This document shows positions 1 to 64,000 of a stretch of 64,000 bases of DNA, in pieces. The stretch comes from Austwickia sp. TVS 96-490-7B (lineage in GTDB: Bacteria; Actinomycetota; Actinomycetes; Actinomycetales; Dermatophilaceae): the NCBI RefSeq assembly GCF_019331795.1, contig NZ_JAHPZL010000008.1, positions 124,001 through 188,000 of the forward strand, given 5' to 3'. Within the stretch, counting starts at the first letter, position 1, and every line of letters starts with the position of its first letter. Below the pieces are notes generated by a model. It worked only from the letters and a program-made list of their open reading frames with translations. It was not told the origin of the DNA and made no database searches. Made by a program: the position numbers and the translations under genes.

Positions 1-593
1 AGCTCTTCCCAGTCCCCGACCCGGTCGATCAACGCATGCAAGACGTCCGCAGTGGCCCGGGCGTCGTGGAGGGCCCGATGGTCCGGAGTCTGCCCCGTCC
101 CGAAGAAAGCTGCCAATGTGCCCAGTTTGCAGTTCACGACCTCAGAGCGAGCCATCAACCGCCGAGCCAGCCGTACCGTGTCAACCACCTCCGCAGGATC
201 CCAGGGCGTCTCGACTCGGGCTGCTTCCGCGCGCAGAAAACCGATATCGAAGGGGGCATTGTGTGCGACAAGCACCGAGTCAGCCGCGAAATTCACAAAT
301 TCGGGCAACACGGCGGAGATCTCCGGGGCATGGGCGACCATGTCGTCAGTGATGCCGGTCAGCTCTTGAATGAACGGCGGGATCGGAGTTTGCGGGCACA
401 CCAGACTCTGGAATTCCTCGACGATCTCCCGCCCGCGCACCTTCACCGCGCCGATCTCGGTGATCCGGTGGCGTCGTGGATCTCCACCGGTGGTCTCTAA
501 ATCCACCACCACGAAGGTGACTCTGGACAAGGCTGGTGCCAAGGTCTGATCCCATGGAAGACCGTCTGCGCGCGGATCGTGCGAGGTGTGCAT
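1..593 (-). CDS. DnaQ-family 3'-5' exonuclease (DNA polymerase III epsilon-like), C-terminus off window
   Basis: A DEDD-type exonuclease that removes 3' nucleotides, as proofreading epsilon subunits do. Reading the minus strand from ATG at 593 gives 197 codons without a stop before the window edge. Exo I motif DLETTG lies at residues 31-36, followed by ITEIGAVKV. Exo II is AHNAPFDIGFL and Exo III is HRALHDARATADV, so the catalytic acidic residues and the histidine are all present. The first 25 residues are a poorly conserved lead. The gene is divergent from the metallopeptidase gene. Actinobacteria carry several DnaQ-like paralogues, so whether this is the replicative epsilon subunit or a separate exonuclease (some are fused to other domains further on) cannot be told from the part visible. 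Confidence 0.88.
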   Translation of the reverse strand, partial: MHTSHDPRADGLPWDQTLAPALSRVTFVVVDLETTGGDPRRHRITEIGAVKVRGREIVEEFQSLVCPQTPIPPFIQELTGITDDMVAHAPEISAVLPEFVNFAADSVLVAHNAPFDIGFLRAEAARVETPWDPAEVVDTVRLARRLMARSEVVNCKLGTLAAFFGTGQTPDHRALHDARATADVLHALIDRVGDWEE

Positions 594-653
594 GCGCACA
601 CCGTAGGCGTCACACCTGACAACACCGTCATCAGCCCCCTCTACGATGACCCG

Positions 654-1868
654 GTGGCAGTCCTCGGGAACGATGTCGTCGACCGACGTCACCTCCTACG
701 GGTGGGCGCTTGGGGGATAGCCGCCGCGCTCATCGGCGGCTGCTGCACCGCTGACACGCCCCATCGTGAATCTAGGGACATCAGCCCCGCCGACAAGCTG
801 GCCGTGCTCACCCAGATCGTGCAGCACCGAACGCAGGCTTACGCCCGTGGCGATCTCACCGGGTGGTTGACCGGGGTCACCGAGGCGCAACGTCCAGACG
901 CACAGCACGCCTTCCAGGTGATGCGAGCCGCCGGAGTCATCGATCTCAACCTCGGAACGCCGCAACTTCGAGGCCAGAGCTACGACAGCAGCTGCACGTA
1001 TCGTTTCGCGGGGTTCGACTCCGGACTGGGCCACGCCGAGGTGCAGTGGCAACTCGTCGAGGACCCTCGCATCGGGTCGTGGGTCGAGATCCACGAGCCG
1101 GCGGCGTTGCCGTGGGAAGAACCCGGGGCGCAGGCGCGGCGGTCTAGCACCACACTCGTCGTCGGTAGCGCCCCGGCGGGTGATCTTGACACCCTTCTCC
1201 ATGACGGTGACCAGGCAGCCGCTGCTGTTGCCCGGGTCTGGGGCGGATCTGCGGTATGTCCGGTGATCTGGTTGCCACGCACCACCCGCTCGTTCGCTCG
1301 GTGGGCGGGGGTGCCGCATGGTGGTGGTGTCCCTGCCGTGACAGTCGGCCCGATCCTCCACGGACGCAGCACCGGTGCTGACCGCATCGTGATCGACCCA
1401 GCGGTATGGGCCCGGTTAGTCCCTGAGGGACGACGTATCATCCTCACCCACGAGGCCACCCACCTCGCGGTACGTCGAGACTGCCTCGGATCCCGTCCAC
1501 TGTGGCTGGACGAAGGCTTCAGTGAGTACGTCGCCTACCATGACCGCGCTATCCCTGAACCGCAGATTGTCGCAGCGTTGACCGCGCAGGTCCGCAGCGG
1601 TGGGGTGCCTGCGGAGTTTCCCGCCAGCAGTGATTTCGACGGACCGGGCCGAGCCGCGGCGTATGCCGCCGGACTGCTGGCATGTCGTGTCCTGGCTGAG
1701 AGCGTCGGTGAGGATGCGCTGACTCGGTTGATCCGCTCTGACCTTGGTGTCGATGGGCGCTCTGGCGCGTTCGCTGATGCGGTGCAGCGCGCCACCGGAT
1801 GGTCCGTGACAGCTTGGACGCGCCAGTGGCAGGGTCGGGTGCGAGCTGTGTGTTCCTGGGGCCGCTGA
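654..1868 (+). CDS. Predicted exported lipoprotein metallopeptidase (gluzincin-type HExxH)
   Basis: Probably a zinc peptidase outside the membrane. The chosen GTG at 654 gives a 404-residue protein whose first 29 residues look like a signal: RRHLL (twin-arginine-like), a hydrophobic stretch, then LIGGC, a lipobox with the cysteine as lipidation site. HEATH at residues 266-270, followed about 18 residues later by DEGFSEYVA, is the HExxH...E arrangement of gluzincin (peptidase MA-like) families. An in-frame GTG at 579 would lengthen the N-terminus and overlap the divergent exonuclease start, and it buries the signal peptide, so it is less likely. Substrate unknown. The gene ends at a strong convergent hairpin terminator. 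Confidence 0.75.
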   Translation: MAVLGNDVVDRRHLLRVGAWGIAAALIGGCCTADTPHRESRDISPADKLAVLTQIVQHRTQAYARGDLTGWLTGVTEAQRPDAQHAFQVMRAAGVIDLNLGTPQLRGQSYDSSCTYRFAGFDSGLGHAEVQWQLVEDPRIGSWVEIHEPAALPWEEPGAQARRSSTTLVVGSAPAGDLDTLLHDGDQAAAAVARVWGGSAVCPVIWLPRTTRSFARWAGVPHGGGVPAVTVGPILHGRSTGADRIVIDPAVWARLVPEGRRIILTHEATHLAVRRDCLGSRPLWLDEGFSEYVAYHDRAIPEPQIVAALTAQVRSGGVPAEFPASSDFDGPGRAAAYAAGLLACRVLAESVGEDALTRLIRSDLGVDGRSGAFADAVQRATGWSVTAWTRQWQGRVRAVCSWGR

Positions 1869-1869
1869 G

Positions 1870-1901
1870 CCTGGTGACGGGCGACGGAGCCCGTCACCAG
1901 G
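1870..1901. terminator. Bidirectional hairpin terminator
   Basis: Perfect 13-bp inverted repeat (arms 1870-1882 and 1889-1901, starting CCTGGTGACGGGC) with a 6-nt loop, between the stop codons of the convergent metallopeptidase and acyl-CoA ligase genes. There is no clear T-run on either side, which is common for actinobacterial terminators. Confidence 0.7.
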
Positions 1902-1920
1902 AATACTTCGAATACTTCAG

Positions 1921-3729
1921 TCAGCTTCGTGCCGGAGCAGGGCCGCCGTACAACCGATCAACCTCGTCAGCGAAGTCCCGCAACACCACATTGCGTTTCA
2001 CCTTCAACGACGGGGTGAGGTGACCCGATTCCTCGGTGAAGTCTGAGGTCAGGACCGTGAACTTGCGGATGCTTTCCGCCCGACTGACCCGCGCATTGGC
2101 TCGATCAATGGCCTGTTGCAGGTGCCCCTGAACGATCGGGTCGGTCAAGGCCGCCTCGAGCGTCAACTCAGTGATGCCGTGGGCTTTACCCCACATCGGC
2201 ACCATCTCTGCGTCGAGGGTGATCAGTGCAGCAATGAACGGCCGTTGATCACCGACGACCAAGCATTGCGACACCAACGGGTGCGCCCGAATGGCATCTT
2301 CCAAGGGGGCCGGAGCGACGTTCTTTCCGCCCGCAGTGACAATCAGTTCTTTTTTACGGCCGGTAATCGTCAGCCGTCCAGCATCGTCAATCGAGGCGAG
2401 ATCTCCAGTATGAAACCAGCCGTCCTCAGTGAACGCTTCCGCAGTGGCTTCCGGATTATCGTGATAACCGCGGAATACGCCGACACCTTTGACCAGCAGC
2501 TCGCCGTCGTCCGCAATTCGAGTGGCAGTTCCCGGCAAGGGCTGACCCACCGTGCCGATCGTATTAAAAGATGGCGTGTTCACATTCGTGGGAGCAGTGG
2601 TCTCGGTGAGGCCATACCCTTCCAAAATGGTGAAGCCAGCACCTCGATAAAAATGTCCTAGCCGTTTGCCCAGTGGAGCGCCACCGGAGATCGCATAGAG
2701 GCACTGCCCGCCTAGCGCGCGCCGAAGTTTGGCATAGACCAGCCGGTCAAACACCTGGTGTTGCAGTCGCAATGCCCAGGGCACCTTGGCCTGATCCAAC
2801 GCCCGGCTGAAGGCGATCGCCGTACGAGCCGATAATCGGAAGATCTTGCCCTTACCTTCGGTGGCTGCTTTCTGATCCATCGAATTGTAGATCTTTTCAA
2901 AAACCCTGGGCACCGCCAAAATCAGCGTGGGTCGGAACGACTCAAGATCAGGCAACAGATGAGCGATATCAGGGGCATGTCCCACCCGCATCCGAGACAT
3001 CACCGATACGACCTGAATCAACCTCGCCAACACATGTGCCAACGGCAGGAATAACAAGATCGACGCATGTGGACCTTGGGTGATTTCTGCAAGGGTCACC
3101 GTCGTGTTTTCTGCCAGCAGCAGAAAGTTGCCGTGGGTCAGCTCGCACCCTTTGGGACGGCCAGTCGTCCCCGAGGTGTAAATAATCGTGGCCAGATCGT
3201 CATGACCGACAGTACGGCGGACTTCCGCCAACACTGACCGATCCTGATCGGACGCGACCAATGCGTCCACATCACCTCGATCGATCTGCCACACATGTTC
3301 CACATCCGGACACGTGGCACGAACCTTCTCCACAGTTGTGCGGTGATCATCCAACTCCACGATTACGGCACGACACCCGCTGTTGGACAGGATCCACTCC
3401 ACCTGATCGGCCGAGGACGTCTCATAAATCGGAACACTGACCAAACCCGCAGTCCATACCGCGAAATCGACCAGAGTCCATTCGTAACGCGTCCGGCTAA
3501 TCACCCCAACCCGGTCACCTGTGGAGAGACCCGCCGCCCGCAATGCCGCAGCCAGTGCCTGGACCTCCTCGTCGAACTGCCGACAGGTGACCTCTTCCCA
3601 AGGATCCTGCGACGTACGACGCCGATGGAAAGCGACGTGGTCAGGATCCACGTTCGCGTTATGGGCACTGACCGTTCCCAGGTTCGGGTGCTCGGTCGTG
3701 GCGACCGGGGGGACGGTCTTCTCTCGCAT
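1921..3729 (-). CDS. Long-chain fatty-acid--CoA ligase (AMP-forming, FadD15-like)
   Basis: Activates long-chain fatty acids to acyl-CoA via an acyl-adenylate. The start at 3729 (MREKTVPP) gives 602 residues and has a GGAGGG ribosome site; an open frame continues upstream to 3882 without similarity. The AMP-binding signature YTSGTTGRPKG is at about residues 184-194, the A5-type motif GYGLTETTAP follows, and the C-terminal domain holds GWFHTGD and GRKKELIVTAGGKNVAP, the usual order and length for long-chain ligases. It lies divergent to the two START-like genes, which may bind lipids, but that link is only by position. Confidence 0.92.
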   Translation of the reverse strand: MREKTVPPVATTEHPNLGTVSAHNANVDPDHVAFHRRRTSQDPWEEVTCRQFDEEVQALAAALRAAGLSTGDRVGVISRTRYEWTLVDFAVWTAGLVSVPIYETSSADQVEWILSNSGCRAVIVELDDHRTTVEKVRATCPDVEHVWQIDRGDVDALVASDQDRSVLAEVRRTVGHDDLATIIYTSGTTGRPKGCELTHGNFLLLAENTTVTLAEITQGPHASILLFLPLAHVLARLIQVVSVMSRMRVGHAPDIAHLLPDLESFRPTLILAVPRVFEKIYNSMDQKAATEGKGKIFRLSARTAIAFSRALDQAKVPWALRLQHQVFDRLVYAKLRRALGGQCLYAISGGAPLGKRLGHFYRGAGFTILEGYGLTETTAPTNVNTPSFNTIGTVGQPLPGTATRIADDGELLVKGVGVFRGYHDNPEATAEAFTEDGWFHTGDLASIDDAGRLTITGRKKELIVTAGGKNVAPAPLEDAIRAHPLVSQCLVVGDQRPFIAALITLDAEMVPMWGKAHGITELTLEAALTDPIVQGHLQQAIDRANARVSRAESIRKFTVLTSDFTEESGHLTPSLKVKRNVVLRDFADEVDRLYGGPAPARS

Positions 3730-3883
3730 CGGCCCTCCTACAGGCGGCGGCGACGGCGCGCGTGGACGTGTCCCCGCGGACAGTACTGACTTCAACTGGG
3801 CGGTGACGGTCCATACGTGACAGGTGCCCTTGGACGTGCGCCCAAAGGATGTGCGGGTCGCCGGGATGACGTGAGGAGGCATC

Positions 3884-4318
3884 GTGCCGCATGCTGAGAG
3901 CGTGTGGGCCCGTTCGACTCGCGTGCAGATCGTAGACGAGACGTACGTCGATGCATCCCCGACGCTGGTGGCGGCGGTATTGACACATCCCTACAACGTA
4001 GCGAATGCCTGGCCCCATCTGCGCACGCGTCTGATCGCTCAGCGCGGCGACGAAGGCGCCATCTGGGAGGTTGATGGCCACCTGCGCGGTGAGATTGAAG
4101 TCTGGATCGAACCCTGCTGGGACGGAGCCATCGTCCACCACTACGTCCGCGCCGAAGCAGCCGCCGGACGCGCCGCTGCCGTGGAAAAAGCCCACGTCCG
4201 CCGCTGGAAGAACGCCATCACCGCCATCAAAGACCGCCTTGAACCCCCTCGAAACACCTGGTCCTTCGACGGCGGCGCATCCATTCGGAGCCGCACCCCG
4301 TCCGCCTCCACCAGCTGA
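3884..4318 (+). CDS. Conserved hypothetical, SRPBCC/START-like fold suspected
   Basis: A 144-residue protein starting at GTG 3884 behind a strong GAGGAGG site. Segments such as VDASPTLVAAVLTHPYNVANAWPHLRTRL and a mid-protein EIEVWIEPCWDGAIVHHYVRAE resemble the opening helix and strands of SRPBCC (polyketide cyclase/START-like) proteins, but the match is weak and no catalytic residues can be named. The last 20 residues are low-complexity. It is first in a run with a clearer SRPBCC protein and an ArsA-like ATPase, an arrangement seen in other actinobacteria next to a ROK glucokinase. Confidence 0.7.
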   Translation: MPHAESVWARSTRVQIVDETYVDASPTLVAAVLTHPYNVANAWPHLRTRLIAQRGDEGAIWEVDGHLRGEIEVWIEPCWDGAIVHHYVRAEAAAGRAAAVEKAHVRRWKNAITAIKDRLEPPRNTWSFDGGASIRSRTPSASTS

Positions 4319-4408
4319 CCACCCAGCCACCACTGAACGCTCACCGAAAACCCGCACAGACACGCCCTCCGAACAGCCACATCGCCCCATGTCCGGTAGC
4401 GTGCCGTC

Positions 4409-4852
4409 ATGGCCGATCACACCGAGGCACGAGCCGTCATCCACGCCGACCCAGGGACCGTCGCCGACGTGATCGGAGACGTCGAGGCCTACCCTCAATG
4501 GACCGAACAGATGCGCTCATCACGGATCCTGACCCGGGACCAGGCCGACTGGCCCGCCGAAGTCGAATTCGTCGTCGATGCCGGAATCGTCCGGGATACC
4601 TACGTCTTGGACTACACCTGGGACGTGGAAGAAGACGGCACCGGTGTCGTTTCCTGGACGCTGCTGCGCTCTCAGAGCCTGACCGCCATGAACGGCTCCT
4701 ACACCCTGACCGCCGTCCCGGAGGGGACCGAGGTGACCTACCGACTGGCCGTGGACACCCGCATCACCATGCCAGCTCTGGTGCGCCGCAAAGCGGAGAA
4801 AAGCATCGTCGCCGCCGCCCTGGACGGGTTAAAACGCCACTGCGAGAACTGA
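4409..4852 (+). CDS. SRPBCC family protein (polyketide cyclase/START-like, COQ10-type)
   Basis: A 147-residue single-domain protein. It shows the hallmark beginning of the family, with a strand then a helix (AVIHADPGTVADVIGDVEAYPQWTEQM), a central antiparallel sheet (VDAGIVRDTYVLDYTWDVEE, GVVSWTLLRSQSL) and a long C-terminal helix (RKAEKSIVAAALDGLKRHCE). Such proteins form a hydrophobic pocket for lipids or aromatic ligands; the ligand here is unknown. The stop lies 2 nt before the ATG of the ArsA-like gene, so the two are almost certainly cotranscribed. Confidence 0.85.
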   Translation: MADHTEARAVIHADPGTVADVIGDVEAYPQWTEQMRSSRILTRDQADWPAEVEFVVDAGIVRDTYVLDYTWDVEEDGTGVVSWTLLRSQSLTAMNGSYTLTAVPEGTEVTYRLAVDTRITMPALVRRKAEKSIVAAALDGLKRHCEN

Positions 4853-4854
4853 CT

Positions 4855-5925
4855 ATGACGGTCCGCACCCATCTGGTCACCGGCCCTGGAGGAGCCGGTG
4901 TCACCACGGCGTGCGCCGCCCTGGCCGCTCACGCGGCCGCCGCTGGCACCACCGTCACCCTCGCCGTCCTGCACCACGACGGATCTCTCCCCACCGTCCC
5001 CCCGACCGTCCACGTCGAAGACCTGTCCACGCCGGCCCCCTGGGGCCTATGGGCCGATGCGCTCGCGCTGACCGTGGAGAGGTACGGCGGCGATGCCGAT
5101 ACGGTCGAACAGTGGCCGATGCTGCCCACCGCGCGTCGATGTCACGCTCTGGCCCGTCTCGCCGCGATCTGTAGGACATCAGGTCTGACCATTGTGGACC
5201 TTGGTGATCTTCGGGCGGCTCAAGACTTCCTCGGCGCCGCCATCCAGCTCTCGTGGAGCTTGTCCCGGCTGTTGGGTGTCCAACCTGCGCTGACCCGCGG
5301 CACCGGCGGCGCTATCCCACGGCTGCTACGAGAAACTGTTGACGCCGTCGAGACCGCAGTGGACGTGCTGCGTGCTCCGACGACCGCGTTGCACGTGGTC
5401 TCCCGGCCGGATGAGCGCTCCATCCGGCGGATCCGATACGGCGTACCGGGGCTGCTTCTCACCGAGGTGCACCCCGGAACGTTGTGGTGGAACACGGCCG
5501 GAGTTGCCCCGCCCGGCCCGATGGAACCATCGGACCGCCCTGATGGTCATGGCTGGTCACCCTTCATTGAAGAGACCGCGCCACTCGACCCGCCCGCTGG
5601 CATCGAGCAGATCGCAGCCGTTGCTACTGCGATCCTCGATCGTCCTGCGCGTCACGACGGCGAAAGCCCACTGGTCGACCTGTCCCGTGGCCAGGTCAGC
5701 TGGCGGTTGCCGTTGCCCTGGACCCAGGCGGACAACGTGCACCTGGTGCATCGCGGTGAAGATCTGCTGGTCACCGTGCACGGCGTCGAGCACCTCGTCG
5801 TGCCCCCCGCAGTACTCCGCCGGGGCATTCCGGTCCAGGCAGCGTTGGACGGGGCGGCGCTCACAGTTCAGGCTGATCTGCCCGCTCAGGCGTGGCGAGG
5901 ACGAGACGACGAGGCGATGGCATGA
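4855..5925 (+). CDS. ArsA/Get3-like ATPase family protein with degenerate P-loop
   Basis: A 356-residue protein from ATG 4855. The N-terminal THLVTGPGGAGVTT aligns with the deviant Walker A of ArsA/Get3 (GKGGVGKTT), but both lysines are replaced (P11, V16), so ATP hydrolysis is doubtful. A Switch-like TIVDLGDLRAAQDFL follows near residue 115, and the C-terminal domain ends in a small beta-rich module (LPLPWTQADNVHLVHRGEDLLVTVHGVEH) that resembles the HSP20-like tail found in bacterial ArsA-like proteins. It sits between an SRPBCC protein and a 122-residue proline-rich protein with ATGA overlap. A transport or scaffold role is possible; no arsenic gene is nearby. Confidence 0.75.
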   Translation: MTVRTHLVTGPGGAGVTTACAALAAHAAAAGTTVTLAVLHHDGSLPTVPPTVHVEDLSTPAPWGLWADALALTVERYGGDADTVEQWPMLPTARRCHALARLAAICRTSGLTIVDLGDLRAAQDFLGAAIQLSWSLSRLLGVQPALTRGTGGAIPRLLRETVDAVETAVDVLRAPTTALHVVSRPDERSIRRIRYGVPGLLLTEVHPGTLWWNTAGVAPPGPMEPSDRPDGHGWSPFIEETAPLDPPAGIEQIAAVATAILDRPARHDGESPLVDLSRGQVSWRLPLPWTQADNVHLVHRGEDLLVTVHGVEHLVVPPAVLRRGIPVQAALDGAALTVQADLPAQAWRGRDDEAMA

Positions 5926-6290
5926 CGACGACACGCACCTCCCAGGAAGCCGACAGGCTCGCCGCGGCGATCGGACAGCGGCTGCACCGTGATGGCGTGC
6001 CGCCGATTCATCAGCCAATGCAACCCCGACTGGTTGCACCGAGGACTGCTGTCGCATCGCCTCAGGCAGACGGAGGGGACCTGCTAACGGGTACGACGAC
6101 TTTGCTCCGGCAAGGACTCTCTTGGCTGGGACATGGTCTGGTGCGAGCCGTAGATGCCACCTCACCGCCACCATCTCCGTCCGAGGATGACGACCCCACT
6201 CCACCTCCCACCGGTCCGCCGACGTACCGGCGCCCCACCCGACGGGTGGTGCCGGTCCGGGACGAACCACCCCGCAGCGACCTGGCATGA
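5922..6290 (+). CDS. Hypothetical proline-rich small protein
   Basis: A 122-residue protein whose ATG (5922) overlaps the stop of the ArsA-like gene in an ATGA junction, implying translational coupling. The first half (EADRLAAAIGQRL, LTGTTTLLRQGLSWLGHGLVRA) is predicted helical; the second half is a disordered run rich in proline, serine and acidic residues, ending with basic RRPTRRVVPVRDEP. No domain recognised. The conserved overlap argues it is a real partner of the ATPase-like protein. Confidence 0.7.
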   Translation: MTTTRTSQEADRLAAAIGQRLHRDGVPPIHQPMQPRLVAPRTAVASPQADGGDLLTGTTTLLRQGLSWLGHGLVRAVDATSPPPSPSEDDDPTPPPTGPPTYRRPTRRVVPVRDEPPRSDLA

Positions 6291-6342
6291 TCCCCTGGGA
6301 AGCGTCGCTAGCCGCGACGTGACACAGGGAAAGGTGAAACCC

Positions 6343-7317
6343 ATGGACGTCGCCATTGGGATCGACATCGGGGGGACGAAGGTCTCCGGGGGAGTGGTCG
6401 ACGAGACCGGCCAGATCCTGTATCGCTCCCGAGCGGCGACCCCGGATCGTTCCACCAGCCCCCAGATCGTCGAAGACACCATCGTGGCGGTCGTCGATGA
6501 TCTGTTGGCTCAAGCCGGAGATGACCTGACTGTGCACGCAGTGGGCATTGGTGCTGCTGGCTGGGTGTCCAGCGACCGAGGCACCGTGCTTTTTGCCCCG
6601 CACCTGTCCTGGCGCAACGAACGGCTCCGCGAATCCTTGCAAGACCGGGTGTCAGCCCCGCTGTGTGTCGACAACGACGCCAATGCGGCGGCGTGGGCCG
6701 AGTGGCGATTTGGTGCGGCCCGAGATCAACCGGACATGGTGATGATCACGTTGGGCACCGGGATCGGGGGAGCGATCCTGCGCGAGGGGGCGGTCGACCG
6801 TGGCAGGTGGGGGCTGGCCGGAGAATTCGGCCATATGCAGATGGTGCCTGATGGTCAACGCTGCGAATGTGGTAACCGTGGCTGTTGGGAGCAGTATGCC
6901 AGTGGTAACGCCCTAGTTCGGGAAGCCAGGTCAATGATCGAATCGAGATCACCGCTGGCCAGTGATCTTTCGGCGCGGGTCGCAGCGGATGGTGGGCCGT
7001 TGACTGGCCCGCTCGTGACCACAGCGGCTCAGGAGGGCGATCCGACCGCGGTGGAACTGCTCTCCGAGATTGGGCATTGGCTCGGGGTGGGGCTGGCCAA
7101 TCTGGCGGCAGCGCTGGACCCGACCATGTTTGTCATCGGTGGGGGGGTGAGCGCTGCCGGTGACCTCTTGATTGGTCCAGCGAAGGATGCTTTTCGACGT
7201 CGGTTGCCGGGGCGTGGCTATCGTCCTGAGGCGCGGATCGAGGCGGCCAGTCTCGGCAATGACGCTGGCCTGATCGGCGCGGCCGATCTAGCGTGGGCCG
7301 AGGTGCGAGGACACTGA
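6343..7317 (+). CDS. glkA: ROK family glucokinase
   Basis: Phosphorylates glucose (or a related hexose) with ATP in the cytoplasm. The start at ATG 6343 follows GGAAAGG. The 324-residue length is typical. The N-terminal phosphate motif GIDIGGTK is at residues 5-12; the central ITLGTGIGGAIL and the ROK zinc motif CECGNRGCWEQYASG are intact, followed by FVIGGGVSAAGDLL. Actinobacterial glucokinases of this type serve both glycolysis and carbon-catabolite control. The SRPBCC/ArsA-like genes upstream are the usual neighbours in Streptomyces-type genomes. The symbol is assigned by family and neighbourhood only. Confidence 0.88.
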   Translation: MDVAIGIDIGGTKVSGGVVDETGQILYRSRAATPDRSTSPQIVEDTIVAVVDDLLAQAGDDLTVHAVGIGAAGWVSSDRGTVLFAPHLSWRNERLRESLQDRVSAPLCVDNDANAAAWAEWRFGAARDQPDMVMITLGTGIGGAILREGAVDRGRWGLAGEFGHMQMVPDGQRCECGNRGCWEQYASGNALVREARSMIESRSPLASDLSARVAADGGPLTGPLVTTAAQEGDPTAVELLSEIGHWLGVGLANLAAALDPTMFVIGGGVSAAGDLLIGPAKDAFRRRLPGRGYRPEARIEAASLGNDAGLIGAADLAWAEVRGH

Positions 7318-7333
7318 GTCGGCTGTGGTGCTC

Positions 7334-7837
7334 TCAGACGCGGGCCCCGTCATCGTCCTCGTCGCGCCGGTCAGGCATCCGGGCGACGAGGACAGCGAAA
7401 CCACCGAATGCTGCTGCCGCGGAAACGAGTAACGGCATAGTCGTGGTGTGGGGTCCGGTCATCGCCCAGATGACGAAGAAGAGCGAACCGAAGACCATCG
7501 CAGAGATCGCATACCAGAAGGTCGGGTCGGCTCGGGGGAGCGGTGGATCGGGCTCGACGAAGTCGTCACCGAGCCAGGCCAGTGGATTGGTCTCCGCCGG
7601 GGGGACCCGCCACTGGGGTGGGGCGACCTGGAAACTGGGGCGGCGGGAAGGCTTGCCGCTGGGGTCATCAGAGGAGGACGGCCTCGGCGGATGCGCTTCA
7701 GTGGAATTCGCGCGGGTCGTGTCCCCGGTGTTTTTTACCACGGGCGCGTCGCGTTCCCAGCCCGCCACAATCGCGGCGAAGGCAGCATCGATCTCGGCGT
7801 CGTCGGGCGTACGATCGTGCCCCGGCGCGTTCGTCAT
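7334..7837 (-). CDS. Conserved actinobacterial membrane protein, unknown function
   Basis: A 167-residue protein from ATG 7837 with a TGGAGG ribosome site. The first 105 residues are hydrophilic and disordered (EIDAAFAAIVAGWERDA motif, then Pro/Ser-rich). Two membrane helices follow (FWYAISAMVFGSLFFVIWAM; TTTMPLLVSAAAAFGGFAVL), and the C-terminus is a short acidic tail DRRDEDDDG. The gene is convergent with the ROK kinase, only 16 bp apart, and divergent from the acyltransferase gene. No function can be given. Confidence 0.75.
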   Translation of the reverse strand: MTNAPGHDRTPDDAEIDAAFAAIVAGWERDAPVVKNTGDTTRANSTEAHPPRPSSSDDPSGKPSRRPSFQVAPPQWRVPPAETNPLAWLGDDFVEPDPPLPRADPTFWYAISAMVFGSLFFVIWAMTGPHTTTMPLLVSAAAAFGGFAVLVARMPDRRDEDDDGARV

Positions 7838-8038
7838 GACAGACCTCCAGGGACATGTTCATCGCCGTGCCGTCAGGGATGTGACCTGCGACCTCGGCGT
7901 CCGGTCGAGGAGTGAGGTCACAGGGCAAGACGGTGTCTCGATTCTTCCACGTCGTCTGCGGTGGAGAGAAGCGAGATGACATTCCCTGCCAGGTCGGGTC
8001 GTGTCGTAGAGTCGTACGGCCGTCAAGGAGGAACATCC

Positions 8039-9355
8039 ATGTTCTATTGGTTGATGAAGGTGACCATCGGTCCGGTGCTCACCGTGTTGTTCCGACCGAA
8101 GGTCGAGGGGATAGAACACATCCCAGAGCGGGGGGCAGCCATCCTGGCTAGCAACCATTTGTCTTTCTCGGATTCGTTCTTCCTCCCGTTGGTGCTGCGT
8201 CGGCGGATCACGTTCCCCGCGAAGATGGAGTACTTCACTGGTACTGGGGTGAAGGGCCGGTTGACGGCGGCGTTCTTCCGCGGTGTCGGCCAGATCCCCA
8301 TCGACCGTTCCGGGGGGTCAGCATCGTGGGTGGCGATGGAGGGCGGCCTGGACATCCTGCGCAGCGGTGAATTGTTCGGCATCTACCCGGAGGGCACCAG
8401 ATCTCCTGACGGTCGTCTCTACCGCGGCAAGACCGGGGTGGCGCGGTTGGCGTTGGAAGCCGGGGTGCCGATCATCCCGGTGGCCATGATCGACACTGAC
8501 AAGGCGCAGCCGACGGGGCAGATCGTCCCGACGATCACTCAGATCGGGATTCGGATCGGCGAACCCCTGGACGTCACCCAGTACGTCGGCCAGGAGAGCG
8601 ATCATCTGGTGCTGCGTCGAATCACCGACGAGGTCATGCAATCGTTGCAGCGGCTGTCCGGTCAGGAGTACGTCGATGAGTACGCCGCTGATCGGAAGCG
8701 GGCTTTGCAGGAGCGCGCGGAACGGATGATGGCGGCGGCCAAGGCACAAGCAGACGCTGCGGCCGCTAAGGCGCGGGCCGAGGCAGCAGCAGCGACGGCG
8801 CGGGCTCGCGAGGAAGCGGTGGCAGCAGCGGCGAAGGCGCGGGCCCAAGCCGACGAGTACGCCGAGTGGGCGCGCACGGAATATGCCGCAGCGGTGGAGC
8901 GCGCTGGTGAGGCGACGGCGAGGGCGAAGGACGAGTACGCCGCTGCGACTGAGCGGTTGCAGGCTCAGGTCGCTGAGGTGACTCAGAAGACTCGGGCGCA
9001 GGCAGATGAGGCTCTGGTCAAGGCCGATGGGGCGTTGACCAAGGCCCGTGCTCAGGCGGTGGAGGCAACAGGACGTGCGTTTGCCTCAGTGTCCGAGGGA
9101 GCCGCGTTGGCAGAGGGCTGGTTTGCGCAGGCTCGGGCGGACAGCGCGGCTCGGGCGGAGCACCTCCAAGAGCAGGCCGAGCACCTCCAGGAACAGGCGG
9201 ATGAGAAGTCATCCCGGGGCCAGGAGAGTGATCAGGAACGCGCGGAAAGGTCAGTGGCAGCGGAAGGATCACAGCCAGGAGGTGTCGGTGACGAGAAGGT
9301 CGTGGACACCGCACCAGAGACGAAGGCCACATCTGTCTCCCGGGAACGCGACTGA
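8039..9355 (+). CDS. 1-acyl-sn-glycerol-3-phosphate acyltransferase with long Ala-rich coiled-coil tail
   Basis: PlsC-type enzyme that puts the second acyl chain on lysophosphatidate (or a related acceptor) at the membrane. ATG 8039 follows AAGGAGG. Residues 1-230 hold the acyltransferase domain: the HX4D motif in SNHLSFSD, the GQIPIDRSGG block, and the FGIYPEGTRSPDG acceptor motif. Unlike the usual 220-260 residue enzyme, this one is 438 residues: from about 225 to 400 it is a charged, alanine-rich, heptad-like helix (repeats of KARAEAAAATARAREE type), ending in a Gln/Glu/Ser-rich tail. The tail may mediate oligomerisation or envelope contacts; that is inference. Confidence 0.88.
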   Translation: MFYWLMKVTIGPVLTVLFRPKVEGIEHIPERGAAILASNHLSFSDSFFLPLVLRRRITFPAKMEYFTGTGVKGRLTAAFFRGVGQIPIDRSGGSASWVAMEGGLDILRSGELFGIYPEGTRSPDGRLYRGKTGVARLALEAGVPIIPVAMIDTDKAQPTGQIVPTITQIGIRIGEPLDVTQYVGQESDHLVLRRITDEVMQSLQRLSGQEYVDEYAADRKRALQERAERMMAAAKAQADAAAAKARAEAAAATARAREEAVAAAAKARAQADEYAEWARTEYAAAVERAGEATARAKDEYAAATERLQAQVAEVTQKTRAQADEALVKADGALTKARAQAVEATGRAFASVSEGAALAEGWFAQARADSAARAEHLQEQAEHLQEQADEKSSRGQESDQERAERSVAAEGSQPGGVGDEKVVDTAPETKATSVSRERD

Positions 9356-9419
9356 GAGTTTGGCGTTCGTCATGCGGACCTGGCCCAGAAGGGCCGATGG
9401 CGCGGGATAGCCTGAGCCC

Positions 9420-10748
9420 GTGACTACGCAGTACTGCCTGGAGTGGCCGGATCTCCCGGCGGCCCAACAGCCGACCTGGCCCGACCCGGACGCCCTCGCG
9501 ACTGCGAGGGCGTCCTTGGCGACGTTCCCGCCGTTGGTCTTTGCTGGCGAATGTGACATTTTGCGCCATCGTCTCGCTGAGGCGGCCCGAGGCGAGGCCT
9601 TCGTGTTAATGGGAGGCGACTGCGCGGAGACCTTCGCGGCGGCGACGGCTGACAATATCCGGGACCGGGTGAAGACGATCCTGCAGATGGCTGCGGTGCT
9701 CACCTATGGATCAAGCACCCCCGTGGTGAAACTGGGTAGGTTGGCTGGCCAGTACGCCAAACCGCGCAGCAAAGACACCGAGCAACGTGACGACGAGGTC
9801 CTTCCGGCGTACCGGGGGGATATGGTCAACGATTTCGCCTTCACTCCTGAGGCGCGCCAGCCTGATCCGGACCGGCTGGTTCGGGCTTATCACGCTAGTG
9901 CCGCGACATTGAACCTGGTCCGGGCGTTTACCCAGGGCGGTTTCGCTGATCTGCGGCATGTCCACGATTGGAACCGCGGTTTTATCGCAAACTCGGCCAA
10001 CCGACGGTATGAGCGGATGGCTAATGACATCGACAAGGCCATGCGGTTCATGACGGCCTGCGGTGCGGACTTCGAGGCGATGCGGCGGGTCGATGTGTGG
10101 GCCAGCCATGAGGCGCTGCTCCTGGACTACGAGAAGCCGTTGACGCGGATTGATTCGCGCACCGGTCAGCCTTATGGCACCAGCGGTCATTTCTTGTGGG
10201 TCGGTGAGCGCACCCGTGATGTAGCGGGTGCGCATGTGGATTTCGTGTCGAGGATTCGTAATCCCATCGGCGTGAAGCTAGGCCCGACAGCGAAGGCCGA
10301 TGATCTGTTGCGGCTCGCTGATCGGGTTGATCCGGATCGGGAACCGGGTCGGTTGTCGATCATCGTGCGGATGGGGGCACATCGTGTCCAGGAGGGCTTG
10401 CCGCCACTGGTTGAGGCCGCACGGGCAGAGGGTCTGCAACCCACCTGGATCTGTGATCCCATGCACGGCAACACCTTTGAATCAGCCAGCGGGTATAAAA
10501 CCCGACGCTTCGATGACATCGTCGCTGAAGTGCGTGGTTTCTTCGATGTGCATCGTGGGTTGGGGAGTTGGCCTGGGGGGATCCATGTGGAACTCACCGG
10601 CAACGATGTGACTGAGTGCCTCGGAGGTTCCATTGATCTGCATGATGAGGACCTGCAGCGGCGTTATGAGACGGCCTGTGATCCTCGGTTGAATCATCAG
10701 CAGAGTCTGGAGCTGGCGTTCATCGTCGCCGAGATGTTGGCTTCCTGA
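9420..10748 (+). CDS. aroG: 3-deoxy-7-phosphoheptulonate synthase, class II
   Basis: First step of the shikimate pathway: condenses phosphoenolpyruvate and erythrose 4-phosphate to DAHP. A 442-residue class II (plant/mycobacterial) enzyme starting at GTG 9420. Conserved blocks include FVLMGGDCAETF (metal-binding cysteine), VVKLGRLAGQYAKPRS, DLRHVHDWN, IRNPIGVKLGP and WICDPMHGNT. The N-terminal extension that mediates aromatic amino-acid feedback in Mycobacterium is short here. No leader peptide or attenuator was seen in the 64 bp upstream. Confidence 0.93.
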   Translation: MTTQYCLEWPDLPAAQQPTWPDPDALATARASLATFPPLVFAGECDILRHRLAEAARGEAFVLMGGDCAETFAAATADNIRDRVKTILQMAAVLTYGSSTPVVKLGRLAGQYAKPRSKDTEQRDDEVLPAYRGDMVNDFAFTPEARQPDPDRLVRAYHASAATLNLVRAFTQGGFADLRHVHDWNRGFIANSANRRYERMANDIDKAMRFMTACGADFEAMRRVDVWASHEALLLDYEKPLTRIDSRTGQPYGTSGHFLWVGERTRDVAGAHVDFVSRIRNPIGVKLGPTAKADDLLRLADRVDPDREPGRLSIIVRMGAHRVQEGLPPLVEAARAEGLQPTWICDPMHGNTFESASGYKTRRFDDIVAEVRGFFDVHRGLGSWPGGIHVELTGNDVTECLGGSIDLHDEDLQRRYETACDPRLNHQQSLELAFIVAEMLAS

Positions 10749-10752
10749 CCGT

Positions 10753-11349
10753 ATGAGCAGCCACCCGGATTTCGCCGACGAGAGGCAGTTGCCCCCTGGG
10801 CAGCGACTCGCCGAGGAGATGCGTGTGGTGCATTACGGTCGGGTGCCGCGCATCGATGTGTCGCGCTGGTCTGTGACCGTGTCAGGGGCGACTGCTGACG
10901 GGGAAAATCATCAGCTCAGTTACGACGATCTGGTAGAGATGCCACAGATCACCGTGGTTGCTGATCATCATTGCGTGTCGCGGCGGACGGTGCAGGATGT
11001 CACTTGGGGTGGGGTGCCGGTCCGGGAGCTAGTACGTCGGTTTCCACCTACGGCCGATGCTGCGCATGCATTGGTGTGTGCTTGGTATGGATATAGCGCG
11101 AGTGTCACGGTCGCTGACTTGGAGGAGCCGCGAGCTCTGTTGGCGCTGCAGATGAATGGTCAGGATTTAGCTCCTGAGCACGGCTGGCCGTGTCGGTTGG
11201 TGTTGCCGCACCTGTATGGCTGGAAGGGCCCTAAATGGTTGTTGCAGATCGAATATCTGCGGGCGCCGAAACGGGGTTTCTGGGAGCAGCACGGTTATCA
11301 CCTCACTGGTGATGTATGGCGTGAGGAGCGTTACGCCCACCAGGAATAA
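10753..11349 (+). CDS. Molybdopterin-dependent oxidoreductase (sulfite oxidase/YedY-like), small
   Basis: A 198-residue protein matching the oxidoreductase molybdopterin-binding fold. The cofactor cysteine is in HHCVSRRTVQDVTWGGV (normally HCVxxW...W.GV), and further family blocks are YGYSASVTVADL, PEHGWPCRLVLPHLYGWKGPKWLLQIE and GFWEQHGYH. There is no signal peptide, no heme domain and no dimerisation domain, so this is the short cytoplasmic type. It starts 4 nt after the DAHP synthase stop and is probably cotranscribed; no functional link is known. Substrate unknown. Confidence 0.88.
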   Translation: MSSHPDFADERQLPPGQRLAEEMRVVHYGRVPRIDVSRWSVTVSGATADGENHQLSYDDLVEMPQITVVADHHCVSRRTVQDVTWGGVPVRELVRRFPPTADAAHALVCAWYGYSASVTVADLEEPRALLALQMNGQDLAPEHGWPCRLVLPHLYGWKGPKWLLQIEYLRAPKRGFWEQHGYHLTGDVWREERYAHQE

Positions 11350-11374
11350 GTGGGGGTCTGGGATGGGGAGACGG

Positions 11375-12331
11375 TCAGCCCCCTGCGTCGTGGTGTAGTG
11401 ATTCGACCGGCGGTTCTGGGGGTGGTGCGGATCGTCTGCGGCGTTGGGAGAGTCGAGGGCCGATCTCCACGACGTACATGGCGGACAGCACCAACGCGCC
11501 CCCTAGCACTACCCGCCAGGTCAGATGTTCCCCGCCCCAGGCGATCGCGAAGATCGCGGCAAAGACTGGTTCAGTGGTCATCACGATCGCAGCTCTGGTC
11601 GCTGGCATGTGCGCCTGACCCCAGGTTTGGGCCCACATTGCGAAGGCGCCGCAGATCAGTGCCAGGTAGAGGACAATGCCCCACTGGGTGGGACTGTGCG
11701 GCAGCTGAATCCCTCGAGGACCGGTGGCGATCAGGCTGATCATCGCGACCGCGCCCACCTGCACCGCAGATAATCCCAGTGCGGTGTCTCCACGAGAGAT
11801 GGCCCCCAGGCCGAGGATGTGCATCGCGTAGACAGCGGCTGAAGCCAAAGTGAGGGTCTCGCCGAGGCCCCATCCCACCGAGCCGAGGCAAAGGATGGCC
11901 AAGCCGATGACGGCGAGGGAACTGGCCACCCAGGTTTCGGTGCGAAGGCGTTGGCGAAGTCCGACCGCCGCTAGCACCGGGGTGAGGATGACATAGAGAC
12001 CGGTGAGGAAGCCGGAGCGAGTGGCGCTGGTGTGCTCCAGTCCGACGGTCTGCAGGAGTTGCGCGACGCCGTACAACGCGCCTAGGCCGAGTCCTGCTAT
12101 CAGGGACCGGCGGGGCAACGCCCGCACTGATCGCCACAACAGCGGGACCATCACCGCGGCAGCGATGCTGAATCGCACCGCGAGAAAATCAGCGGAAGGG
12201 ATCGTTGCGACCAGGTCTCGCGTCAAGGTGAACGTTGACCCCCACGCCGTGGTCACCGCGAGCAGCAGCAAGGTGGCGGCTCGGGTATGGGTGGGTGCGT
12301 GCGTGGGGGAGTCCGCGACGCCAGAGGTCAT
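11375..12331 (-). CDS. EamA/DMT-family transporter
   Basis: A drug/metabolite-type exporter or permease with 318 residues and about ten hydrophobic helices in two EamA repeats (first near residues 20-150, second 160-295). Typical features are TTAWGSTFTLTRDLV in helix 1 and the WGEHLTWRVVLGGALVLSAMYVVE end of repeat two. The tail is basic and hydrophilic. It begins 11 bp after the PASTA kinase stop codon on the same strand and is likely cotranscribed with it. Substrate unknown. Confidence 0.87.
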   Translation of the reverse strand: MTSGVADSPTHAPTHTRAATLLLLAVTTAWGSTFTLTRDLVATIPSADFLAVRFSIAAAVMVPLLWRSVRALPRRSLIAGLGLGALYGVAQLLQTVGLEHTSATRSGFLTGLYVILTPVLAAVGLRQRLRTETWVASSLAVIGLAILCLGSVGWGLGETLTLASAAVYAMHILGLGAISRGDTALGLSAVQVGAVAMISLIATGPRGIQLPHSPTQWGIVLYLALICGAFAMWAQTWGQAHMPATRAAIVMTTEPVFAAIFAIAWGGEHLTWRVVLGGALVLSAMYVVEIGPRLSQRRRRSAPPPEPPVESLHHDAGG

Positions 12332-12342
12332 GACGAGAGGCC

Positions 12343-14424
12343 TTAGTAAACGCGCAGGACGATCGTGGATCCGCGTGGCACCTGCTCACCGGCGGAGGGG
12401 GTGGTGGACAGCGCCATCCCGAAAAGTCCACCTGCGATGCGGGAGATGTCGATCTTGAACCCAGCGGATTGGAGCATCGCACTCGCTTCGGATTCCGTGC
12501 GGCCTCGGACTTCGGGTACGGCGACCAGGTCGGGTCCTTTGCTGACGGTGAACGTGACTTGCCCGGAGCGGAACAATGTGCCGGAGGACGGGGCTTGTTT
12601 GATGACGTTGCCTTTGGGAACGTCATTGCTGTATTCCTCGCCAGCGACCTGGACGCTCAAGCCTTTCTTGTTCAACACGGCGGCTGCTTCGGCGTACGGC
12701 TTGCCCGTGAAGTCTTGGACCTCGATGGGTTGGCGGCCTTTGCTGACAGTCATCGCGACCGGGGTGCCTGGTTTGAGTTCGCTGCCGGGTTTGGGGTCGC
12801 TGGAGATCACTTGGCCGGAGGCAGCGGTCTCGTTGAAGGTTTCGCTGATTTGGCCGACAGACAGCCGGGCGTCGGTGATGGCTTGTTGTGCCTCGTCTTT
12901 AGTCTTACCGACTAGTTCGGGCACTTTCACCCGCTCTTTGCCTTTGGAGACCTGGAGCTTGACTGTGGCCGCCCGATGCACCTGCGTGCCTTGTTCGGGA
13001 TCGGTGTGGATGACTTGACCGGTAGGGGCGGTTTCCGAGAAGACTTGTTCGACCTCGGCGTCCAGTTCTAGTCCGGTCAGGGCAGATCGAGCAGCGCTTT
13101 CTTCCATCCCTACCAGTGCGGGTACGGCGCGTTGTGATCCGGGACCGTAGAAGACATACCAACTGATGCCGCCGGCGAGGGCGATCAAGACCACCAGGAT
13201 GACGGCGACGATCGGGATGGCTTGGTTACGGCGTCGGCGCCGAGTGCGCAGCGCCCCGGTTCGGCTCGGTGGCGGTGGGGTGGGCTCGCTGTCAGAGTCA
13301 TCCGGTGGCGCGGCCACAGCGACGGCTTGTCGCCCGGTGGCCCAGCCTTCGCCAGCGTCGTCGACATTCCACAGTTGATCGGCTTTCCAGGAGCTCTCGA
13401 CCTGGGTGGGCAACGGGGTAACTGGTCGGGTTTTTTGGACGGCAGTTTCCTGAGCGGACGGGCCGATGAGGGAGGACATGTCGGTGGTCCGGTTGGAGAC
13501 GGTGTCCGGGTCCTTCGTGGACAGTCCGGTCGCGGCGCGGATGCGCCGAGAAGGTGCGGTGTCGAGTTGCTCGGGGCTCAACGTGGTTTCGACGCGCAAC
13601 ACTTCGTCCCGATAGGCGCCGGCGTCGCGGGGGCGATCATTGCGGTCTCGATGGACGGCCATCGCGACGAGGGCGTCCAGCTCGGGGGCAAGTTCGGGGC
13701 GAACACTGCTGGGCACGGGGATCTGTCCGTGGACGTGCCGGTAGGCGATCTGCACCATCGTCTCGCCCTCGACGGCGCGCTGACCGGTCAGCATCTCAAA
13801 GAGCACCAGTCCAGTGGCGTACACGTCTGCGCGGGCGTCAATGTCGCCCTGTTCGATCTGTTCTGGGGACAGGTACGCAGCGGTACCCATCAGCGTCTGG
13901 GTGGCGTGGGTGGCTTGAGATACGTCGATGGCTCGGGCCAGTCCGTAGTCAGCGACCTTGACGACTCCCGCGGTCGAGATGAGGACGTTTTCGGGTTTGA
14001 CGTCGCGGTGGACGATCCCAGCGCGGTGCGCGGCAGTCAAGCCGTTGAGCATCTGCGCGGTAATGCGCAGGGCTTCACGTGGTGCGAGTGCGCCGTGCCG
14101 AGTGATGAGGTCTCGGAGCGTGAGGCCGGGGACGAGTTCCATGGCGAGGAAGACGACATCGCCGTCTTGGCCTTGGTCGAAGACGCTCACCACGTGGGGG
14201 TGGGTGAGTTTTGCTGCGGATCGGGCTTCCCGGCGGAACCGGGCGACGAAGGCCTCGTCAATGGACAGTTGGCGGTGCATCACCTTGAGTGCGACATCGC
14301 GGCCGAGACGCTCGTCGAGTGCGACGTACACCGTGGCCATGCCGCCGTCAGCGAGGTGTCGGAGCACGCGGTAGCGGCCGTCGACGACACGGCCGACGAG
14401 CAGGTCCCCTGTGCTGTCGGTCAT
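12343..14424 (-). CDS. Ser/Thr protein kinase with four PASTA domains
   Basis: A membrane receptor-like kinase that senses peptidoglycan fragments and lipid II and controls cell-wall growth and division. The 693 residues are: Gly-rich loop LADGGMATVY near 22, the VAIK-type lysine in VALKVMH, catalytic HRDVKPENVL, and ADYGLA in place of DFG. APE-type SPEQ follows, then a linker to about 395, one transmembrane helix (AIPIVAVILVVLIALAGGISWYV, split by no gap) and four PASTA repeats (starts near 433, 497, 563, 629). The gene follows the LysM/transglycosylase gene on the same strand, which fits a cell-wall role. It lies close to an Rv2175c homologue, a known partner of PknL in Mycobacterium, though mycobacterial PknL lacks PASTA domains. 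Confidence 0.92.
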   Translation of the reverse strand: MTDSTGDLLVGRVVDGRYRVLRHLADGGMATVYVALDERLGRDVALKVMHRQLSIDEAFVARFRREARSAAKLTHPHVVSVFDQGQDGDVVFLAMELVPGLTLRDLITRHGALAPREALRITAQMLNGLTAAHRAGIVHRDVKPENVLISTAGVVKVADYGLARAIDVSQATHATQTLMGTAAYLSPEQIEQGDIDARADVYATGLVLFEMLTGQRAVEGETMVQIAYRHVHGQIPVPSSVRPELAPELDALVAMAVHRDRNDRPRDAGAYRDEVLRVETTLSPEQLDTAPSRRIRAATGLSTKDPDTVSNRTTDMSSLIGPSAQETAVQKTRPVTPLPTQVESSWKADQLWNVDDAGEGWATGRQAVAVAAPPDDSDSEPTPPPPSRTGALRTRRRRRNQAIPIVAVILVVLIALAGGISWYVFYGPGSQRAVPALVGMEESAARSALTGLELDAEVEQVFSETAPTGQVIHTDPEQGTQVHRAATVKLQVSKGKERVKVPELVGKTKDEAQQAITDARLSVGQISETFNETAASGQVISSDPKPGSELKPGTPVAMTVSKGRQPIEVQDFTGKPYAEAAAVLNKKGLSVQVAGEEYSNDVPKGNVIKQAPSSGTLFRSGQVTFTVSKGPDLVAVPEVRGRTESEASAMLQSAGFKIDISRIAGGLFGMALSTTPSAGEQVPRGSTIVLRVY

Positions 14425-14498
14425 AGGCTGCAGTCTAGGTTGCGGTGGGTCCGGTTCTTGACCAGACCATGTTGTTGCAGCTCATCGGGGTACGACTG

Positions 14499-15899
14499 TC
14501 ACATTCGCTTCTTGTGGTCCAGCACGGATGCGACGTAGGCGGCGGTGTCGACGTACATCCCGTCGCTGCGCACCGAGGCGAGGCCTTGGTAGTAGCCAGC
14601 GATGGCTTGGCTCTCCGAGTCAGCGCTGCGGATGAGGCTGCGCAGCACCACGACTCCGCAGGTGATGTTGTCTTGGGCGTCGAGCAGATTGAGCTCGTCG
14701 TCGAGGAGGGCGGAGGCCCATCTGGCGGTGGAGGGAAGGCACTGCATGGCGCCGATCGCATTATTTTGCGAGACCGCGTTGTGAGCCCAGCGGGATTCTT
14801 GCCAGCTGATGGCCAGTGCCAGGCGGGGGTCGACGCCGTGGGCTCGGGCGGTCGTGATGATCATGTCGCGGATCTGGGTGCGGTCGGGGGTGGGGACCTG
14901 GTTGAGATAGGCCAGGTTGATGGCGGCGGCATCGGATAGGGCGGTGCGGGCCGTCGGTGAGGCGGCGCTGGAGGCGACGCTGCCCACGACGCGTAGGGTT
15001 TGCCCGGGATAAATGTCGTCAGCGATGCCGATGCCATTGGTTTTGGCGAGGCGGGTGAGGGTCACTCCGAAGCGCACGGCGATGGCGGAGAGGGTGTCGC
15101 CGTCCTGCACGGTGATGGTGACCGATCCGGTGTCAGCGGCGCGGGTGCGTTCTTTTTTGGTGGCCTGGCGTGCGGCGAGGCGTCCGCCGGGCAGGTCGAG
15201 GCGTTTGCCGGGGAGCAGGACGTGGTGGGCGGGGAGGTCGTTGGTGGCGAGGAGGTCGCGGACGTTGATGCCGAGAGCGGTCGCGATGCTCCAGGCGGTG
15301 TCGCCGGGGCGCACCACGTAGGTGCCGTAGGCAGGGCCGCCGCCACGACCGACGGAGGTGACGGTGCTGGTCGAGGGGGCGGGTGGGGTAGCCAGCGGGG
15401 CGTGGTGAGGGTGGGGGAGTCGGAGCCGCTGTCCGGGGACGATGGTGGAAGTCGGGGTGAGCCCGTTTACGGCGGCGAGGGCTTCGACGCTTAATCCGGT
15501 GCGGTGCGCGATCTCCCAGAGGTTGTCGCCGACCCGCACGAGGTGGTGGTCGCTCTCGTCTGGCTCTGCGGGGGGAGCGGCGTTGATCTGGCGGCCGGGT
15601 CGGTCGGCAGCTGGCAGCGCAGCCGGGTCCGGGGTGATGATGCGCGGGGGAGCGGCAGGTGGTGGGGGAACTGGGAGCCGGAGACGGTCCCCGACGTGCA
15701 GTCGCACTCCGGCGGAGGGGAGGTTGTTGTGGGCGACCAGCTCGGTGACGGTGATGTCGCGGGACCGTGCCAACGCCCAGAGGGTATCCCCCGCTGCGAC
15801 GACGTATTCCTCCCAGGCGGCGGCGCGTCCAATCGTCCCGGCGGTCATCGGGGCAGCGACGGCTGCTGCAGGTGGGGGAGGTGGGGTCGAGGGGATCAT
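14499..15899 (-). CDS. LysM (x4) protein with C-terminal lytic transglycosylase domain
   Basis: A predicted peptidoglycan-binding and cleaving enzyme. From ATG 15899 it has 466 residues. Four LysM modules are visible (YVVAAGDTLWALA, HLVRVGDNLWEIA, YVVRPGDTAWSIA, ITVQDGDTLSAIA). They are followed by an SLT-type domain with the catalytic glutamate in SWQESRWAHNAVS and the NAIGAMQCLPSTARW block, where MQCLP corresponds to the MQ(L/I)MP motif. Start choice: ATG 15899 has AAAGGA upstream; the frame stays open to 16316 but that part is not conserved-looking. Oddly, no signal peptide is visible from either start. It precedes the PASTA kinase by 74 bp on the same strand. Confidence 0.85.
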   Translation of the reverse strand: MIPSTPPPPPAAAVAAPMTAGTIGRAAAWEEYVVAAGDTLWALARSRDITVTELVAHNNLPSAGVRLHVGDRLRLPVPPPPAAPPRIITPDPAALPAADRPGRQINAAPPAEPDESDHHLVRVGDNLWEIAHRTGLSVEALAAVNGLTPTSTIVPGQRLRLPHPHHAPLATPPAPSTSTVTSVGRGGGPAYGTYVVRPGDTAWSIATALGINVRDLLATNDLPAHHVLLPGKRLDLPGGRLAARQATKKERTRAADTGSVTITVQDGDTLSAIAVRFGVTLTRLAKTNGIGIADDIYPGQTLRVVGSVASSAASPTARTALSDAAAINLAYLNQVPTPDRTQIRDMIITTARAHGVDPRLALAISWQESRWAHNAVSQNNAIGAMQCLPSTARWASALLDDELNLLDAQDNITCGVVVLRSLIRSADSESQAIAGYYQGLASVRSDGMYVDTAAYVASVLDHKKRM

Positions 15900-16309
15900 G
15901 GGCGGACGGGGTCCTTTCGGCGGTCGTGACCGGGCCGTGTGGTGCTGGTGTGGGAAGTCACCGTCATGGTGCTCCCGACCCGGTGTGACGCAGGGGAGAT
16001 GTCGGGCTCCACCGGGTAGCGGAATGTGGGCAGAGTCAGCACCTCCTGCCAGGACCGTACCTGACTGGAGTGTGATCTCCTGGGATTGAGGTGATGACGC
16101 GCCACGGGCTGCTGTCATGACGACACCGGGGACGATCGCTGGTCGACGGCTCTCATCGGTGGCGGTGTCGACGGGGTGTCCCGGAGTGAGTCCGGTCGCT
16201 GATCGACGATGAAGGGCCGCACGAGCGCACAGCTTATCCGTGCCGAGATGGCATGCTTCCTGATGTGACGAAGCGCAAACCTCACTCTGTCGTGCCCGCC
16301 CATGATCCC
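15900..16309. promoter_or_regulatory. Divergent intergenic region; possible structured leader of the LysM gene
   Basis: About 410 bp between the chosen starts of the LysM/transglycosylase gene (minus) and the Rv2175c-like gene (plus). On the minus strand it holds nested complementary segments: ACCCGGTG (16017-16010) with CACCGGGT (15985-15978), and CCCGAC with GTCGGG, which could form alternative or pseudoknotted pairings about 80-120 nt before the start. The run GAAAGGA serves as ribosome site. Leaders of actinobacterial cell-wall hydrolase genes often carry c-di-AMP (ydaO-type) riboswitches; I cannot confirm that here. Confidence 0.35.
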
Positions 16310-16732
16310 ATGACATCGACGGTGTCCGAGGCCGGATCCCGTAGACAGGCTCGAGCCGCTCATGAAGCCGAGCAGATCTCGATGTTGGAGGGCTTGGTCA
16401 GCGGCTGGTTGGCTGTCCCGGAAGCCGCAGAACGCCAAGGGATCGCCTTGTCTGCGGTGCGGCGACAGATCCAGGATCGTGAGTTGATCGCCGTACGTCG
16501 TGGGCCGAACCGGGCGTGGTATATCCCGGAGCCGTTCGTGACCGAGGAAGGGCCTCGCCCGGAGATGAAAGGCACCTTTAGTGTGCTAGCCGACGGGGGG
16601 ATGACAGATCTGGAGCTGCTGATCTGGTTGTTCTCCGCTGATGAGAGCTTCACCGGGGGCAGCGCGATGGCGTCGATTTTGGCCGGACACAAGACCGAAG
16701 TGCGCCGTCGGGCCATGGAGGAGGCCTTCTAA
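16310..16732 (+). CDS. Rv2175c family DNA-binding protein
   Basis: A small winged-helix DNA-binding protein; the mycobacterial member is phosphorylated by PknL. From ATG 16310 it has 140 residues (an in-frame ATG at 16253 gives 159). The HTH part is SGWLAVPEAAERQGIALSAVRRQIQDRELIAVRRG, and the C-terminal part includes KGTFSVLADGGMTDLELLIWLFSADESF and the closing VRRRAMEEAF, which match the family from end to end. It is convergent with the prenyl diphosphate synthase gene. A PASTA kinase lies 2 kb away, so kinase-dependent control is plausible but inferred. Confidence 0.85.
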   Translation: MTSTVSEAGSRRQARAAHEAEQISMLEGLVSGWLAVPEAAERQGIALSAVRRQIQDRELIAVRRGPNRAWYIPEPFVTEEGPRPEMKGTFSVLADGGMTDLELLIWLFSADESFTGGSAMASILAGHKTEVRRRAMEEAF

Positions 16733-16737
16733 CACGG

Positions 16738-16782
16738 TGTCGTGGCGGGGGAGCTTCCTCAGGGGTGTCCCCCGCCACGACA
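16738..16782. terminator. Bidirectional hairpin terminator
   Basis: Perfect 14-bp inverted repeat (arms 16738-16751 and 16769-16782, TGTCGTGGCGGGGG type) with a 17-nt loop between the stops of the convergent Rv2175c-like and prenyl diphosphate synthase genes. Confidence 0.7.
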
Positions 16783-16799
16783 GGTCATCTGGGGCGATG

Positions 16800-17885
16800 T
16801 CAGCTGTCGCGAGCGGTGGCCAAATCAATCAGCTCAGTCAGCGCATGGCGGCCCTCGTCGGTGAGTTCTCGTGCCGCAGAAAGTGCTTGATGGGCCAGAG
16901 CGGTCTGTGCGTCAATGAGTTCTTCGTGGCGCGGCACTGCGCCGGATCGGCGGATCAGGTCGCGCAACCGATCGATGTCGCTGTCAGTGAGATCGGTGCA
17001 CCCCAGCCCTGCTGAGAGATCGGCCCGCCCGGTCTCATCGAGGCCGTCAAGTGCCAGGGCGAGCAGCACGGTCCGCTTCCCTTCGCGCAAGTCGTCGCCA
17101 GCTGGTTTGCCGGTGGTCGCTGGGTCGCCGAAGACACCGAGGACATCATCGCGCAACTGGAATGCTTCGCCGAGAGCCAGCCCGTAGGTGGAGAGTTGGT
17201 CTGCATCGTGAGCATCGACCCCGGCAGCGTTCGCGCCGATGAGCAGCGGATGCTCGATGCTGTATTTGGCGCTCTTGAAACGGACCACTTGACGGGCCTG
17301 GTCAATGCGGGCGGCAGTGTCCAGATGGTCCCAACCACGGGCGGAGACCAGGACGTCGAGGAACTGGCCGCCCATGAGTTGGGTGCGCATCATGTCGAAG
17401 GTCATTCGCGCCCTAGCCAATTGATCGGCTGGAAGGCCGCTTCCAGCGACCATTTCGTCTGTCCAGACCAGGCATAAGTCCCCAGCCAGGATCGCCCCGG
17501 AGATGCCGAAGCGGTCCGCCGATCCAGTCCATCCTTGCCGGTGATGTTCATCGGCGAGGGCACGGTGCGCGGTGGCCTGACCCCGACGGGTGGCACTGTC
17601 GTCCATGACGTCGTCGTGCAGGAGAGCCGCAGCTTGGAAGAGCTCCATCGCGGTCGCCACCGACAGGATCTGAGGCAGATGGGTCCCACCACCGGCGACA
17701 TATCCGCTGTGGCAAAACGCGGCACGTAACCGTTTACCACCGGCGAGAAGGCGTTCGACGGGGTCGACCAGACTCGCCATGTCCTCGCCCAGCTCGGAGA
17801 GAACTCTCCGTTGCCGGTCCATCTCGGAGTCGATCCTGTCCTGGACCTCCTTGCGGAAGTCGGCAAGATCCCATGCGATGCTCAA
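16800..17885 (-). CDS. Polyprenyl (geranylgeranyl) diphosphate synthase
   Basis: Trans-isoprenyl diphosphate synthase that extends allylic diphosphates with IPP, feeding menaquinone, carotenoid or cell-wall lipid synthesis. 361 residues. The first aspartate-rich motif is LLHDDVMDDS and the second is QLRDDVLGVFGD; the GGKRLRAAF basic motif and KSAKYSIEHPL block are present, all usual for short-chain synthases. The reading frame begins at TTG 17885, which has GGGAGG at correct spacing and no better start nearby. It is divergent from metF with about 60 bp between them. Product chain length is not determinable by eye. Confidence 0.9.
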   Translation of the reverse strand: MSIAWDLADFRKEVQDRIDSEMDRQRRVLSELGEDMASLVDPVERLLAGGKRLRAAFCHSGYVAGGGTHLPQILSVATAMELFQAAALLHDDVMDDSATRRGQATAHRALADEHHRQGWTGSADRFGISGAILAGDLCLVWTDEMVAGSGLPADQLARARMTFDMMRTQLMGGQFLDVLVSARGWDHLDTAARIDQARQVVRFKSAKYSIEHPLLIGANAAGVDAHDADQLSTYGLALGEAFQLRDDVLGVFGDPATTGKPAGDDLREGKRTVLLALALDGLDETGRADLSAGLGCTDLTDSDIDRLRDLIRRSGAVPRHEELIDAQTALAHQALSAARELTDEGRHALTELIDLATARDS

Positions 17886-17947
17886 ACGGTCCTCCCGGAT
17901 GCTGATCTTCCGAGCCTACGTGGTCGGTGTCTCTTACGCTGACGCTC

Positions 17948-19222
17948 ATGTCCCGTCCCAGCATTCCCGAGCTTCTCGAATCTGCTGAACCGACGTTCAG
18001 TTTCGAGTTCTTCCCGCCGAAGGACGACCGTGCGGAGTCCGTCTTGTGGGATGCCATCCGACGGTTGGAGCCGTTGTCCCCGGCATTCGTCTCGGTCACC
18101 TACGGTGCCGGCGGGTCCACCCGGGACCGGACGGTGCGGGTCACCGAGCGCATCGCGCATGAGACGACATTACGTCCGATGGCGCATCTGACCTGCGTCT
18201 CCTCCTCGAAGGACGAGCTGCGTGAGGTGGTTGGTCAGTACGCCGCCGGGGGTGTGCACGACGTGTTGGCGTTGCGGGGTGATCCACCGGGCGGTCCCGG
18301 GGCGTCCTGGACCGCCCACCCAGAGGGATTGAACCATGCCGAGGACTTAGTCCGGCTGATCCGTAGTTTGGGCGAGTTCACGGTGGGAGTCGCAGCATTC
18401 CCAGACACACACCCCGAGTCGGGGAGCCTGGAGGCGGACGCTGACGTTTTGGTGCGCAAATTTGAGGCTGGCGCCCGGTTCGCAGTCACCCAATTTGTCT
18501 TCGACCCGGACTCCTACCTGCGGTTGCGTGATTTGGTGGCACGCCGGGGGCATACCGAGCCGATCCTGCCGGGTCTGATGCCCGTGACATCGTTCGCACA
18601 GATACGTCGGATGGCTGAACTGTCCGGGACGGCGTTGCCTTCACCGGTGGTGGCCCGCTTGGCGCCCTTGGCTGATGACCCACCCGCGTTGCGGGCTGAA
18701 GGCGTGGCGGTGGCCATAGAGTTGGCTCGCCGCCTGCTCACTGAAGGGGCGCCGGGTCTGCATTTCTACACGATGAACAGGTCAACAGCGACACTGCAGG
18801 TGTATCGCGACCTGGTGGGGGCCGCGGAAGGGTCGGGGCTCAGTGCCACCGTGACGATGGGAGACCCGGTGCGCACCTCGGGGGGCGCGATTGTCCTGGC
18901 CCGACGGCTCGTTGAGGCGATGCGGGACCAGGACTGGGACCAGGTCGAGGTGATGCTCGCCGAACAAGTCGTGGTGGATCGGCCCGCGATGCGGTCCTCG
19001 TGGCGAGGCCGCGCTGACGTGGTCGCCCATCTGCGCTCAATTCCTGGAACACCTCGGGTGGAGAGGGTCGTTAATGACGCCGGGCGGCAGGTCGTGTGCT
19101 GGGTGGCCCGTGACGGCGGCAGTGACTGTGTGAGCAGACACGACGTGATGTTCCTGACTTTGGATCGCAACGGCCGGATCGATTCGATGGTGATCTTCCA
19201 GGAAGGAATGTCGCGTAGCTGA
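17948..19222 (+). CDS. metF: Methylenetetrahydrofolate reductase fused to a C-terminal SnoaL/NTF2-like domain
   Basis: Reduces 5,10-methylene-THF to 5-methyl-THF for methionine synthesis. Residues 1-295 are a complete MTHFR: FSFEFFPPKDD with the catalytic glutamate, VSVTYGAGGSTRDRT, HLTCV, DVLALRGDPP, FAVTQFVFD, and GLHFYTMNRS near the usual end. The protein continues to 424 residues. The extra 110 residues (VEAMRDQDWDQVEVMLAEQVV, SSWRGRADVVAHLRSI, HDVMFLTLDRNGRIDSMVIF) read as a small alpha+beta domain of the NTF2/SnoaL-like kind, where such domains bind small ligands or dimerise. The reading frame is continuous, so this is not a frameshift artefact. A GTG at 17927 would add seven residues. 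Confidence 0.88.
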   Translation: MSRPSIPELLESAEPTFSFEFFPPKDDRAESVLWDAIRRLEPLSPAFVSVTYGAGGSTRDRTVRVTERIAHETTLRPMAHLTCVSSSKDELREVVGQYAAGGVHDVLALRGDPPGGPGASWTAHPEGLNHAEDLVRLIRSLGEFTVGVAAFPDTHPESGSLEADADVLVRKFEAGARFAVTQFVFDPDSYLRLRDLVARRGHTEPILPGLMPVTSFAQIRRMAELSGTALPSPVVARLAPLADDPPALRAEGVAVAIELARRLLTEGAPGLHFYTMNRSTATLQVYRDLVGAAEGSGLSATVTMGDPVRTSGGAIVLARRLVEAMRDQDWDQVEVMLAEQVVVDRPAMRSSWRGRADVVAHLRSIPGTPRVERVVNDAGRQVVCWVARDGGSDCVSRHDVMFLTLDRNGRIDSMVIFQEGMSRS

Positions 19223-19352
19223 CGATCTTTTCCCAGCTGGGGATCCTTTTCAGGGCGTTGTCGGAGCTGACCTCTACGATTTCTCATCGAACACAGATTC
19301 GAAGACCGCGCCGTTGTTGAGGAGATCGCACCGGCAGGGAAAGGAGGGCTAC

Positions 19353-19682
19353 ATGCGACATGTCGACGAGCCGATCACGGTGTCACTCGGTGGGCCGGGC
19401 GCTGTCCGTTCACCCTTCGGCACCGACCCCGAAACGCCCAGCTCTTTCATCTGGCAAGGACGTTCGTACGTCGTGCGAGAGGTGACAGACCATTGGCACG
19501 GTCGCTTCCCTTGGTGGCGAGATCCCTCTGGCGACAAGTTCGCAGAGCCGACCGGCTCCCAGGGAGGCGACCTCTGCGAACAGGTGTGGCGGGTGCGAGC
19601 CGCACCGAGCGGGGCAGCCCAGACGATGACAGTCGACCTCGGCCACAGCTGCTCCTGGCGACTGCTACGAGCCGAGAGCTGA
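19353..19682 (+). CDS. DUF6504 family protein
   Basis: A 109-residue actinobacterial protein from ATG 19353 behind AAAGGAGG. The pattern PITVSLGG...SFIWQGRSYVVREVTDHWHGRFPWWRD with a later EQVWRVRA and LLRAES end is the DUF6504 layout. Members are commonly found near dinB or dnaE-type polymerase genes, which fits the DNA polymerase IV gene 1.5 kb downstream. A role in translesion synthesis is guessed from neighbourhood only. Confidence 0.8.
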   Translation: MRHVDEPITVSLGGPGAVRSPFGTDPETPSSFIWQGRSYVVREVTDHWHGRFPWWRDPSGDKFAEPTGSQGGDLCEQVWRVRAAPSGAAQTMTVDLGHSCSWRLLRAES

Positions 19683-19714
19683 CCGGCACGACCCGTCAGG
19701 AAAGGAGCCAGGAT

Positions 19715-20179
19715 ATGCCCACCATCACCCGGACACGCCACAGCACCGCAGATCACACTCGACTCGGCCAAGCCCTCGACCTCCTAGACCGGTCACACGG
19801 ATCGCTGATGCAGGCCTGCCACGCCGAACACACCACCGACAGATACGTCGCTGCTCACCTCGGAGCGTTACGTGCCGCCGCAGCCCTCATGGCAGCCAGA
19901 CCCGCCCCCACCCGACGGCAAGCGGCAATCCGCAACGTCTGGGCCCACCTCTGGGTCATCGCCCCGGAACTGGGGGAATGGTCCGACTATTTCGCGCTCG
20001 CCGGGAAACGCCGCGCTGAAGTCGAAGCCGGCGCAGTTCCCTCCCGCCGAGAAGCAGACGATCTTCTCCGCTCCGCCGAAGCCTTCATCTGCCTGGTTCA
20101 AGGAGCGCTGGGACTTCCCGTAGACCTCGCCCTGTCCCAAACCCCACTGGTCGCATCAGCCTGCCACCGGTCCAGCTGA
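19715..20179 (+). CDS. SAV_6107 family HEPN domain protein
   Basis: A 154-residue mainly helical protein from ATG 19715 (AAAGGAGCC upstream). Blocks ALDLLDRSHGSLMQACHAEHTTDRYVAAHLGALRAAAALMAAR, VWAHLWVIAPELGEWSDYFA and EADDLLRSAEAFICLVQGALG match the SAV_6107-type HEPN family of Streptomyces. HEPN proteins can be RNases or nucleotide-binding; the Rx4-6H RNase motif is not obvious here. It lies 32 bp after the DUF6504 gene and is probably in the same transcript, in a cluster that leads to dinB. Confidence 0.82.
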   Translation: MPTITRTRHSTADHTRLGQALDLLDRSHGSLMQACHAEHTTDRYVAAHLGALRAAAALMAARPAPTRRQAAIRNVWAHLWVIAPELGEWSDYFALAGKRRAEVEAGAVPSRREADDLLRSAEAFICLVQGALGLPVDLALSQTPLVASACHRSS

Positions 20180-20323
20180 CCATCGCCACACCCAAACCGA
20201 GTCCGCCACGACGGCCAAGCCAGGGCATTAGGCTGACAGCACGACGGACACACCGTCCGGGGTGGTGCTCCCCGGCACGATCAGCGGGTCATGGCCACGC
20301 CATCACCCCAGAGGAGGACCCCA

Positions 20324-21106
20324 ATGCCTGAGGAACATCGCCGCAACCGCCGTAGCTCCCTGGCCACCTCCCCCCGGACCGCGCTGCTCTGGGAGCGCAT
20401 CCACCAGGTCGTCCACGACAGCCAGCATCGACTCGGCCGACCATTGCGAGTCGTTGACCTCGGCGGCGGCACCGGTGGGATCGCCGTACCGTTGGCAGCG
20501 CTGGGACATGACGTGACCGTCGTCGACCCCAGTCCCGACGCCCTAGCTTCCCTCGAACGCCGCGTCCGCGAAGCCGACAATCAACAGGCCGCGTCTCACC
20601 TGACCTCAGTCCAAGGTGACTCCGCCACCCTGGCCCACCTCGACCTTGGACACGGCGCTGACCTGATCACATGCCACGGCGTCCTCGAACTCGACGACGA
20701 ACCCACCACAGTGCTGCGAGACATCAGCACAGCGCTCGCTCCCCAAGGGATGCTCAGCCTCCTCGTCGCACAGCGCACCGCCGTTGTCCTTGCCCGGGCG
20801 CTCGCGGGACGTTTCGCCCAGGCACGTACAGCATTGACCAGCACGGATGGCCGGTACGGCGATGGAGACCCCCTGCCGAGACGTTTTGATGCCGCCACCG
20901 TGTTGACTTTGGTGGACGAGGTGGGACTGACTGTCGTGGACTCTCAAGGGTTGCGGGTCTTCACTGATTTGGTGCCGTCGGCTTTCCTCGACACCGACGC
21001 TGAACGGGAGGCGTTGCTGGCCTTAGAACGCGCCATCTCCACCCACCCTGATCGGGATTTGTTGGGACGGCTGGGCAGTGCGTTGCACGTGTTGGCTCGT
21101 CGGTGA
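20324..21106 (+). CDS. Class I SAM-dependent methyltransferase
   Basis: A 260-residue protein with ATG 20324 behind GAGGAGG. Motif I is RVVDLGGGTGGIAVPLAALGHDVTVVDPSPDALASL, with the acidic ribose-binding aspartate of VVDPS at the end of strand two; the later GADLITCHGVLEL and ALAPQGMLSLLV are motifs post I and III. Resembles SmtA/UbiE-like small-molecule or tRNA methyltransferases placed next to dinB in many actinobacteria. Substrate unknown. Confidence 0.87.
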   Translation: MPEEHRRNRRSSLATSPRTALLWERIHQVVHDSQHRLGRPLRVVDLGGGTGGIAVPLAALGHDVTVVDPSPDALASLERRVREADNQQAASHLTSVQGDSATLAHLDLGHGADLITCHGVLELDDEPTTVLRDISTALAPQGMLSLLVAQRTAVVLARALAGRFAQARTALTSTDGRYGDGDPLPRRFDAATVLTLVDEVGLTVVDSQGLRVFTDLVPSAFLDTDAEREALLALERAISTHPDRDLLGRLGSALHVLARR

Positions 21107-21161
21107 CGTGATCGCTGGAGCGCACCGATCTCTCGCGGTCAGACCCGGCGGGTGATCTGCG

Positions 21162-22409
21162 GTGAGCAGGCGACGGTTCGCAGTTCCCCGCCGTATGGCG
21201 AGCGGCCCGCTGGATGACACCGGGTGCACCGTGTTGCATGTCGACATGGATGCTTATTACGCGTCGGTGACCTTGTTGGAGCATCCTGACCTGCAGGGTA
21301 TCCCGGTGATCATCGGTGGAGGCGGGCGCGGGGTGGTCCTGTCTGCGACGTATGAGGCCAGGGAGTTCGGGGTGACATCGGCGATGCCGATGGCACGGGC
21401 GCGGCAGCTATGCCCGCAGGCTGTGGTTATCCCCCCAGATCATGGCCGTTATGCCGAGGTCTCTCGGTCGGTGATGGAGGTGTTCCGTGCGATCACCCCG
21501 TTAGTGGAGCCGTTGAGTCTGGACGAAGCGTTCCTTGATGTTTCCGGAGCAGTGCGTCGTCTTGGCTCACCGATGACGATCGGGCAGTCGATCCGGGCAA
21601 CGGTGCATAGCCGGGTGGGTATTACCTGTTCGGTCGGTGCGGCATCGACGAAATTCGTGGCGAAGATTGCCTCTGGTCTGGCCAAACCAGACGGGATGGT
21701 CGTCGTACCTCCGCTGGAGGCGGTGTCTTTTGTGCAGCAGCTTCCGGTGGGTGCGTTGTGGGGGGTGGGGGATCGCACTGAGGAAGTTTTGCTGGGGATG
21801 GGCCTGCACACGGTGGCCGATATTGCTCACACCCCAGTGGAGACGCTTCAGCGAGCGCTGGGGCAGATGGGGGTGAGTTTGCACGAGTTCGCGTGGGCTC
21901 GTGATCCTCGCCCGGTGACTCCGGTACGTCGGGAAAAGAGTGTGGGCGCCGATCGGACGTTTCCGGTGGACCTGGATGATTCGGAGGAGGTACGCCGTCA
22001 GCTTCTGGCGTTGGCGGAGAGGACTGCAGCTCGGGCCAGATCTCATGCCGTGATGGGGCGCACGGTGAGCTTGCGGGTGCGTTTTGCCGATTTTTCTACC
22101 GTGACTCGTTCCCGGACGTTGTCGGTACCCACTGATGTCACTAGGGAGGTGTATGCGACGGTGTGCCGGTTGTATGACGAGTTGTCACCGTCGAGCGCTC
22201 GGATTCGACTGCTCGGTGTCCGGTTGGAGGGGCTGGTGGCCGCGGAAGGTACGCCGGTGCAGGGCTTGCTTGATGAGCCTGAGCATGGCTGGCGGGATGC
22301 TGATCGGGCGGTGGATCAGGCGGTTGCCCGGTTTGGGTCTGGGGTGGTGCGTCCGGCGTCGTTAATGCCGTCGGCAGGGGAGGAGACGGAGCGCCGTCGG
22401 GCGCACTGA
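21162..22409 (+). CDS. dinB: DNA polymerase IV (Y-family)
   Basis: Error-prone translesion DNA polymerase. Starts at GTG 21162; 415 residues. Catalytic acidic motifs are VLHVDMDAYYASV and the later LSLDEAFLDVSG; the steric-gate region lies in the YYASV segment. TCSVGAASTKFVAKIASGLAKPDG, the helix-hairpin-helix GVGDRTEEVLLGMGLHTVADIA and the little-finger domain (GRTVSLRVRFADFSTVTRSRTL) are complete. The extreme C-terminus lacks an obvious beta-clamp binding motif (QxxLxLF type) that I can point to. Confidence 0.93.
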   Translation: MSRRRFAVPRRMASGPLDDTGCTVLHVDMDAYYASVTLLEHPDLQGIPVIIGGGGRGVVLSATYEAREFGVTSAMPMARARQLCPQAVVIPPDHGRYAEVSRSVMEVFRAITPLVEPLSLDEAFLDVSGAVRRLGSPMTIGQSIRATVHSRVGITCSVGAASTKFVAKIASGLAKPDGMVVVPPLEAVSFVQQLPVGALWGVGDRTEEVLLGMGLHTVADIAHTPVETLQRALGQMGVSLHEFAWARDPRPVTPVRREKSVGADRTFPVDLDDSEEVRRQLLALAERTAARARSHAVMGRTVSLRVRFADFSTVTRSRTLSVPTDVTREVYATVCRLYDELSPSSARIRLLGVRLEGLVAAEGTPVQGLLDEPEHGWRDADRAVDQAVARFGSGVVRPASLMPSAGEETERRRAH

Positions 22410-22613
22410 CTCGCCGTTGGTGGTGTCAACCCCATATCGATCAATCGGCTTGGCCGCCCCGGCTACCGCGGCGGGGATTGTCCGCTTATCCTGGTGAGAC
22501 CGACAGCACACTGTGTCGGCGTCCGGCACGCGCGACCACTCTCCTCCGGTGGACTGGCGGTAGGTGACGGGCCGGGGCCGCGCCGGGGTGCGCAGATGTG
22601 TAGGGAGGTCAGC

Positions 22614-23012
22614 ATGCCGCTGTCAGAGCACGAGCAGAAGCTGCTCGACCAGATGGAACGGGCTCTCTACGCGGAAGACCCGAGTTTTGCTTCGCAGATG
22701 AAGGGACGTGGTGGTCCGACATCCCGGACCCGGCACATCCTGGGCGGTGTCGCCGCGATTTTAGGGCTGGCCCTGGTGGTGGTCGGAGTGAGTATGGCTT
22801 CGATCCCCCTGGGAGTGTTGGGCTTCGCCGTCATGATCGGTGGGGTGATCTGGGCGTTGACGCCATCCGCGAGTGGAACTGCTGGTCGGCAGGCACCAGC
22901 AGGGAATCGTCAGCCACGTCCGTCACAGAGTCGCAAGCAACGGCCTGGCGGCAATTTCATGGGCAGGATGGAGCAGCGTTGGGAGAAGCGTCGCCGCGAG
23001 GGTGAACTCTGA
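22614..23012 (+). CDS. DUF3040 membrane protein
   Basis: A 132-residue actinobacterial protein from ATG 22614 behind AGGGAGG. It begins MPLSEHEQKLLDQMERALYAEDPSFA, the family's signature, followed by two membrane helices (HILGGVAAILGLALVVVGVSM; IPLGVLGFAVMIGGVIWALT) and a basic tail rich in Gln, Arg and Lys. Function unknown; DUF3040 genes sit near cell-division loci in some genomes. The gene ends before a perfect palindrome that likely terminates it. Confidence 0.9.
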   Translation: MPLSEHEQKLLDQMERALYAEDPSFASQMKGRGGPTSRTRHILGGVAAILGLALVVVGVSMASIPLGVLGFAVMIGGVIWALTPSASGTAGRQAPAGNRQPRPSQSRKQRPGGNFMGRMEQRWEKRRREGEL

Positions 23013-23104
23013 CCTTGAATGTGGTGAGCCCCCCGGTGTGGCTGTCATGCGGGGGCTATGAGCTTACGGCTGTGATCGCCATCGAGCGATAGATCTGACG
23101 ACAG

Positions 23105-23134
23105 TGATGCCGACCACCATGGTGGTCGGCATCA
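23105..23134. terminator. Perfect 30-bp palindrome, likely bidirectional terminator
   Basis: 15+15 bp self-complementary sequence centred on CATG, between the converging DUF3040 and DUF7455 genes. As RNA it forms a 13-bp stem with a CAUG loop. No T-run follows on either strand. Confidence 0.6.
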
Positions 23135-23193
23135 GCACGTCAGTGGCCCTAGCCCGCCTGACAAACCGTCGACACGTCAGGTCGATGTGCTGA

Positions 23194-23400
23194 TCAGTCA
23201 ATAGCTGGTTGGGTGAGGCGGTCGGTCTCGTCGTCGATCGCTACTGCGACATCAGACAGGGCCGGGAGGTGCTGGCGGGCGTGGTGGGCGCAGAAAAGCA
23301 GTTCTCCACCGGAAGCCAGGCGTGCACGCACATACGCCTGGGCTCCACACCGGTCGCAGCGGTCTGCGGCGGTGAGGGTGCTAGCGAGTGCAGTAGCCAC
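23194..23400 (-). CDS. DUF7455 family small zinc-ribbon-like protein
   Basis: A 68-residue protein. The start is GTG at 23400, preceded by GGAAGGG; the frame stays open upstream but without conservation. It contains LTAADRCDRCGAQAYVRARL and, 20 residues on, ELLFCAHHARQHLPAL, giving CxxC...CxHH as candidate metal ligands. Such proteins are found in actinobacteria beside sigma factor and topoisomerase genes. Function unknown. Confidence 0.82.
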   Translation of the reverse strand: MATALASTLTAADRCDRCGAQAYVRARLASGGELLFCAHHARQHLPALSDVAVAIDDETDRLTQPAID

Positions 23401-23807
23401 GTCTACCCTTCCTGGCACGTTTCTCAGTCGGTTCCGTGGCCCCGGGTGGGCCACGTCGGTCACGTGCGCTTCGTAGGCACCAACAGTCAAACACGATCGA
23501 GTGTTCCCTGCCGAACTGTCCGCGTTCACCCGGATGGGTGTGTACGGGCGGGTTCGGGTGATGTTCTTCGCCGTTGGTGTCGACGCCTCCTCATCGACTC
23601 CTTCGGGGCGAGTAGAAGAGCTTTGGGAGCGAAACCCGCCAGCCGGGCGACAAACGGTTGTGGGGTTGGTTGTCCTGCAGCTCAGGGATGTCTAGGACAG
23701 GTCGGTCAGTGGCGGTGAGGTGGTGATGGTCGGTGTCGTCGGTGGGGCGGGCTACCCTGAACGACGACCGTTCCCCCACGGTCCACCTGCAGAGAGGAAA
23801 CGCATCC
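23401..23807. other. Divergent intergenic region before parE
   Basis: 407 bp with no supported gene between DUF7455 (minus) and parE (plus). Short open frames on both strands lack ribosome sites and codon bias. A TACCCT at about 23752 could be the -10 of the parE promoter, and TTGACT on the minus strand near 23487 a -35 for DUF7455, but neither is well supported. Confidence 0.4.
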
Positions 23808-25931
23808 GTGGCCGTCACCACCGCCTCCGCCAGCCCGGGCAGTTACAGCGCCCGTCACCTTCAGGTCCTGGAGGGGCTGGAAGCGGTCCGAAAGAGACCA
23901 GGTATGTACATCGGTTCGACCGATGGCCGAGGGTTGATGCATTGCTTGTGGGAGATCATCGATAACGCTGTCGACGAGGCATTGGGTGGTTTCTGCAGCA
24001 AGATCCAGGTGGTGTTGTACGAGGACGGCTCAGTGGAGGTGCGCGACGACGGTCGCGGCATCCCGGTCGATGTGGAGCCGCGGACCGGTCTGTCAGGCGT
24101 GGAGGTGGTCTTCACGAAGTTGCATGCCGGCGGCAAGTTTGGTGGTGGAAGCTACACCGCGTCTGGTGGTTTGCATGGCGTGGGTGCTTCCGTGGTCAAC
24201 GCCCTGTCAGAGCGGTTGGACGTTCACGTTGATCGTGGTGGCAAGACGTACGCGATGAGTTTTCATCGCGGTGAGCCGGGGGTCTTCGCTGACGGCCCGA
24301 AAGGTCCTGGTTTGGATGGCGAGTTCGCGCCGTACGTTGAGGGCAGCGAATTGCGGATCGTGGGCAAGACCAAACGTGGGGTGACTGGTAGCCGGGTCCG
24401 GTATTGGGCGGATCGGCAGATTTTCCTCGCTGAGGCGGAGTTCGCGTACGACGATCTGATCGCCCGGGCTCGTCAGACCAGCTTCTTGGTGCCTGGGTTA
24501 GAGCTGGTCATCAGGGACGAGCGTCGGCTGGCTGGCACTCCTGGGGCTGATGGGCCTCATGAAGAGGTGTTCAAGCACGATGGCGGGATCAGCGAGTTCT
24601 GTGACTTCTTGGCTCCGGACACTCCGGTCACTGACGTGTGGCGTCTGCAGGGCGTAGGGCATTTCACTGAGCGGGTGCCGGTGTTGGACGCTCGGGGGCA
24701 CATGACTCCCACTGACGTCGACCGCGAATGTCACGTTGATGTGGCGTTGCGGTGGGGCACAGGGTATGAATCGCGTACAGAAGCGTTCGTCAACATTATT
24801 CACACGCACAAGGGCGGGACGCACCTGGGCGGTTTTGAAGCGGCCTTAGTGAAAGTCTTCCGTAAACAGTTGGAGGACAACGCTCGTCGCTTGAAAGTCG
24901 GTGGGGACAAAGTCGAGAAAGACGACATCCTTGCTGGTATGACTGCCGTGGTGACGGTGCGTCTGGCGGAGCCTCAGTTTGAGGGGCAGACCAAGGAGGT
25001 CCTGGGTACTAGTGCGGTGCGGGGGATCGTCGCACGCGTTGTGGAAAAACAGCTGGTGGCTCGATTGACGTCCGCGAAACGCGATGACAAAGTCCAGGCG
25101 AGTCAGCTGCTGGAGAAGATCGTCGCGGAGATGAAATCCCGGATTTCTGCCCGCACGCACAAGGAAAATCAACGCCGTAAAAATGCGTTGGAAACCTCCA
25201 CGTTGCCGCCGAAACTTGCAGACTGTCGCAGCAATGACATCGACCGGACTGAGCTGTTCATTGTCGAAGGTGACTCAGCTTTGGGCACGGCTAAGCTGGC
25301 GCGGGACAGTGATTTCCAAGCGTTGCTGCCCATTCGAGGCAAGATCCTCAACGTGCAGAAAGCCTCCGTGGGAGACATGCTAAAAAATGCCGAGTGCGCA
25401 TCGATTATTCAGGTCGTCGGCGCTGGCGTGGGTCGCAGTTTTGATTTGGATGCTGTGCGTTACGGGAAGATCGTCATCATGACCGATGCGGACGTTGATG
25501 GCGCCCACATTAGGACGTTGCTACTGACGTTGTTCTTCCGATACATGCGACCGCTGGTCGCGGCGGGCCGAGTGTATGCAGCTGTGCCGCCGCTGCATCG
25601 CATCGAAGTGGTCAACCCTGGGTCGAAGAAAAACGAACTGATTTACACCTACAACGAAGCTCAGATGCGGGCCACGATGACTCGGCTACGCAAATCTGGG
25701 CGCAACGTGAAAGAACCTCAACGATATAAGGGCCTGGGGGAGATGGACGCCCACCAGTTGGCTGAGACCACAATGGATCGAGGCGCCCGGACTTTACGGC
25801 GGGTGACCTTGGCCGACGCTGAAGCAGCTGAGCGCGTGTTTGCGCTGCTCATGGGTAGTGATGTCGCTCCACGGAAAGATTTCATCGTGGAGGCAGCTCA
25901 CGATCTGGATCGTGAACGGATCGACGCCTGA
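23808..25931 (+). CDS. parE: DNA topoisomerase IV subunit B (GyrB-like ATPase subunit)
   Basis: Type IIA topoisomerase ATPase subunit that works with ParC. GTG 23808 follows AGAGAGGAAA; 707 residues. GHKL ATPase motifs are EIIDNAVDEA, VRDDGRGIPVD and SGGLHGVGASVVNALS; the TOPRIM domain has FIVEGDSALGTAKLARDSDFQALLPIRGKILNVQK and TDADVDGAHI. EGDSALGTAK rather than EGDSAGGSAK and the overall similarity to the second Streptomyces gyrB paralogue favour ParE over gyrase. Its partner parC lies 16 kb downstream on the other strand. Confidence 0.88.
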   Translation: MAVTTASASPGSYSARHLQVLEGLEAVRKRPGMYIGSTDGRGLMHCLWEIIDNAVDEALGGFCSKIQVVLYEDGSVEVRDDGRGIPVDVEPRTGLSGVEVVFTKLHAGGKFGGGSYTASGGLHGVGASVVNALSERLDVHVDRGGKTYAMSFHRGEPGVFADGPKGPGLDGEFAPYVEGSELRIVGKTKRGVTGSRVRYWADRQIFLAEAEFAYDDLIARARQTSFLVPGLELVIRDERRLAGTPGADGPHEEVFKHDGGISEFCDFLAPDTPVTDVWRLQGVGHFTERVPVLDARGHMTPTDVDRECHVDVALRWGTGYESRTEAFVNIIHTHKGGTHLGGFEAALVKVFRKQLEDNARRLKVGGDKVEKDDILAGMTAVVTVRLAEPQFEGQTKEVLGTSAVRGIVARVVEKQLVARLTSAKRDDKVQASQLLEKIVAEMKSRISARTHKENQRRKNALETSTLPPKLADCRSNDIDRTELFIVEGDSALGTAKLARDSDFQALLPIRGKILNVQKASVGDMLKNAECASIIQVVGAGVGRSFDLDAVRYGKIVIMTDADVDGAHIRTLLLTLFFRYMRPLVAAGRVYAAVPPLHRIEVVNPGSKKNELIYTYNEAQMRATMTRLRKSGRNVKEPQRYKGLGEMDAHQLAETTMDRGARTLRRVTLADAEAAERVFALLMGSDVAPRKDFIVEAAHDLDRERIDA

Positions 25932-25975
25932 GCGGGCTCGGGCGCTCAGTATGAGCTGACAGTTCTGCTGTGAAG

Positions 25976-26009
25976 GGTGGCGGGTCAAGGCAGATGCCGA
26001 CCCGCCACC
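25976..26009 (+). terminator. Hairpin terminator after parE
   Basis: Perfect 11-bp inverted repeat (arms 25976-25986 and 25999-26009, GGTGGCGGGTC) about 45 bp after the parE stop; AAGG/CCTT flanks extend the pairing imperfectly. Confidence 0.65.
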
Positions 26010-26109
26010 ATCCTTGTATCCGGTGGAGTTGGACAGGTGTGCGTCTTGTTGTCTTAATTGGGGGTGGTCTGTCCCGGGGGTGGGGTAGGCACTAGGGGTT
26101 GAGTTCACT

Positions 26110-26778
26110 GTGTGGGGGTCAGTTGTGGTTGCTCGTCGGGGATGCGCGCGTCCCGGTGGTGTCGTTGCTGGGGCGGTGGTGGTGGGGCTGTGGGCTCTGG
26201 CCGCGTGTGGCTCAGCTGTTGAAGGTCCGCCTGGCGGTGTCAAGATGGCGCCGCCATCACCGGCATCGTCCGCGATGGCGGCACCAACGACCATCCCGTC
26301 GGCGTCACCCGAAACGTTCGACGTGATCGCGAACATGCCGAGCGCCGCAAAAGTCAAGTCTGACGAAGGCGCCGTTGCTTTCACAAAGTATTTTTTCGAA
26401 GCTGCCGCTCAGGTGCTGATGAAGCCCTCGCCTGGTGAAATCCTAAAACTATGCGAGAAGGACCTTAAGTCTTGCGCAGTGAGAGATGGAGGCGCCCGTG
26501 AGGCACTTTCTAAAAAGTGGCATTTAAGTGGCCCTGATGTAACCTTAATTGAAGCTTCCATTATTGACAGTAAACCAATTGATAATGCGAGCATAGTCAG
26601 CATTGCACTGCAGGGAACCGAGGCTTATAAAGCTTCCATCGAAGGGAGGAAATTAGCCGACTTTGCGGAGCCTGTTGTTTTTTCATTCACTGTTTATCTA
26701 AAATACAAAAGAACGGGCTGGTTGATTCAGAGGATCGAGAGGCCGCTCGGTGGCGGCAATTCTACAAGGGGGCATTGA
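26110..26778 (+). CDS. DUF6318-like lipoprotein
   Basis: A 222-residue protein from GTG 26110. The N-terminus is basic, then VVAGAVVVGLWALAACG, a lipoprotein signal with LAAC lipobox at about residue 33. After a Pro/Ser/Ala-rich linker comes a domain opening with AKVKSDEGAVAFTKYFFEAAAQ and a C-K-D-L-K-S-C pair (CEKDLKSC), then VTLIEASIID, and VVFSFTVYLKYKRTGWLIQRIE at the end. This layout fits DUF6318 (NTF2-like lipoproteins), though the match is by eye. From about 26.38 kb the base composition drops well below the neighbours, suggesting transfer or relaxed selection. It overlaps the next gene at TGATG. Confidence 0.72.
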   Translation: MWGSVVVARRGCARPGGVVAGAVVVGLWALAACGSAVEGPPGGVKMAPPSPASSAMAAPTTIPSASPETFDVIANMPSAAKVKSDEGAVAFTKYFFEAAAQVLMKPSPGEILKLCEKDLKSCAVRDGGAREALSKKWHLSGPDVTLIEASIIDSKPIDNASIVSIALQGTEAYKASIEGRKLADFAEPVVFSFTVYLKYKRTGWLIQRIERPLGGGNSTRGH

Positions 26779-27638
26779 TGGCCAACTTGCATACCGGGGT
26801 ATTTCTTGCTCTTGGCTTGTCTGCCTCACTGGTTATGAGTGATGATGTCTTTTGGGATAATTCTCTGTCTGATGATGGGTTATCAAGTGCGGGATCCAGG
26901 AGGGTTCACGGTAATGCTGAAGGCCTAAAAACATTTGGATCTCCGATCATTGCTGGGGGTGCGGCAAAAATGGAATATAGGCAAGCCCCTGATTGCCCTG
27001 GTAATACAGCAGAAGGGGGTGATGCTGACTGCCAGTCTGCTCGCATGATGTGTGCTCGCGAGCCGGACAGTCTTGGGGTAATGACCCGCGTTTACTCGCG
27101 GCCAGCTGATTCAAATGAGTCTTGGACACTTGTAGGCAGAAGCTGTTTTCCTAATACGTTAATGAAGCCTTCCCGTCCTGATTTGACCTTAGCTGATGTG
27201 CAGGCTGAGTTTGCGCGGACGCCGTTCGCGTCTCCAGGTGGTTCGATGCAACCAGTGGGACAGCGCTCGTTGGTGCGGCTGCCGGTGTTTTTTGCGGCGT
27301 CGTGGTCTGCGCAGGGATATCGCCCTGGTCAGGTGCGTTCAGTGTCGCTATTGGGTCGTGCGGTGGATTTCCGCATCGCCTTGGACCATTTTATTTATGA
27401 TTTTGGTGATGGGCATTCATCGGGTGCGACGCGGTCGATGGGTGGGGCTTACCCCAGTGGGGATATTCGACATTCATATACCCGAGTGGGTTCGTTTACG
27501 CCGGTGTTGACGGCCGTCCTGACTGCAGATTTTCGGGTAGATGGTGGCGCCTGGCAGCCAATTGGAGGGACCGCGACACGTCGGGGTTCTTTCCCTCCAG
27601 TGACGGTGCATTCAGCGTCAAATCGTTTGGTTCCTTAA
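26778..27638 (+). CDS. Secreted PKD-domain-like protein
   Basis: A 286-residue protein from ATG 26778, overlapping the DUF6318 stop by one base. Residues 5-20 (GVFLALGLSASLVMS) may be a signal peptide. The middle part has several cysteines (DCPGNT, DCQSARMMCAREP, GRSCFPN) that could form disulfides. The C-terminal third contains IYDFGDGHSSG, DIRHSYTRVGSFTPVLTAVLTADFRV, the FGDG...HxY hallmark of PKD-type beta-sandwiches. Likely an exported partner of the preceding lipoprotein; function unknown. The first half is AT-richer than the surroundings, the last 350 bp return to typical composition. Confidence 0.72.
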   Translation: MANLHTGVFLALGLSASLVMSDDVFWDNSLSDDGLSSAGSRRVHGNAEGLKTFGSPIIAGGAAKMEYRQAPDCPGNTAEGGDADCQSARMMCAREPDSLGVMTRVYSRPADSNESWTLVGRSCFPNTLMKPSRPDLTLADVQAEFARTPFASPGGSMQPVGQRSLVRLPVFFAASWSAQGYRPGQVRSVSLLGRAVDFRIALDHFIYDFGDGHSSGATRSMGGAYPSGDIRHSYTRVGSFTPVLTAVLTADFRVDGGAWQPIGGTATRRGSFPPVTVHSASNRLVP

Positions 27639-27723
27639 GCTGTCGGCCAGGCCGGGAATCGCCAGGCCAGGCATTGCTAGCGCTCCCTGTCGGTCAAGCT
27701 CTGGCGGTGGGTGTTCGCTGAGG

Positions 27724-28710
27724 TCAACCGATCAGGGTGACGGCGTACGACGTCGAGGCCACGGATGTGCCGCCGCAAGACACCGGTGGGCCAGCAGCAG
27801 TGGTTGCACTGACGTGAACCGTCCAGGACCGGCCGTCGCGGTGGCGCAGCTTCACCTCGGTGAGGTCATTAGCGCTGACATCTGTCGTTGAGGTGACCTG
27901 CAGTGCCGCGATGTCGAGTTCGCCGATGTGGGCACGAAGAAAAGCATCAGCGGCCTGTTGGGCGCAGGTCAGATGGGCAAGGCCACGCAGGTGACGCCCG
28001 CCGATCGCTGCGGCAGGCAACTGTCCGTTCACTGACGCATCCCAGGTAGCGGTCGCCAAGGGGCCGTCGAATCGCCCAAATGTCGCCCCTGAAGGAAGTG
28101 ATACCCCAGTAGGGGCGAAGCGGTGACCGCCAGTATGCGAACACTCCCAGACTGCCGATGGTCGTTGACCTGCAGCGTATGCAGCAACTGCTCTACCACG
28201 TACGGCGCAGCACACGTCACGTTTGCCATTGGTGCAGACCAGCAGGACCGGCATACGTTGCAAGGCCAGCTCAGGCAGGGCTCGCTGCGCGGCAGCCCGA
28301 TCACCCGCAGCGATTTTCTCCCAGGGCAGGTGCAGCAGCACTGAAGGATCAACGAATAACCCCGTCATGAGCCAAGGGTCGTTGCTTGCGGCGCCCCCCG
28401 CGAGGAAGACGCGGACCGGCACCCCAGCGGTGCTTTCCCGGCGGTCACTGACCGACCGCATCAGCACAGCGCGTCCACCCGCGGCAGTGACCTGCTGCTC
28501 CAGTGCGGCGCCTACTGAGGGATCCAACCGGGATTGGGTGAATGCTTTCGTGCCCCACGGGCCGGGTTGCTCCACTGCGAGCCAGAACAATGCCGGTGAC
28601 GCGGTCCCCCATACGGGTGTGTCCTCGGCGTCCCACATGCGTGAACACCCTGCGTGAGCACGAAGGGAACCAGGAGAGGCGGGTGGGGTCGCGCACGCTT
28701 CGGTCATCAA
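27724..28710 (-). CDS. Sucrase/ferredoxin-like family protein
   Basis: A 328-residue protein with the thioredoxin-fold ferredoxin layout of the Suc_Fer-like family. CTNGKRDVCCAVRGRAVA and VWECSHTGGHRFAPTGVSLPSG carry the cysteine and histidine residues proposed to hold a [2Fe-2S] cluster; an N-terminal HAGCSRMWDAEDTPVWGTAS block is also typical. Role in metabolism unknown. It lies 96 bp downstream of the SorC-type regulator on the same strand. A nearby start one codon later (MTEACATPP) is equally possible. Confidence 0.85.
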   Translation of the reverse strand: MMTEACATPPASPGSLRAHAGCSRMWDAEDTPVWGTASPALFWLAVEQPGPWGTKAFTQSRLDPSVGAALEQQVTAAGGRAVLMRSVSDRRESTAGVPVRVFLAGGAASNDPWLMTGLFVDPSVLLHLPWEKIAAGDRAAAQRALPELALQRMPVLLVCTNGKRDVCCAVRGRAVAAYAAGQRPSAVWECSHTGGHRFAPTGVSLPSGATFGRFDGPLATATWDASVNGQLPAAAIGGRHLRGLAHLTCAQQAADAFLRAHIGELDIAALQVTSTTDVSANDLTEVKLRHRDGRSWTVHVSATTAAGPPVSCGGTSVASTSYAVTLIG

Positions 28711-28806
28711 ACCACTCTACGAAAGGACGCCCTGGTGCTGATCAAGCCGGGTGAGCTTCGTGTGGGTCCGGTTGTGCAGCAATGGTGCTCAGAGGTGCGA
28801 GCGCGT

Positions 28807-29784
28807 TCAGTGGGTCCCGGCAGGTCGGCTGCGTGGCGTCGCCCGATCCAGGAGTGAGCGGGCGGTCTGCTCGTCGATGATCAAGTCGGTGACTGCCCCC
28901 GACCGCAAGGCACCCAATGTTGCCTGGGCCCGATGCTGCCCAGCAACAACACAGACCCGTCGCGGGACCTGAGCGAGCATTGCTGGTGTCGGACCTGAAG
29001 CCCGCTGATTGAGGGGGATGTCGGCATATGTCCCGTCTTCTCGCAACGCCACGGTGCAGATGTCCCCGACTGCTCCCTGTCGGAGGAGTTCAGCGATGTC
29101 TTCAGAGGAGAGGTAACCCGAGGAATACACATGGGAGGGCATGGGGCCAGCGAAGGTGCCGACGCCAAACACGGCAATGTCCATCCGTGCCTGCCGATCC
29201 AACACGCGTCGCACTGAACGCTCTCGCCATAGTGCAGCTTTGGTGTCTGGGTAGTCGAAGAACGCCGGTACGGGGAAGTTGTGCACGTGCGCGTCGAAAG
29301 CCCGCCCAAACCGAGCCAAGATTTCACTGGCGTACGCCACCCCCGAGGTGGTCATGTTGGCAGCGCCGTTGAGTTGGACTACTTCACTGCCGCGAGTTGC
29401 CGCCGAAGGCAGATGGGAAGACACCGCGCTCATCGTCGTACCCCAGGCGACACCGACGATTGTCTCGTCGGTGATGAGGTCGCCCAGCAGAGCTGCGGCC
29501 TGTCGAGCTACGGCATCCAATCGAGTCGCTATATTTGCCGAATCTCTTACTGGGACTACATGAGCCGATACGGTGAAGGCGGATCGGAGGCGTTCGGCCA
29601 ATGGTGAGGTCAGCGCCTCGGCAGGCGCCACGCTGATCCGGACAATCCCGGAATCTCGGGCCTGTTTAAGCATCCGGGACACCGTAGATCGAGACACCTG
29701 GAGGCGGGATCCGATGCTCTCCATCGTCTCGTCCTGCAGGTAATAGAGGGCTGCGGCCTCGTAGACGCGATCGCTTTCGTGCAT
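28807..29784 (-). CDS. SorC/DeoR-type sugar-binding transcriptional regulator
   Basis: A 325-residue effector-responsive regulator. The N-terminal HTH is AALYYLQDETMESIGSRLQVSRSTVSRMLKQARDSGIVRISV, and the rest is the SorC sugar-binding domain (IVGVAWGTTMSAV, VQLNGAANM, DIAVFGVGTFAGP, GDICTVALREDG, RRVCVVAGQHRAQATLGALRSGAVTDLIIDE). It is divergent from glpD with 162 bp between starts, so it probably controls the glycerol genes in response to a phosphorylated polyol; that target is inferred from position. A TGCGCAAACGTGCA element lies 17 bp upstream of its start. Confidence 0.88.
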   Translation of the reverse strand: MHESDRVYEAAALYYLQDETMESIGSRLQVSRSTVSRMLKQARDSGIVRISVAPAEALTSPLAERLRSAFTVSAHVVPVRDSANIATRLDAVARQAAALLGDLITDETIVGVAWGTTMSAVSSHLPSAATRGSEVVQLNGAANMTTSGVAYASEILARFGRAFDAHVHNFPVPAFFDYPDTKAALWRERSVRRVLDRQARMDIAVFGVGTFAGPMPSHVYSSGYLSSEDIAELLRQGAVGDICTVALREDGTYADIPLNQRASGPTPAMLAQVPRRVCVVAGQHRAQATLGALRSGAVTDLIIDEQTARSLLDRATPRSRPAGTH

Positions 29785-29800
29785 CAGCCGATCCTAGGCC

Positions 29801-29814
29801 TGCGCAAACGTGCA
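29801..29814. promoter_or_regulatory. Candidate operator upstream of the SorC-type regulator
   Basis: TGCGCAAACGTGCA is an imperfect dyad, sharing TGCGCAA with the strong palindrome ahead of glpF at 31690-31713. Its place just upstream of the regulator start and between divergent genes suits autoregulation and glpD control. Weak on its own. Confidence 0.35.
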
Positions 29815-29946
29815 TGCCACTTGATCGTCTTCTCAGTCGGGGTGACGATGAGCGTCAGAGGCCGCTCCTCGATGCGCGGAGGTGGCCTAAAACCCACACG
29901 TCGCCCCACCGTCGCGAGCCCCGGTGAGGCCACCTCAGGAGGAACA

Positions 29947-31683
29947 GTGACAACGGCGTTGACCAAGGCCAGCCGCGAAGAAGCCCTGCTGGCTATGTCC
30001 GACGACGACGGAGTAGACATCCTCGTTGTCGGCGGAGGCGTCACCGGAGCAGGCATCGCCCTCGACGCAGCCACCAGAGGACTGCGCGTCGCGATCATCG
30101 AAGCCCAAGACTGGGCCGGTGGCACCTCCCAGTGGTCCAGCAAACTCGTCCACGGTGGCCTGCGCTACCTCTACAACCTGGACTTCGCGCTCGTCGCCGA
30201 AGCCCTCAAAGAACGCGGCCTGCTACTCACCCGCACCGCACCCCACCTGGTCAAAGCGCAGCCCTTCCTGTGGCCGCTGAAAATGCCCGTCATCGAACGC
30301 AGCTACAGCGCCATCGGCGTCGGCATGTACGACATGCTCGCCCAGATCGGTGCCGGCGGCAAAGCTGGCGTCCCGATCCAAAAGCACTACAGCAAGTCCG
30401 GAGCCAAGCGACTCTTCCCCGGCATCCGTGACGACGCCCTGACCGGAGCCATCCGCTTCTACGACGCCCGCGTCGACGACGCCCGCCTGGTCATCGACCT
30501 GGTCCGCACCGCCGCCGGATTCGGGGCGCTCGCCGCGACCCGCGCCCAGGCCGTTGGCTTCTCCAAGGACGACACCGGACGCGTCAACGGCGCCACCGTG
30601 CGGGACCTGGAAACCGGCATGGAGCGCTTCGTCAAAGCGAAGTACGTGATCGCTGCCACCGGTGTCTGGACCGAGCAGACCCAAGATCTCGTCCGGGACG
30701 ACGCCGGGCTGCGCGTCTTGGCCTCAAAGGGCATCCACATCGTCGTACCTAAGGAGCGCATCCAAGGCGAGACGGGGATCTTCCTGCGCACCGAGAAGTC
30801 CGTCCTCTTCATCATCCCGTGGCAGCGGTACTGGGTGATCGGGACCACTGACACCGCCTGGCACGAGGACCTTGCCCACCCGGTCGCTACTTCCGCCGAC
30901 ATTGACTACGTCCTCGAACACGCCAATGCAGTGCTCGCCGACAAGCTCACCCGAGACGACATCATCGGCACGTACGCCGGTCTGCGCCCGCTGCTGCAGC
31001 CGAAGGTGAAGGACGAGTCCGCATCGGCGAAGGTCAGCCGCGAGCACACCGTCAGCGAGGTTGCGCCCGGTATGTGCGCCATCGCCGGTGGCAAACTCAC
31101 CACTTACCGGGTGATGGCTGAAGATGCTGTCGACTTCGCGATCACCCAGATGCACGGCAAGCAGGGCCTCGCCACCTACCCGTGCGTCACTGATGAGACG
31201 CCTCTGGTGGGTGCCGCCCGCTATCGCGGGATCGCCGCTCGTGCCCACGTCATCGCCAAAGAGCGCGGCTGGAGCACTGAGACGGTCCAGCACCTGCTCG
31301 ACCGGTACGGCGACGAGATCGAGACCATCATGGCGATGATCGACGAGAAGCCGTCCCTCGGTGGGCGTCTCGTCGGAGCGCCGGCCTACCTTCGCGCTGA
31401 AGTGGCCTTCGCAGTCACTCACGAAGGCGCACTGCACCTGGATGACATTCTGCTCAAGCGGATCCGTCTCGACTACGAAATGCGTGATCGCGGAGCGTCC
31501 TGCTTGGAAGAGATCGCCGCGATCGTCGCTCCGCTGCTGGGCTGGGACGACGCACGCACTACCCGCGAGATCGAGGCATCCCGGGCACGTGCTGAGGGTG
31601 AAGCGGCGGCCGAGGCCGAAGACAGTGATGCTGCTGCCAGCGCCGCCCGCAACGCCGTGCAAGACCTAGTGCCGATGGCCTGA
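29947..31683 (+). CDS. glpD: Glycerol-3-phosphate dehydrogenase (FAD-dependent, aerobic type)
   Basis: Oxidises glycerol 3-phosphate to dihydroxyacetone phosphate at the membrane, passing electrons to quinone. GTG 29947 sits behind a good AGGAGG; 578 residues. The FAD fold is ILVVGGGVTGAGIALDAATRG near residue 26, followed by WAGGTSQWSSKLVHGGLRYL. Later blocks are FYDARVDDARLVIDL, IAATGVWTEQ, FIIPWQRYWVIGTTDT and TYAGLRPLLQP, and the C-terminal helical DAO-C domain is present. The tail is Ala/Glu-rich. It is divergent from the SorC regulator and followed by glpF and glpK. Confidence 0.95.
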   Translation: MTTALTKASREEALLAMSDDDGVDILVVGGGVTGAGIALDAATRGLRVAIIEAQDWAGGTSQWSSKLVHGGLRYLYNLDFALVAEALKERGLLLTRTAPHLVKAQPFLWPLKMPVIERSYSAIGVGMYDMLAQIGAGGKAGVPIQKHYSKSGAKRLFPGIRDDALTGAIRFYDARVDDARLVIDLVRTAAGFGALAATRAQAVGFSKDDTGRVNGATVRDLETGMERFVKAKYVIAATGVWTEQTQDLVRDDAGLRVLASKGIHIVVPKERIQGETGIFLRTEKSVLFIIPWQRYWVIGTTDTAWHEDLAHPVATSADIDYVLEHANAVLADKLTRDDIIGTYAGLRPLLQPKVKDESASAKVSREHTVSEVAPGMCAIAGGKLTTYRVMAEDAVDFAITQMHGKQGLATYPCVTDETPLVGAARYRGIAARAHVIAKERGWSTETVQHLLDRYGDEIETIMAMIDEKPSLGGRLVGAPAYLRAEVAFAVTHEGALHLDDILLKRIRLDYEMRDRGASCLEEIAAIVAPLLGWDDARTTREIEASRARAEGEAAAEAEDSDAAASAARNAVQDLVPMA

Positions 31684-31689
31684 CGCCTG

Positions 31690-31713
31690 TTTTGTTGCGC
31701 AAGCGCAACAAAA
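31690..31713. promoter_or_regulatory. Palindromic operator candidate (SorC-type)
   Basis: TTTTGTTGCGC-AA-GCGCAACAAAA, 11-bp perfect arms. It lies 7 bp after the glpD stop and just upstream of a TATAAG element. It could alternatively act as the glpD terminator hairpin (loop CAAG), but no T-run follows. Similar core TGCGCAA precedes the regulator gene. Confidence 0.5.
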
Positions 31714-31840
31714 TCGAGGGTGGAGCGATATAAGCAGGCTATGAGTTGGGCGATTGTCCGACTAAGCTCACCCTCATCCGTACCGAGTAGTTTTTCTCCG
31801 TTTGGACAGGTCTATCCCTGCCCAAACGAAGGAGATTGGG

Positions 31841-31876
31841 CAGCTGAAGGCACGCCTACGGGCGTGCCTTCAGCTG
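31841..31876 (+). terminator. Perfect 16-bp hairpin with TACG tetraloop between glpD and glpF
   Basis: Arms 31841-31856 (CAGCTGAAGGCACGCC) and 31861-31876 are exact reverse complements. No T-run follows. It is either a terminator/attenuator ahead of glpF or a stabilising 5' leader structure. Confidence 0.5.
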
Positions 31877-32015
31877 AATCCAGGGCCTAAATGGCTCGAC
31901 GGAGCTGCCAGTGCTGGAAATGAGTCAGTTGTTGGAAGCTTCACCTCGGTGAGGACAGCCCTCTTCATCGAAACATCTGTCGTACAACGACGTCCGCGCA
32001 GAATTGAGTCAAAGC

Positions 32016-32777
32016 ATGAACATAATCCTCGGGTCGGCGTCAGCCGGAACCGTCAGCCTGTCCACCGTCTTCTTCTCAGAAGTTATTGGCACGGCGATCT
32101 TGCTCCTCTTAGGTATCGGTGTCGTCGCCAACGTCTGTTTAGGTAAGACTAAAGGCAATGCAGGCGGAACCTTGATGGTCAACTGGGGGTGGGGACTCGC
32201 AGTATTTGCAGGCGTTTACGCCGCTTACCGTTCGGGGGCTCATTTGAACCCTGCAGTGACGCTGGGCTTGTTGGCCAACGGTGCCACCGAATACGCCAAA
32301 GGCGTGAACGTCACTGCGACCAGCACCGTTGTCTATCTGGCTGCTGAAATGATCGGCGCTTTCATCGGTGCTGTTTTGGCCTATGTCGCTTACAAAGACC
32401 ACTTCGACCAGGAAGAAGATGCAGCAACCAAACTGGGATGCTTCTCTACCGGGCCGGCCATCCGCAGCTACCTGTGGAACCTCATCACTGAAGCCATTGC
32501 CACGTTCGTCCTGGTCTACGTCATCCTCAAGTTCGGCGAGACCAAGACTGAGGTTGGTCCGCTCGCAGTGAGCCTGTTGGTGGTCGGAATCGGTGCCAGC
32601 CTTGGTGGCCCGACTGGGTACGCCATCAACCCTGCTCGTGACCTCGGGCCGCGCATCGCTCACGCGATCTTGCCGATCAAGGGCAAGGGAGCCAGCGACT
32701 GGTCCTACGCCTGGGTCCCGGTTGTGGGCCCCATTATCGGAGCTGTGCTCGCAGGTTTGCTCGCCAGCGCTTTCTGA
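32016..32777 (+). CDS. glpF: Glycerol uptake facilitator (aquaglyceroporin)
   Basis: A 253-residue MIP-family channel for glycerol entry. Six membrane helices and the two half-helix NPA loops are visible: SGAHLNPAVTLGLL and GYAINPARDLGPRI; the aspartate after the second NPA (NPARD) marks the glycerol-conducting subgroup. GTAILLLLGIGVVAN is helix 1. The ATG at 32016 has no strong ribosome site; an upstream TTG at 32004 is in frame. It is followed by glpK after 105 bp. Confidence 0.93.
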   Translation: MNIILGSASAGTVSLSTVFFSEVIGTAILLLLGIGVVANVCLGKTKGNAGGTLMVNWGWGLAVFAGVYAAYRSGAHLNPAVTLGLLANGATEYAKGVNVTATSTVVYLAAEMIGAFIGAVLAYVAYKDHFDQEEDAATKLGCFSTGPAIRSYLWNLITEAIATFVLVYVILKFGETKTEVGPLAVSLLVVGIGASLGGPTGYAINPARDLGPRIAHAILPIKGKGASDWSYAWVPVVGPIIGAVLAGLLASAF

Positions 32778-32882
32778 GCGTCACCGCCATCTGGCTCATT
32801 AATTTATCAATGAGTCTCGGTATCTTAGATTGACACTAATCCCTGGCTCACCCCCACCACAAAGACGTGAAAGGCATGACAG

Positions 32883-34412
32883 ATGAGTGACAAGAAGTAT
32901 GTCCTGGCGATCGATCAGGGCACCACGAGCTCCCGCGCGATCCTCTTTGACCACGGCGGACAGATTGTGTCCGTAGGCCAGCTCGAGCACGAGCAAATCT
33001 TCCCTCGGGCCGGTTGGGTTGAGCACAACCCGGACGAGATCTGGGACAATGTTCGCGAAGCCGTAGGGCAATGCATGACCCGCGCCGAGATTAACCGTCA
33101 CTCCATCGCCGCGGTCGGCATTACTAACCAGCGTGAGACTGCGGTGGTGTGGGACAAGACCACCGGAAAGCCGGTATATAACGCCATCGTCTGGCAAGAC
33201 ACCCGCACCCAGAAGATTTGCGATCAGCTCGCCGGCGATGAGGGCGTCGACAAATACAAAGAGGTTTGCGGTCTGCCCTTGGCGACGTATTTCTCTGGCC
33301 CGAAGGTAAAATGGATCCTCGACAACGTCGAAGGGGCCCGTGAGAAGGCTGAGCGAGGTGACCTGTTGTTCGGCAACACCGACACCTGGGTCATCTGGAA
33401 TCTCACCGGCGGCATCGATGGCGGCGTCCACGTCACAGATGTCACTAACGCCTCCCGCACCATGCTTATGGATGTGCGTCAACTCGCCTGGGATGAAAAG
33501 ATTTGCGCCGACATGAGTATTCCAATGTCGATGCTTCCGGAAATCAAGTCATCCTCAGAGATCTACGGGTATGGCCGCAAGCAAGGTCTGCTCGTTGACA
33601 CGCCCATCGCCGGTGACCTCGGCGACCAGCAGGCGGCGACCTTCGGTCAGGCCTGCTTCACCAAAGGCATGGCCAAAAACACCTACGGCACGGGCTGCTT
33701 CATGCTCATCAACACTGGTGAAGAAGCTGTCACCAGCAAGAACGGTCTGTTGACGACGGTTTGTTACAAGATCGGTGACAACAAGCCGGTCTACGCCCTC
33801 GAAGGATCCATTGCCGTCGCCGGGTCACTGATCCAGTGGCTCCGGGACAACCTCGGCATGATCACCACCGCCCCGGAAGTGGAAAAACTCGCCGCGGCTG
33901 TGGATGACAACGGTGGCGCCTATTTCGTGCCCGCGTTCTCCGGGCTGTTTGCGCCACACTGGCGCAGCGACGCTCGTGGCGCACTCGTCGGTCTCACTCG
34001 GTTTGTCAACAAAGGTCACATCGCTCGGGCTGCGCTGGAAGCCACCGCCTACCAGACCTACGAGGTCATGGAAGCGATGGTCGCCGATGCTCGTGACCAA
34101 GGCGTCGAACTGACTGAGCTGAAAGTCGACGGCGGCATGACCGCCAACGCGACCCTCATGCAGTTCCAAGCCGACATCCTCGGTGTGCCGGTCGTCCGGC
34201 CGCAGGTTGCCGAGACCACCGCGCTCGGAGCGGCGTACGCGGCGGGAATCGCCGTTGGCTTCTGGAAGGGCGAGGAAGACGTCATCGCCAACTGGGCTGA
34301 AGACACCCGGTGGACCCCTGAAATGGACACAGACAAGCGGGACAAGCTCGTGCGGAACTGGAAGAAAGCCGTCACCAAGACCCTCGACTGGGTCGACGAA
34401 GACGTTGACTGA
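32883..34412 (+). CDS. glpK: Glycerol kinase
   Basis: Phosphorylates glycerol to glycerol 3-phosphate, trapping what GlpF admits; GlpD then oxidises it. 509 residues, standard length. FGGY-kinase signatures: [15 protein letters not shown] at the N-terminus, [72 protein letters not shown] and [18 protein letters not shown]. The spacer between glpF and glpK is AT-rich and holds CTCATT...AATGAG arms, possibly a second promoter. A hairpin terminator follows 27 bp after the stop. Confidence 0.96.
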
Positions 34413-34438
34413 GCAGCAACGCGACACCATATGACCAG

Positions 34439-34477
34439 CGTGGCCGGTCGGGTAACTCCATCACCCGACCGGCCACG
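34439..34477. terminator. Bidirectional hairpin terminator, glpK / lanthipeptide operon
   Basis: Perfect 15-bp inverted repeat (arms 34439-34453 and 34463-34477, CGTGGCCGGTCGGGT) with 9-nt loop between the convergent glpK and histidine kinase genes; it overlaps the kinase's stop codon at 34461. Confidence 0.72.
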
Positions 34478-35717
34478 TCGCTGTCAGCACCCACCACCCG
34501 TCATCAGTACAAACCGTGACCTGACCGCCCACACTCTCCACGCGAGCGCACAACAGATTCAGGCCAAAACCTGACGGGGGCGAGGTCGGCGTCGTACAGG
34601 GTTCGGCGATGAGATTGCGCACCTCCACCACTAACTCGGTGTCTGTGGTCAGTGCCATCACGGAGCAGGTGCTGCCCGGCGGTGCGTACTTGGCGACATT
34701 GGTGGTCGCTTCTCGTAGCACCGCTTCGGCAGCACTTGATACCGAATACGACAACTGGCGGTGGACCCGATCCTCCACGACGACGGTCACACCGATCTGT
34801 TCCAGGTAGGCCTGTGCCTGTGCGAGCGCCACCGGCAGGCTGATTTGAAGGGGCGAGCGGGGGACAGGCCCCGGGGGTTCCTCATCGTCGGGGGTGTCGA
34901 AGAGCGCCATAAGACGCCGCATCTCACCTAGTCCTCGCCGGGCGGTATCGGCGAGCTCTTCAAAACGTCGGTGAAGGTCTGGGTCCGTCGACTCTTGCGC
35001 TGCGACCCCGGCTTCCATGCAGATGCGGGTCAATTCGTGGGCGACAACGTCGTGAAGTTCCTGACTCAACTGGTGCCGTTGGCGTTCGTATCGCAGGTGC
35101 AACTGCGCCGCTCGGGCGGCGGCGGCTTCTTCGCGGGCGACTGCTGCCAGCACTAACGTTTCGTTTTCTCGTTGGGCCTGTTGTTGGCGTGTCGCGATGA
35201 CCCAGATCACTCGGCCGAGAGCTGCGACCATGATGGTCGTCACGATCAGTTCGGTGTGATCCCGGCCAGGACTGTCAGATCTCGCTGTCGCTGTCGCCAC
35301 CATCAGCAATGGAATCACCATGGATAGCAGACGGGCCCAGTCAAGGACTCCAGCAGCCAGTCCTAACAGCAGCAACATTGCTAGATGTGGATCTGAATGG
35401 TCAGGCAGGAACGGCAGCGCTGCCACTAGCACGAGGAATGGCAGCGGCGCCCATCGAGGGCGAAATGACAAGGCCAACCCGGTGCCACCAAAACCGGAGA
35501 GCACCCAGAGTCGCACAGCGGTGTGCCATCCCAGACCTGTCGCCATCAAGTCCATCACCATCACCCGGACGTCGTCGATCATCCCGGCGACAGTCAGCAC
35601 TGACACCAGCCAAGCCAACCACTGCGGCAACTGGTGGACCGGGCCGCGTAAGCGGCTACCGGACGACGCCGGAACGGAAAGCGGAGATGACGAGTTGGAC
35701 ACGATCACGACTGTCAA
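34461..35717 (-). CDS. Two-component sensor histidine kinase (NarL/LiaS-type) of lanthipeptide operon
   Basis: A 418-residue membrane kinase. The N-terminal third has about four to six hydrophobic helices between residues 30 and 175 with little extracellular sequence, so it may sense within the membrane. A coiled coil leads to the HisKA_3 dimerisation motif LSQELHDVVAHELTRIC (phospho-acceptor histidine in ELHDVV). The HATPase domain has AVLREATTNVAKYAP as N-box and SGFGLNLLCARVESVGG as G-box. Its frame overlaps the response-regulator gene by about 60 bp, implying coupling. It is last in the lanthipeptide operon and probably responds to the peptide or to cell-envelope state (inferred). Confidence 0.88.
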   Translation of the reverse strand: MTVVIVSNSSSPLSVPASSGSRLRGPVHQLPQWLAWLVSVLTVAGMIDDVRVMVMDLMATGLGWHTAVRLWVLSGFGGTGLALSFRPRWAPLPFLVLVAALPFLPDHSDPHLAMLLLLGLAAGVLDWARLLSMVIPLLMVATATARSDSPGRDHTELIVTTIMVAALGRVIWVIATRQQQAQRENETLVLAAVAREEAAAARAAQLHLRYERQRHQLSQELHDVVAHELTRICMEAGVAAQESTDPDLHRRFEELADTARRGLGEMRRLMALFDTPDDEEPPGPVPRSPLQISLPVALAQAQAYLEQIGVTVVVEDRVHRQLSYSVSSAAEAVLREATTNVAKYAPPGSTCSVMALTTDTELVVEVRNLIAEPCTTPTSPPSGFGLNLLCARVESVGGQVTVCTDDGWWVLTATWPVG

Positions 35718-36303
35718 ATTTCTGCATCAGACCAGACAGGTAGTACTTGATGGTGGATTCGGCGAGCATCAACTCATCTGCCATTTCTTTGTTGCTGAGG
35801 CCGGTGCATAACTTTTCGAGGACTTGGCGTTCTCGGTCGGTGAGTTCTACTGAGTGGTGTGGGGGAGGAGTCATCCGGCCAGCTGTTTCGATGAGGTAGC
35901 GGGTGACCTGCGGGTCGATAGAGAGCTCTTCCTCAGCGACGTCCCGCACGGCCTGGAGGATACGGCGCGGGACGCAGTCTTTGACCAGATAGCCGCTGGC
36001 TCCGGCAAGTAACGCCGGAGCCACATAGCGATCGCTGAGATGTGCGGTGACAACGAGCACCCGGGTCCTGCACTGTCTGGCTCTCAGCTGACGGGTCACC
36101 TCAATGCCATCCAGGTCCGGCATTTGCAGATCCAACAACAAGACGTCTGGATCATGCGCGGCCACCTGGTCGAGGGCATCGCGACCGTCGATGGCTTCAG
36201 CGACCACCTCGATATCCCCATCAGCGCTGAGATACGTGCGGAGCGCATTCCGGACGAACGCTTCGTCGTCTGCGACGACCGCAGTGATGTGGCGGCCCAC
36301 CAT
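35656..36303 (-). CDS. LuxR/NarL-family response regulator
   Basis: A 215-residue regulator paired with the downstream histidine kinase. ATG 36303 has GAGGAG upstream. The receiver domain has VVADDEAFVRNALRTYL (acidic pair), phospho-acceptor aspartate in VLLLDLQMPDLDG, the TAHLSD switch and KDCVP lysine. The output HTH is LTDRERQVLEKLCTGLSNKEMADELMLAESTIKYYLSGLMQKF. It follows the LanKC gene by 160 bp in the same direction. It probably controls the lanthipeptide promoter; no binding site is proven. Confidence 0.92.
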   Translation of the reverse strand: MVGRHITAVVADDEAFVRNALRTYLSADGDIEVVAEAIDGRDALDQVAAHDPDVLLLDLQMPDLDGIEVTRQLRARQCRTRVLVVTAHLSDRYVAPALLAGASGYLVKDCVPRRILQAVRDVAEEELSIDPQVTRYLIETAGRMTPPPHHSVELTDRERQVLEKLCTGLSNKEMADELMLAESTIKYYLSGLMQKFDSRDRVQLVISAFRSGVVR

Positions 36304-36326
36304 TGCAGTCTCCTCAGTCCACCGAT

Positions 36327-36354
36327 GCTCTACCACGAGGTCGTGGAATAGAGC
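36327..36354 (-). promoter_or_regulatory. Hairpin just upstream of the response regulator
   Basis: GCTCTA[TT]CCACGA arms with a 2-nt bulge form a stem about 20 nt before the ribosome site of the response regulator gene, in the 160-bp gap after lanKC. A TTGACG on the minus strand further upstream might be a -35 for a separate regulator promoter. Either reading is tentative. Confidence 0.3.
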
Positions 36355-36462
36355 GTACTCCCGGGTCGAAAACAGCAGGCAGAGCCGCACTTGTGGGGCC
36401 CGTGGGGCGGATGCTGTCTGGATCAGATCTTGGGCGCATCGCATCGTCAACCACCAGAGCGC

Positions 36463-39012
36463 TTACGACGCTCCGAGCGTCGACAGAGTCACATCGAGCA
36501 GATCACCATCGCAGGACAGTCCCCGCAATGCCACTAAGATTCCCGCATTTCCGGTGGCGAGGTCCGCAGTGAGCCGACACCCATCCCCACACACCATGGC
36601 ACCCTCCCCAGTGGTGCCGCGACCGAGGGCCTGGCGTTCCAGGCAACGATGCAACCGTGCCGTGCCGGTCGCTGCCGCCTCAGAATCGCCCATGCAGGCA
36701 CTCAACCGGGTGAAACCCCACACCAGCCCGGCGTACCCGTTGAACAAACCAGGGAACATCGCACCTGGCGCGTCGCAAGCGTTCCTCAGCTCGGGCAGCC
36801 TCCCTGCTAGGCCCGGTGGCCACAAGCTGTCAGGCACCAGCGGCAGTATCAACCCCCACCCTGCGCTTCCGGTCGCCACATATGACAGCCCTCGTCGTCC
36901 TTGATCGGCGAGCATGCGACCCTCGATGGTGAGATAACCCTCGAATTCTCGACGTAACGCCACTGCGCAAGCGTCCTCAAGGCGCCCTACGTCGACCCCG
37001 GGCACTTCGCGCGCCATATAGAACAACCATGCCAGACCCATATTGCCATATAGCAAACCAGTCGACTGGAAGCGCGGGTGATTCCCGCGATTCTGCCTGA
37101 CTTGCGTGATGAAGCCCGAGTTTTCTACGTAGTCTCGCGCCAACTGCCGTATCACCTCTACGACCCGAGAAAGAATCTCTGGGTGATCACGCACCGCATG
37201 CAATCGCACCAAGCCGAGTAGCACTCCTGGAAGCCCACTGTGAACGCTAGTTCCCGACACTGCGAGCAATTCCGTTAACCGATCATCCACCATCACCTGC
37301 ACTTCATTCGGATGATCCTCTTCGGTCGCTAAGAGATCGCCCACCAAGCCGTCCATCAATCCCAGATGGGTTGTCATGCCGTCTGGGATATCCGGGATTC
37401 GACCGCAGATCCGATCGATCACTGCGGCACCGCTGCCTAGCCCGGTCCACCCCGCGGTGAGCGCCCGATGATGCACGGGATAGCGGCGCCCCGGTTGGTG
37501 GTGGGCATCGACCGCGTCGGTGATGCCGCGTCGTAACACTGCCTCCCAGTGGCGATCCTCGAGGCGAGGTAGCGGACGTACGTAACCGACAGGACGCAGC
37601 GGGGTGTCATGCTGCGACATATCGTGGGTGATGGACTCGATCAGATCGAGCAGGGCGTCGGTGGCGGGGCGGCCGGGACGTAACCAGGGATGCGTCCGAT
37701 CCTGGCGGGCGAGCCGCAGGACTGTGTGGAGATGATCCGGTTCCAGCACGCTTTCCGCCCGGGAGATCCACAGCGTCGTCGCTGCGATCCGGGTCAGGCC
37801 ATAGTGATCGTGGCGGCAGGGAGAGTGCACGCCGCGCAAGCCGAACCCCAGAGCCGCCATGGGCTGTTCACACGGGGGTGCATCGATCGGGAGGGCATTT
37901 TCGAAGTCGATCAGTGAGACGTCCATCGTGTCGGGATCCACCAGCACGTTTCCTGGATGGATGTCCAGGTGCGCCCAGCCCTGCTGATGAAGGCCATCCA
38001 GGATGGCGCGCAGCGACGCGAGAACCCGCTGACAGGATCTCGCCCAACGGTCGGCGATGTCGTCGTCAACCTGCCGATGGGGAGCACCGTGCAACGACCA
38101 GATCTGCATCGGGACACCTGGCTGGCACGTCTCCACCAGGTAGTGGTGCTCCCAGTGATGCCCGGCGTACAGGATGGTGGGCACCGCTCGTCCCACGTCG
38201 ACGCTGGTCAGCGCAATTCGTTCCCGATCGAGTCGAGTGACGGCGTCTGTGCCGGTCCGGTCCAACCCGGCGTGCGGACGCGCTTCTTTCACCACCACTT
38301 CCGTCGACTCGTAGGTGCCGCGGTAGATTCCACCGGCGTTTGAGAAAGAGATCGCGGAGTCGATGGTGAAGGGCAGTTGTGCTCGGCTGTGCCCAGTCAC
38401 GTCGGGGAGCCATGAGGTCAAAATGGGGGGAATGGGAGCCCAATCGGGGACCGTAAACGTCAATGATCGGCTGTCCTCCACTGCATGTCCATGCGGGTCT
38501 CGGAGCCTGACATCCGGTCCGTCAGTCGTTTGGTACGGACGAAATACGCCGTACCGCAGGAAGATCGGAGCTTTCTTCCACCGTCGGTCCGACAAGATGT
38601 AAGGGCCGTCAGTGTCGCCGAGGTGTTCTTCTAATGCCGGCAGGAGCTGGGGTAGCTGGTCAGCAGTGGGAAAGAACGCAATGAACTTCCCGGCGTGTCG
38701 TCGGTCGCAGTTTTTGCTATTGCGCCATAGGAATTTTTCTCGGTTGGGGAGGTATTTGAAGCTGACCTGCAAGTCCTGAGCGACGACCGCAGCCCGAGAG
38801 AGCACGGACTGAGCTTGCTCTTCGACAGCGCTGACATGGATTTTCCAGCCCTGATGCGGGGTGTCTGCATCACAGGGACGATGAAACACCCAGTCAGGGC
38901 TGCACCACACATCCCAGCCGGGGCGGGACGGCACGTGGAAAGGACGCGTCGTCACTGTCGGCGGGCAGTAAAACTCGTCGGATGCGGTCAAGAAGGGGAC
39001 TTCGCTGAACAT
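36463..39012 (-). CDS. lanKC: Class III lanthipeptide synthetase (LanKC)
   Basis: Trifunctional enzyme that phosphorylates Ser/Thr of a precursor peptide, eliminates phosphate and cyclises cysteine onto dehydroamino acids, forming lanthionine or labionin. 849 residues. The N-terminal 200 are the lyase domain (KFLWRNSKNCDRRHAGKFI, FLRYGVFRPY). The kinase domain spans about 225-490, with VVVKEARPH lysine, catalytic HLDIHPGNVLVD and the metal-binding VSLIDFENA. The C-terminal half is a LanC-like barrel (SVHSGLPGVLLGLV, STGLLYGNMGLAWL, GLFNGYAGLVWGF, LATGNAGILVAL) without the Cys and Cys-His zinc ligands, which separates class III from class IV LanL. It is flanked by permease and response-regulator genes. 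Confidence 0.92.
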   Translation of the reverse strand: MFSEVPFLTASDEFYCPPTVTTRPFHVPSRPGWDVWCSPDWVFHRPCDADTPHQGWKIHVSAVEEQAQSVLSRAAVVAQDLQVSFKYLPNREKFLWRNSKNCDRRHAGKFIAFFPTADQLPQLLPALEEHLGDTDGPYILSDRRWKKAPIFLRYGVFRPYQTTDGPDVRLRDPHGHAVEDSRSLTFTVPDWAPIPPILTSWLPDVTGHSRAQLPFTIDSAISFSNAGGIYRGTYESTEVVVKEARPHAGLDRTGTDAVTRLDRERIALTSVDVGRAVPTILYAGHHWEHHYLVETCQPGVPMQIWSLHGAPHRQVDDDIADRWARSCQRVLASLRAILDGLHQQGWAHLDIHPGNVLVDPDTMDVSLIDFENALPIDAPPCEQPMAALGFGLRGVHSPCRHDHYGLTRIAATTLWISRAESVLEPDHLHTVLRLARQDRTHPWLRPGRPATDALLDLIESITHDMSQHDTPLRPVGYVRPLPRLEDRHWEAVLRRGITDAVDAHHQPGRRYPVHHRALTAGWTGLGSGAAVIDRICGRIPDIPDGMTTHLGLMDGLVGDLLATEEDHPNEVQVMVDDRLTELLAVSGTSVHSGLPGVLLGLVRLHAVRDHPEILSRVVEVIRQLARDYVENSGFITQVRQNRGNHPRFQSTGLLYGNMGLAWLFYMAREVPGVDVGRLEDACAVALRREFEGYLTIEGRMLADQGRRGLSYVATGSAGWGLILPLVPDSLWPPGLAGRLPELRNACDAPGAMFPGLFNGYAGLVWGFTRLSACMGDSEAAATGTARLHRCLERQALGRGTTGEGAMVCGDGCRLTADLATGNAGILVALRGLSCDGDLLDVTLSTLGAS

Positions 39013-39083
39013 GACGGTGGTGCTCCGATCGTCGACAGTCCACTGAGGTGTTGATGTCCTCGCATCCGGGGGTGATCACCGCA

Positions 39084-40472
39084 TTAGGTCGCTGACGCTG
39101 TGACCAGCGGACGGCGCCACGCCAATGCTCCACACGAGGTCACGATGAGGATGGTCGCTGCTCCGCCGACGAGCGCTACCGTCACCGACCCGGTGACGTC
39201 CAACCCGGCCAACTCCACCGGCCGGCCCCACCGAGACAGCGACCACGACATCAAGGCCCACATGCCCACCCCAGATGTCAGGGCAATCAACACCGCCGTC
39301 GCCACATAGATCACGGATTCACTCAAAAAGACCGCCATGCTCGCTCCTGGGGATGCGCCAGCGATCCGCAGGTGAGTGACGTCGTCGATGCGTCGTTGTG
39401 AAGCCATGAACACCACCGCTGCACTGCCGATCGCTCCGATCACCCCCACCGGAGTGAGCATGAGGACACCGTCAAACACATTGATAGGGTCGCCTGACGG
39501 GCCGGTGATATTTCTGGCGCACGTCGTCATCATGTCAAAGCAGGCAAACATCCCAATCCCCATCATCAAGGGGATGACCGTCGCGGCGGATTGAGTGGCT
39601 CGACTCATCGCGATATGCCGGGCGACCCGCCAGGGCGTCCAGCGCGTCAGTCCAGGCAGTGCTGTCCACAACCGCATGACCGGTCCTAGATAGAGCGGCG
39701 CGCCTAAGGCCAACGTGATGACCAGCATCCATCCGGCAGGCAGGGCGAGCACCACTCCCATCAGCGCTGGCTCTGCCGGAGCTTTGCGGGCCATGTCATC
39801 CGTGGACATGAGCAGCGGCACCAGCACGGGAATCTGGACGAATGCCACGAACAGCAGCGCTGGGAAGGCCCGGTAGCGACTCGGTGGCGCTGACCGGTCA
39901 GCTTCGCGACCAGTGAGCGGAGACGTCCTCGATGCTCTGACTGCTGGTCGAATCCCCGCGAGGACCCCCCACAACGAGACCAACAGCATCGAACAAAGCA
40001 CCCCAGCGACGCTCGACAATCCAGCCTGGTCGGCCAACCGTACGGCGGAACCACGACTCATCATCCGCTGCGCTGAATCGTGGAAAGGCACAGCGATGAC
40101 ACCGCCGACCACTGACCCGGTGACGCAGGCGAGGACGACCTGCATGGTGAAAACCCCAATGACCTGGCGGGGGCTCGCGCCAGCTAACCGCCACAAAGCG
40201 TGCACCTCACCGAGTTGCGTGGTCAACGTGCTGAGCACCGTCGCCACGATGAGCACAGCCGGTATGCCAGACAAAAACAGCAGGTTGCTGGTCATTTTGA
40301 GCATCACATCCCGGCCGTACGGCGTACTAAACGCTGCGGGATCCGATGCGGCAGCGGTGAACATTGCCGTGAAACACAGGGTCGTAAACAGCGACACCGC
40401 AGCGGCAACGAGGAGGACCCCGATCCAGACGAGACGGTGTTCTACGGCGTCATGCCATGCCAGGTCAAGCAT
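39084..40472 (-). CDS. FtsX-like ABC transporter permease (lanthipeptide export/immunity)
   Basis: A 462-residue membrane protein. ATG 40472 overlaps the end of the ATPase gene by 8 bp. About ten hydrophobic helices occur in two FtsX-type halves, each with the conserved loop after the first extracellular helix (LWRLAGASPRQVIGVFTMQ and HLRIAGASPGASMAVFLSE). Such permeases with a LolD/MacB-type ATPase export peptides or lipids or give self-protection from antimicrobial peptides. In this operon it is the likely exporter or immunity pump for the two precursor-derived peptides (inferred). Confidence 0.87.
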   Translation of the reverse strand: MLDLAWHDAVEHRLVWIGVLLVAAAVSLFTTLCFTAMFTAAASDPAAFSTPYGRDVMLKMTSNLLFLSGIPAVLIVATVLSTLTTQLGEVHALWRLAGASPRQVIGVFTMQVVLACVTGSVVGGVIAVPFHDSAQRMMSRGSAVRLADQAGLSSVAGVLCSMLLVSLWGVLAGIRPAVRASRTSPLTGREADRSAPPSRYRAFPALLFVAFVQIPVLVPLLMSTDDMARKAPAEPALMGVVLALPAGWMLVITLALGAPLYLGPVMRLWTALPGLTRWTPWRVARHIAMSRATQSAATVIPLMMGIGMFACFDMMTTCARNITGPSGDPINVFDGVLMLTPVGVIGAIGSAAVVFMASQRRIDDVTHLRIAGASPGASMAVFLSESVIYVATAVLIALTSGVGMWALMSWSLSRWGRPVELAGLDVTGSVTVALVGGAATILIVTSCGALAWRRPLVTASAT

Positions 40473-41202
40473 CGATATGCTCCGCTGTTTCAGCGAACAG
40501 GGCATCTGCGCTGGGCCGTTCTAGGATCTGACTGACCACGCCGTCTCTGAGGACAATCGCCCGGTCAGCGCGGGCAGCGGCTTGGAGATCATGAGTCACC
40601 ATCACGACAGTGACACCGTCACTGGTCAGATCCTTCAATGCGTCGAGGACAAGTCGACCATTCGTGGTATCTAATGCTCCGGTCGGTTCGTCGGCAAACA
40701 CGACGCTCGGCTGGTCATATACAACCCGAGCGATCGCAGCTCGCTGCTGCTGCCCACCAGAAAGACTTCCGGTACGTTGCGCCATCTGTCGCCCCAAACC
40801 AAACCTTTCCAGTAAGTGAGCGGCCCGATTCTTGTCCACTCTTTTGCCGGCGAAACGTGCCGGAAGGAGAACATTCTCTAAAACTGGCAATGAGGGGATC
40901 AGATTGTAGGATTGGAAGACGAAACCCACGCCACTGCGGTGCACGGCGGACACCTGCGCTTGAGACGCCCTGGTGATATCCCGCCCTAACAGCCGCACTG
41001 CCCCCTGGCTGGCCTGGACAAACCCCGCCAGTGCGTGCAACAGCGTCGACTTCCCGCTGCCCGAAGGTCCGACCACAGCCACCAGCTCTCCTGGTGACGC
41101 CGAGACGTTCACCCCATGCAGGACCGCAGTGGGATTTGCTGACCGGGCGTCGTAGGTGACATGAAGATCATGACACTCACTGACAAATGCATAGTTGGAC
41201 AC
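40465..41202 (-). CDS. ABC transporter ATP-binding protein (lanthipeptide export/immunity)
   Basis: A 245-residue nucleotide-binding subunit of the LolD/MacB group. Walker A is VVGPSGSGKST, the Q-loop FVFQSYNLIPSLPV, the signature LSGGQQQR, Walker B VVFADEPTGALD, and the H-loop VTHD. Start: GTG 41202 has GGAAGG at good spacing; an in-frame ATG at 41235 lies directly after the hairpin at 41244-41279 and has no ribosome site. It is translationally coupled to the FtsX-like permease. The gene is somewhat less GC-rich than its neighbours, in keeping with the accessory block. Confidence 0.88.
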   Translation of the reverse strand: MSNYAFVSECHDLHVTYDARSANPTAVLHGVNVSASPGELVAVVGPSGSGKSTLLHALAGFVQASQGAVRLLGRDITRASQAQVSAVHRSGVGFVFQSYNLIPSLPVLENVLLPARFAGKRVDKNRAAHLLERFGLGRQMAQRTGSLSGGQQQRAAIARVVYDQPSVVFADEPTGALDTTNGRLVLDALKDLTSDGVTVVMVTHDLQAAARADRAIVLRDGVVSQILERPSADALFAETAEHIDA

Positions 41203-41243
41203 GTAGCGCCTTCCAAACAGCAATGCTTTATTCATAGTGAAAA

Positions 41244-41279
41244 CTTTGTGCCCGGCGAATCGGTTCGCCGGACACAAAG
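41244..41279 (-). terminator. Hairpin between precursor genes and transporter genes (partial terminator/attenuator)
   Basis: 16-bp arms (41244-41259 and 41264-41279) with one G-U-type mismatch, a 4-nt loop, and TTTTC directly downstream in the minus-strand reading. It sits 48 bp after the second precursor gene and just before the ABC ATPase gene, where partial termination would give more precursor than enzyme mRNA. Confidence 0.65.
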
Positions 41280-41326
41280 GTGTGGGGTGACATGTTGTCT
41301 CGCAGTGGTCTTTAAACCACCCGATC

Positions 41327-41419
41327 TCAGCTGCACCAAATGGAGAGAATGCTCCATGCGGCCTCAGTCTCATCGATGTCCATGGTCGGAAGCTCTTGAT
41401 AAGCTAGGACGTCACTCAT
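41327..41419 (-). CDS. lanA2: Class III lanthipeptide precursor 2
   Basis: A 30-codon gene. ATG 41419 has a near-perfect GGAAAGGAGG site 6-7 nt upstream. The leader begins MSDVLAYQELPTMD and lines up with class III leaders such as labyrinthopeptin's (ILELQ-type helix then NLDVE). The C-terminus is EAAWSILSIWCS, where S-I-L-S-I-W-C is the Ser-x2-Ser-x2-Cys pattern that LanKC enzymes turn into labionin. It shares 18 of 29 aligned residues with precursor 1, 76 bp upstream. The core would be only about 8-9 residues. Cleavage site and modified product are inferred. Confidence 0.85.
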   Translation of the reverse strand: MSDVLAYQELPTMDIDETEAAWSILSIWCS

Positions 41420-41495
41420 TGTCACCCTCCTTTCCGGAGATAGTGTCAATGTCGATGTGGAAAATCGAATGCTGACGCGGCGAGTAGATATGCCG

Positions 41496-41585
41496 TCAGC
41501 AGGCAATGGACAGGAGGCTCCACGCGGCCTCTTCGTCATCGGTCTCGACCGTGGGCAGGTTCTGTTGGGACAGCACGTCGATCAT
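41496..41585 (-). CDS. lanA1: Class III lanthipeptide precursor 1
   Basis: A 29-codon gene, first of the operon. ATG 41585 follows GAGGAGGTGAAACCC. The leader starts MIDVLSQQNLPTVET, the class III leader-helix pattern, and the end is EEAAWSLLSIAC, again Ser-x2-Ser-x2-Cys with the cysteine as last residue. Conserved positions between the two precursors include DVL, Q, LPT, D, EAAWS, LSI and C. The final cysteine means the labionin ring would close on the terminal residue. Far shorter than the 35-50 residues usual for this class, yet the ribosome site, paralogue and adjacent LanKC leave little doubt that it is real. Confidence 0.87.
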   Translation of the reverse strand: MIDVLSQQNLPTVETDDEEAAWSLLSIAC

Positions 41586-41676
41586 GGGTTTCACCTCCTC
41601 GAGTGGAGAGATGCGCAGGATGTCTCCCGGCATCACTCACGCTAGGGGGACTCGCCATATCGGCAGTACCGCCGAA
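41586..41676 (-). promoter_or_regulatory. Presumed promoter region of the lanthipeptide operon
   Basis: The only space between the dyad downstream of parC and the first precursor gene. A TAGCGT near 41641 could be a -10 on the minus strand, with a poor -35. A response-regulator site is expected here but none can be named with confidence. Confidence 0.35.
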
Positions 41677-41720
41677 CGGATCAACCTGGACTAGCCGTTT
41701 GGCCAGTCCAGGTTGATCCG
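41677..41720. terminator. Strong perfect dyad between parC and the lanthipeptide operon
   Basis: Arms 41677-41692 and 41705-41720 are exact 16-bp complements (CGGATCAACCTGGACT); after one mismatch GCC/GGC extends the stem around a 4-nt loop. There is no T-run. Best read as the parC terminator that insulates the operon, or as an operator at its promoter. Confidence 0.6.
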
Positions 41721-41842
41721 CGCTGCAGGACACCTCGGTCAGTGCACCACCATGCCCACGGTCACCTCGGGGCTGCTGACCCCATCGACACGTCTAGTAC
41801 GGAGCTCCAAGCGCCTGTGACATCCTCACCAGGTCATATCGC

Positions 41843-44593
41843 TCAGTCGCGGCCGATCTGTACGGCGTCGCTGAAGTCGTCTGGGTCGTCACCGTCACGT
41901 TCCATGACGCGACGGGGTGCGGATGCCGTGTCGTCCAGGTCAAACAGGGAGTCACCAGCAGCTAAGCCCACCGTCTTGTGAGCGGATCGTCGAGCATCTT
42001 CGGCCCGTAACGTGGCACGTACCGTCTCCAAATCCACATCACCGCCGTCGCCACCATCTCTATCGACGGGTTGGCCTGCGTTGTCGGGGATCACAGCGTC
42101 GGAGTCCGCCTTCCGCATCCCCTCCGGGGCGCCACCGCCGCTGTCGCCGTACGCCCCAGCGATCGCAGCGATTGAGGCACCCACAGGTGCCCCCGATCCG
42201 TCGCGTTTCCCGAATTCCTGCGGCAAGTCCACCGGTTCACCCTTCGGGCCAGCGGCCCGGGCTGGCATCCCGCCGACCCAGGCGAACACCAGCTGAGATT
42301 CACTGCGCAGGAATCGTTGACAGCGCACCCCACCGGTGGCGCGACCCTTCGCCGGATACTCCGTAAACGGTGTCACCTTGATCGACGATGGCACCTGCGT
42401 CCCCGGCAAGGCATCCTTCGCCCCAGCCATCGTCACCACCACCGGATCATCCTGACCCGGATTGACTGCACCAAACCAGATCACCTCGTCACCGGCAGCC
42501 ACCTTGATCCCGGCCATGCCACCAGCGGAGCGACCCTGTGGACGCACTGCCGACGCCGGATAGTGCAGCAACTGAGCCGCCGCGGTGAGGAACACCAGAT
42601 GCTCCTCACCAGTAGTCAATTCGACGGCTCCGACGACGCGGTCGCCGTCCTTCAACGCGATGGTCTCCCATTCGTCTTTGCCATGCGGATAGTCACAGGT
42701 CACTCGCTTCACCACGCCCTGCGCGGTGCCCAACGCCACACCGGGGGAGTCCTCCGCCAAAGACACCAGACACAACGGCTGCTCACCCATCGCCAGATCG
42801 GTGAATGCCGCCAACGGCGCCCCCCCGGACACGGTGGGAGCGTCGTACGTCGGTGGCAGCGTCGGCAACTCCACCACCGGCAGCCGCAGCACCCGGCCGA
42901 GCGATGTGACCACACCGATCTCCCCGCGCGCCGTGGCACGCACCCGACTCACCACCGCATCATGCTTTGCTCGACCACCAGTGTCTGACAGCGGACCGTC
43001 GGTGGTGGTGCGGGCCAACAAACGGGTGGAACTGAGCAGCACCCAACACGGGTCGTCACTGACCTCCAGCGGCGTCGCTGAAGTCACCGTCGCTCCGGAC
43101 CCCTCCAGCAATACGGTGCGTCGCGGTGACCCATGTGTCGCAGCGACCTTCGCCAACTCATCAGACACCAACGCCATCAACGCGCCGTGATCGGCAAGGA
43201 TCGCCCGCAGCCCTTCGATCGCGGTCCGCAGCTCCTGTGCTTCTTTCTCCAACTCGACGCGGGAGAACTTCGTCAACCGGCGCAACTGCAGGTCCAAAAT
43301 GTACGTCGCTTGCGCCTCCGACAGCGTGAACGTCGCCATCAGCGATGTCCGGGCGGCCGCAGTGTCCTCGCTGGCCCGCACAATCCGAATGACCTCGTCG
43401 ATGTTGACAATTGCCAACAGCAGCCCGTCAACCAAGTGCAGACGTTCCTCGCGGCGCGCCAACCGATGCGCAGTCCGGCGACGCACCACATCGGTGCGGA
43501 AGTCGACGTACACCTGCAACAGCTCCCGCAAACCCAACGTGCGAGGCTGGCCGTCGACCAAAGTGACGTTGTTAATCCCGAAGCTGTCTTCCATCGGCGT
43601 CAACCGGTACAGCTGCTCCAACACTGCTTCCGGATTGAAGCCGTTTTTGACCTCGATGACCAGCCGCAAACCGTGCTTCCGGTCGGTGAGATCCTTCAGG
43701 TCCGAGATCCCCTGCAGTTTTTTGCTCTGCACCAGGTCTTTGACCTTCTGCATCACCTTTTCCGTGCCGACCAGATACGGCAACTCGGTGACCACGATGC
43801 CCTTCTTGCGGGCCGTGACATTTTCGATATGCGCGGTAGCGCGAGTGCGGAAAACCCCCCGCCCGGTGGCATAAGCATCCCGGACACCATCCAAACCGAC
43901 GATCCGACCACCACCGGGCAAGTCCGGACCGGGCACAAATCGCATCAATTCCTCGAGCGTCGCATCTGGATGCTCGATGAGATATCGGCACGCTCCGATG
44001 ACCTCGCCTAGGTTGTGCGGCGGCATATTGGTCGCCATTCCCACCGCGATCCCCGACGCGCCATTGACCAGCAGATTCGGGTACGCCGCAGGCATGACCT
44101 CCGGCTGAGTCAGCGTTTCGTCGTAGTTGGGCACCATATCGACGGTGTCCTCGTCCAAACCCCCGGTCATCAAACTCGCTGCCGACGCCGGACGAGCCTC
44201 GGTATACCGTGACGCCGCCGGGCCATCGTCCAATGACCCGAAGTTGCCGTGTCCATCGACCAGCGGCAATCGCAGCGAGAACGGCTGAGCCATCCGCACC
44301 AAGGCGTCATAAATCGCTGAATCACCGTGCGGGTGATACTTACCCATCACTTCGCCGACAATCCGGCTGGACTTCACGTGCGGCCGTTCCGGCCGTAAGC
44401 CCAGCTCAGTCATGCCGTAGAGGATCCGCCGCTGCACCGGCTTCAAACCGTCTCGGGCATCAGGCAACGCCCGGCTGTAGATCACGGAATACGCATACTC
44501 CAGGTACGCGCTTTCCATCTCCCGCTCGACGTCAATCTCGACGATGTTCTCCTCGACGGGACGGTCAGTGGGGGTCGAGGTGCGGCGGGCCAT
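41843..44593 (-). CDS. parC: DNA topoisomerase IV subunit A (GyrA-like cleavage subunit)
   Basis: Cleavage/rejoining subunit of a type IIA topoisomerase, partner of ParE. 916 residues. [20 protein letters not shown], the quinolone-resistance region [25 protein letters not shown] and the catalytic tyrosine in [11 protein letters not shown] (near 130) are intact, as is the IDLQLRRLT-type coiled coil ([14 protein letters not shown]). The C-terminal beta-pinwheel blades are divergent, and the GyrA box (QRRGGKG) of true gyrase is not seen, supporting ParC. Roughly 120 extra C-terminal residues, acidic and Gly-rich ([20 protein letters not shown]), extend past the usual length. Confidence 0.87.
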
Positions 44594-44708
44594 GCGCGGT
44601 ACGTCTCCTAGCAGCCGGGAATCCTGGGGGTCGACGCTCCATCCTCCCTCATCCGCGGCGATGCTCCAGCCACCAGGTCACCCCGGACCACCCCATCTTC
44701 TAGGACGG

Positions 44709-45473
44709 TCACCGCGGCGGCATCCGTAGTGCCCCGTCCAACCGGATCACCTCACCGTTGAGCAGTGGATTGTCCACGATGTGCGCGACCAGAGCGGCGT
44801 ACTCCTGCGGACGGCCCAATCGGCTCGGATGCGGCACGCTTGCCCCGAGGACATCTCGGGTCTCCTGCGGCAGCCCCGCCATCATCGGAGTTTCCATCGT
44901 GCCCGGTGCGATCGTCATCACCCGAATCTGCTTATCCGCCAATTCCCGAGCCGCAGGAAGGGTCAACGCCACCACGCCTCCCTTGCTCGCCGCGTACGCC
45001 GCCTGACCGACCTGTCCGTCGTACGCCGCGATCGACGCTGTCATCACCACCACTCCGCGATCCCCATCGACTGGTTCATGGTGATGCATCTCCTGAGCAG
45101 CCAACCGCAGCACCGACAGCGTGCCGACCAGGTTGATCTCAACGACTGTCCGGAACGTCTCCAACGGCAACGGACCGCTCCGACCTATGATGCGGCCCGG
45201 GGTGGCTACCCCCGCGCAGGTCACCGCGATCCGTAACGTCCCCAACTCCCGGGCAGCGTCGATACCAGCTGTGACCTGTGATTCCTCCCGCACATCAGCC
45301 GGGACGAAGCGCACCCGGGCGCCCAACTCCTCAGCCAGACGCACCCCTCGGGAGGTGGGCAGATCCAGGATGACAACTCCTGCCCCGGCAGCGTGCAAGC
45401 GCCGTACGGTCGCTTCACCCAAACCGGAAGCCCCACCGGTGACCAAGGCGACAGTGTCCGGGGTGATCTGCAT
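44709..45473 (-). CDS. SDR family dehydrogenase (3-hydroxyacyl-CoA dehydrogenase type II-like)
   Basis: A 254-residue short-chain dehydrogenase. ATG 45473 has CAGGAG upstream. The cofactor motif VALVTGGASGLGEATVRRL, the DVREESQV acidic pocket, TCAGVAT (NAG-like), INLVGTLSVLRLAA and the catalytic triad in VVMTASIAAYDGQVGQAAYAASKGGV (Ser, Tyr, Lys) are present, and the end APGTMETPMMAGLPQETRD...LNGEVIRLDGALRM matches the HSD17B10/type II 3-hydroxyacyl-CoA dehydrogenase group. Probably acts in fatty-acid or branched-chain amino-acid degradation. Confidence 0.9.
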   Translation of the reverse strand: MQITPDTVALVTGGASGLGEATVRRLHAAGAGVVILDLPTSRGVRLAEELGARVRFVPADVREESQVTAGIDAARELGTLRIAVTCAGVATPGRIIGRSGPLPLETFRTVVEINLVGTLSVLRLAAQEMHHHEPVDGDRGVVVMTASIAAYDGQVGQAAYAASKGGVVALTLPAARELADKQIRVMTIAPGTMETPMMAGLPQETRDVLGASVPHPSRLGRPQEYAALVAHIVDNPLLNGEVIRLDGALRMPPR

Positions 45474-45638
45474 GTGAGTCTCCTGAGGCCTTCGTGTCGG
45501 TGAGTAATGCGGCCACGCTAGCGAAGCCGTCACCCCGTTGGGGCTGTTGGGGACAGACACTCTCATCCTCGATGGCTCCCGACCTTTCGCGGCAGCGCAC
45601 GCCGTCACCAGCGGAAGGCGAGAGCGGACATGACACGA

Positions 45639-45670
45639 CCCCGGCGCCCTCTCGAAGGAGCGCACCGGGG
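45639..45670 (-). terminator. Imperfect hairpin downstream of ptsI
   Basis: CCCCGG (45639-45644) pairs with CCGGGG (45665-45670), with further interrupted pairing inside, 23 bp past the ptsI stop on the minus strand. Weak but suitably placed as the PTS operon terminator. Confidence 0.4.
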
Positions 45671-45692
45671 CCGCAGATCAGACCAGATCAGA

Positions 45693-47372
45693 TCACAGCA
45701 AATCGAGCAGCTGCGGATGCACCAGCGCCTGTACGGCGTTGCGGGCGTCTTTCGCTGTCCGAGCTGCGACGGCGTACGCCGCCATCTGCTGACAGGTGGC
45801 CAAGTCGTGCAGTCGCAGCGACGCCCGCACCGCGGACACTTTGCCCGGGGCCATCGACAGACTGGACACACCCAATCCGACCAGCACCAACGCCAACAGT
45901 GGGTCACCGCCAGCTTCACCACACACGCCGATCGGCTTGCCGGTGGCCCGTCCTCCCTCACAGGTGGAACGAACCAGCTGCAACAGTGCGGGCTGCCACG
46001 GGTCCAGCAGGGTCGCCAGCTCACCCTGCATCCGGTCGGCAGCCATGGTGTATTGCTGCAGGTCGTTGGTGCCCAGCGAAGCAAAGTCCACGACGGAGAG
46101 CAGATGATCCGCGCGCAGCGCCGCCGCCGGAACCTCAACCATCACGCCGACCTTCGGTAGGCCCACAGCGCGGACCTTCGCTGCGAAGTATTCGGCTTCC
46201 TCGACCGTGCCGACCATCGGAGCCATCACTCGAATATCGGCCCCAGTGGCCCGATACGCGGCGGCGAGCGCCTTGAGTTGGGTGTCGAGCAGGTCCTCGC
46301 GGATCATGCCGAGACGTAGCCCACGTCGGCCCAAGGCGGGATTTTCTTCCGGTCCCAGGTCGGCGAAGGGCAGGGGTTTGTCTGCGCCAGCGTCCAGGGT
46401 GCGTACGACGACGCGGCGTGTGCCGAAGGCGCGCAGCACCTCGGTGTAGGTCGCGGTTTGCTCGTCCAGGGTGGGAGCGCTTTCCCGGTCCAGGAAGAGG
46501 AATTCGGTCCGGAACAGGCCGGATCCTTCCAGATCCTGAGCGGCCGCGGCGCGGGCGTCAGCGGCGGTGCCGATGTTGGCTAGGAGGGCGACCTTGTGTC
46601 CGTCGTAGGTGGCACCTTCTCCGGAGGACCCCGCCAAGGCTGCGGAACGGCGCCGGGCGCGTTCAGAGAGTTGGCTGATGTCAGCGGGGGAGGGATCGAC
46701 GACGACTTCGCCGACACCGCCGTCGAGGGCGACGATGGTGCCGTCCGGGGTGTCAGTGATGCCTTTGGCCTGCACCACGGCGGGGATGCCGAGTTGCGCC
46801 GCGAGGATCGCGGTGTGTGAGGTCGGTCCGCCGGCGCTGGTCACGATGCCGAGGACTTTGTCCCGGGCCAGAGTGGCGGTTTCTGCGGGTGCCAGGTCGT
46901 GGGCGGCCAGGACCGAGGGGGAGCGCAGGTCAGGAACGCCGGGTTCGGCGACGCCGAGCAGTCGACAAATGGTGCGGTCGCGCACGTCGCGCAGGTCGGT
47001 GACTCGTTCGGCCATGTAGCCGCCCAAGCTTTCGAACATGGCGCAGTAGTCCTCGACGGCGTCGTGGACGGCGCGGGTCAGTCCGAGCCCGGTGCCGAGT
47101 TTGCCGTCGATCGCGGTGACCAGTCCTGGGTCGCGGGCCATCATCGCGGTGGCCTGGAGGACAGGTTTGGCGTGATCGCTGGCTTTGGCGAGGCGGGCTT
47201 CAAGGCCAGTGGCTACCTGTTCTAGGGCGTCGGTGACGCGACGGGAGGCGGCGGTGGCGTCGGTGGTGGGGGCTTCATTCGGGTCGAAGCCCGGGGCCGG
47301 TCGTACATGGACGACCGGCCCCGAGGCCGTTCCGGCCGAGACCCCGATGCCGTGGATGACATGTCGGGTCAT
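45693..47372 (-). CDS. ptsI: Phosphoenolpyruvate--protein phosphotransferase (PTS enzyme I)
   Basis: Takes phosphate from PEP and passes it to HPr. 559 residues, standard length. The phosphohistidine is in TSAGGPTSHTAILAAQLGIPAVV. Other conserved blocks are GLFRTEFLFLDRESAPTLDEQ (PEP-site arginine), GADKPLPF, NPALGRRGLRLG, VMVEVPAAALRADHLL, FASLGTNDLQQYTMAADR and IGVCGEAGGDPLLALVLVGLG with the catalytic cysteine. It begins 4 nt after the HPr stop, so ptsH-ptsI is a unit in the fructose PTS cluster. Confidence 0.95.
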   Translation of the reverse strand: MTRHVIHGIGVSAGTASGPVVHVRPAPGFDPNEAPTTDATAASRRVTDALEQVATGLEARLAKASDHAKPVLQATAMMARDPGLVTAIDGKLGTGLGLTRAVHDAVEDYCAMFESLGGYMAERVTDLRDVRDRTICRLLGVAEPGVPDLRSPSVLAAHDLAPAETATLARDKVLGIVTSAGGPTSHTAILAAQLGIPAVVQAKGITDTPDGTIVALDGGVGEVVVDPSPADISQLSERARRRSAALAGSSGEGATYDGHKVALLANIGTAADARAAAAQDLEGSGLFRTEFLFLDRESAPTLDEQTATYTEVLRAFGTRRVVVRTLDAGADKPLPFADLGPEENPALGRRGLRLGMIREDLLDTQLKALAAAYRATGADIRVMAPMVGTVEEAEYFAAKVRAVGLPKVGVMVEVPAAALRADHLLSVVDFASLGTNDLQQYTMAADRMQGELATLLDPWQPALLQLVRSTCEGGRATGKPIGVCGEAGGDPLLALVLVGLGVSSLSMAPGKVSAVRASLRLHDLATCQQMAAYAVAARTAKDARNAVQALVHPQLLDLL

Positions 47373-47376
47373 CGGG

Positions 47377-47646
47377 TCACTCCGCGTCGAGGTCGCGTGA
47401 CAGCAATGCCACGAGTGAGTCCAGCTTCGCGTCGGCGTCGGCGCCGTCTGCGGTGAGCACGACCTGCTCGCCGTGTTTGGCGCCGAGCGCCATGACGCCC
47501 AGGATGCTGCGAGCGTCGACCGGCGTGCCGCCGGTCTTGGCGATGGTCACCGGTAGGCCGGTCGCGGTGGCGGCCTGAACGAATAGCGCAGCAGGTCGGG
47601 CGTGCAGGCCGACGCTGGAGGCGATGGTGACAGTGCGTGTTGCCAT
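47377..47646 (-). CDS. ptsH: HPr phosphocarrier protein
   Basis: An 89-residue phosphocarrier between EI and EIIA. ATG 47646 has GAAGGAG upstream. The active-site histidine is in ASSVGLHARPAALFV (residue 15 region), the MTVASIL-equivalent part is DARSILGVMALGAKHGEQVVL. The Ser-46-type regulatory serine is in ARSILGVM, as in Gram-positive HPr. The 218-bp gap to the EIIBC gene means ptsHI may have its own promoter as well; a CTGAACAGCG element lies in that gap. Confidence 0.95.
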   Translation of the reverse strand: MATRTVTIASSVGLHARPAALFVQAATATGLPVTIAKTGGTPVDARSILGVMALGAKHGEQVVLTADGADADAKLDSLVALLSRDLDAE

Positions 47647-47864
47647 GGGGGCTCCTTCATCACGTGGGGTGGGTCCACTGGGTCGGATGGAGAATTCGCA
47701 CGGCCCGCTGGTGGAGCCGTCGCGCACTGCTGGACACCTCGTTGTGGAGCAGTCTGTGCTCTCATTCTGCCGGTGCGAGCCGCTGGGGCGGAATCTGCTT
47801 GAACGTGTCATCATCCTCACCAGCGGTCGCCACGGTGTTTTCGCTGTTCAGATCGTTGAGTGAC

Positions 47865-49400
47865 TCAGGTCGCCGGTGTGTCGGTGAGGGCTGTTTCGAG
47901 GGGTTTTGCCGCCCCATACCCTTTGAGTGCCACCACGATTGCCGCGCATACGGCGGTACCGATGGCGACGGCGATCAAGAACATTGCCCAGTTACTGATC
48001 AAGGCGATCACCCAGATGCCGCCGTGCGGGGCTCGCAGTGCGCTGCCGAAGGCCATCACGAGGGCGCCGGTGACTGCTGATCCGGTCATGGACGCCGCGA
48101 TCACTCGCAATGGGTCTGCGGCAGCAAATGGGATGGCTCCTTCAGAGATGAAGGACAGTCCCAACAGCCAGGCAGCTTTGCCGTTTTCGCGTTCGGGGGT
48201 GGTGAACAACGCCGGGCGCACGCTGGTGGCGAGAGCCATGCCTAATGGAGCGACCATGCCTGCCCCCATGACGGCGGCCATGATTTTCATCTGGGCGGCG
48301 TCGGTGACGGCGGAGGTGGCTACTGCTGTCAATCCGGTGGTGGCGAAGGTGTAGGCGACCTTGTTGACGGGGCCGCCCAGGTCGAAGCCCATCATCAGGC
48401 CGAGGACTGCTCCGAGCAGGATCGCGCTGGATCCGGACATCCCGTTCAACGCGTTGGTGAGGCCTTCCATGAGCGCGGCGATGGGTCGGCCGAGGACCAG
48501 GATCATCGCGCCGCCGGTGATGACGGTTGACAGGAGGGGGATCACGATGACCGGCATGATGCCGCGGACTCCTTTGTGCACTGGCCATCTGCTGATCCAG
48601 CGGGCGGTGAATCCGGCGAGGAAACCGGTGGCGATCCCCCCGAGGAAACCGGCTCCCATGGTGGTGGCGATGGATCCGCCGACGATGCCTGGGGCCAGTC
48701 CGGGCCGGTCGGCGATCCCGAAGGCGATGTACCCGGACAGGATGGGCACGAGGAATGAGAAGGATGCGGCGCCGACGAGGAAAAGCAGTGCTGCCCAGTG
48801 CATCCCGTCGAGGGGGTTGAAGTGGGCGACGATGTCGGTGACGCCCTGCTTGCCGCCGGTGAGGGCGTAGTGCTGGGTGACGTCGATGGCGCCGTGGTCC
48901 CCACCGAAGGCTTGCGCCAGCATGAATCCCAGGGCTATGAGGATGCCGCCTGCGGCGACGAAGGGAATCATGTGGGAGACACCGGTCATCAACCATTGCC
49001 TGATGCGCACGCCGAGATGTGGGTCGTCGGTGGTGACCGGGGTTGGTGGGGGACTTGTGGCGGTCGGCGTGGCCGGTGAACTGCTGGTTGCTTGGCGGGC
49101 GGCGAGGGCTTCGGCTTGAGCGATCAGGCTGGCGGCGTCGCTGATGGCTTGTTTCACTCCGACATCGACGGTGGGTTTGCCCGCGAACCGTGCGGCGTCG
49201 CGGATTTCCAGGTCGTGGGCGAAGATCACGGCGTCGGCGGCGTCGATGGTGACCTGAGGTATCGGGACCGCCCCCGCTGAACCTTGGGTCTCCACGACCA
49301 TCTCATGCCCGGCGTCCTGTGCTGCCATTTCCAGGGCTTCGGCCGCCATGTAGGTATGGGCGATGCCGGTGGGGCAGGAGGTCACCCCCACGAATTTCAT
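47865..49400 (-). CDS. fruA: PTS fructose transporter EIIBC
   Basis: Fructose permease that phosphorylates fructose to fructose 1-phosphate while importing it. 511 residues. The IIB domain (1-100) has the phosphocysteine in VTSCPTGIAHTYMAAEAL; the IIC domain has about eight to ten membrane helices with MIPFVAAGGILIALGFML, GYIAFGIADRPGLAPG and GFLGGIATGFLAGF. A separate IIA gene lies directly upstream (stop and start overlap by 4 bp), so this is the split arrangement rather than the fused IIABC. Confidence 0.94.
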   Translation of the reverse strand: MKFVGVTSCPTGIAHTYMAAEALEMAAQDAGHEMVVETQGSAGAVPIPQVTIDAADAVIFAHDLEIRDAARFAGKPTVDVGVKQAISDAASLIAQAEALAARQATSSSPATPTATSPPPTPVTTDDPHLGVRIRQWLMTGVSHMIPFVAAGGILIALGFMLAQAFGGDHGAIDVTQHYALTGGKQGVTDIVAHFNPLDGMHWAALLFLVGAASFSFLVPILSGYIAFGIADRPGLAPGIVGGSIATTMGAGFLGGIATGFLAGFTARWISRWPVHKGVRGIMPVIVIPLLSTVITGGAMILVLGRPIAALMEGLTNALNGMSGSSAILLGAVLGLMMGFDLGGPVNKVAYTFATTGLTAVATSAVTDAAQMKIMAAVMGAGMVAPLGMALATSVRPALFTTPERENGKAAWLLGLSFISEGAIPFAAADPLRVIAASMTGSAVTGALVMAFGSALRAPHGGIWVIALISNWAMFLIAVAIGTAVCAAIVVALKGYGAAKPLETALTDTPAT

Positions 49401-49846
49401 GCGTTCACAACCTGGTCTTCGATGATGCGCACGACCTCATCGGCATTGCCTGCGTCGCGCAGCGACTGTTTGAATTCGCGGCGCATCAGTTTGCGGGCCA
49501 GTTTCGCCAGGATCGCCAGGTGGTCTTCCCCGCCGCTGTCGGGCACGGCAATCATGAAGATCAAGGTGGCCGGACCGTCGGCAGCGCCCCAGTCGACACC
49601 GTTGGCGCTGCGCGCGAAGGCTAATGACGGGACAGTGACGGCGGCGCTCCGGCAGTGCGGGATGCCGATCCCGTCGGGAAGCCCGGTGGCCATCAACTTC
49701 TCCCGGGCGGCAATGTCGGCGAGGAATTGGTCGAGGTCGGTGACGCGTCCGTCGTCTACGAGGGTCTGGGCGAGGGCGTGGACGACCTGCTGGCGGTCAT
49801 CGGCGGGCAGGTCAAGCAGGACCTGGCTGGGCGTGATGAGAGACAT
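49397..49846 (-). CDS. PTS fructose EIIA component
   Basis: A 149-residue EIIA of the mannitol/fructose (PTS-EIIA-2) type, relaying phosphate from HPr to EIIB. The phosphohistidine is in LPDGIGIPHCRSAAV; AREKLMATGLPDGIGIPH is the family pattern. ATG 49846 has AAGGAG upstream (a TTG immediately before it is also in frame). ATGA-type overlap with the EIIBC gene and a 42-bp gap from the 1-phosphofructokinase stop place it mid-operon. Confidence 0.93.
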   Translation of the reverse strand: MSLITPSQVLLDLPADDRQQVVHALAQTLVDDGRVTDLDQFLADIAAREKLMATGLPDGIGIPHCRSAAVTVPSLAFARSANGVDWGAADGPATLIFMIAVPDSGGEDHLAILAKLARKLMRREFKQSLRDAGNADEVVRIIEDQVVNA

Positions 49847-49888
49847 CAATGACTCCTTCGTCTGTCGTTCAGGGGTAGGGGAGGAAAG

Positions 49889-50839
49889 TCAGTCGTCGAG
49901 GGGGAGCCCCGGGTCGGGGCGCAACTCCACCTGTGGACGTACGGCGTCGACCTGTTCCGGTCCAGGGACAGCGCTGCCTGGCAAGGCGACCGCTGCGGCG
50001 CCGAACGCTACTGCTGTGGCTAAGGCCCGGTCCGGGTCGGCGCCACGGCGACACGCTAAGAGATACCCGGCGAGAGTGCAGTCACCAGCACCGACGGTGG
50101 AGACTGGCCGCGCCACGGGGGCGTGAGCGCGGATCACATCATCGGCGGTGACAAGCACAGCCCCATCCCGACCCAGGGAGACCAGGACTTCACCGACGCC
50201 TCGATCCAGCAGGGACTTCGCAGCGTCAATGACGTCACCGAGCCGGGTCAAGTCGGCACCGACGAGTTCACCGAGTTCGTGTCGGTTCGGTTTGATCAGG
50301 TCAGGGCCAGCAGCAACGGCCGCGTGCAACGCTGGTCCAGAAGTGTCCACCGCGATGCGGGCGCCGCGGCCTCGAAGTCGCCCGATCAGGTCGGCATACA
50401 ACTGTGGTGGGGCACCGTCGGGGAGGCTGCCGCACCCGGCCACCCATGTCCCGGGGGCGTGGTGAGCTTCGACTGTGGCGGTGAGCAGTGACTCAATCTC
50501 GGTGGGGTCCAGCGCGGGCCCGGGCTCGTTGATCTTGGTGGTGGTGCCATCTGGTTCGACCAGGGTGATGTTGACTCGAATGCACTGGTGAATAGGCACC
50601 GTTAGAGCTGGAGTGTCACTGGTGTGTAGCAACTCACGCATCAGATGTCCCAACGGGCCGCCCAGTGGCAGCACCGCCAAGGTGGGCACATCATGCAGGG
50701 TCAACGCGCGCGACACGTTGAGCCCTTTACCGCCGGGATCTACTCGGGTCCCAGTGGCACGATGGACGTGCCCGCGAGACAACTGGTCCACGCTGATGGT
50801 CCGGTCCACGCTGGGATTGGGAGTCAGGGTGAGGATCAC
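49889..50839 (-). CDS. fruK: 1-phosphofructokinase
   Basis: Converts fructose 1-phosphate, made by the adjacent PTS, to fructose 1,6-bisphosphate. GTG 50839 follows GGAGG; 316 residues. PfkB features: ILTLTPNPSVDRTISVD start, GGKGLNVSRAL, VNITLVEPDGTTTKINEPG, PDLIKPNRHELGELVG, and the catalytic VSTVGAGDCTLAGYL (GAGD). First gene of the fru-pts cluster. Three AACAG direct repeats upstream suggest a DeoR-type repressor (FruR), whose gene is not in the window. Confidence 0.94.
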   Translation of the reverse strand: MILTLTPNPSVDRTISVDQLSRGHVHRATGTRVDPGGKGLNVSRALTLHDVPTLAVLPLGGPLGHLMRELLHTSDTPALTVPIHQCIRVNITLVEPDGTTTKINEPGPALDPTEIESLLTATVEAHHAPGTWVAGCGSLPDGAPPQLYADLIGRLRGRGARIAVDTSGPALHAAVAAGPDLIKPNRHELGELVGADLTRLGDVIDAAKSLLDRGVGEVLVSLGRDGAVLVTADDVIRAHAPVARPVSTVGAGDCTLAGYLLACRRGADPDRALATAVAFGAAAVALPGSAVPGPEQVDAVRPQVELRPDPGLPLDD

Positions 50840-51211
50840 GGGGTGCACACCTCCAGGCCGTCGGATCCGAATCTGCCAACGGCTTGCCATGACGGTGGCC
50901 GCTGCGGGATCAGGTCGACGCGACGAGCGACCACCGGGGTGTCCGGGCGTCCCGGTCCGCACCGTCGAATCGCACGGTGGCACCGACGGGGCGAGAGCAC
51001 CGTCACGCAGTGGCCTTGGGACTGATGCATCGTCGTGTCGCTTCTGACATGTCGCCGCCGGCATCGGCGCCACGGCATCCTGCCCGGTACCGTAGCAGAC
51101 CTGAACAGTGCCCCAACAGAGCCGAACAGATCCGCGCACCGGCCACTGCGACGTACTGACATCCCTCCGTAGATCGTTGACCGGTGACGTCGCGATCGCA
51201 AGGATGGCGAC
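50840..51211. promoter_or_regulatory. Divergent regulatory region fruK / Pat-like gene
   Basis: 372 bp with no supported gene. Besides the AACAG repeats at 51104-51129 there are no clear promoters I would stake on; TAGCAG and TACTGAC near 51095-51158 are possible -10 parts. An open frame covering part of it on the minus strand is only an upstream extension of fruK without conservation. Confidence 0.45.
51104..51129. promoter_or_regulatory. Three AACAG direct repeats, candidate FruR (DeoR-type) operator
   Basis: AACAG at 51104, 51115 and 51125, spaced 11 and 10 bp, on one face of the helix. DeoR-type repressors of fructose operons often bind direct repeats with this spacing. A related CTGAACAGCGAAAACA element occurs at about 47836-47851 (minus strand) before ptsH. 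Confidence 0.4.
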
Positions 51212-53968
51212 ATGACGGACGTCGAGCGGCTCCTCGGTGACCCGCCGGAGCCACCGACTGGCCCCGGCGCCGACCCACCCAAGCCCGACGCGCACGATGC
51301 GCCGCCCCTCCCCGCGAACTACCCGCATCGGTGGGAAGCCGACGTGGTGCTCCGTGACGGCTCTCTCGCCCAGGTGCGACCCATCGTTCCCGGCGACGCC
51401 GACGGGCTGCGCGCCTTCCACGCCGGACAATCCGAGGAATCCATCTACCTCCGGTTCTTCGCACCTCTGAAAGAACTGTCCGACAAGGATGTGGTCCGGT
51501 TCACCCACGTCGACTATGTCGACCGCGTCGCCCTGGTCGTGACCATGCGCGACGCCATCATCGGGGTAGGCCGATATGACCGGCTCGCCGACGCCACCAC
51601 CGCCGAAGTGGCCTTCAACATTTCCGACCATCACCAGGGCAAAGGCATCGGTTCAGTCCTGCTGGAACATCTCGCCGCCATCGCCCAAGAGCGAGGGATC
51701 GACACCTTCGTCGCCGATGTCCTCCCACAAAACCGCAAGATGATGAAAGTCTTCACCGACGCCGGATACGACGTAGGGCATCACTTCGACGACGGCATCA
51801 TCGCCGTACGGCTGAGTCTGCAAACCACCGCCCGCTCGGCGGAAGTCAGCCTCTCCCGGGAACATCGAGCTGAAGCTGAAAACATGGCCGACGTCCTCGC
51901 CCCACGCTCGGTGGCCGTCGTCGGGGTCAGCCGACGCCCTGATGCACTGGGCAGCATCGTCCTCGACAACATCCTCGACGGTGGCTTCACCGGCCAGATC
52001 TACCCAGTGAACTGCGAAACCGATCAATTCCGAGGCCTCCCCAGCTACGAGCGGGTCAGCGACATCGCCGGTGCTGTCGACCTGGCCGTCATCGCGGTGC
52101 CCGCCGAAGCCGTCCTCGACGTGATCGCCGACTGTGCCGCCAAAAATGTCACCGCCGTCACCGTCATCTCCTCAGGGTTCGCTGAATCCGACGACGACGG
52201 CGTACGACGACAGGACGAACTCCTGCGCCGCGCCCGCGCAGCCGGGATGAGGGTCCTCGGTCCGCTGTCTTTCGGGCTGGTCAATAACCACCCGGACGTG
52301 CAGCTCAACGCCACCATCAGTCGGCGTCCTCCGCCGCGCGGCGGTCTCGGTGTGATGAGCCAATCCGGGGGTCTCGGCGTCGGGCTGCTCACAGCTATCA
52401 CCCGCCGAGGACTCGGTGTGTCCACCTTTGTTTCTTCCGGCAACCGCATCGACATTTCCGGCAATGACCTCATGCAGTACTGGATCGACGACGACCACAC
52501 CCGGGTCGTGGGGATGTACCTCGAATCGGTGGGCAACCCCCGCAAATACAGTCGGATCGCCCGGCAGCTCGCGTTGCGCAAACCAGTGATCGTCGTGAAA
52601 TCAGACGCCCTCGCCGTCCCTCCCGGACATCGCGCCCGAGCCCCACGCATCTCGCCCGCCGCCTTCGACGCTCTCTTGCAACAAGCTGGCGTCATCCGCG
52701 CCCACACCATCCATCAACTCGTCGACATTGCTGAACTGGTCGCCCACCAACCACTCCCCACCGGCAACCAGATCGTGATCGTCAGCAACTCTGACGGACT
52801 GTCCCAGGTCATCGCGGACGCAGCCCTATCCCGAGGCCTCGTCCTCGCCCGCAACCCCGTACGGGTCCCAGCCAATGCCACCGCCCGCGATGTCCAGACC
52901 GCCATGGACGCTGCCTTCGCCGCAGCACCCGACGCTGTCGTGGTCTGCCTGATCCCGCCGCTACAGTCCTCAGACGAGACTGTCGCCACCACCGTCGCCC
53001 ACGCCTGCTGGGGGCACAACATTCCCTGCGTAGCAACCTTCCTAGGGATGCGTGATGTCTCCGAATCCCTTTACAGAGCAGGGGAACCCCAACCCGACAT
53101 GGGACCAAATCTCCGTCGAGTCATCCCGTTGTATCAAACCGCCGTGGACGGCGTCGAAGCGCTCGCCCGAGTCGCCAAGTACGCCCTATGGCGAGAAGCG
53201 GACCACGGCGAACACGTCCGCCCCCGAGGACTCAATCGTGCTGGAGCCCAACACCTCGTCGACGCTGTCCTGCAAGTCGACCCCGCCGGACGCGCGCTCA
53301 CCTCCGGTGAAGCTCACACCCTGCTCGCCGCCTACGGCATCCATCTCTGGCCAGCCACCCGGGCCGCCAACCCTGAAGAGGCGGTCGCAGCGGCCGCGCA
53401 GATCGGTTATCCGGTGGTGGTGCGTGCCCTCGCTGACGATCTCAGATCCCACCCAGGGTCCGGTGCGGTCCACGCCGACCTGCATTCTGATCACGCTGTT
53501 CGTGACGCCTACATCGCGATGTCCACCCGGCTGGCCGACCATCCCGATCCGCAACTGGCTGTCCAACGGATGGCCCCTCCCGGTGTCGCCACCACCCTGT
53601 GTTCCCACGAGGACCCGCTCTTCGGCCCGGTCGTCAGCTTTGGCATCGCTGGTCCCGCAACGGACCTCCTCGGCGATCTCAGCTACCGCATCCCCCCACT
53701 GACCGACGTCGATGCTCGAGACCTGATCGACTCCCTGCGGGCTGCTCCGCTCCTCACCGGCCAACGCGGCCGCCCTCCCGTGGATCGAGCCGTAGTAGAG
53801 GATCTCATTTTGCGGGTCGCCGCATTGGCCGATGACCTTCCCGAGATCGCAGCGTTAGAACTCGACCCGATCATCACGCACGAGACGGGAGCAGAGGTCC
53901 TAGGCGCTCATATCGACGTCGCTCCCGCCCCGGCACGCCGGGACGCAGGACGACGCGCACTCACCTAA
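51212..53968 (+). CDS. GNAT acetyltransferase / NDP-forming acyl-CoA synthetase-like fusion (Pat-type protein acetyltransferase)
   Basis: A 918-residue protein. Residues 35-200 are a GNAT domain (LRDGSLAQVRPIVPGDADGLRAFH, VAFNISDHHQGKGIGSVLLEHLA with the acetyl-CoA pyrophosphate loop QGKGIG). From about 225 it is a CoA-binding and succinyl-CoA-ligase-like pair (PRSVAVVGVSRRPDALGSIVLDNIL, GVMSQSGGLGVGLLTAITRRGLGVSTFVSSGNRIDISGNDLMQYW), and the last 230 residues are an ATP-grasp fold (LLAAYGIHLWP, GYPVVVRA). The catalytic histidine expected after SGGL in true synthetases is not evident, as in PatA/PatZ enzymes where this part is regulatory. Likely lysine acetylation of metabolic enzymes (such as acetyl-CoA synthetase). 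Confidence 0.88.
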   Translation: MTDVERLLGDPPEPPTGPGADPPKPDAHDAPPLPANYPHRWEADVVLRDGSLAQVRPIVPGDADGLRAFHAGQSEESIYLRFFAPLKELSDKDVVRFTHVDYVDRVALVVTMRDAIIGVGRYDRLADATTAEVAFNISDHHQGKGIGSVLLEHLAAIAQERGIDTFVADVLPQNRKMMKVFTDAGYDVGHHFDDGIIAVRLSLQTTARSAEVSLSREHRAEAENMADVLAPRSVAVVGVSRRPDALGSIVLDNILDGGFTGQIYPVNCETDQFRGLPSYERVSDIAGAVDLAVIAVPAEAVLDVIADCAAKNVTAVTVISSGFAESDDDGVRRQDELLRRARAAGMRVLGPLSFGLVNNHPDVQLNATISRRPPPRGGLGVMSQSGGLGVGLLTAITRRGLGVSTFVSSGNRIDISGNDLMQYWIDDDHTRVVGMYLESVGNPRKYSRIARQLALRKPVIVVKSDALAVPPGHRARAPRISPAAFDALLQQAGVIRAHTIHQLVDIAELVAHQPLPTGNQIVIVSNSDGLSQVIADAALSRGLVLARNPVRVPANATARDVQTAMDAAFAAAPDAVVVCLIPPLQSSDETVATTVAHACWGHNIPCVATFLGMRDVSESLYRAGEPQPDMGPNLRRVIPLYQTAVDGVEALARVAKYALWREADHGEHVRPRGLNRAGAQHLVDAVLQVDPAGRALTSGEAHTLLAAYGIHLWPATRAANPEEAVAAAAQIGYPVVVRALADDLRSHPGSGAVHADLHSDHAVRDAYIAMSTRLADHPDPQLAVQRMAPPGVATTLCSHEDPLFGPVVSFGIAGPATDLLGDLSYRIPPLTDVDARDLIDSLRAAPLLTGQRGRPPVDRAVVEDLILRVAALADDLPEIAALELDPIITHETGAEVLGAHIDVAPAPARRDAGRRALT

Positions 53969-53985
53969 TGGGTGAAGATTGATCC

Positions 53986-54582
53986 ATGAACACCCCCGGA
54001 CGTCCCGCCGGCGAGCTGACTCTGCCCGCCGATCTCCACCGCGGCATCGAACAGGCTGGCTATTACCCGGCCCTGGTCGCTGACGTCGTCGCTACGGCGA
54101 TCGCCGGGGACCAGGTGGTCTCCCACCTCGTGCATCAGGAGACCACCTTCGACCACGACACGGTTCGACGGCATGTCACAGTCCTGGTGCTCACCCCGAC
54201 CCGTCTGGTCGTCGCCCATGCCGACGACCACGGAGCAGACGAGGATGCGCCGGTAGCGACTGTCACCGCCACCAGCGAATCGATCCCGCTGACCGGAGTC
54301 CGTGGAGTGATGCTCACCCACGTCGTCGCTGACCCGGAACGGTACCGGCGAGGAGCCCTCGGCCACGAAATTACCGTCACGATCGGGTGGGGATCGGTCA
54401 ACCGGGTCGATTTGCTCCCCGCGACCTGCGGCGACCCCAATTGTGACGCCGACCACGGCTATGAGGGCACCGTCACTGCGGACGACATCAGTCTGCGCAT
54501 CAGCTCCGTCGCTGACGGGGAAGCCAAACTCCGGGAAGCCATGGGCTTCGCGCACGCTTTGCAGGCCGCGACGGCCCGGTGA
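53986..54582 (+). CDS. DUF5998 family protein
   Basis: A 198-residue actinobacterial protein. Diagnostic segments include LPADLHRGIEQAGYYPALVADVV, VVSHLVHQETTFDHDTVRRHVTVLVLTPTRLVVAHADDH, and CGDPNCDADHGYEGTVTADDISLRIS (possible metal-binding Cys-His). Streptomyces members lie in the same place, between the Pat-like or sortase-type genes and an alkaline-phosphatase-family gene. Function unknown. The stop overlaps the next start. Confidence 0.88.
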   Translation: MNTPGRPAGELTLPADLHRGIEQAGYYPALVADVVATAIAGDQVVSHLVHQETTFDHDTVRRHVTVLVLTPTRLVVAHADDHGADEDAPVATVTATSESIPLTGVRGVMLTHVVADPERYRRGALGHEITVTIGWGSVNRVDLLPATCGDPNCDADHGYEGTVTADDISLRISSVADGEAKLREAMGFAHALQAATAR

Positions 54583-55835
54583 TGGTGGGTCTGCACGAAT
54601 CCCCAGATGAGGCAGCTCATTGCGGGTCGGTGAGCGCTGCCACCGACCCTGAGTTGATGACACCGAGGTACGACGGCGCAGGCCTAGCCGGGGTGCTCCC
54701 TGCAGTGTCTGCGGCCCTCGGAGTTCCGCTACCAGGCTTGCCCTCCCCGCAAGACCCTGACTGGCCCATGCCGGCTGTGCCGCCAGCCCGGCGGGCCGTG
54801 GTGGTGCTCGTCGACGGTCTGGGCTTGGAGTTGCTCCGACGACGCAGCGGTCATGCGCCGTACCTGCGTTCGTTGCTGCCAGACGCGGGCGCGATCACCT
54901 CTGGGTTTCCCTCCACGACGGCGACCAGCATGGGGACCTTCGGCACCGGGCTTCCCCCGGGCGCGCACGGCCTGGTCGGATACGAGGTGCTCGTTCCTGA
55001 ACGCGACCGACTGGTTAACGAACTCAGCTGGCTCGACGGACCTGATCCGCTCGCTTGGCAACCCTCGTCCACGGTCTTCGAGCAGCTCACAGCCGCGGAC
55101 GTCCCAGTCACGATGATTGGTCCGGCGTACTTCGACGGCTCCGGATTGACCCGAGCAGCGTTGCGGGGCGCGACCTTCCGGGCAGCCGACCAACCCCACG
55201 CCCGAGTTCCTGCAGCGTTGGCTGCGCTCCGGGCACATCCACGTTGCCTGGTCTACCTGTATTGGGGCGAGGTGGACCGTGCCGGACATGAACACGGTTG
55301 TGCCAGCAGCAAATGGGGGGAAGCAGTCGAGGAAGTCGATGCGGCGCTCCGACGACTCGCTGGTCAGCTGCCCCCGGACACGCTGTTGGTCGTCACCGCC
55401 GATCACGGCATGGTTGACATCCCCTTCGCTGACCGGATCGACCTCGCTATTGAACCAGAGCTCGGGGACGGGGTGCGACACCTTGGCGGCGAAGCCCGTT
55501 CCCCACAGCTCTATGTCCGTCCAGGTGCGACGACCGACGTCTGGCAGCGGTGGAACGAACGACTGGGCGACCAAGCGCACGTCCTCACCCGTCAAGAAGC
55601 GTTGGACGCTGGCTGGTTTGGCCCACCTGGCACCGCCGAAGCGGCTATCCGACGTGAAGAGGTCTCCCGACGTATCGGCGACATCGTCATCAGCTGCCGA
55701 TCCGCAGTGGCCGTGGTCGACAGTCGCTGCCAACCACCTCGCTTGTTGCGGCTGCTGGGTTTGCACGGCGCCTTGACCCGTGACGAGGTCCTCGTCCCCT
55801 TGCTGATTCGTCATCCAGGAGGTGGCCGTGGCTGA
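54582..55835 (+). CDS. Alkaline phosphatase family / nucleotide pyrophosphatase-like phosphodiesterase
   Basis: A 417-residue metal-dependent phosphodiesterase. VVLVDGLGLELL carries the first metal-binding aspartate, TSGFPSTTATSMGTFGTGLPPGAHGLVGYE the catalytic threonine, YLYWGEVDRAGHEHG the second metal site, and VVTADHGMVDIP the third (DHG). No signal peptide, so probably cytoplasmic. Natural substrate unknown. ATG 54582 overlaps the DUF5998 stop; the next gene (tdk) overlaps its end. Confidence 0.88.
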   Translation: MVGLHESPDEAAHCGSVSAATDPELMTPRYDGAGLAGVLPAVSAALGVPLPGLPSPQDPDWPMPAVPPARRAVVVLVDGLGLELLRRRSGHAPYLRSLLPDAGAITSGFPSTTATSMGTFGTGLPPGAHGLVGYEVLVPERDRLVNELSWLDGPDPLAWQPSSTVFEQLTAADVPVTMIGPAYFDGSGLTRAALRGATFRAADQPHARVPAALAALRAHPRCLVYLYWGEVDRAGHEHGCASSKWGEAVEEVDAALRRLAGQLPPDTLLVVTADHGMVDIPFADRIDLAIEPELGDGVRHLGGEARSPQLYVRPGATTDVWQRWNERLGDQAHVLTRQEALDAGWFGPPGTAEAAIRREEVSRRIGDIVISCRSAVAVVDSRCQPPRLLRLLGLHGALTRDEVLVPLLIRHPGGGRG

Positions 55836-56604
55836 GATGGTGTTCTTCTCCGGGACGATGGACTGTGGGAAGTCGACGTTGGCGCTGCAACTGGATCACA
55901 CCCATCGCAACCGTGGCCGGGCTGGACTGATCTTCACCAAGTTGGACCGGGCTGGCGAGCGAGTGATTTCCTCCCGGTTAGGGTTGGAACGCCCAGCCGT
56001 TGAGGTCGTGGATGACCTCGACTTCTGGGAGGTGGTCGTCGACCATGCCAGTAGCGGCGGCCGGGTCGACTACCTCGTCTGTGACGAAGCTCAGTTCTAC
56101 ACCGCGGCGCAGATCGATCAGCTCGCCCGAGTCACCGACGAGCTCGGAGTCGACGTCTTTGCCTTCGGCATCACCGCCGATTTTCGAGCCCAATTGTTCT
56201 GCGGCAGCAAACGCCTCATTGAACTCGCCGATCGCGTCGAAGTCCTTCAGGTGCAAGCCTTGTGCTGGTGTGGGCGGCGCGCCACCCACAACGCCCGCGT
56301 CGTCGATGGGGTGATGGTGGTTGAGGGAGACCAGGTCGTCGTGGGTGACGTCAACGACGCTGCTGGTACGACGGCAGTTCCTGCCCCACCGGCGATGCCA
56401 CGACCCAGCGAAGTCGAGTACGAAGTCCTATGCCGCCGGCACTACATGCGCCGGATGACCTCGCATGTTGCAGGTCAACGGTCGCCGTCCCCGGAAGTGT
56501 TGCCCTTCGACGTGGACAACAGGGCGCACCGATACCAGAGCACTCCACCCCCGTCCGCTGACCAGAGAGGACAGCTCACTCCCGACCGCGGTGACCAAAC
56601 ATGA
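55828..56604 (+). CDS. tdk: Thymidine kinase
   Basis: Phosphorylates thymidine in the pyrimidine salvage pathway. GTG 55828 follows AGGAGG at ideal spacing (GTG 55822 is also in frame); 258 residues. P-loop FFSGTMDCGKSTLALQL, lasso/base-binding VDYLVCDEAQFYTAAQID with the catalytic glutamate, FGITADFRAQLFCGSKRLIELAD, and the zinc ligands CWCGRRATHNAR and CRRHY. The C-terminal 50 residues are an unconserved extension (SPEVLPFDVDNRAHRYQS). It overlaps the previous stop and converges with sepH, sharing 29 bp of 3' ends. Confidence 0.93.
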   Translation: MAEMVFFSGTMDCGKSTLALQLDHTHRNRGRAGLIFTKLDRAGERVISSRLGLERPAVEVVDDLDFWEVVVDHASSGGRVDYLVCDEAQFYTAAQIDQLARVTDELGVDVFAFGITADFRAQLFCGSKRLIELADRVEVLQVQALCWCGRRATHNARVVDGVMVVEGDQVVVGDVNDAAGTTAVPAPPAMPRPSEVEYEVLCRRHYMRRMTSHVAGQRSPSPEVLPFDVDNRAHRYQSTPPPSADQRGQLTPDRGDQT

Positions 56605-58021
56605 TGTCGTCCCAGCTGGGAACACTGGCCCGGCCCTTGGCGCGAGATCGAACCGTGCGACGGGCCGAATCCTCCGCATCACCGGTCCCTGGAGCCGTCG
56701 AGACGGTCTCGTCGTCATTTTCCCCGGTCGTGATCTCCACCCCGCGCTCATGGCCACGGCCATCCCGCCCGGAGCGGCGTACCGTCCGACCTGCCGCACC
56801 ACCTAAACCACCACGATGGATGCCGTCCGGAAGGCTCTCCTCCCGCTGCCAGGTGTCCTCAACAGCTGGCCCTTCCTCTGCTGAAGGGCTCGTACGGCGA
56901 GGCCGTGGCGTCGGCCCGTTGCGCCGCACACGACGAGGACCCTCCTGGCGGGCCAGGGCAGCTGCCGCTGGTTCCGGGCGACCATCCACGTCATCAGGGC
57001 AAGGGTCACTGTGCGCACCCGGCGGAGGCGGCATGATCTCCGGGTCATAACCAAAATCCACCAGCGGAACGGCGTCCTCCGGGGTCGGCTCATCCAACGG
57101 TGGGACCGTCGTAGGAGACAAGTCCGCAGGACCGGCGTGACGGACATCAAGATGCGGGGACCGCCGTGACACCGCTGGACGAGAGGGCCCACCACGTCGC
57201 CCCGCCGCCGAATGATGCCGGACCGCATCCATCAGTTCAAAGCCGTCATCCTCCCCTTCCGGACCCCACTCACCCTCACTAGCATCGGCGACCTCCATGG
57301 GACGCGCGACATCTTCGACCGCCGATTCATCCACCGCCAGCCGCGAGGGGAAGGCCCGACCCTGCTGCTCACTGCTGTCGCTCCGACCAAAGGGCGTGGT
57401 CCGGCGGCCCCGAGTCGCCACCCGACTGGCGTGATAAGGCGATTCGGAATCGTCATCCGCGGAAAGCCACAACGCCTCGTCATCAAGAGCATGCACCGTC
57501 CCGGTCTGTCTGGAATACGACCACGACGCCTGCCTAGCCCGCCCACCAGCAGCGAAAGCCGCAACGACCGTCCACGCACCGTCCTCAGAACGCCACGAAT
57601 CCCACACCACCGCATCCGCAGGAACGCCCCGCGAGGTCAACCGCTCAGTGACCCGCGCCGACAGTGTCGTCTCCGCCCCACCCTGGCGCGAACGCAACCG
57701 CGACCGCCCCGCCGACTCCGCAATGTATTCGCGCTCAGCCAGGATCGGCCCGTCATACCGATGCACTTTCTCCACGGTCCAACCGGCACGCTCAGCAGCC
57801 TCCTCCGCTGTGGCGCCCGCCCGGATCATGGCCTGCACCTCCCGCGGCCCCAACGTGCGAGAACGATCCGCCCCACCATTCCCGGCCATCGACCGCGCCT
57901 CGCGACGTACCGCCTGGCGCACCGCGTCGTCCAGACGAAGGCGATACTCGACACCGGAGCCATCAACAAGGAACAGGAACTCGCCGTCCTCGTGAACTCC
58001 GATCAGATGCAGGTCCTGCAT
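56576..58021 (-). CDS. sepH: Septation protein SepH
   Basis: Actinobacterial cell-division protein that stimulates FtsZ assembly at the division site. 481 residues. The N-terminal DUF3071 domain holds MQDLHLIGVHEDGEFLFLVDGSGVEYRLRLDD and a helix-turn-helix-like LGPREVQAMIRAGATAEEAAERAGWTVEKVHRYDGPILAEREYIA. A long disordered central region rich in Pro, Gly and acidic residues follows, and the conserved C-terminal motif GRASVPSWDDIMFG. Position beside tdk and ferrochelatase is common in the phylum. Confidence 0.93.
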   Translation of the reverse strand: MQDLHLIGVHEDGEFLFLVDGSGVEYRLRLDDAVRQAVRREARSMAGNGGADRSRTLGPREVQAMIRAGATAEEAAERAGWTVEKVHRYDGPILAEREYIAESAGRSRLRSRQGGAETTLSARVTERLTSRGVPADAVVWDSWRSEDGAWTVVAAFAAGGRARQASWSYSRQTGTVHALDDEALWLSADDDSESPYHASRVATRGRRTTPFGRSDSSEQQGRAFPSRLAVDESAVEDVARPMEVADASEGEWGPEGEDDGFELMDAVRHHSAAGRRGGPSRPAVSRRSPHLDVRHAGPADLSPTTVPPLDEPTPEDAVPLVDFGYDPEIMPPPPGAHSDPCPDDVDGRPEPAAAALARQEGPRRVRRNGPTPRPRRTSPSAEEGPAVEDTWQREESLPDGIHRGGLGGAAGRTVRRSGRDGRGHERGVEITTGENDDETVSTAPGTGDAEDSARRTVRSRAKGRASVPSWDDIMFGHRGRE

Positions 58022-58209
58022 GGTCGCCTCTCAGCATGGGGTAGATGCACGCCCGACTCTGCCACGTCAGGCCCGTCTGTGGTATCGGCCACGCCGCACG
58101 TCACTTCCAGACGTCCGCCCAGGGATCCCCCCACCCCACCGCAGCACGTCGACCCTACTCGACCCCGGTACGGTGGTCACCCCGACCGCCCAGCCGAAGG
58201 ATCAAGAGC

Positions 58210-59343
58210 ATGCCGACCGACGCGCTCGCGCCGTACGACGCCGTCCTCATCCATAGTTTCGGCGGACCGGAGCGGCAAGAGGACGTCCTGCCCTTCCTAG
58301 AACGAGTCACCGGAGGACGCGGCATCCCCCGAGAACGCCTGGAAGAAGTCGGCAGCCACTACACCGCTCGCGGCGGCCGCAGCCCCATTAACGACGAAAC
58401 TCGTGCCCTACGGGACGCACTCGCAACAGAACTCGAACGTCGAGGAGCCCCCCGACCCGTGGTCTGGGGTAACCGCTTCGCTGAACCCTTCACCGCTCAA
58501 ACGCTCACCGACGCCGCCGAGCACGGCTGGCGTCGCCTCATCGCCATCACCACTAGCGCTTATCCCTCGTACTCGGGATGCCGCTCTTACCGTGAAGACT
58601 TGGCAAGCGCGCTCACCGAGATCCGACGCGCTCACCCCGACATGCCGTTGCATGTCGACCGAATCAGCCCCTACGCCACGCACCCCGGATTCAGCCAGAC
58701 CACAGCGCGTCTGGCCGCTGATGCCGTTGCCGCTCTGCTTCAGGACACCGGCTTGCCCGCGGACTCAGTCCGGCTGGTCTGCGTCACCCATTCGATCCCC
58801 CACGCCCAAGACGACATGTCTGGGCTCCCACCCGGCGGGGCCTACACGCGCTGGCATCACGAGATCACGGCCGCCGTCACTCACCATGTCGCCGTCACCC
58901 ACGGTCTTCCCGACCTCCCAGACCTGGCCTACTGCTCTCGCTCGGGACCACCAACCCAGCCCTGGTTGGAACCAGACATCAGCGATCGCATCACCGCCCT
59001 CGCTGCAGATGGCGTGCGCGGCGTAGTCGTCGCCCCCGTCGGATTCACCGCGGACCACATGGAAGTCGTCTACGACCTCGACGAGACCGCAGCTGCAGTT
59101 GCCCACAGCCACGCGATGGCCTTCACCCGGGTGCCTACCGTGCGGTGCGACCCCGAATTCGTCGCTGCGCTCGCTGATTTGATCACTGAGCGTGCTGCTC
59201 AGGTCCGTGATCATGATGATATTTCTCCTCGTGCTGGGGATATTGGGTGTGCCCGGGGGTGCTGTCCTAATCCGCGGGGATGGCGCCCTGCTGTCGGGGA
59301 GGACGACGTGGAACCCACTGCTTTTTCGGGAGGGCAGGCATGA
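58210..59343 (+). CDS. cpfC: Ferrochelatase (coproporphyrin type)
   Basis: Inserts Fe2+ into coproporphyrin III in the Gram-positive haem pathway. ATG 58210; 377 residues. Blocks: VLIHSFGGPERQEDVLPFLERVTGGRGIPRERL, TSAYPSYSGCRSYREDL, and VCVTHSIPHAQDD with the catalytic histidine; VVVAPVGFTADHMEVVYDLD has the glutamate. C-terminal GCARGCCPNP plus the internal GCRSY cysteine supply four ligands for the [2Fe-2S] cluster known in actinobacterial enzymes. The stop overlaps the IMPase start (ATGA). Confidence 0.93.
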   Translation: MPTDALAPYDAVLIHSFGGPERQEDVLPFLERVTGGRGIPRERLEEVGSHYTARGGRSPINDETRALRDALATELERRGAPRPVVWGNRFAEPFTAQTLTDAAEHGWRRLIAITTSAYPSYSGCRSYREDLASALTEIRRAHPDMPLHVDRISPYATHPGFSQTTARLAADAVAALLQDTGLPADSVRLVCVTHSIPHAQDDMSGLPPGGAYTRWHHEITAAVTHHVAVTHGLPDLPDLAYCSRSGPPTQPWLEPDISDRITALAADGVRGVVVAPVGFTADHMEVVYDLDETAAAVAHSHAMAFTRVPTVRCDPEFVAALADLITERAAQVRDHDDISPRAGDIGCARGCCPNPRGWRPAVGEDDVEPTAFSGGQA

Positions 59344-60308
59344 GCGATCCCGCAGAGTGGATGCCGTGGACGCGCGAGGTGCCCGCTGACGTCGCGGGGT
59401 GCGTGGGTGTGGATCTGGTTGAGTTGCGGCAGTTAGCGGTGGAGTTGGCCATTGACGGAGCGCTTCTGGCGCGGGACGGGCGGGGTGCGGCTTTAGCGCG
59501 TGCGGGGGCGGTGGACACGAAGAGCACTCAGACCGATGTCGTCACGGTGATGGATCGGGCAGTGGAAGAGCGGTTGCGGGGGCGGTTGGCGGTGGCACGC
59601 CCGCAGGATGCCGTGCTAGGGGAGGAAGCGGGTCAGCACGGTCGTAGCTCGCTGACCTGGGTTCTCGACCCGATCGATGGGACCGTCAACTACGTGTATG
59701 GCCGGGAGGAGTACGGCGTGTCGGTGGCAGCGGTCCTGGGGGATCCTGCTATCCCGGGTCGGTGGGTCACGGTGGCTGGGGCGGTGGCGGCACCGGCGCG
59801 AGGAGTGGTTTTTCATGCACACCGTGGTGGGGGTGCCCGTTGTGATGAGATCGGAACGGTACGCGGGGACATGGGCGGGGTAGGTGCTGAGGCGTCGGGG
59901 ACGCTGTCGGTCACGTCGGTGGACGATCTGGCGGTGACCTTGCTGGCGACTGGTTTTGCCTATGACTCGGATCGGCGGGTGGAGCAGGCTCAGGCGTTGG
60001 TGCCGGTCTTGGGACAGGTTCGAGATATTCGCCGTGGGGGAAGTGCTGCTCTTGATCTGTGTGCGGTTGCGGCAGGGACAGTGGATGCATACGCCGAGCG
60101 GGGGGTGCATGTTTGGGATGTCGCCGCGGGGATGCTCATCGCAGCGGAAGCCGGTGCGCAGGTGGGTTTCTGGATTGCCGGGCCGCGCGCTGAGACCGGG
60201 GTCATGGCTGCGTCACCGGGGATATCCGCGCCGTTGGCGGCCCTGATGACGCAGGCGTATCTTGACGCGTCCCATCCGGTCGAGATGGGGGAGGGGCGCG
60301 TGGGATGA
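59340..60308 (+). CDS. Inositol monophosphatase family protein
   Basis: A 322-residue Mg-dependent phosphatase from ATG 59340. The active-site set: GEEAGQH (metal glutamate), WVLDPIDGTVNYVYG, and HVWDVAAGMLIAAEAGAQV (WDxAAG). Acts on inositol phosphate or another sugar phosphate; possibly a histidinol- or bisphosphatase-like role, since family members vary. The first 20 residues MSDPAEWMPWTREVPADVAG precede the fold. Coupled to ferrochelatase by overlapping stop/start. Confidence 0.9.
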   Translation: MSDPAEWMPWTREVPADVAGCVGVDLVELRQLAVELAIDGALLARDGRGAALARAGAVDTKSTQTDVVTVMDRAVEERLRGRLAVARPQDAVLGEEAGQHGRSSLTWVLDPIDGTVNYVYGREEYGVSVAAVLGDPAIPGRWVTVAGAVAAPARGVVFHAHRGGGARCDEIGTVRGDMGGVGAEASGTLSVTSVDDLAVTLLATGFAYDSDRRVEQAQALVPVLGQVRDIRRGGSAALDLCAVAAGTVDAYAERGVHVWDVAAGMLIAAEAGAQVGFWIAGPRAETGVMAASPGISAPLAALMTQAYLDASHPVEMGEGRVG

Positions 60309-60539
60309 CGGGTAGTGCTCTACCGCCGAGGTTTTGGAAGCGGGTCAGACGTCCAGTTTCGGACATGTCGAGGACCTTTGTGCGGGTCGAGGATGAAACC
60401 CGGCGTCTTTTGGTGCACAATCCCGCTTGGCCGGGCACAGAATCGCCGTCCGGCGCGTTCATCCTCAGGATCGACGCGGGCTCGCTCCGCGTCCCACCGA
60501 TCAGGCGGTTTCCACCAGCATGCCAACAGGGAGAGTTTG

Positions 60540-60842
60540 ATGGCGACTGATTACGACGCCCCTCGCAAGAGTGACGACGACGACCTCGGCGAGGACTCGC
60601 TTGAGGAGCTGAAGGCCCGACGGGGCGATAAGGCTTCCAGCAGCGTCGACGTCGATGAGACCGAGCAAGCCGAAGGCTTCGAGTTGCCCGGCGCGGATTT
60701 GTCCGGGGAGGAGCTTTCGGTCCGGGTCATTCCCAAACAGGCCGATGAATTCACGTGCTCACGGTGCTTCCTCGTTCATCACCGCAGCCAGTTGGCCAAA
60801 GAGGTCAACGGGCAGCCGGTGTGCTCGGAGTGCGCGGGCTGA
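60540..60842 (+). CDS. DUF4193 family protein
   Basis: A 100-residue acidic protein from ATG 60540 behind GGGAGAG. The N-terminal half is disordered ([22 protein letters not shown]), the second half has [30 protein letters not shown], a small zinc ribbon of two CxxC pairs. Highly conserved across actinobacteria, always next to dut or DUF3093; unknown function. The 231 bp before it hold no convincing gene and probably its promoter. Confidence 0.92.
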
Positions 60843-60844
60843 AC

Positions 60845-61306
60845 GTGTCGACACCATCGGTTCCGGTCCGGGCGATCCGCTTGGATATCGACCTTCCGCT
60901 CCCGGCGTACGCCCGTGATGGCGACGCCGGGTTGGACCTGTACGCCCGAGACGAGGTGACTTTGGCGGCGGGTGAGCGTGCTCTGGTGCGCACCGGGCTG
61001 GCTGTGGCTATTCCTCAGGGGTTCGTGGGTTTGGTCCATCCGCGCTCTGGGCTGGCGGCGAGATTAGGGGTGGGGATGGTGAACGCCCCAGGCACGATCG
61101 ACAGCGGTTATCGCGGCGAGATCATGGTCAACCTGATCAACCATGACCCGGCGGAGTCGGTGAGTTTGCAGCGTGGCGACCGGATCGCCCAGCTGGTGGT
61201 GCAACCGGTGGTGAAGGTCGACCTCGTCGAGGTTGATCACCTTCCCCCCAGCGAGCGGGGTGAATCAGGACACGGCTCCAGTGGTGGTTTCGCACAGGCA
61301 GACTAG
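60845..61306 (+). CDS. dut: Deoxyuridine 5'-triphosphate nucleotidohydrolase
   Basis: Hydrolyses dUTP to dUMP, keeping uracil out of DNA. 153 residues from GTG 60845 (GTG 60830 also in frame). The five trimeric dUTPase motifs can be read: [41 protein letters not shown] and the C-terminal [12 protein letters not shown] arm that closes on the active site. Next to DUF4193 and DUF3710, the usual order in the phylum. Confidence 0.95.
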
Positions 61307-61370
61307 AGACGACCGCCCGCTGCATGGACGCACGGGCGGGCCGATGAAGACGGCAGTTTGAGGAGTAGGG

Positions 61371-62180
61371 ATGGCACTGTTCCGGCGCCGGCGGCGCGAT
61401 GATGACGACACGGTGGGGCGCCGTGTCCTCGTCACCGACGACCTGGGCTATGACGAGGAGTACGACGAGGAGTACGACGACGCGCTGGTTGATGACCAGG
61501 GTGATGACCGTGCCCCTGAGGTACCGCCGGAACCGACATTCGATCGGGCTCGAACTGGACCTTTCGACCGGGACGAGGTGAGCGACGAGGTTGGTGACCG
61601 CGTCGATCTGGGAAGTCTGTGGTTGGGGTCGATCGGCGGTTGCCAGTTGCGCATTGAGGTCGATCAGCAGAGCGGTGACATTCAGTCGGTGACGACTGAT
61701 CTGTCAGGCAGCTCGATGCAGGTGCAGGCGTTCGCCGCGCCGCGTAGCGGCGGTCTATGGCGGGCGATCCGCACTGAGATCGCGGATTCCATCACCGAAC
61801 GTGGTGGCGCGGTGGACGAGGTGACTGGTCCGTTCGGTCTGGAGTTGTTGACCAGATTGCCCTCGCGGGGGCCGGACGGTCGCACCGTCTATCAGGTGAT
61901 GCGTTTCATCGGGGTGGATGGCCCACGGTGGTTCTTGCGCGCCGTGGTGACCGGTCCGGCAGCCTCGGAGGAAAGGGACATCGTTCCGTTCTACGACATG
62001 ATCGGCAACACTGTGGTGCTGCGTGGCAGCGATGCCCGCCCACCACGGGAGATGCTCCCGTTGCGGTTGCCGAAGGAGCTGACGGAGCCCTCCGAGCCGG
62101 ATTCTGCTGGATCTGGCCCGTTGCGGGTAGATGATCTGAAACCTTTCGAGCGCGGTCCAGAAATCTCTGAGATTCGGTGA
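61371..62180 (+). CDS. DUF3710 family protein
   Basis: A 269-residue protein from ATG 61371. It has a basic start FRRRRRD, then about 60 acidic residues (YDEEYDEEYDD, imperfect DEEY repeats), then the DUF3710 domain beginning RVDLGSLWLGSIGGCQLRIEVD and ending VLRGSDARPPREMLPLRLPKEL. It is always found downstream of dut in actinobacteria; function unknown. The acidic linker is longer than I would expect for the family. Confidence 0.9.
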   Translation: MALFRRRRRDDDDTVGRRVLVTDDLGYDEEYDEEYDDALVDDQGDDRAPEVPPEPTFDRARTGPFDRDEVSDEVGDRVDLGSLWLGSIGGCQLRIEVDQQSGDIQSVTTDLSGSSMQVQAFAAPRSGGLWRAIRTEIADSITERGGAVDEVTGPFGLELLTRLPSRGPDGRTVYQVMRFIGVDGPRWFLRAVVTGPAASEERDIVPFYDMIGNTVVLRGSDARPPREMLPLRLPKELTEPSEPDSAGSGPLRVDDLKPFERGPEISEIR

Positions 62181-62190
62181 GAGACCGCTG

Positions 62191-62565
62191 ATGGCGTCGT
62201 TTCTCTCGCGCATGGCCGGTCGGTTGGCTCGCAGCCCGGAGCAGGTTGATGCCGAGGAGCTGTCCTTGCATTGCGCAGCTCTGGGCACGACTCATATCAG
62301 TGCGGTGCCTAACCGTGAGGTGGTCGAGGTCAGCGGAGAATTACGTTCGTTGACCTTGCCCCCGCGGTCCACCGTGCCGACCTTGACGGCAGAGTTGTAC
62401 GACGGGACCGGCACGATGACCTTGGTGTGGCTAGGACGACGGGAGATTCCTGGGATCTCTCCGGGCGTCCGGTTGCGGGTGCGTGGGCGGGCCACTTACC
62501 GGAAGGGATCTCCCACCATTTTCAATCCTCAGTATCAGATCCTGCCGCGGCATCATGGCGACTGA
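62191..62565 (+). CDS. OB-fold nucleic-acid-binding domain protein
   Basis: A 124-residue single OB-fold. Strands are visible in VVEVSGELRSLTLPPRSTVPTLTAELYDGTGTMTLVWLGRREIPGISPGVRLRVRGRATY and the closing RKGSPTIFNPQYQI. The pattern matches the RecG/ssDNA-binding OB family found between DUF3710 and DUF3159 genes in this phylum. Possibly binds tRNA or ssDNA. Overlaps the DUF3159 start. Confidence 0.88.
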   Translation: MASFLSRMAGRLARSPEQVDAEELSLHCAALGTTHISAVPNREVVEVSGELRSLTLPPRSTVPTLTAELYDGTGTMTLVWLGRREIPGISPGVRLRVRGRATYRKGSPTIFNPQYQILPRHHGD

Positions 62566-63355
62566 ACGCGACGGCGGATCCTCGGCGCGTGCCCTGGACC
62601 AGTCCCTCATCCGCACAGAATCGTTGCCGAGCATTGTCGCAGCACGGCTCGCTGATGGGTCATCAAGTTCTGAGACTCCTGGCACGGTCGAGGAGATGCT
62701 TCGGGAACGTCTGGGGCAGATGCTGGGCGGATGGCGTGGCGCGCTGGAAGCAGCGGTCCCGACAGTCGCTTTCGTGGTGTTTTGGTCGTGGCGATCCGAT
62801 CTGTGGTTAGCCGTTGTTGCGTCGGCGGTGGCAGTCGCGGTCGCGGTCGCAGCCCGGCTTATGCAACGTCAGACGACCCGCTACGCCTTGACATCGGTGT
62901 TCGCGACGGGCTTAGCGGCGTTTTTCGCGCTCCGTTCTGGCCGGGCCGAGGACGCTTTCTTGCCGTCGATCCTGTGGAACCTAGGTCAGGGGCTCATCTA
63001 TCTGCTGTCGGTGGTGGTGCGCTGGCCAGTGATGGGTTTCTTGGTGGCCTTGGCTGATCCGCGGTTGGTTGATGACCCAGAGTCGGTGACCGCTGCGACA
63101 TTCACCCGGTGGCGACGCCACGCCGGGACGGTGCGAGTTTGTGCCCGAATGACATTGGTGCTCTCCGGATTGATGTTGGGTCGAGCTGCGATCATGCTGC
63201 CGCTCTATTTTGCGGAGAAGGTCGCCTGGCTGGGTATCGCGAAGGTCGTGTTGGGCTGGCCAGCGTACCTGGTGGTTGTCGGGGTGATCGCGGCACTGAT
63301 CCTGCGCGGGCATACCCCGTTGGACGACGAACCGGTCGAGAAGAGCTCCACCTGA
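62555..63355 (+). CDS. DUF3159 membrane protein
   Basis: A 266-residue membrane protein from ATG 62555, overlapping the OB-fold stop. After about 65 hydrophilic residues come six to seven helices (AVPTVAFVVFWSW, LWLAVVASAVAVAVAVAARLM, FATGLAAFFALRSGR, LWNLGQGLIYLLSVVV, MTLVLSGLMLGRAAIMLP, AYLVVVGVIAALIL) with a conserved LADPRLVDDPESVTAATFTRWRRHA loop. Transporter-like but unassigned. Last gene of the dut-DUF3710-OB-DUF3159 run; a strong terminator follows. Confidence 0.9.
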   Translation: MATERDGGSSARALDQSLIRTESLPSIVAARLADGSSSSETPGTVEEMLRERLGQMLGGWRGALEAAVPTVAFVVFWSWRSDLWLAVVASAVAVAVAVAARLMQRQTTRYALTSVFATGLAAFFALRSGRAEDAFLPSILWNLGQGLIYLLSVVVRWPVMGFLVALADPRLVDDPESVTAATFTRWRRHAGTVRVCARMTLVLSGLMLGRAAIMLPLYFAEKVAWLGIAKVVLGWPAYLVVVGVIAALILRGHTPLDDEPVEKSST

Positions 63356-63374
63356 CCGGTGCGTGCCTTATCAC

Positions 63375-63415
63375 CCTAGGGGCGTTCCGGTCGGTGTGAC
63401 CGGGACGCCCCTAGG
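63375..63415. terminator. Bidirectional hairpin terminator
   Basis: 18-bp arms (63375-63392 and 63398-63415, CCTAGGGGCGTTCCGGTC) with one mismatch and a 5-nt loop, between the convergent DUF3159 and TrkA-like genes. Confidence 0.72.
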
Positions 63416-63457
63416 CGTTGCTGGGAACTCGCCGAGAGCTAAACCCTCTTCTAGAGG

Positions 63458-64000
63458 TCAGTCCTCTTCGGGCCGTTGAGCGTTGGGGTTGAGCAGATGC
63501 TCCAGCCCGCTTTCAGCTTCTGGGGTGGTGACCAGGAGGAGTTCATCACCAATTTCGAGCAGGTCGTCCGCGGAAGGGGCGATGGCGCGTTGTTCGCGCA
63601 CGATGCAGGTCAAGACGGTGTCCTGGGGCCAGGGCACATCGCTGATGAGGCGGCCAGCCCAAGGGGAGTCGTCGGGCAGGGTCATCTCGACCAGCACTGA
63701 TCTGCTCTGCTGGAACTCGAAGATCCGCACCAGGTTGCCGATGCTGACTGCTTCCTCGACCAATGCCGTCATCAGCCGCGGGGTGGATACGGCGACGTCG
63801 ACGCCCCATCCTTCGTCGAAGAGCCATTCGTTTTTGGGGTTGTTGACCCGGGCGACGGTGCGTGGCACCCCAAATTCGGTTTTGGCGAGTAACGAGACGA
63901 CCAGGTTGGCTTTGTCGTCGCCGGTGGCGGCGACCACCACGTCGCAGCTTTCCAGGCCAGCTTCGTGCAGAGCGGAGATTTCGCAGGCGTCAGCGAGCAA
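63458..64000 (-). CDS. TrkA family potassium uptake protein, N-terminus off window
   Basis: Cytoplasmic NAD-binding gating subunit of a Trk/Ktr potassium channel. The 180 residues seen begin within the Rossmann (TrkA-N) domain (LESCDVVVAATGDDKANLVVSLLAKTEFGVPRTVARVNNPKNEWLF) and end with a TrkA-C domain (VLVEMTLPDDSPWAGRLISDVPWPQDTVLTCIVRE, LEIGDELLLVTTPEAESGLEHLL). The N-terminal dinucleotide glycine motif lies beyond the edge. Often paired with a second trkA gene beside DUF3159 in actinobacteria. Confidence 0.9.
   Translation of the reverse strand: MLADACEISALHEAGLESCDVVVAATGDDKANLVVSLLAKTEFGVPRTVARVNNPKNEWLFDEGWGVDVAVSTPRLMTALVEEAVSIGNLVRIFEFQQSRSVLVEMTLPDDSPWAGRLISDVPWPQDTVLTCIVREQRAIAPSADDLLEIGDELLLVTTPEAESGLEHLLNPNAQRPEED

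Follow-up and report, generated by a model that had tools for sequence, protein, structure and literature searches.

Two paralogous candidate precursors of small class III lanthipeptides in a compact lanKC operon of Austwickia sp. TVS 96-490-7B

Which peptides would be modified by the class III lanthipeptide synthetase encoded in the genome of Austwickia sp. TVS 96-490-7B, and how small are they? The window, that is, the whole stretch of 64,000 nucleotides that was analysed, holds two very small genes on the minus strand. Precursor gene 1 (41496–41585) encodes the 29-aa peptide P0001 and precursor gene 2 (41327–41419) encodes the 30-aa peptide P0002. Translation of the minus strand from 41585 gave MIDVLSQQNLPTVETDDEEAAWSLLSIAC and from 41419 MSDVLAYQELPTMDIDETEAAWSILSIWCS, the two frames that a first-pass annotation had described. 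Its count of 18 identical residues out of 29 was confirmed by alignment. The strong ribosome sites it had claimed were found as AGGAGG, ending 8 nt before the ATG of P0001 and 6 nt before that of P0002. In-frame GTG codons are located 9 nt (P0001) and 6 nt (P0002) upstream of the ATGs, directly next to the ribosome site, which makes them less suitable as starts. The likely cores lie within AAWSLLSIAC in P0001 and AAWSILSIWCS in P0002. Cysteine is the last residue of P0001, as had been noted for one of the peptides, and P0002 ends with Cys-Ser.

Chance occurrence was assessed with pattern searches. The strict combination of leader, ring motif and ribosome site was present at 2 of 1123 possible starts (22–45 aa, both strands, 64-kb window), and these were the ATGs of P0001 and P0002. 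No match was obtained in 60 dinucleotide shuffles of the window. A looser pattern without the ribosome site matched five starts, all within the two genes, with a mean of 0.05 starts and a maximum of 2 in 60 shuffles. Over 87 aligned nucleotides the two genes show 29 differences, distributed as 7, 4 and 18 over the three codon positions. Eighteen or more changes at third positions had a binomial probability of 0.0014 against an even spread, a bias that fits coding constraint. The pair is real and more than a product of chance. From these sequence features, P0001 and P0002 are very probably paralogous and presumably translated precursors of small class III lanthipeptides.

The synthetase LanKC (P0003, 849 aa) is encoded at 36463–39012 on the minus strand. 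It comprises the phosphothreonine lyase-like, kinase and LanC-like cyclase regions of a class III synthetase. RamC_N was detected above its cut-off with 177.7 bits, and the APH cut-off was also passed. Lower than the respective cut-offs were the scores for the equivalog 'LanKC' NF038151 (523.4 vs. 575 bits, residues 7–829) and for the Pfam models LANC_like (20.4 vs. 23.2) and Pkinase (19.2 vs. 31.7). These low scores count against the class III reading, though RamC_N and APH were passed; the NF038151 cut-off is an annotation threshold and not a mechanistic feature. SalKC was the best solved relative (1.5e-93), with an i-E of 9.6e-16 for the cyclase region. The solved structure 8sao matched with 2.6e-58 and was taken as ThurKC, since the residue numbers in the available part of PMC10604976 fall on it. 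Residues of ThurKC were mapped onto P0003 via the LanKC of Paenibacillus profundus (L155) and the printed alignment. All eight lyase residues were present (K57, H59, K86, K100, K109, D142, R153 and R182); they are closely conserved in characterised labionin formers, as described in the same partial text (PMC10604976). A DFE motif was found at D369-F370-E371. Of the ten mapped leader-groove residues, which in ThurKC touch the leader or determine its shape, eight were identical and one was conservatively exchanged (F306 to Y291), whereas F194 to T185 was not conservative. ThurKC Gln270, which is involved in contacts of the activation segment, corresponds to Thr255.

Both peptides share the leader motif M-x2-V-L-x-x-Q-x-L, so that the class III-type leader proposed in the first pass holds; the motif residues are spaced like the leader contacts of ThurA1. 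The available text of PMC10604976 includes Met-22, Val-19, Leu-18 and Gln-15 among the helix contacts between leader and ThurKC; Leu-16 of ThurA1 matters by mutation, and the exchange L-13A was without effect on dehydration. Residues M1, V4, L5, Q8 and L10 of P0001 and P0002 align with the ThurA1 positions −22, −19, −18, −15 and −13. The sole changed position is −16, where Leu is replaced by Q7 in P0001 and Y7 in P0002. This register places Ser23 at +1 and yields the bare core SLLSIAC or SILSIWCS. A core motif S-x2-S-x2-5-C is present once in each peptide (SLLSIAC in P0001, SILSIWC in P0002), unlike the two motifs of SapB/AmfS-type precursors. The distance from the leader Gln to the first ring Ser is 15 residues in both peptides and 11–18 in 17 other precursors compared, the values for L173 (11 or 14) and L064 (12 or 15) varying with the motif start that is counted. 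The leader-to-ring distance is ordinary, and the shortness lies in everything that follows it. Together with LanKC in the same operon, the leader and core motifs support the claimed linkage of the precursors to lanKC.

Five genes follow the precursors on the same strand. An ABC transporter ATPase (40465–41235, PF00005; start uncertain, ATG 41235 or GTG 41202) is succeeded by an FtsX-type ABC permease of 473 aa (39084–40505, PF02687; about 10 hydrophobic segments by hydropathy), LanKC, a NarL/LuxR-type response regulator of 215 aa from the ATG at 36303 (35656–36303, PF00072 and PF00196) and a HisKA_3 sensor histidine kinase (34461–35717, PF07730). No protease was present among the operon genes. 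A sigma-70 promoter was discarded, as the scan gave 1 match vs. 1.9 expected. On the 3′ side of precursor gene 2, a 16-pair hairpin followed by TTTT was identified at 41244–41279 of the minus strand (dG −27.9, z −7.2); it is likely a (partial) terminator that sets the two precursor genes apart from the remaining operon genes. This arrangement, small ORFs upstream of the operon and then a hairpin with a T-run, is also what would be seen if the ORFs were regulatory leader peptides (attenuators) ahead of the ABC/LanKC genes. That explanation is very improbable: no other ORF of the window fits the LanKC substrate pattern, the leader and the ring motif are those of LanKC substrates and were kept while the rest diverged, and a hairpin after the lanA genes is also compatible with a simple mechanism for making more precursor than enzyme. 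A second hairpin of 21 pairs (41670–41728, minus strand; dG −45.7, z −10) is located between precursor gene 1 and the adjacent gyrA/parC-like gene. It has no T-run and was absent from the list of the terminator scan, and it possibly marks the upstream boundary of the transcript. A 1-kb search revealed no further copy of its region in the genome.

The flanking genes were named gyrA/parC and glpK from reading their translations and are taken here as such. The gap between glpK and gyrA is about 7.4 kb, compared with about 130 bp in two of three congeners (G010 and G011). In the third congener, G012, the gap is about 1.3 kb and holds other ORFs. No LanKC was found with P0003 in these three genomes; G010 and G011 gave no match and G012 a 57-residue match in the kinase region. 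Compared with two of the three congeners, the operon is an extra compact block of 7.3 kb. The seven genes were therefore gained or lost as one unit, from which it would follow that no further local pathway gene exists. A foreign origin was considered on base composition and rejected: only the ATPase gene (58.5% GC) and lanA2 (51.6%) were clearly lower than the window (63.7%), with lanKC at 61.9% and gyrA at 63.4%. Base composition is silent on gain vs. loss of the unit.

For the ring chemistry, cleavage, export and function of the candidate peptides, we infer the following course. The first ten leader residues would fold as an amphipathic helix and bind in this form to the LanKC encoded in the operon. 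The enzyme would phosphorylate Ser23 and Ser26 and eliminate the phosphate, which turns both into dehydroalanines. Cys29 would then close one bicycle of the labionin type, or a lanthionine with one dehydroalanine left unreacted beside it. In both peptides, the leader ends in an acidic block (DDEE or DETE) followed by Ala-Ala-Trp. The microvionin protease MicP2 cleaves after acidic residues, according to the accessible part of PMC10885120, and four M1-peptidase matches over the cut-off were obtained in the host genome. A protease encoded elsewhere, plausibly an M1 peptidase, may cut in the acidic part after DDEE or DETE, followed by trimming to a product of about 7–11 residues. The FtsX-type ABC transporter would serve in export of the peptides or in self-protection, and control or sensing of the peptides would fall to the two-component system.

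Of the earlier proposal that Ser-x2-Ser-x2-Cys denotes a labionin, the compatibility of the motif with this ring stands. If P0001 and P0002 are precursors, a labionin is only somewhat more probable than a lanthionine plus dehydroalanine. As described in the available parts of PMC7268733 and PMC11251773, the outcome of S-x2-S-xn-C varies among class III peptides between lanthionine and labionin. This speaks for the less probable alternative, in which the peptides are LanKC substrates but end up with a simple lanthionine, from Cys29 to Ser26 or Ser23, and a leftover dehydroalanine. Against this product, the peptide part of nocaviogua comprises 8 residues, of which those at 2, 5 and 8 make up the avionin, at the same spacing and linked to each other (partial text of PMC10435860); we read this as S-x2-S-x2-C. 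The complete set of lyase residues of labionin formers in P0003 points in the same direction, but these residues act in dehydration and not in cyclisation.

Relatives of LanKC and of the peptides were searched at several taxonomic levels. P0003 matched in 30 of 186 genomes of the family (E 1e-3; many of them kinase-only), 21 of 396 genomes of the order (E 1e-20) and 10 of 396 genomes of the phylum (E 1e-30), each including its own genome. The other matches showed 29%–47% identity, some nearly over the full length; the LanKCs listed were well below 50% identical to P0003, and the higher figures were confined to short stretches. No match was found in phages, and 73 plasmid records all had less than 60% identity. 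A search of contigs with P0003 alone gave 16 stretches, none of them a relative, and an alignment-led contig scan confirmed at least 584 stretches. Among the best 80 of these at least 584 stretches, Cryobacterium breve (L107) was top by E-value (33% identity, 5e-122), followed by Streptococcus orisasini (30%, 3e-104). The precursor candidate of C. breve, MIANVLAFQALTVESEEL, has a similar leader; with 47 aa and two motifs it is not short. Two large ORFs after its lanKC (9892–12452) resemble M16-type peptidases by eye, as in Firmicutes class III clusters. On a Melissococcus plutonius plasmid (L103, 6932–9569), a LanKC-like gene was annotated as two CDS and is followed by a 44-aa precursor candidate with two motifs. 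A common origin with the permease of the Melissococcus plasmid was rejected at 16% identity and E 2e-4. On a Lactobacillus helsingborgensis plasmid (L104, 9672–9976), lanKC is followed by two candidate class III precursors that are rich in His.

A two-row model of P0001 and P0002 recovered exactly these two peptides in their own genome and no orthologue among the 185 other genomes of the family. Thirty-five of the 185 matched at E up to 1, the best with E 0.004 inside a frame of 1143 aa. The peptides are without cross-species conservation among these 185 genomes, which counts against the precursor reading.

Other LanKC loci were screened for short precursors. With a narrow pattern, 7 of 31 loci yielded a candidate, and at one of the seven the pattern also picked up spurious ORFs; wider screens followed, with candidates in 89 of 124 LanKC loci; candidates are pattern matches and not proven genes. 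The 35 loci without a candidate by pattern include L064, L067 and L089, which carry short candidates by another screen, and the short fragments L092, L096–L099, L101 and L102, which hold little flanking sequence. Eleven ORFs of 27–29 aa with one C-terminal motif were located in five loci (L109, L149, L173, L181 and L183). With these candidates and the 8-residue peptide part of nocaviogua in the available part of PMC10435860, the suggestion that the pair is among the smallest class III lanthipeptides was not supported. Separately, three tandem ORFs of 43–48 aa next to a LanKC gene (L069, 4967–5759, G038) have leaders like TIDILALDLLPETQPT and cores with 3–4 Cys and few Ser.

The genes near the short candidates bear on a further alternative. 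In L064, twin 28-aa candidates were detected, a GNAT adjoins LanKC and a second flavoprotein match is about 6 kb away; second flavoprotein matches occurred in 3 of 10 genomes compared. A GNAT is near LanKC in L149 and a ketosynthase in L173, and these three loci look like lipolanthine loci by gene content. L109 has a flavoprotein match about 12 kb from the locus, putatively on the same contig. Given these neighbourhoods of short candidates and a core size and spacing equal to those of nocaviogua as partially described, a lipolanthine-type product can be envisaged for Austwickia, with the terminal Cys decarboxylated to avionin and the N-terminus acylated by enzymes encoded elsewhere. It is nevertheless very improbable. 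The only PF02441 flavoprotein match of the host genome, a frame of 469 aa, is about 95 kb from the operon, and no second one was found there as a LanD candidate. The operon, consisting of the ABC pair, LanKC, response regulator, histidine kinase and precursors, contains no GNAT, ketosynthase or other acyl-transfer and PKS/FAS gene, and the Cys of P0002, in contrast to that of P0001, is not C-terminal as encoded. Elsewhere, twin one-motif candidates of 31 and 32 aa beside LanKC (L089, 10885–11122, G341) have neighbouring ORFs that resemble PKS/NRPS on visual inspection; G341 has one flavoprotein match, far off, and the locus may represent a hybrid without LanD.

New are the minimal core with one motif in the absence of clustered decarboxylase or lipid genes and its occurrence as a pair of paralogues, one of which continues for a residue beyond Cys. 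The setting differs, too, with an FtsX-type ABC transporter and a two-component system. Such a peptide did not appear in any title or abstract among the matches listed, in a search that covered few subscription journals. A bolder and rather unlikely proposal is that co-transcribed paralogous precursors yield a stripped-down, non-lipidated pair of single-labionin peptides of about 7–10 residues each, the smallest free labionin peptides known, and that the pair acts as a signal to the operon's own histidine kinase and response regulator. If the ring forms, LanKC would have very short substrates whose carboxyl end is free and in which an ordinary leader is followed by almost nothing but the ring; they would be useful for the enzymology of LanKC and for designing short stapled peptides. 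Genome miners can miss such cases, as P0003 is under curated cut-offs. A RODEO survey from 2020 drops ORFs below 30 aa, according to the available part of PMC7268733, and by this rule longer ORFs of 46 and 70 aa with the same stops would be kept instead.

The pair looks like a pared-down version of a known bacterial peptide class and not like a wholly new one. Lipolanthines (microvionin, nocavionin, goadvionin and nocaviogua) have the same class III-type synthetase and a single ring system. Their ring is avionin, in which the former Cys lacks its terminal carboxyl, and they bear a long acyl chain. In contrast, the operon in Austwickia has no lipid genes, the one flavoprotein match of the genome is distant and one peptide ends with Cys-Ser. 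Labyrinthopeptin/SapB-type systems likewise have LanKC and a leader with L-Q-x-[LM]. Two loci that we take to be SapB-like (L093 and L119) encode precursors of 39–42 aa with two ring motifs, whereas P0001 and P0002 have one motif in 29–30 aa. Class III peptides with a single S-(X)2-S-(X)2-5-C are described for Firmicutes in the available part of PMC8960859, namely the bacinapeptins and paenithopeptins (Pre_24 family). Bacinapeptins and paenithopeptins resemble P0001 and P0002 in having one motif, but their products are larger (paenithopeptin A′ with m/z 949.5, doubly charged), and their leaders bear Q-A-(A/V)-(D/E) for M16B proteases, which is absent from P0001 and P0002 by eye. A total of 179 single-cysteine precursors were predicted computationally in the accessible text of PMC11251773, which names lipolanthines as the only characterised single-cysteine lanthipeptides. 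The nearest counterpart in layout is L183 from Amycolatopsis pittospori (9508–9834). Three tandem 29-aa candidates beside its LanKC have W-S before one motif (candidate cores with W-S-S) and one residue after Cys, with an ABC ATPase, an FtsX-type permease and a LuxR-type regulator nearby. No GNAT, ketosynthase or flavoprotein was detected among the four ORFs scanned at this locus, and the two flavoprotein matches of the genome are apparently on another contig. L183 differs in the spacing S-x2-[ST]-x4-C, in a MacB periplasmic domain on the permease and in a LanKC that is 30% identical.
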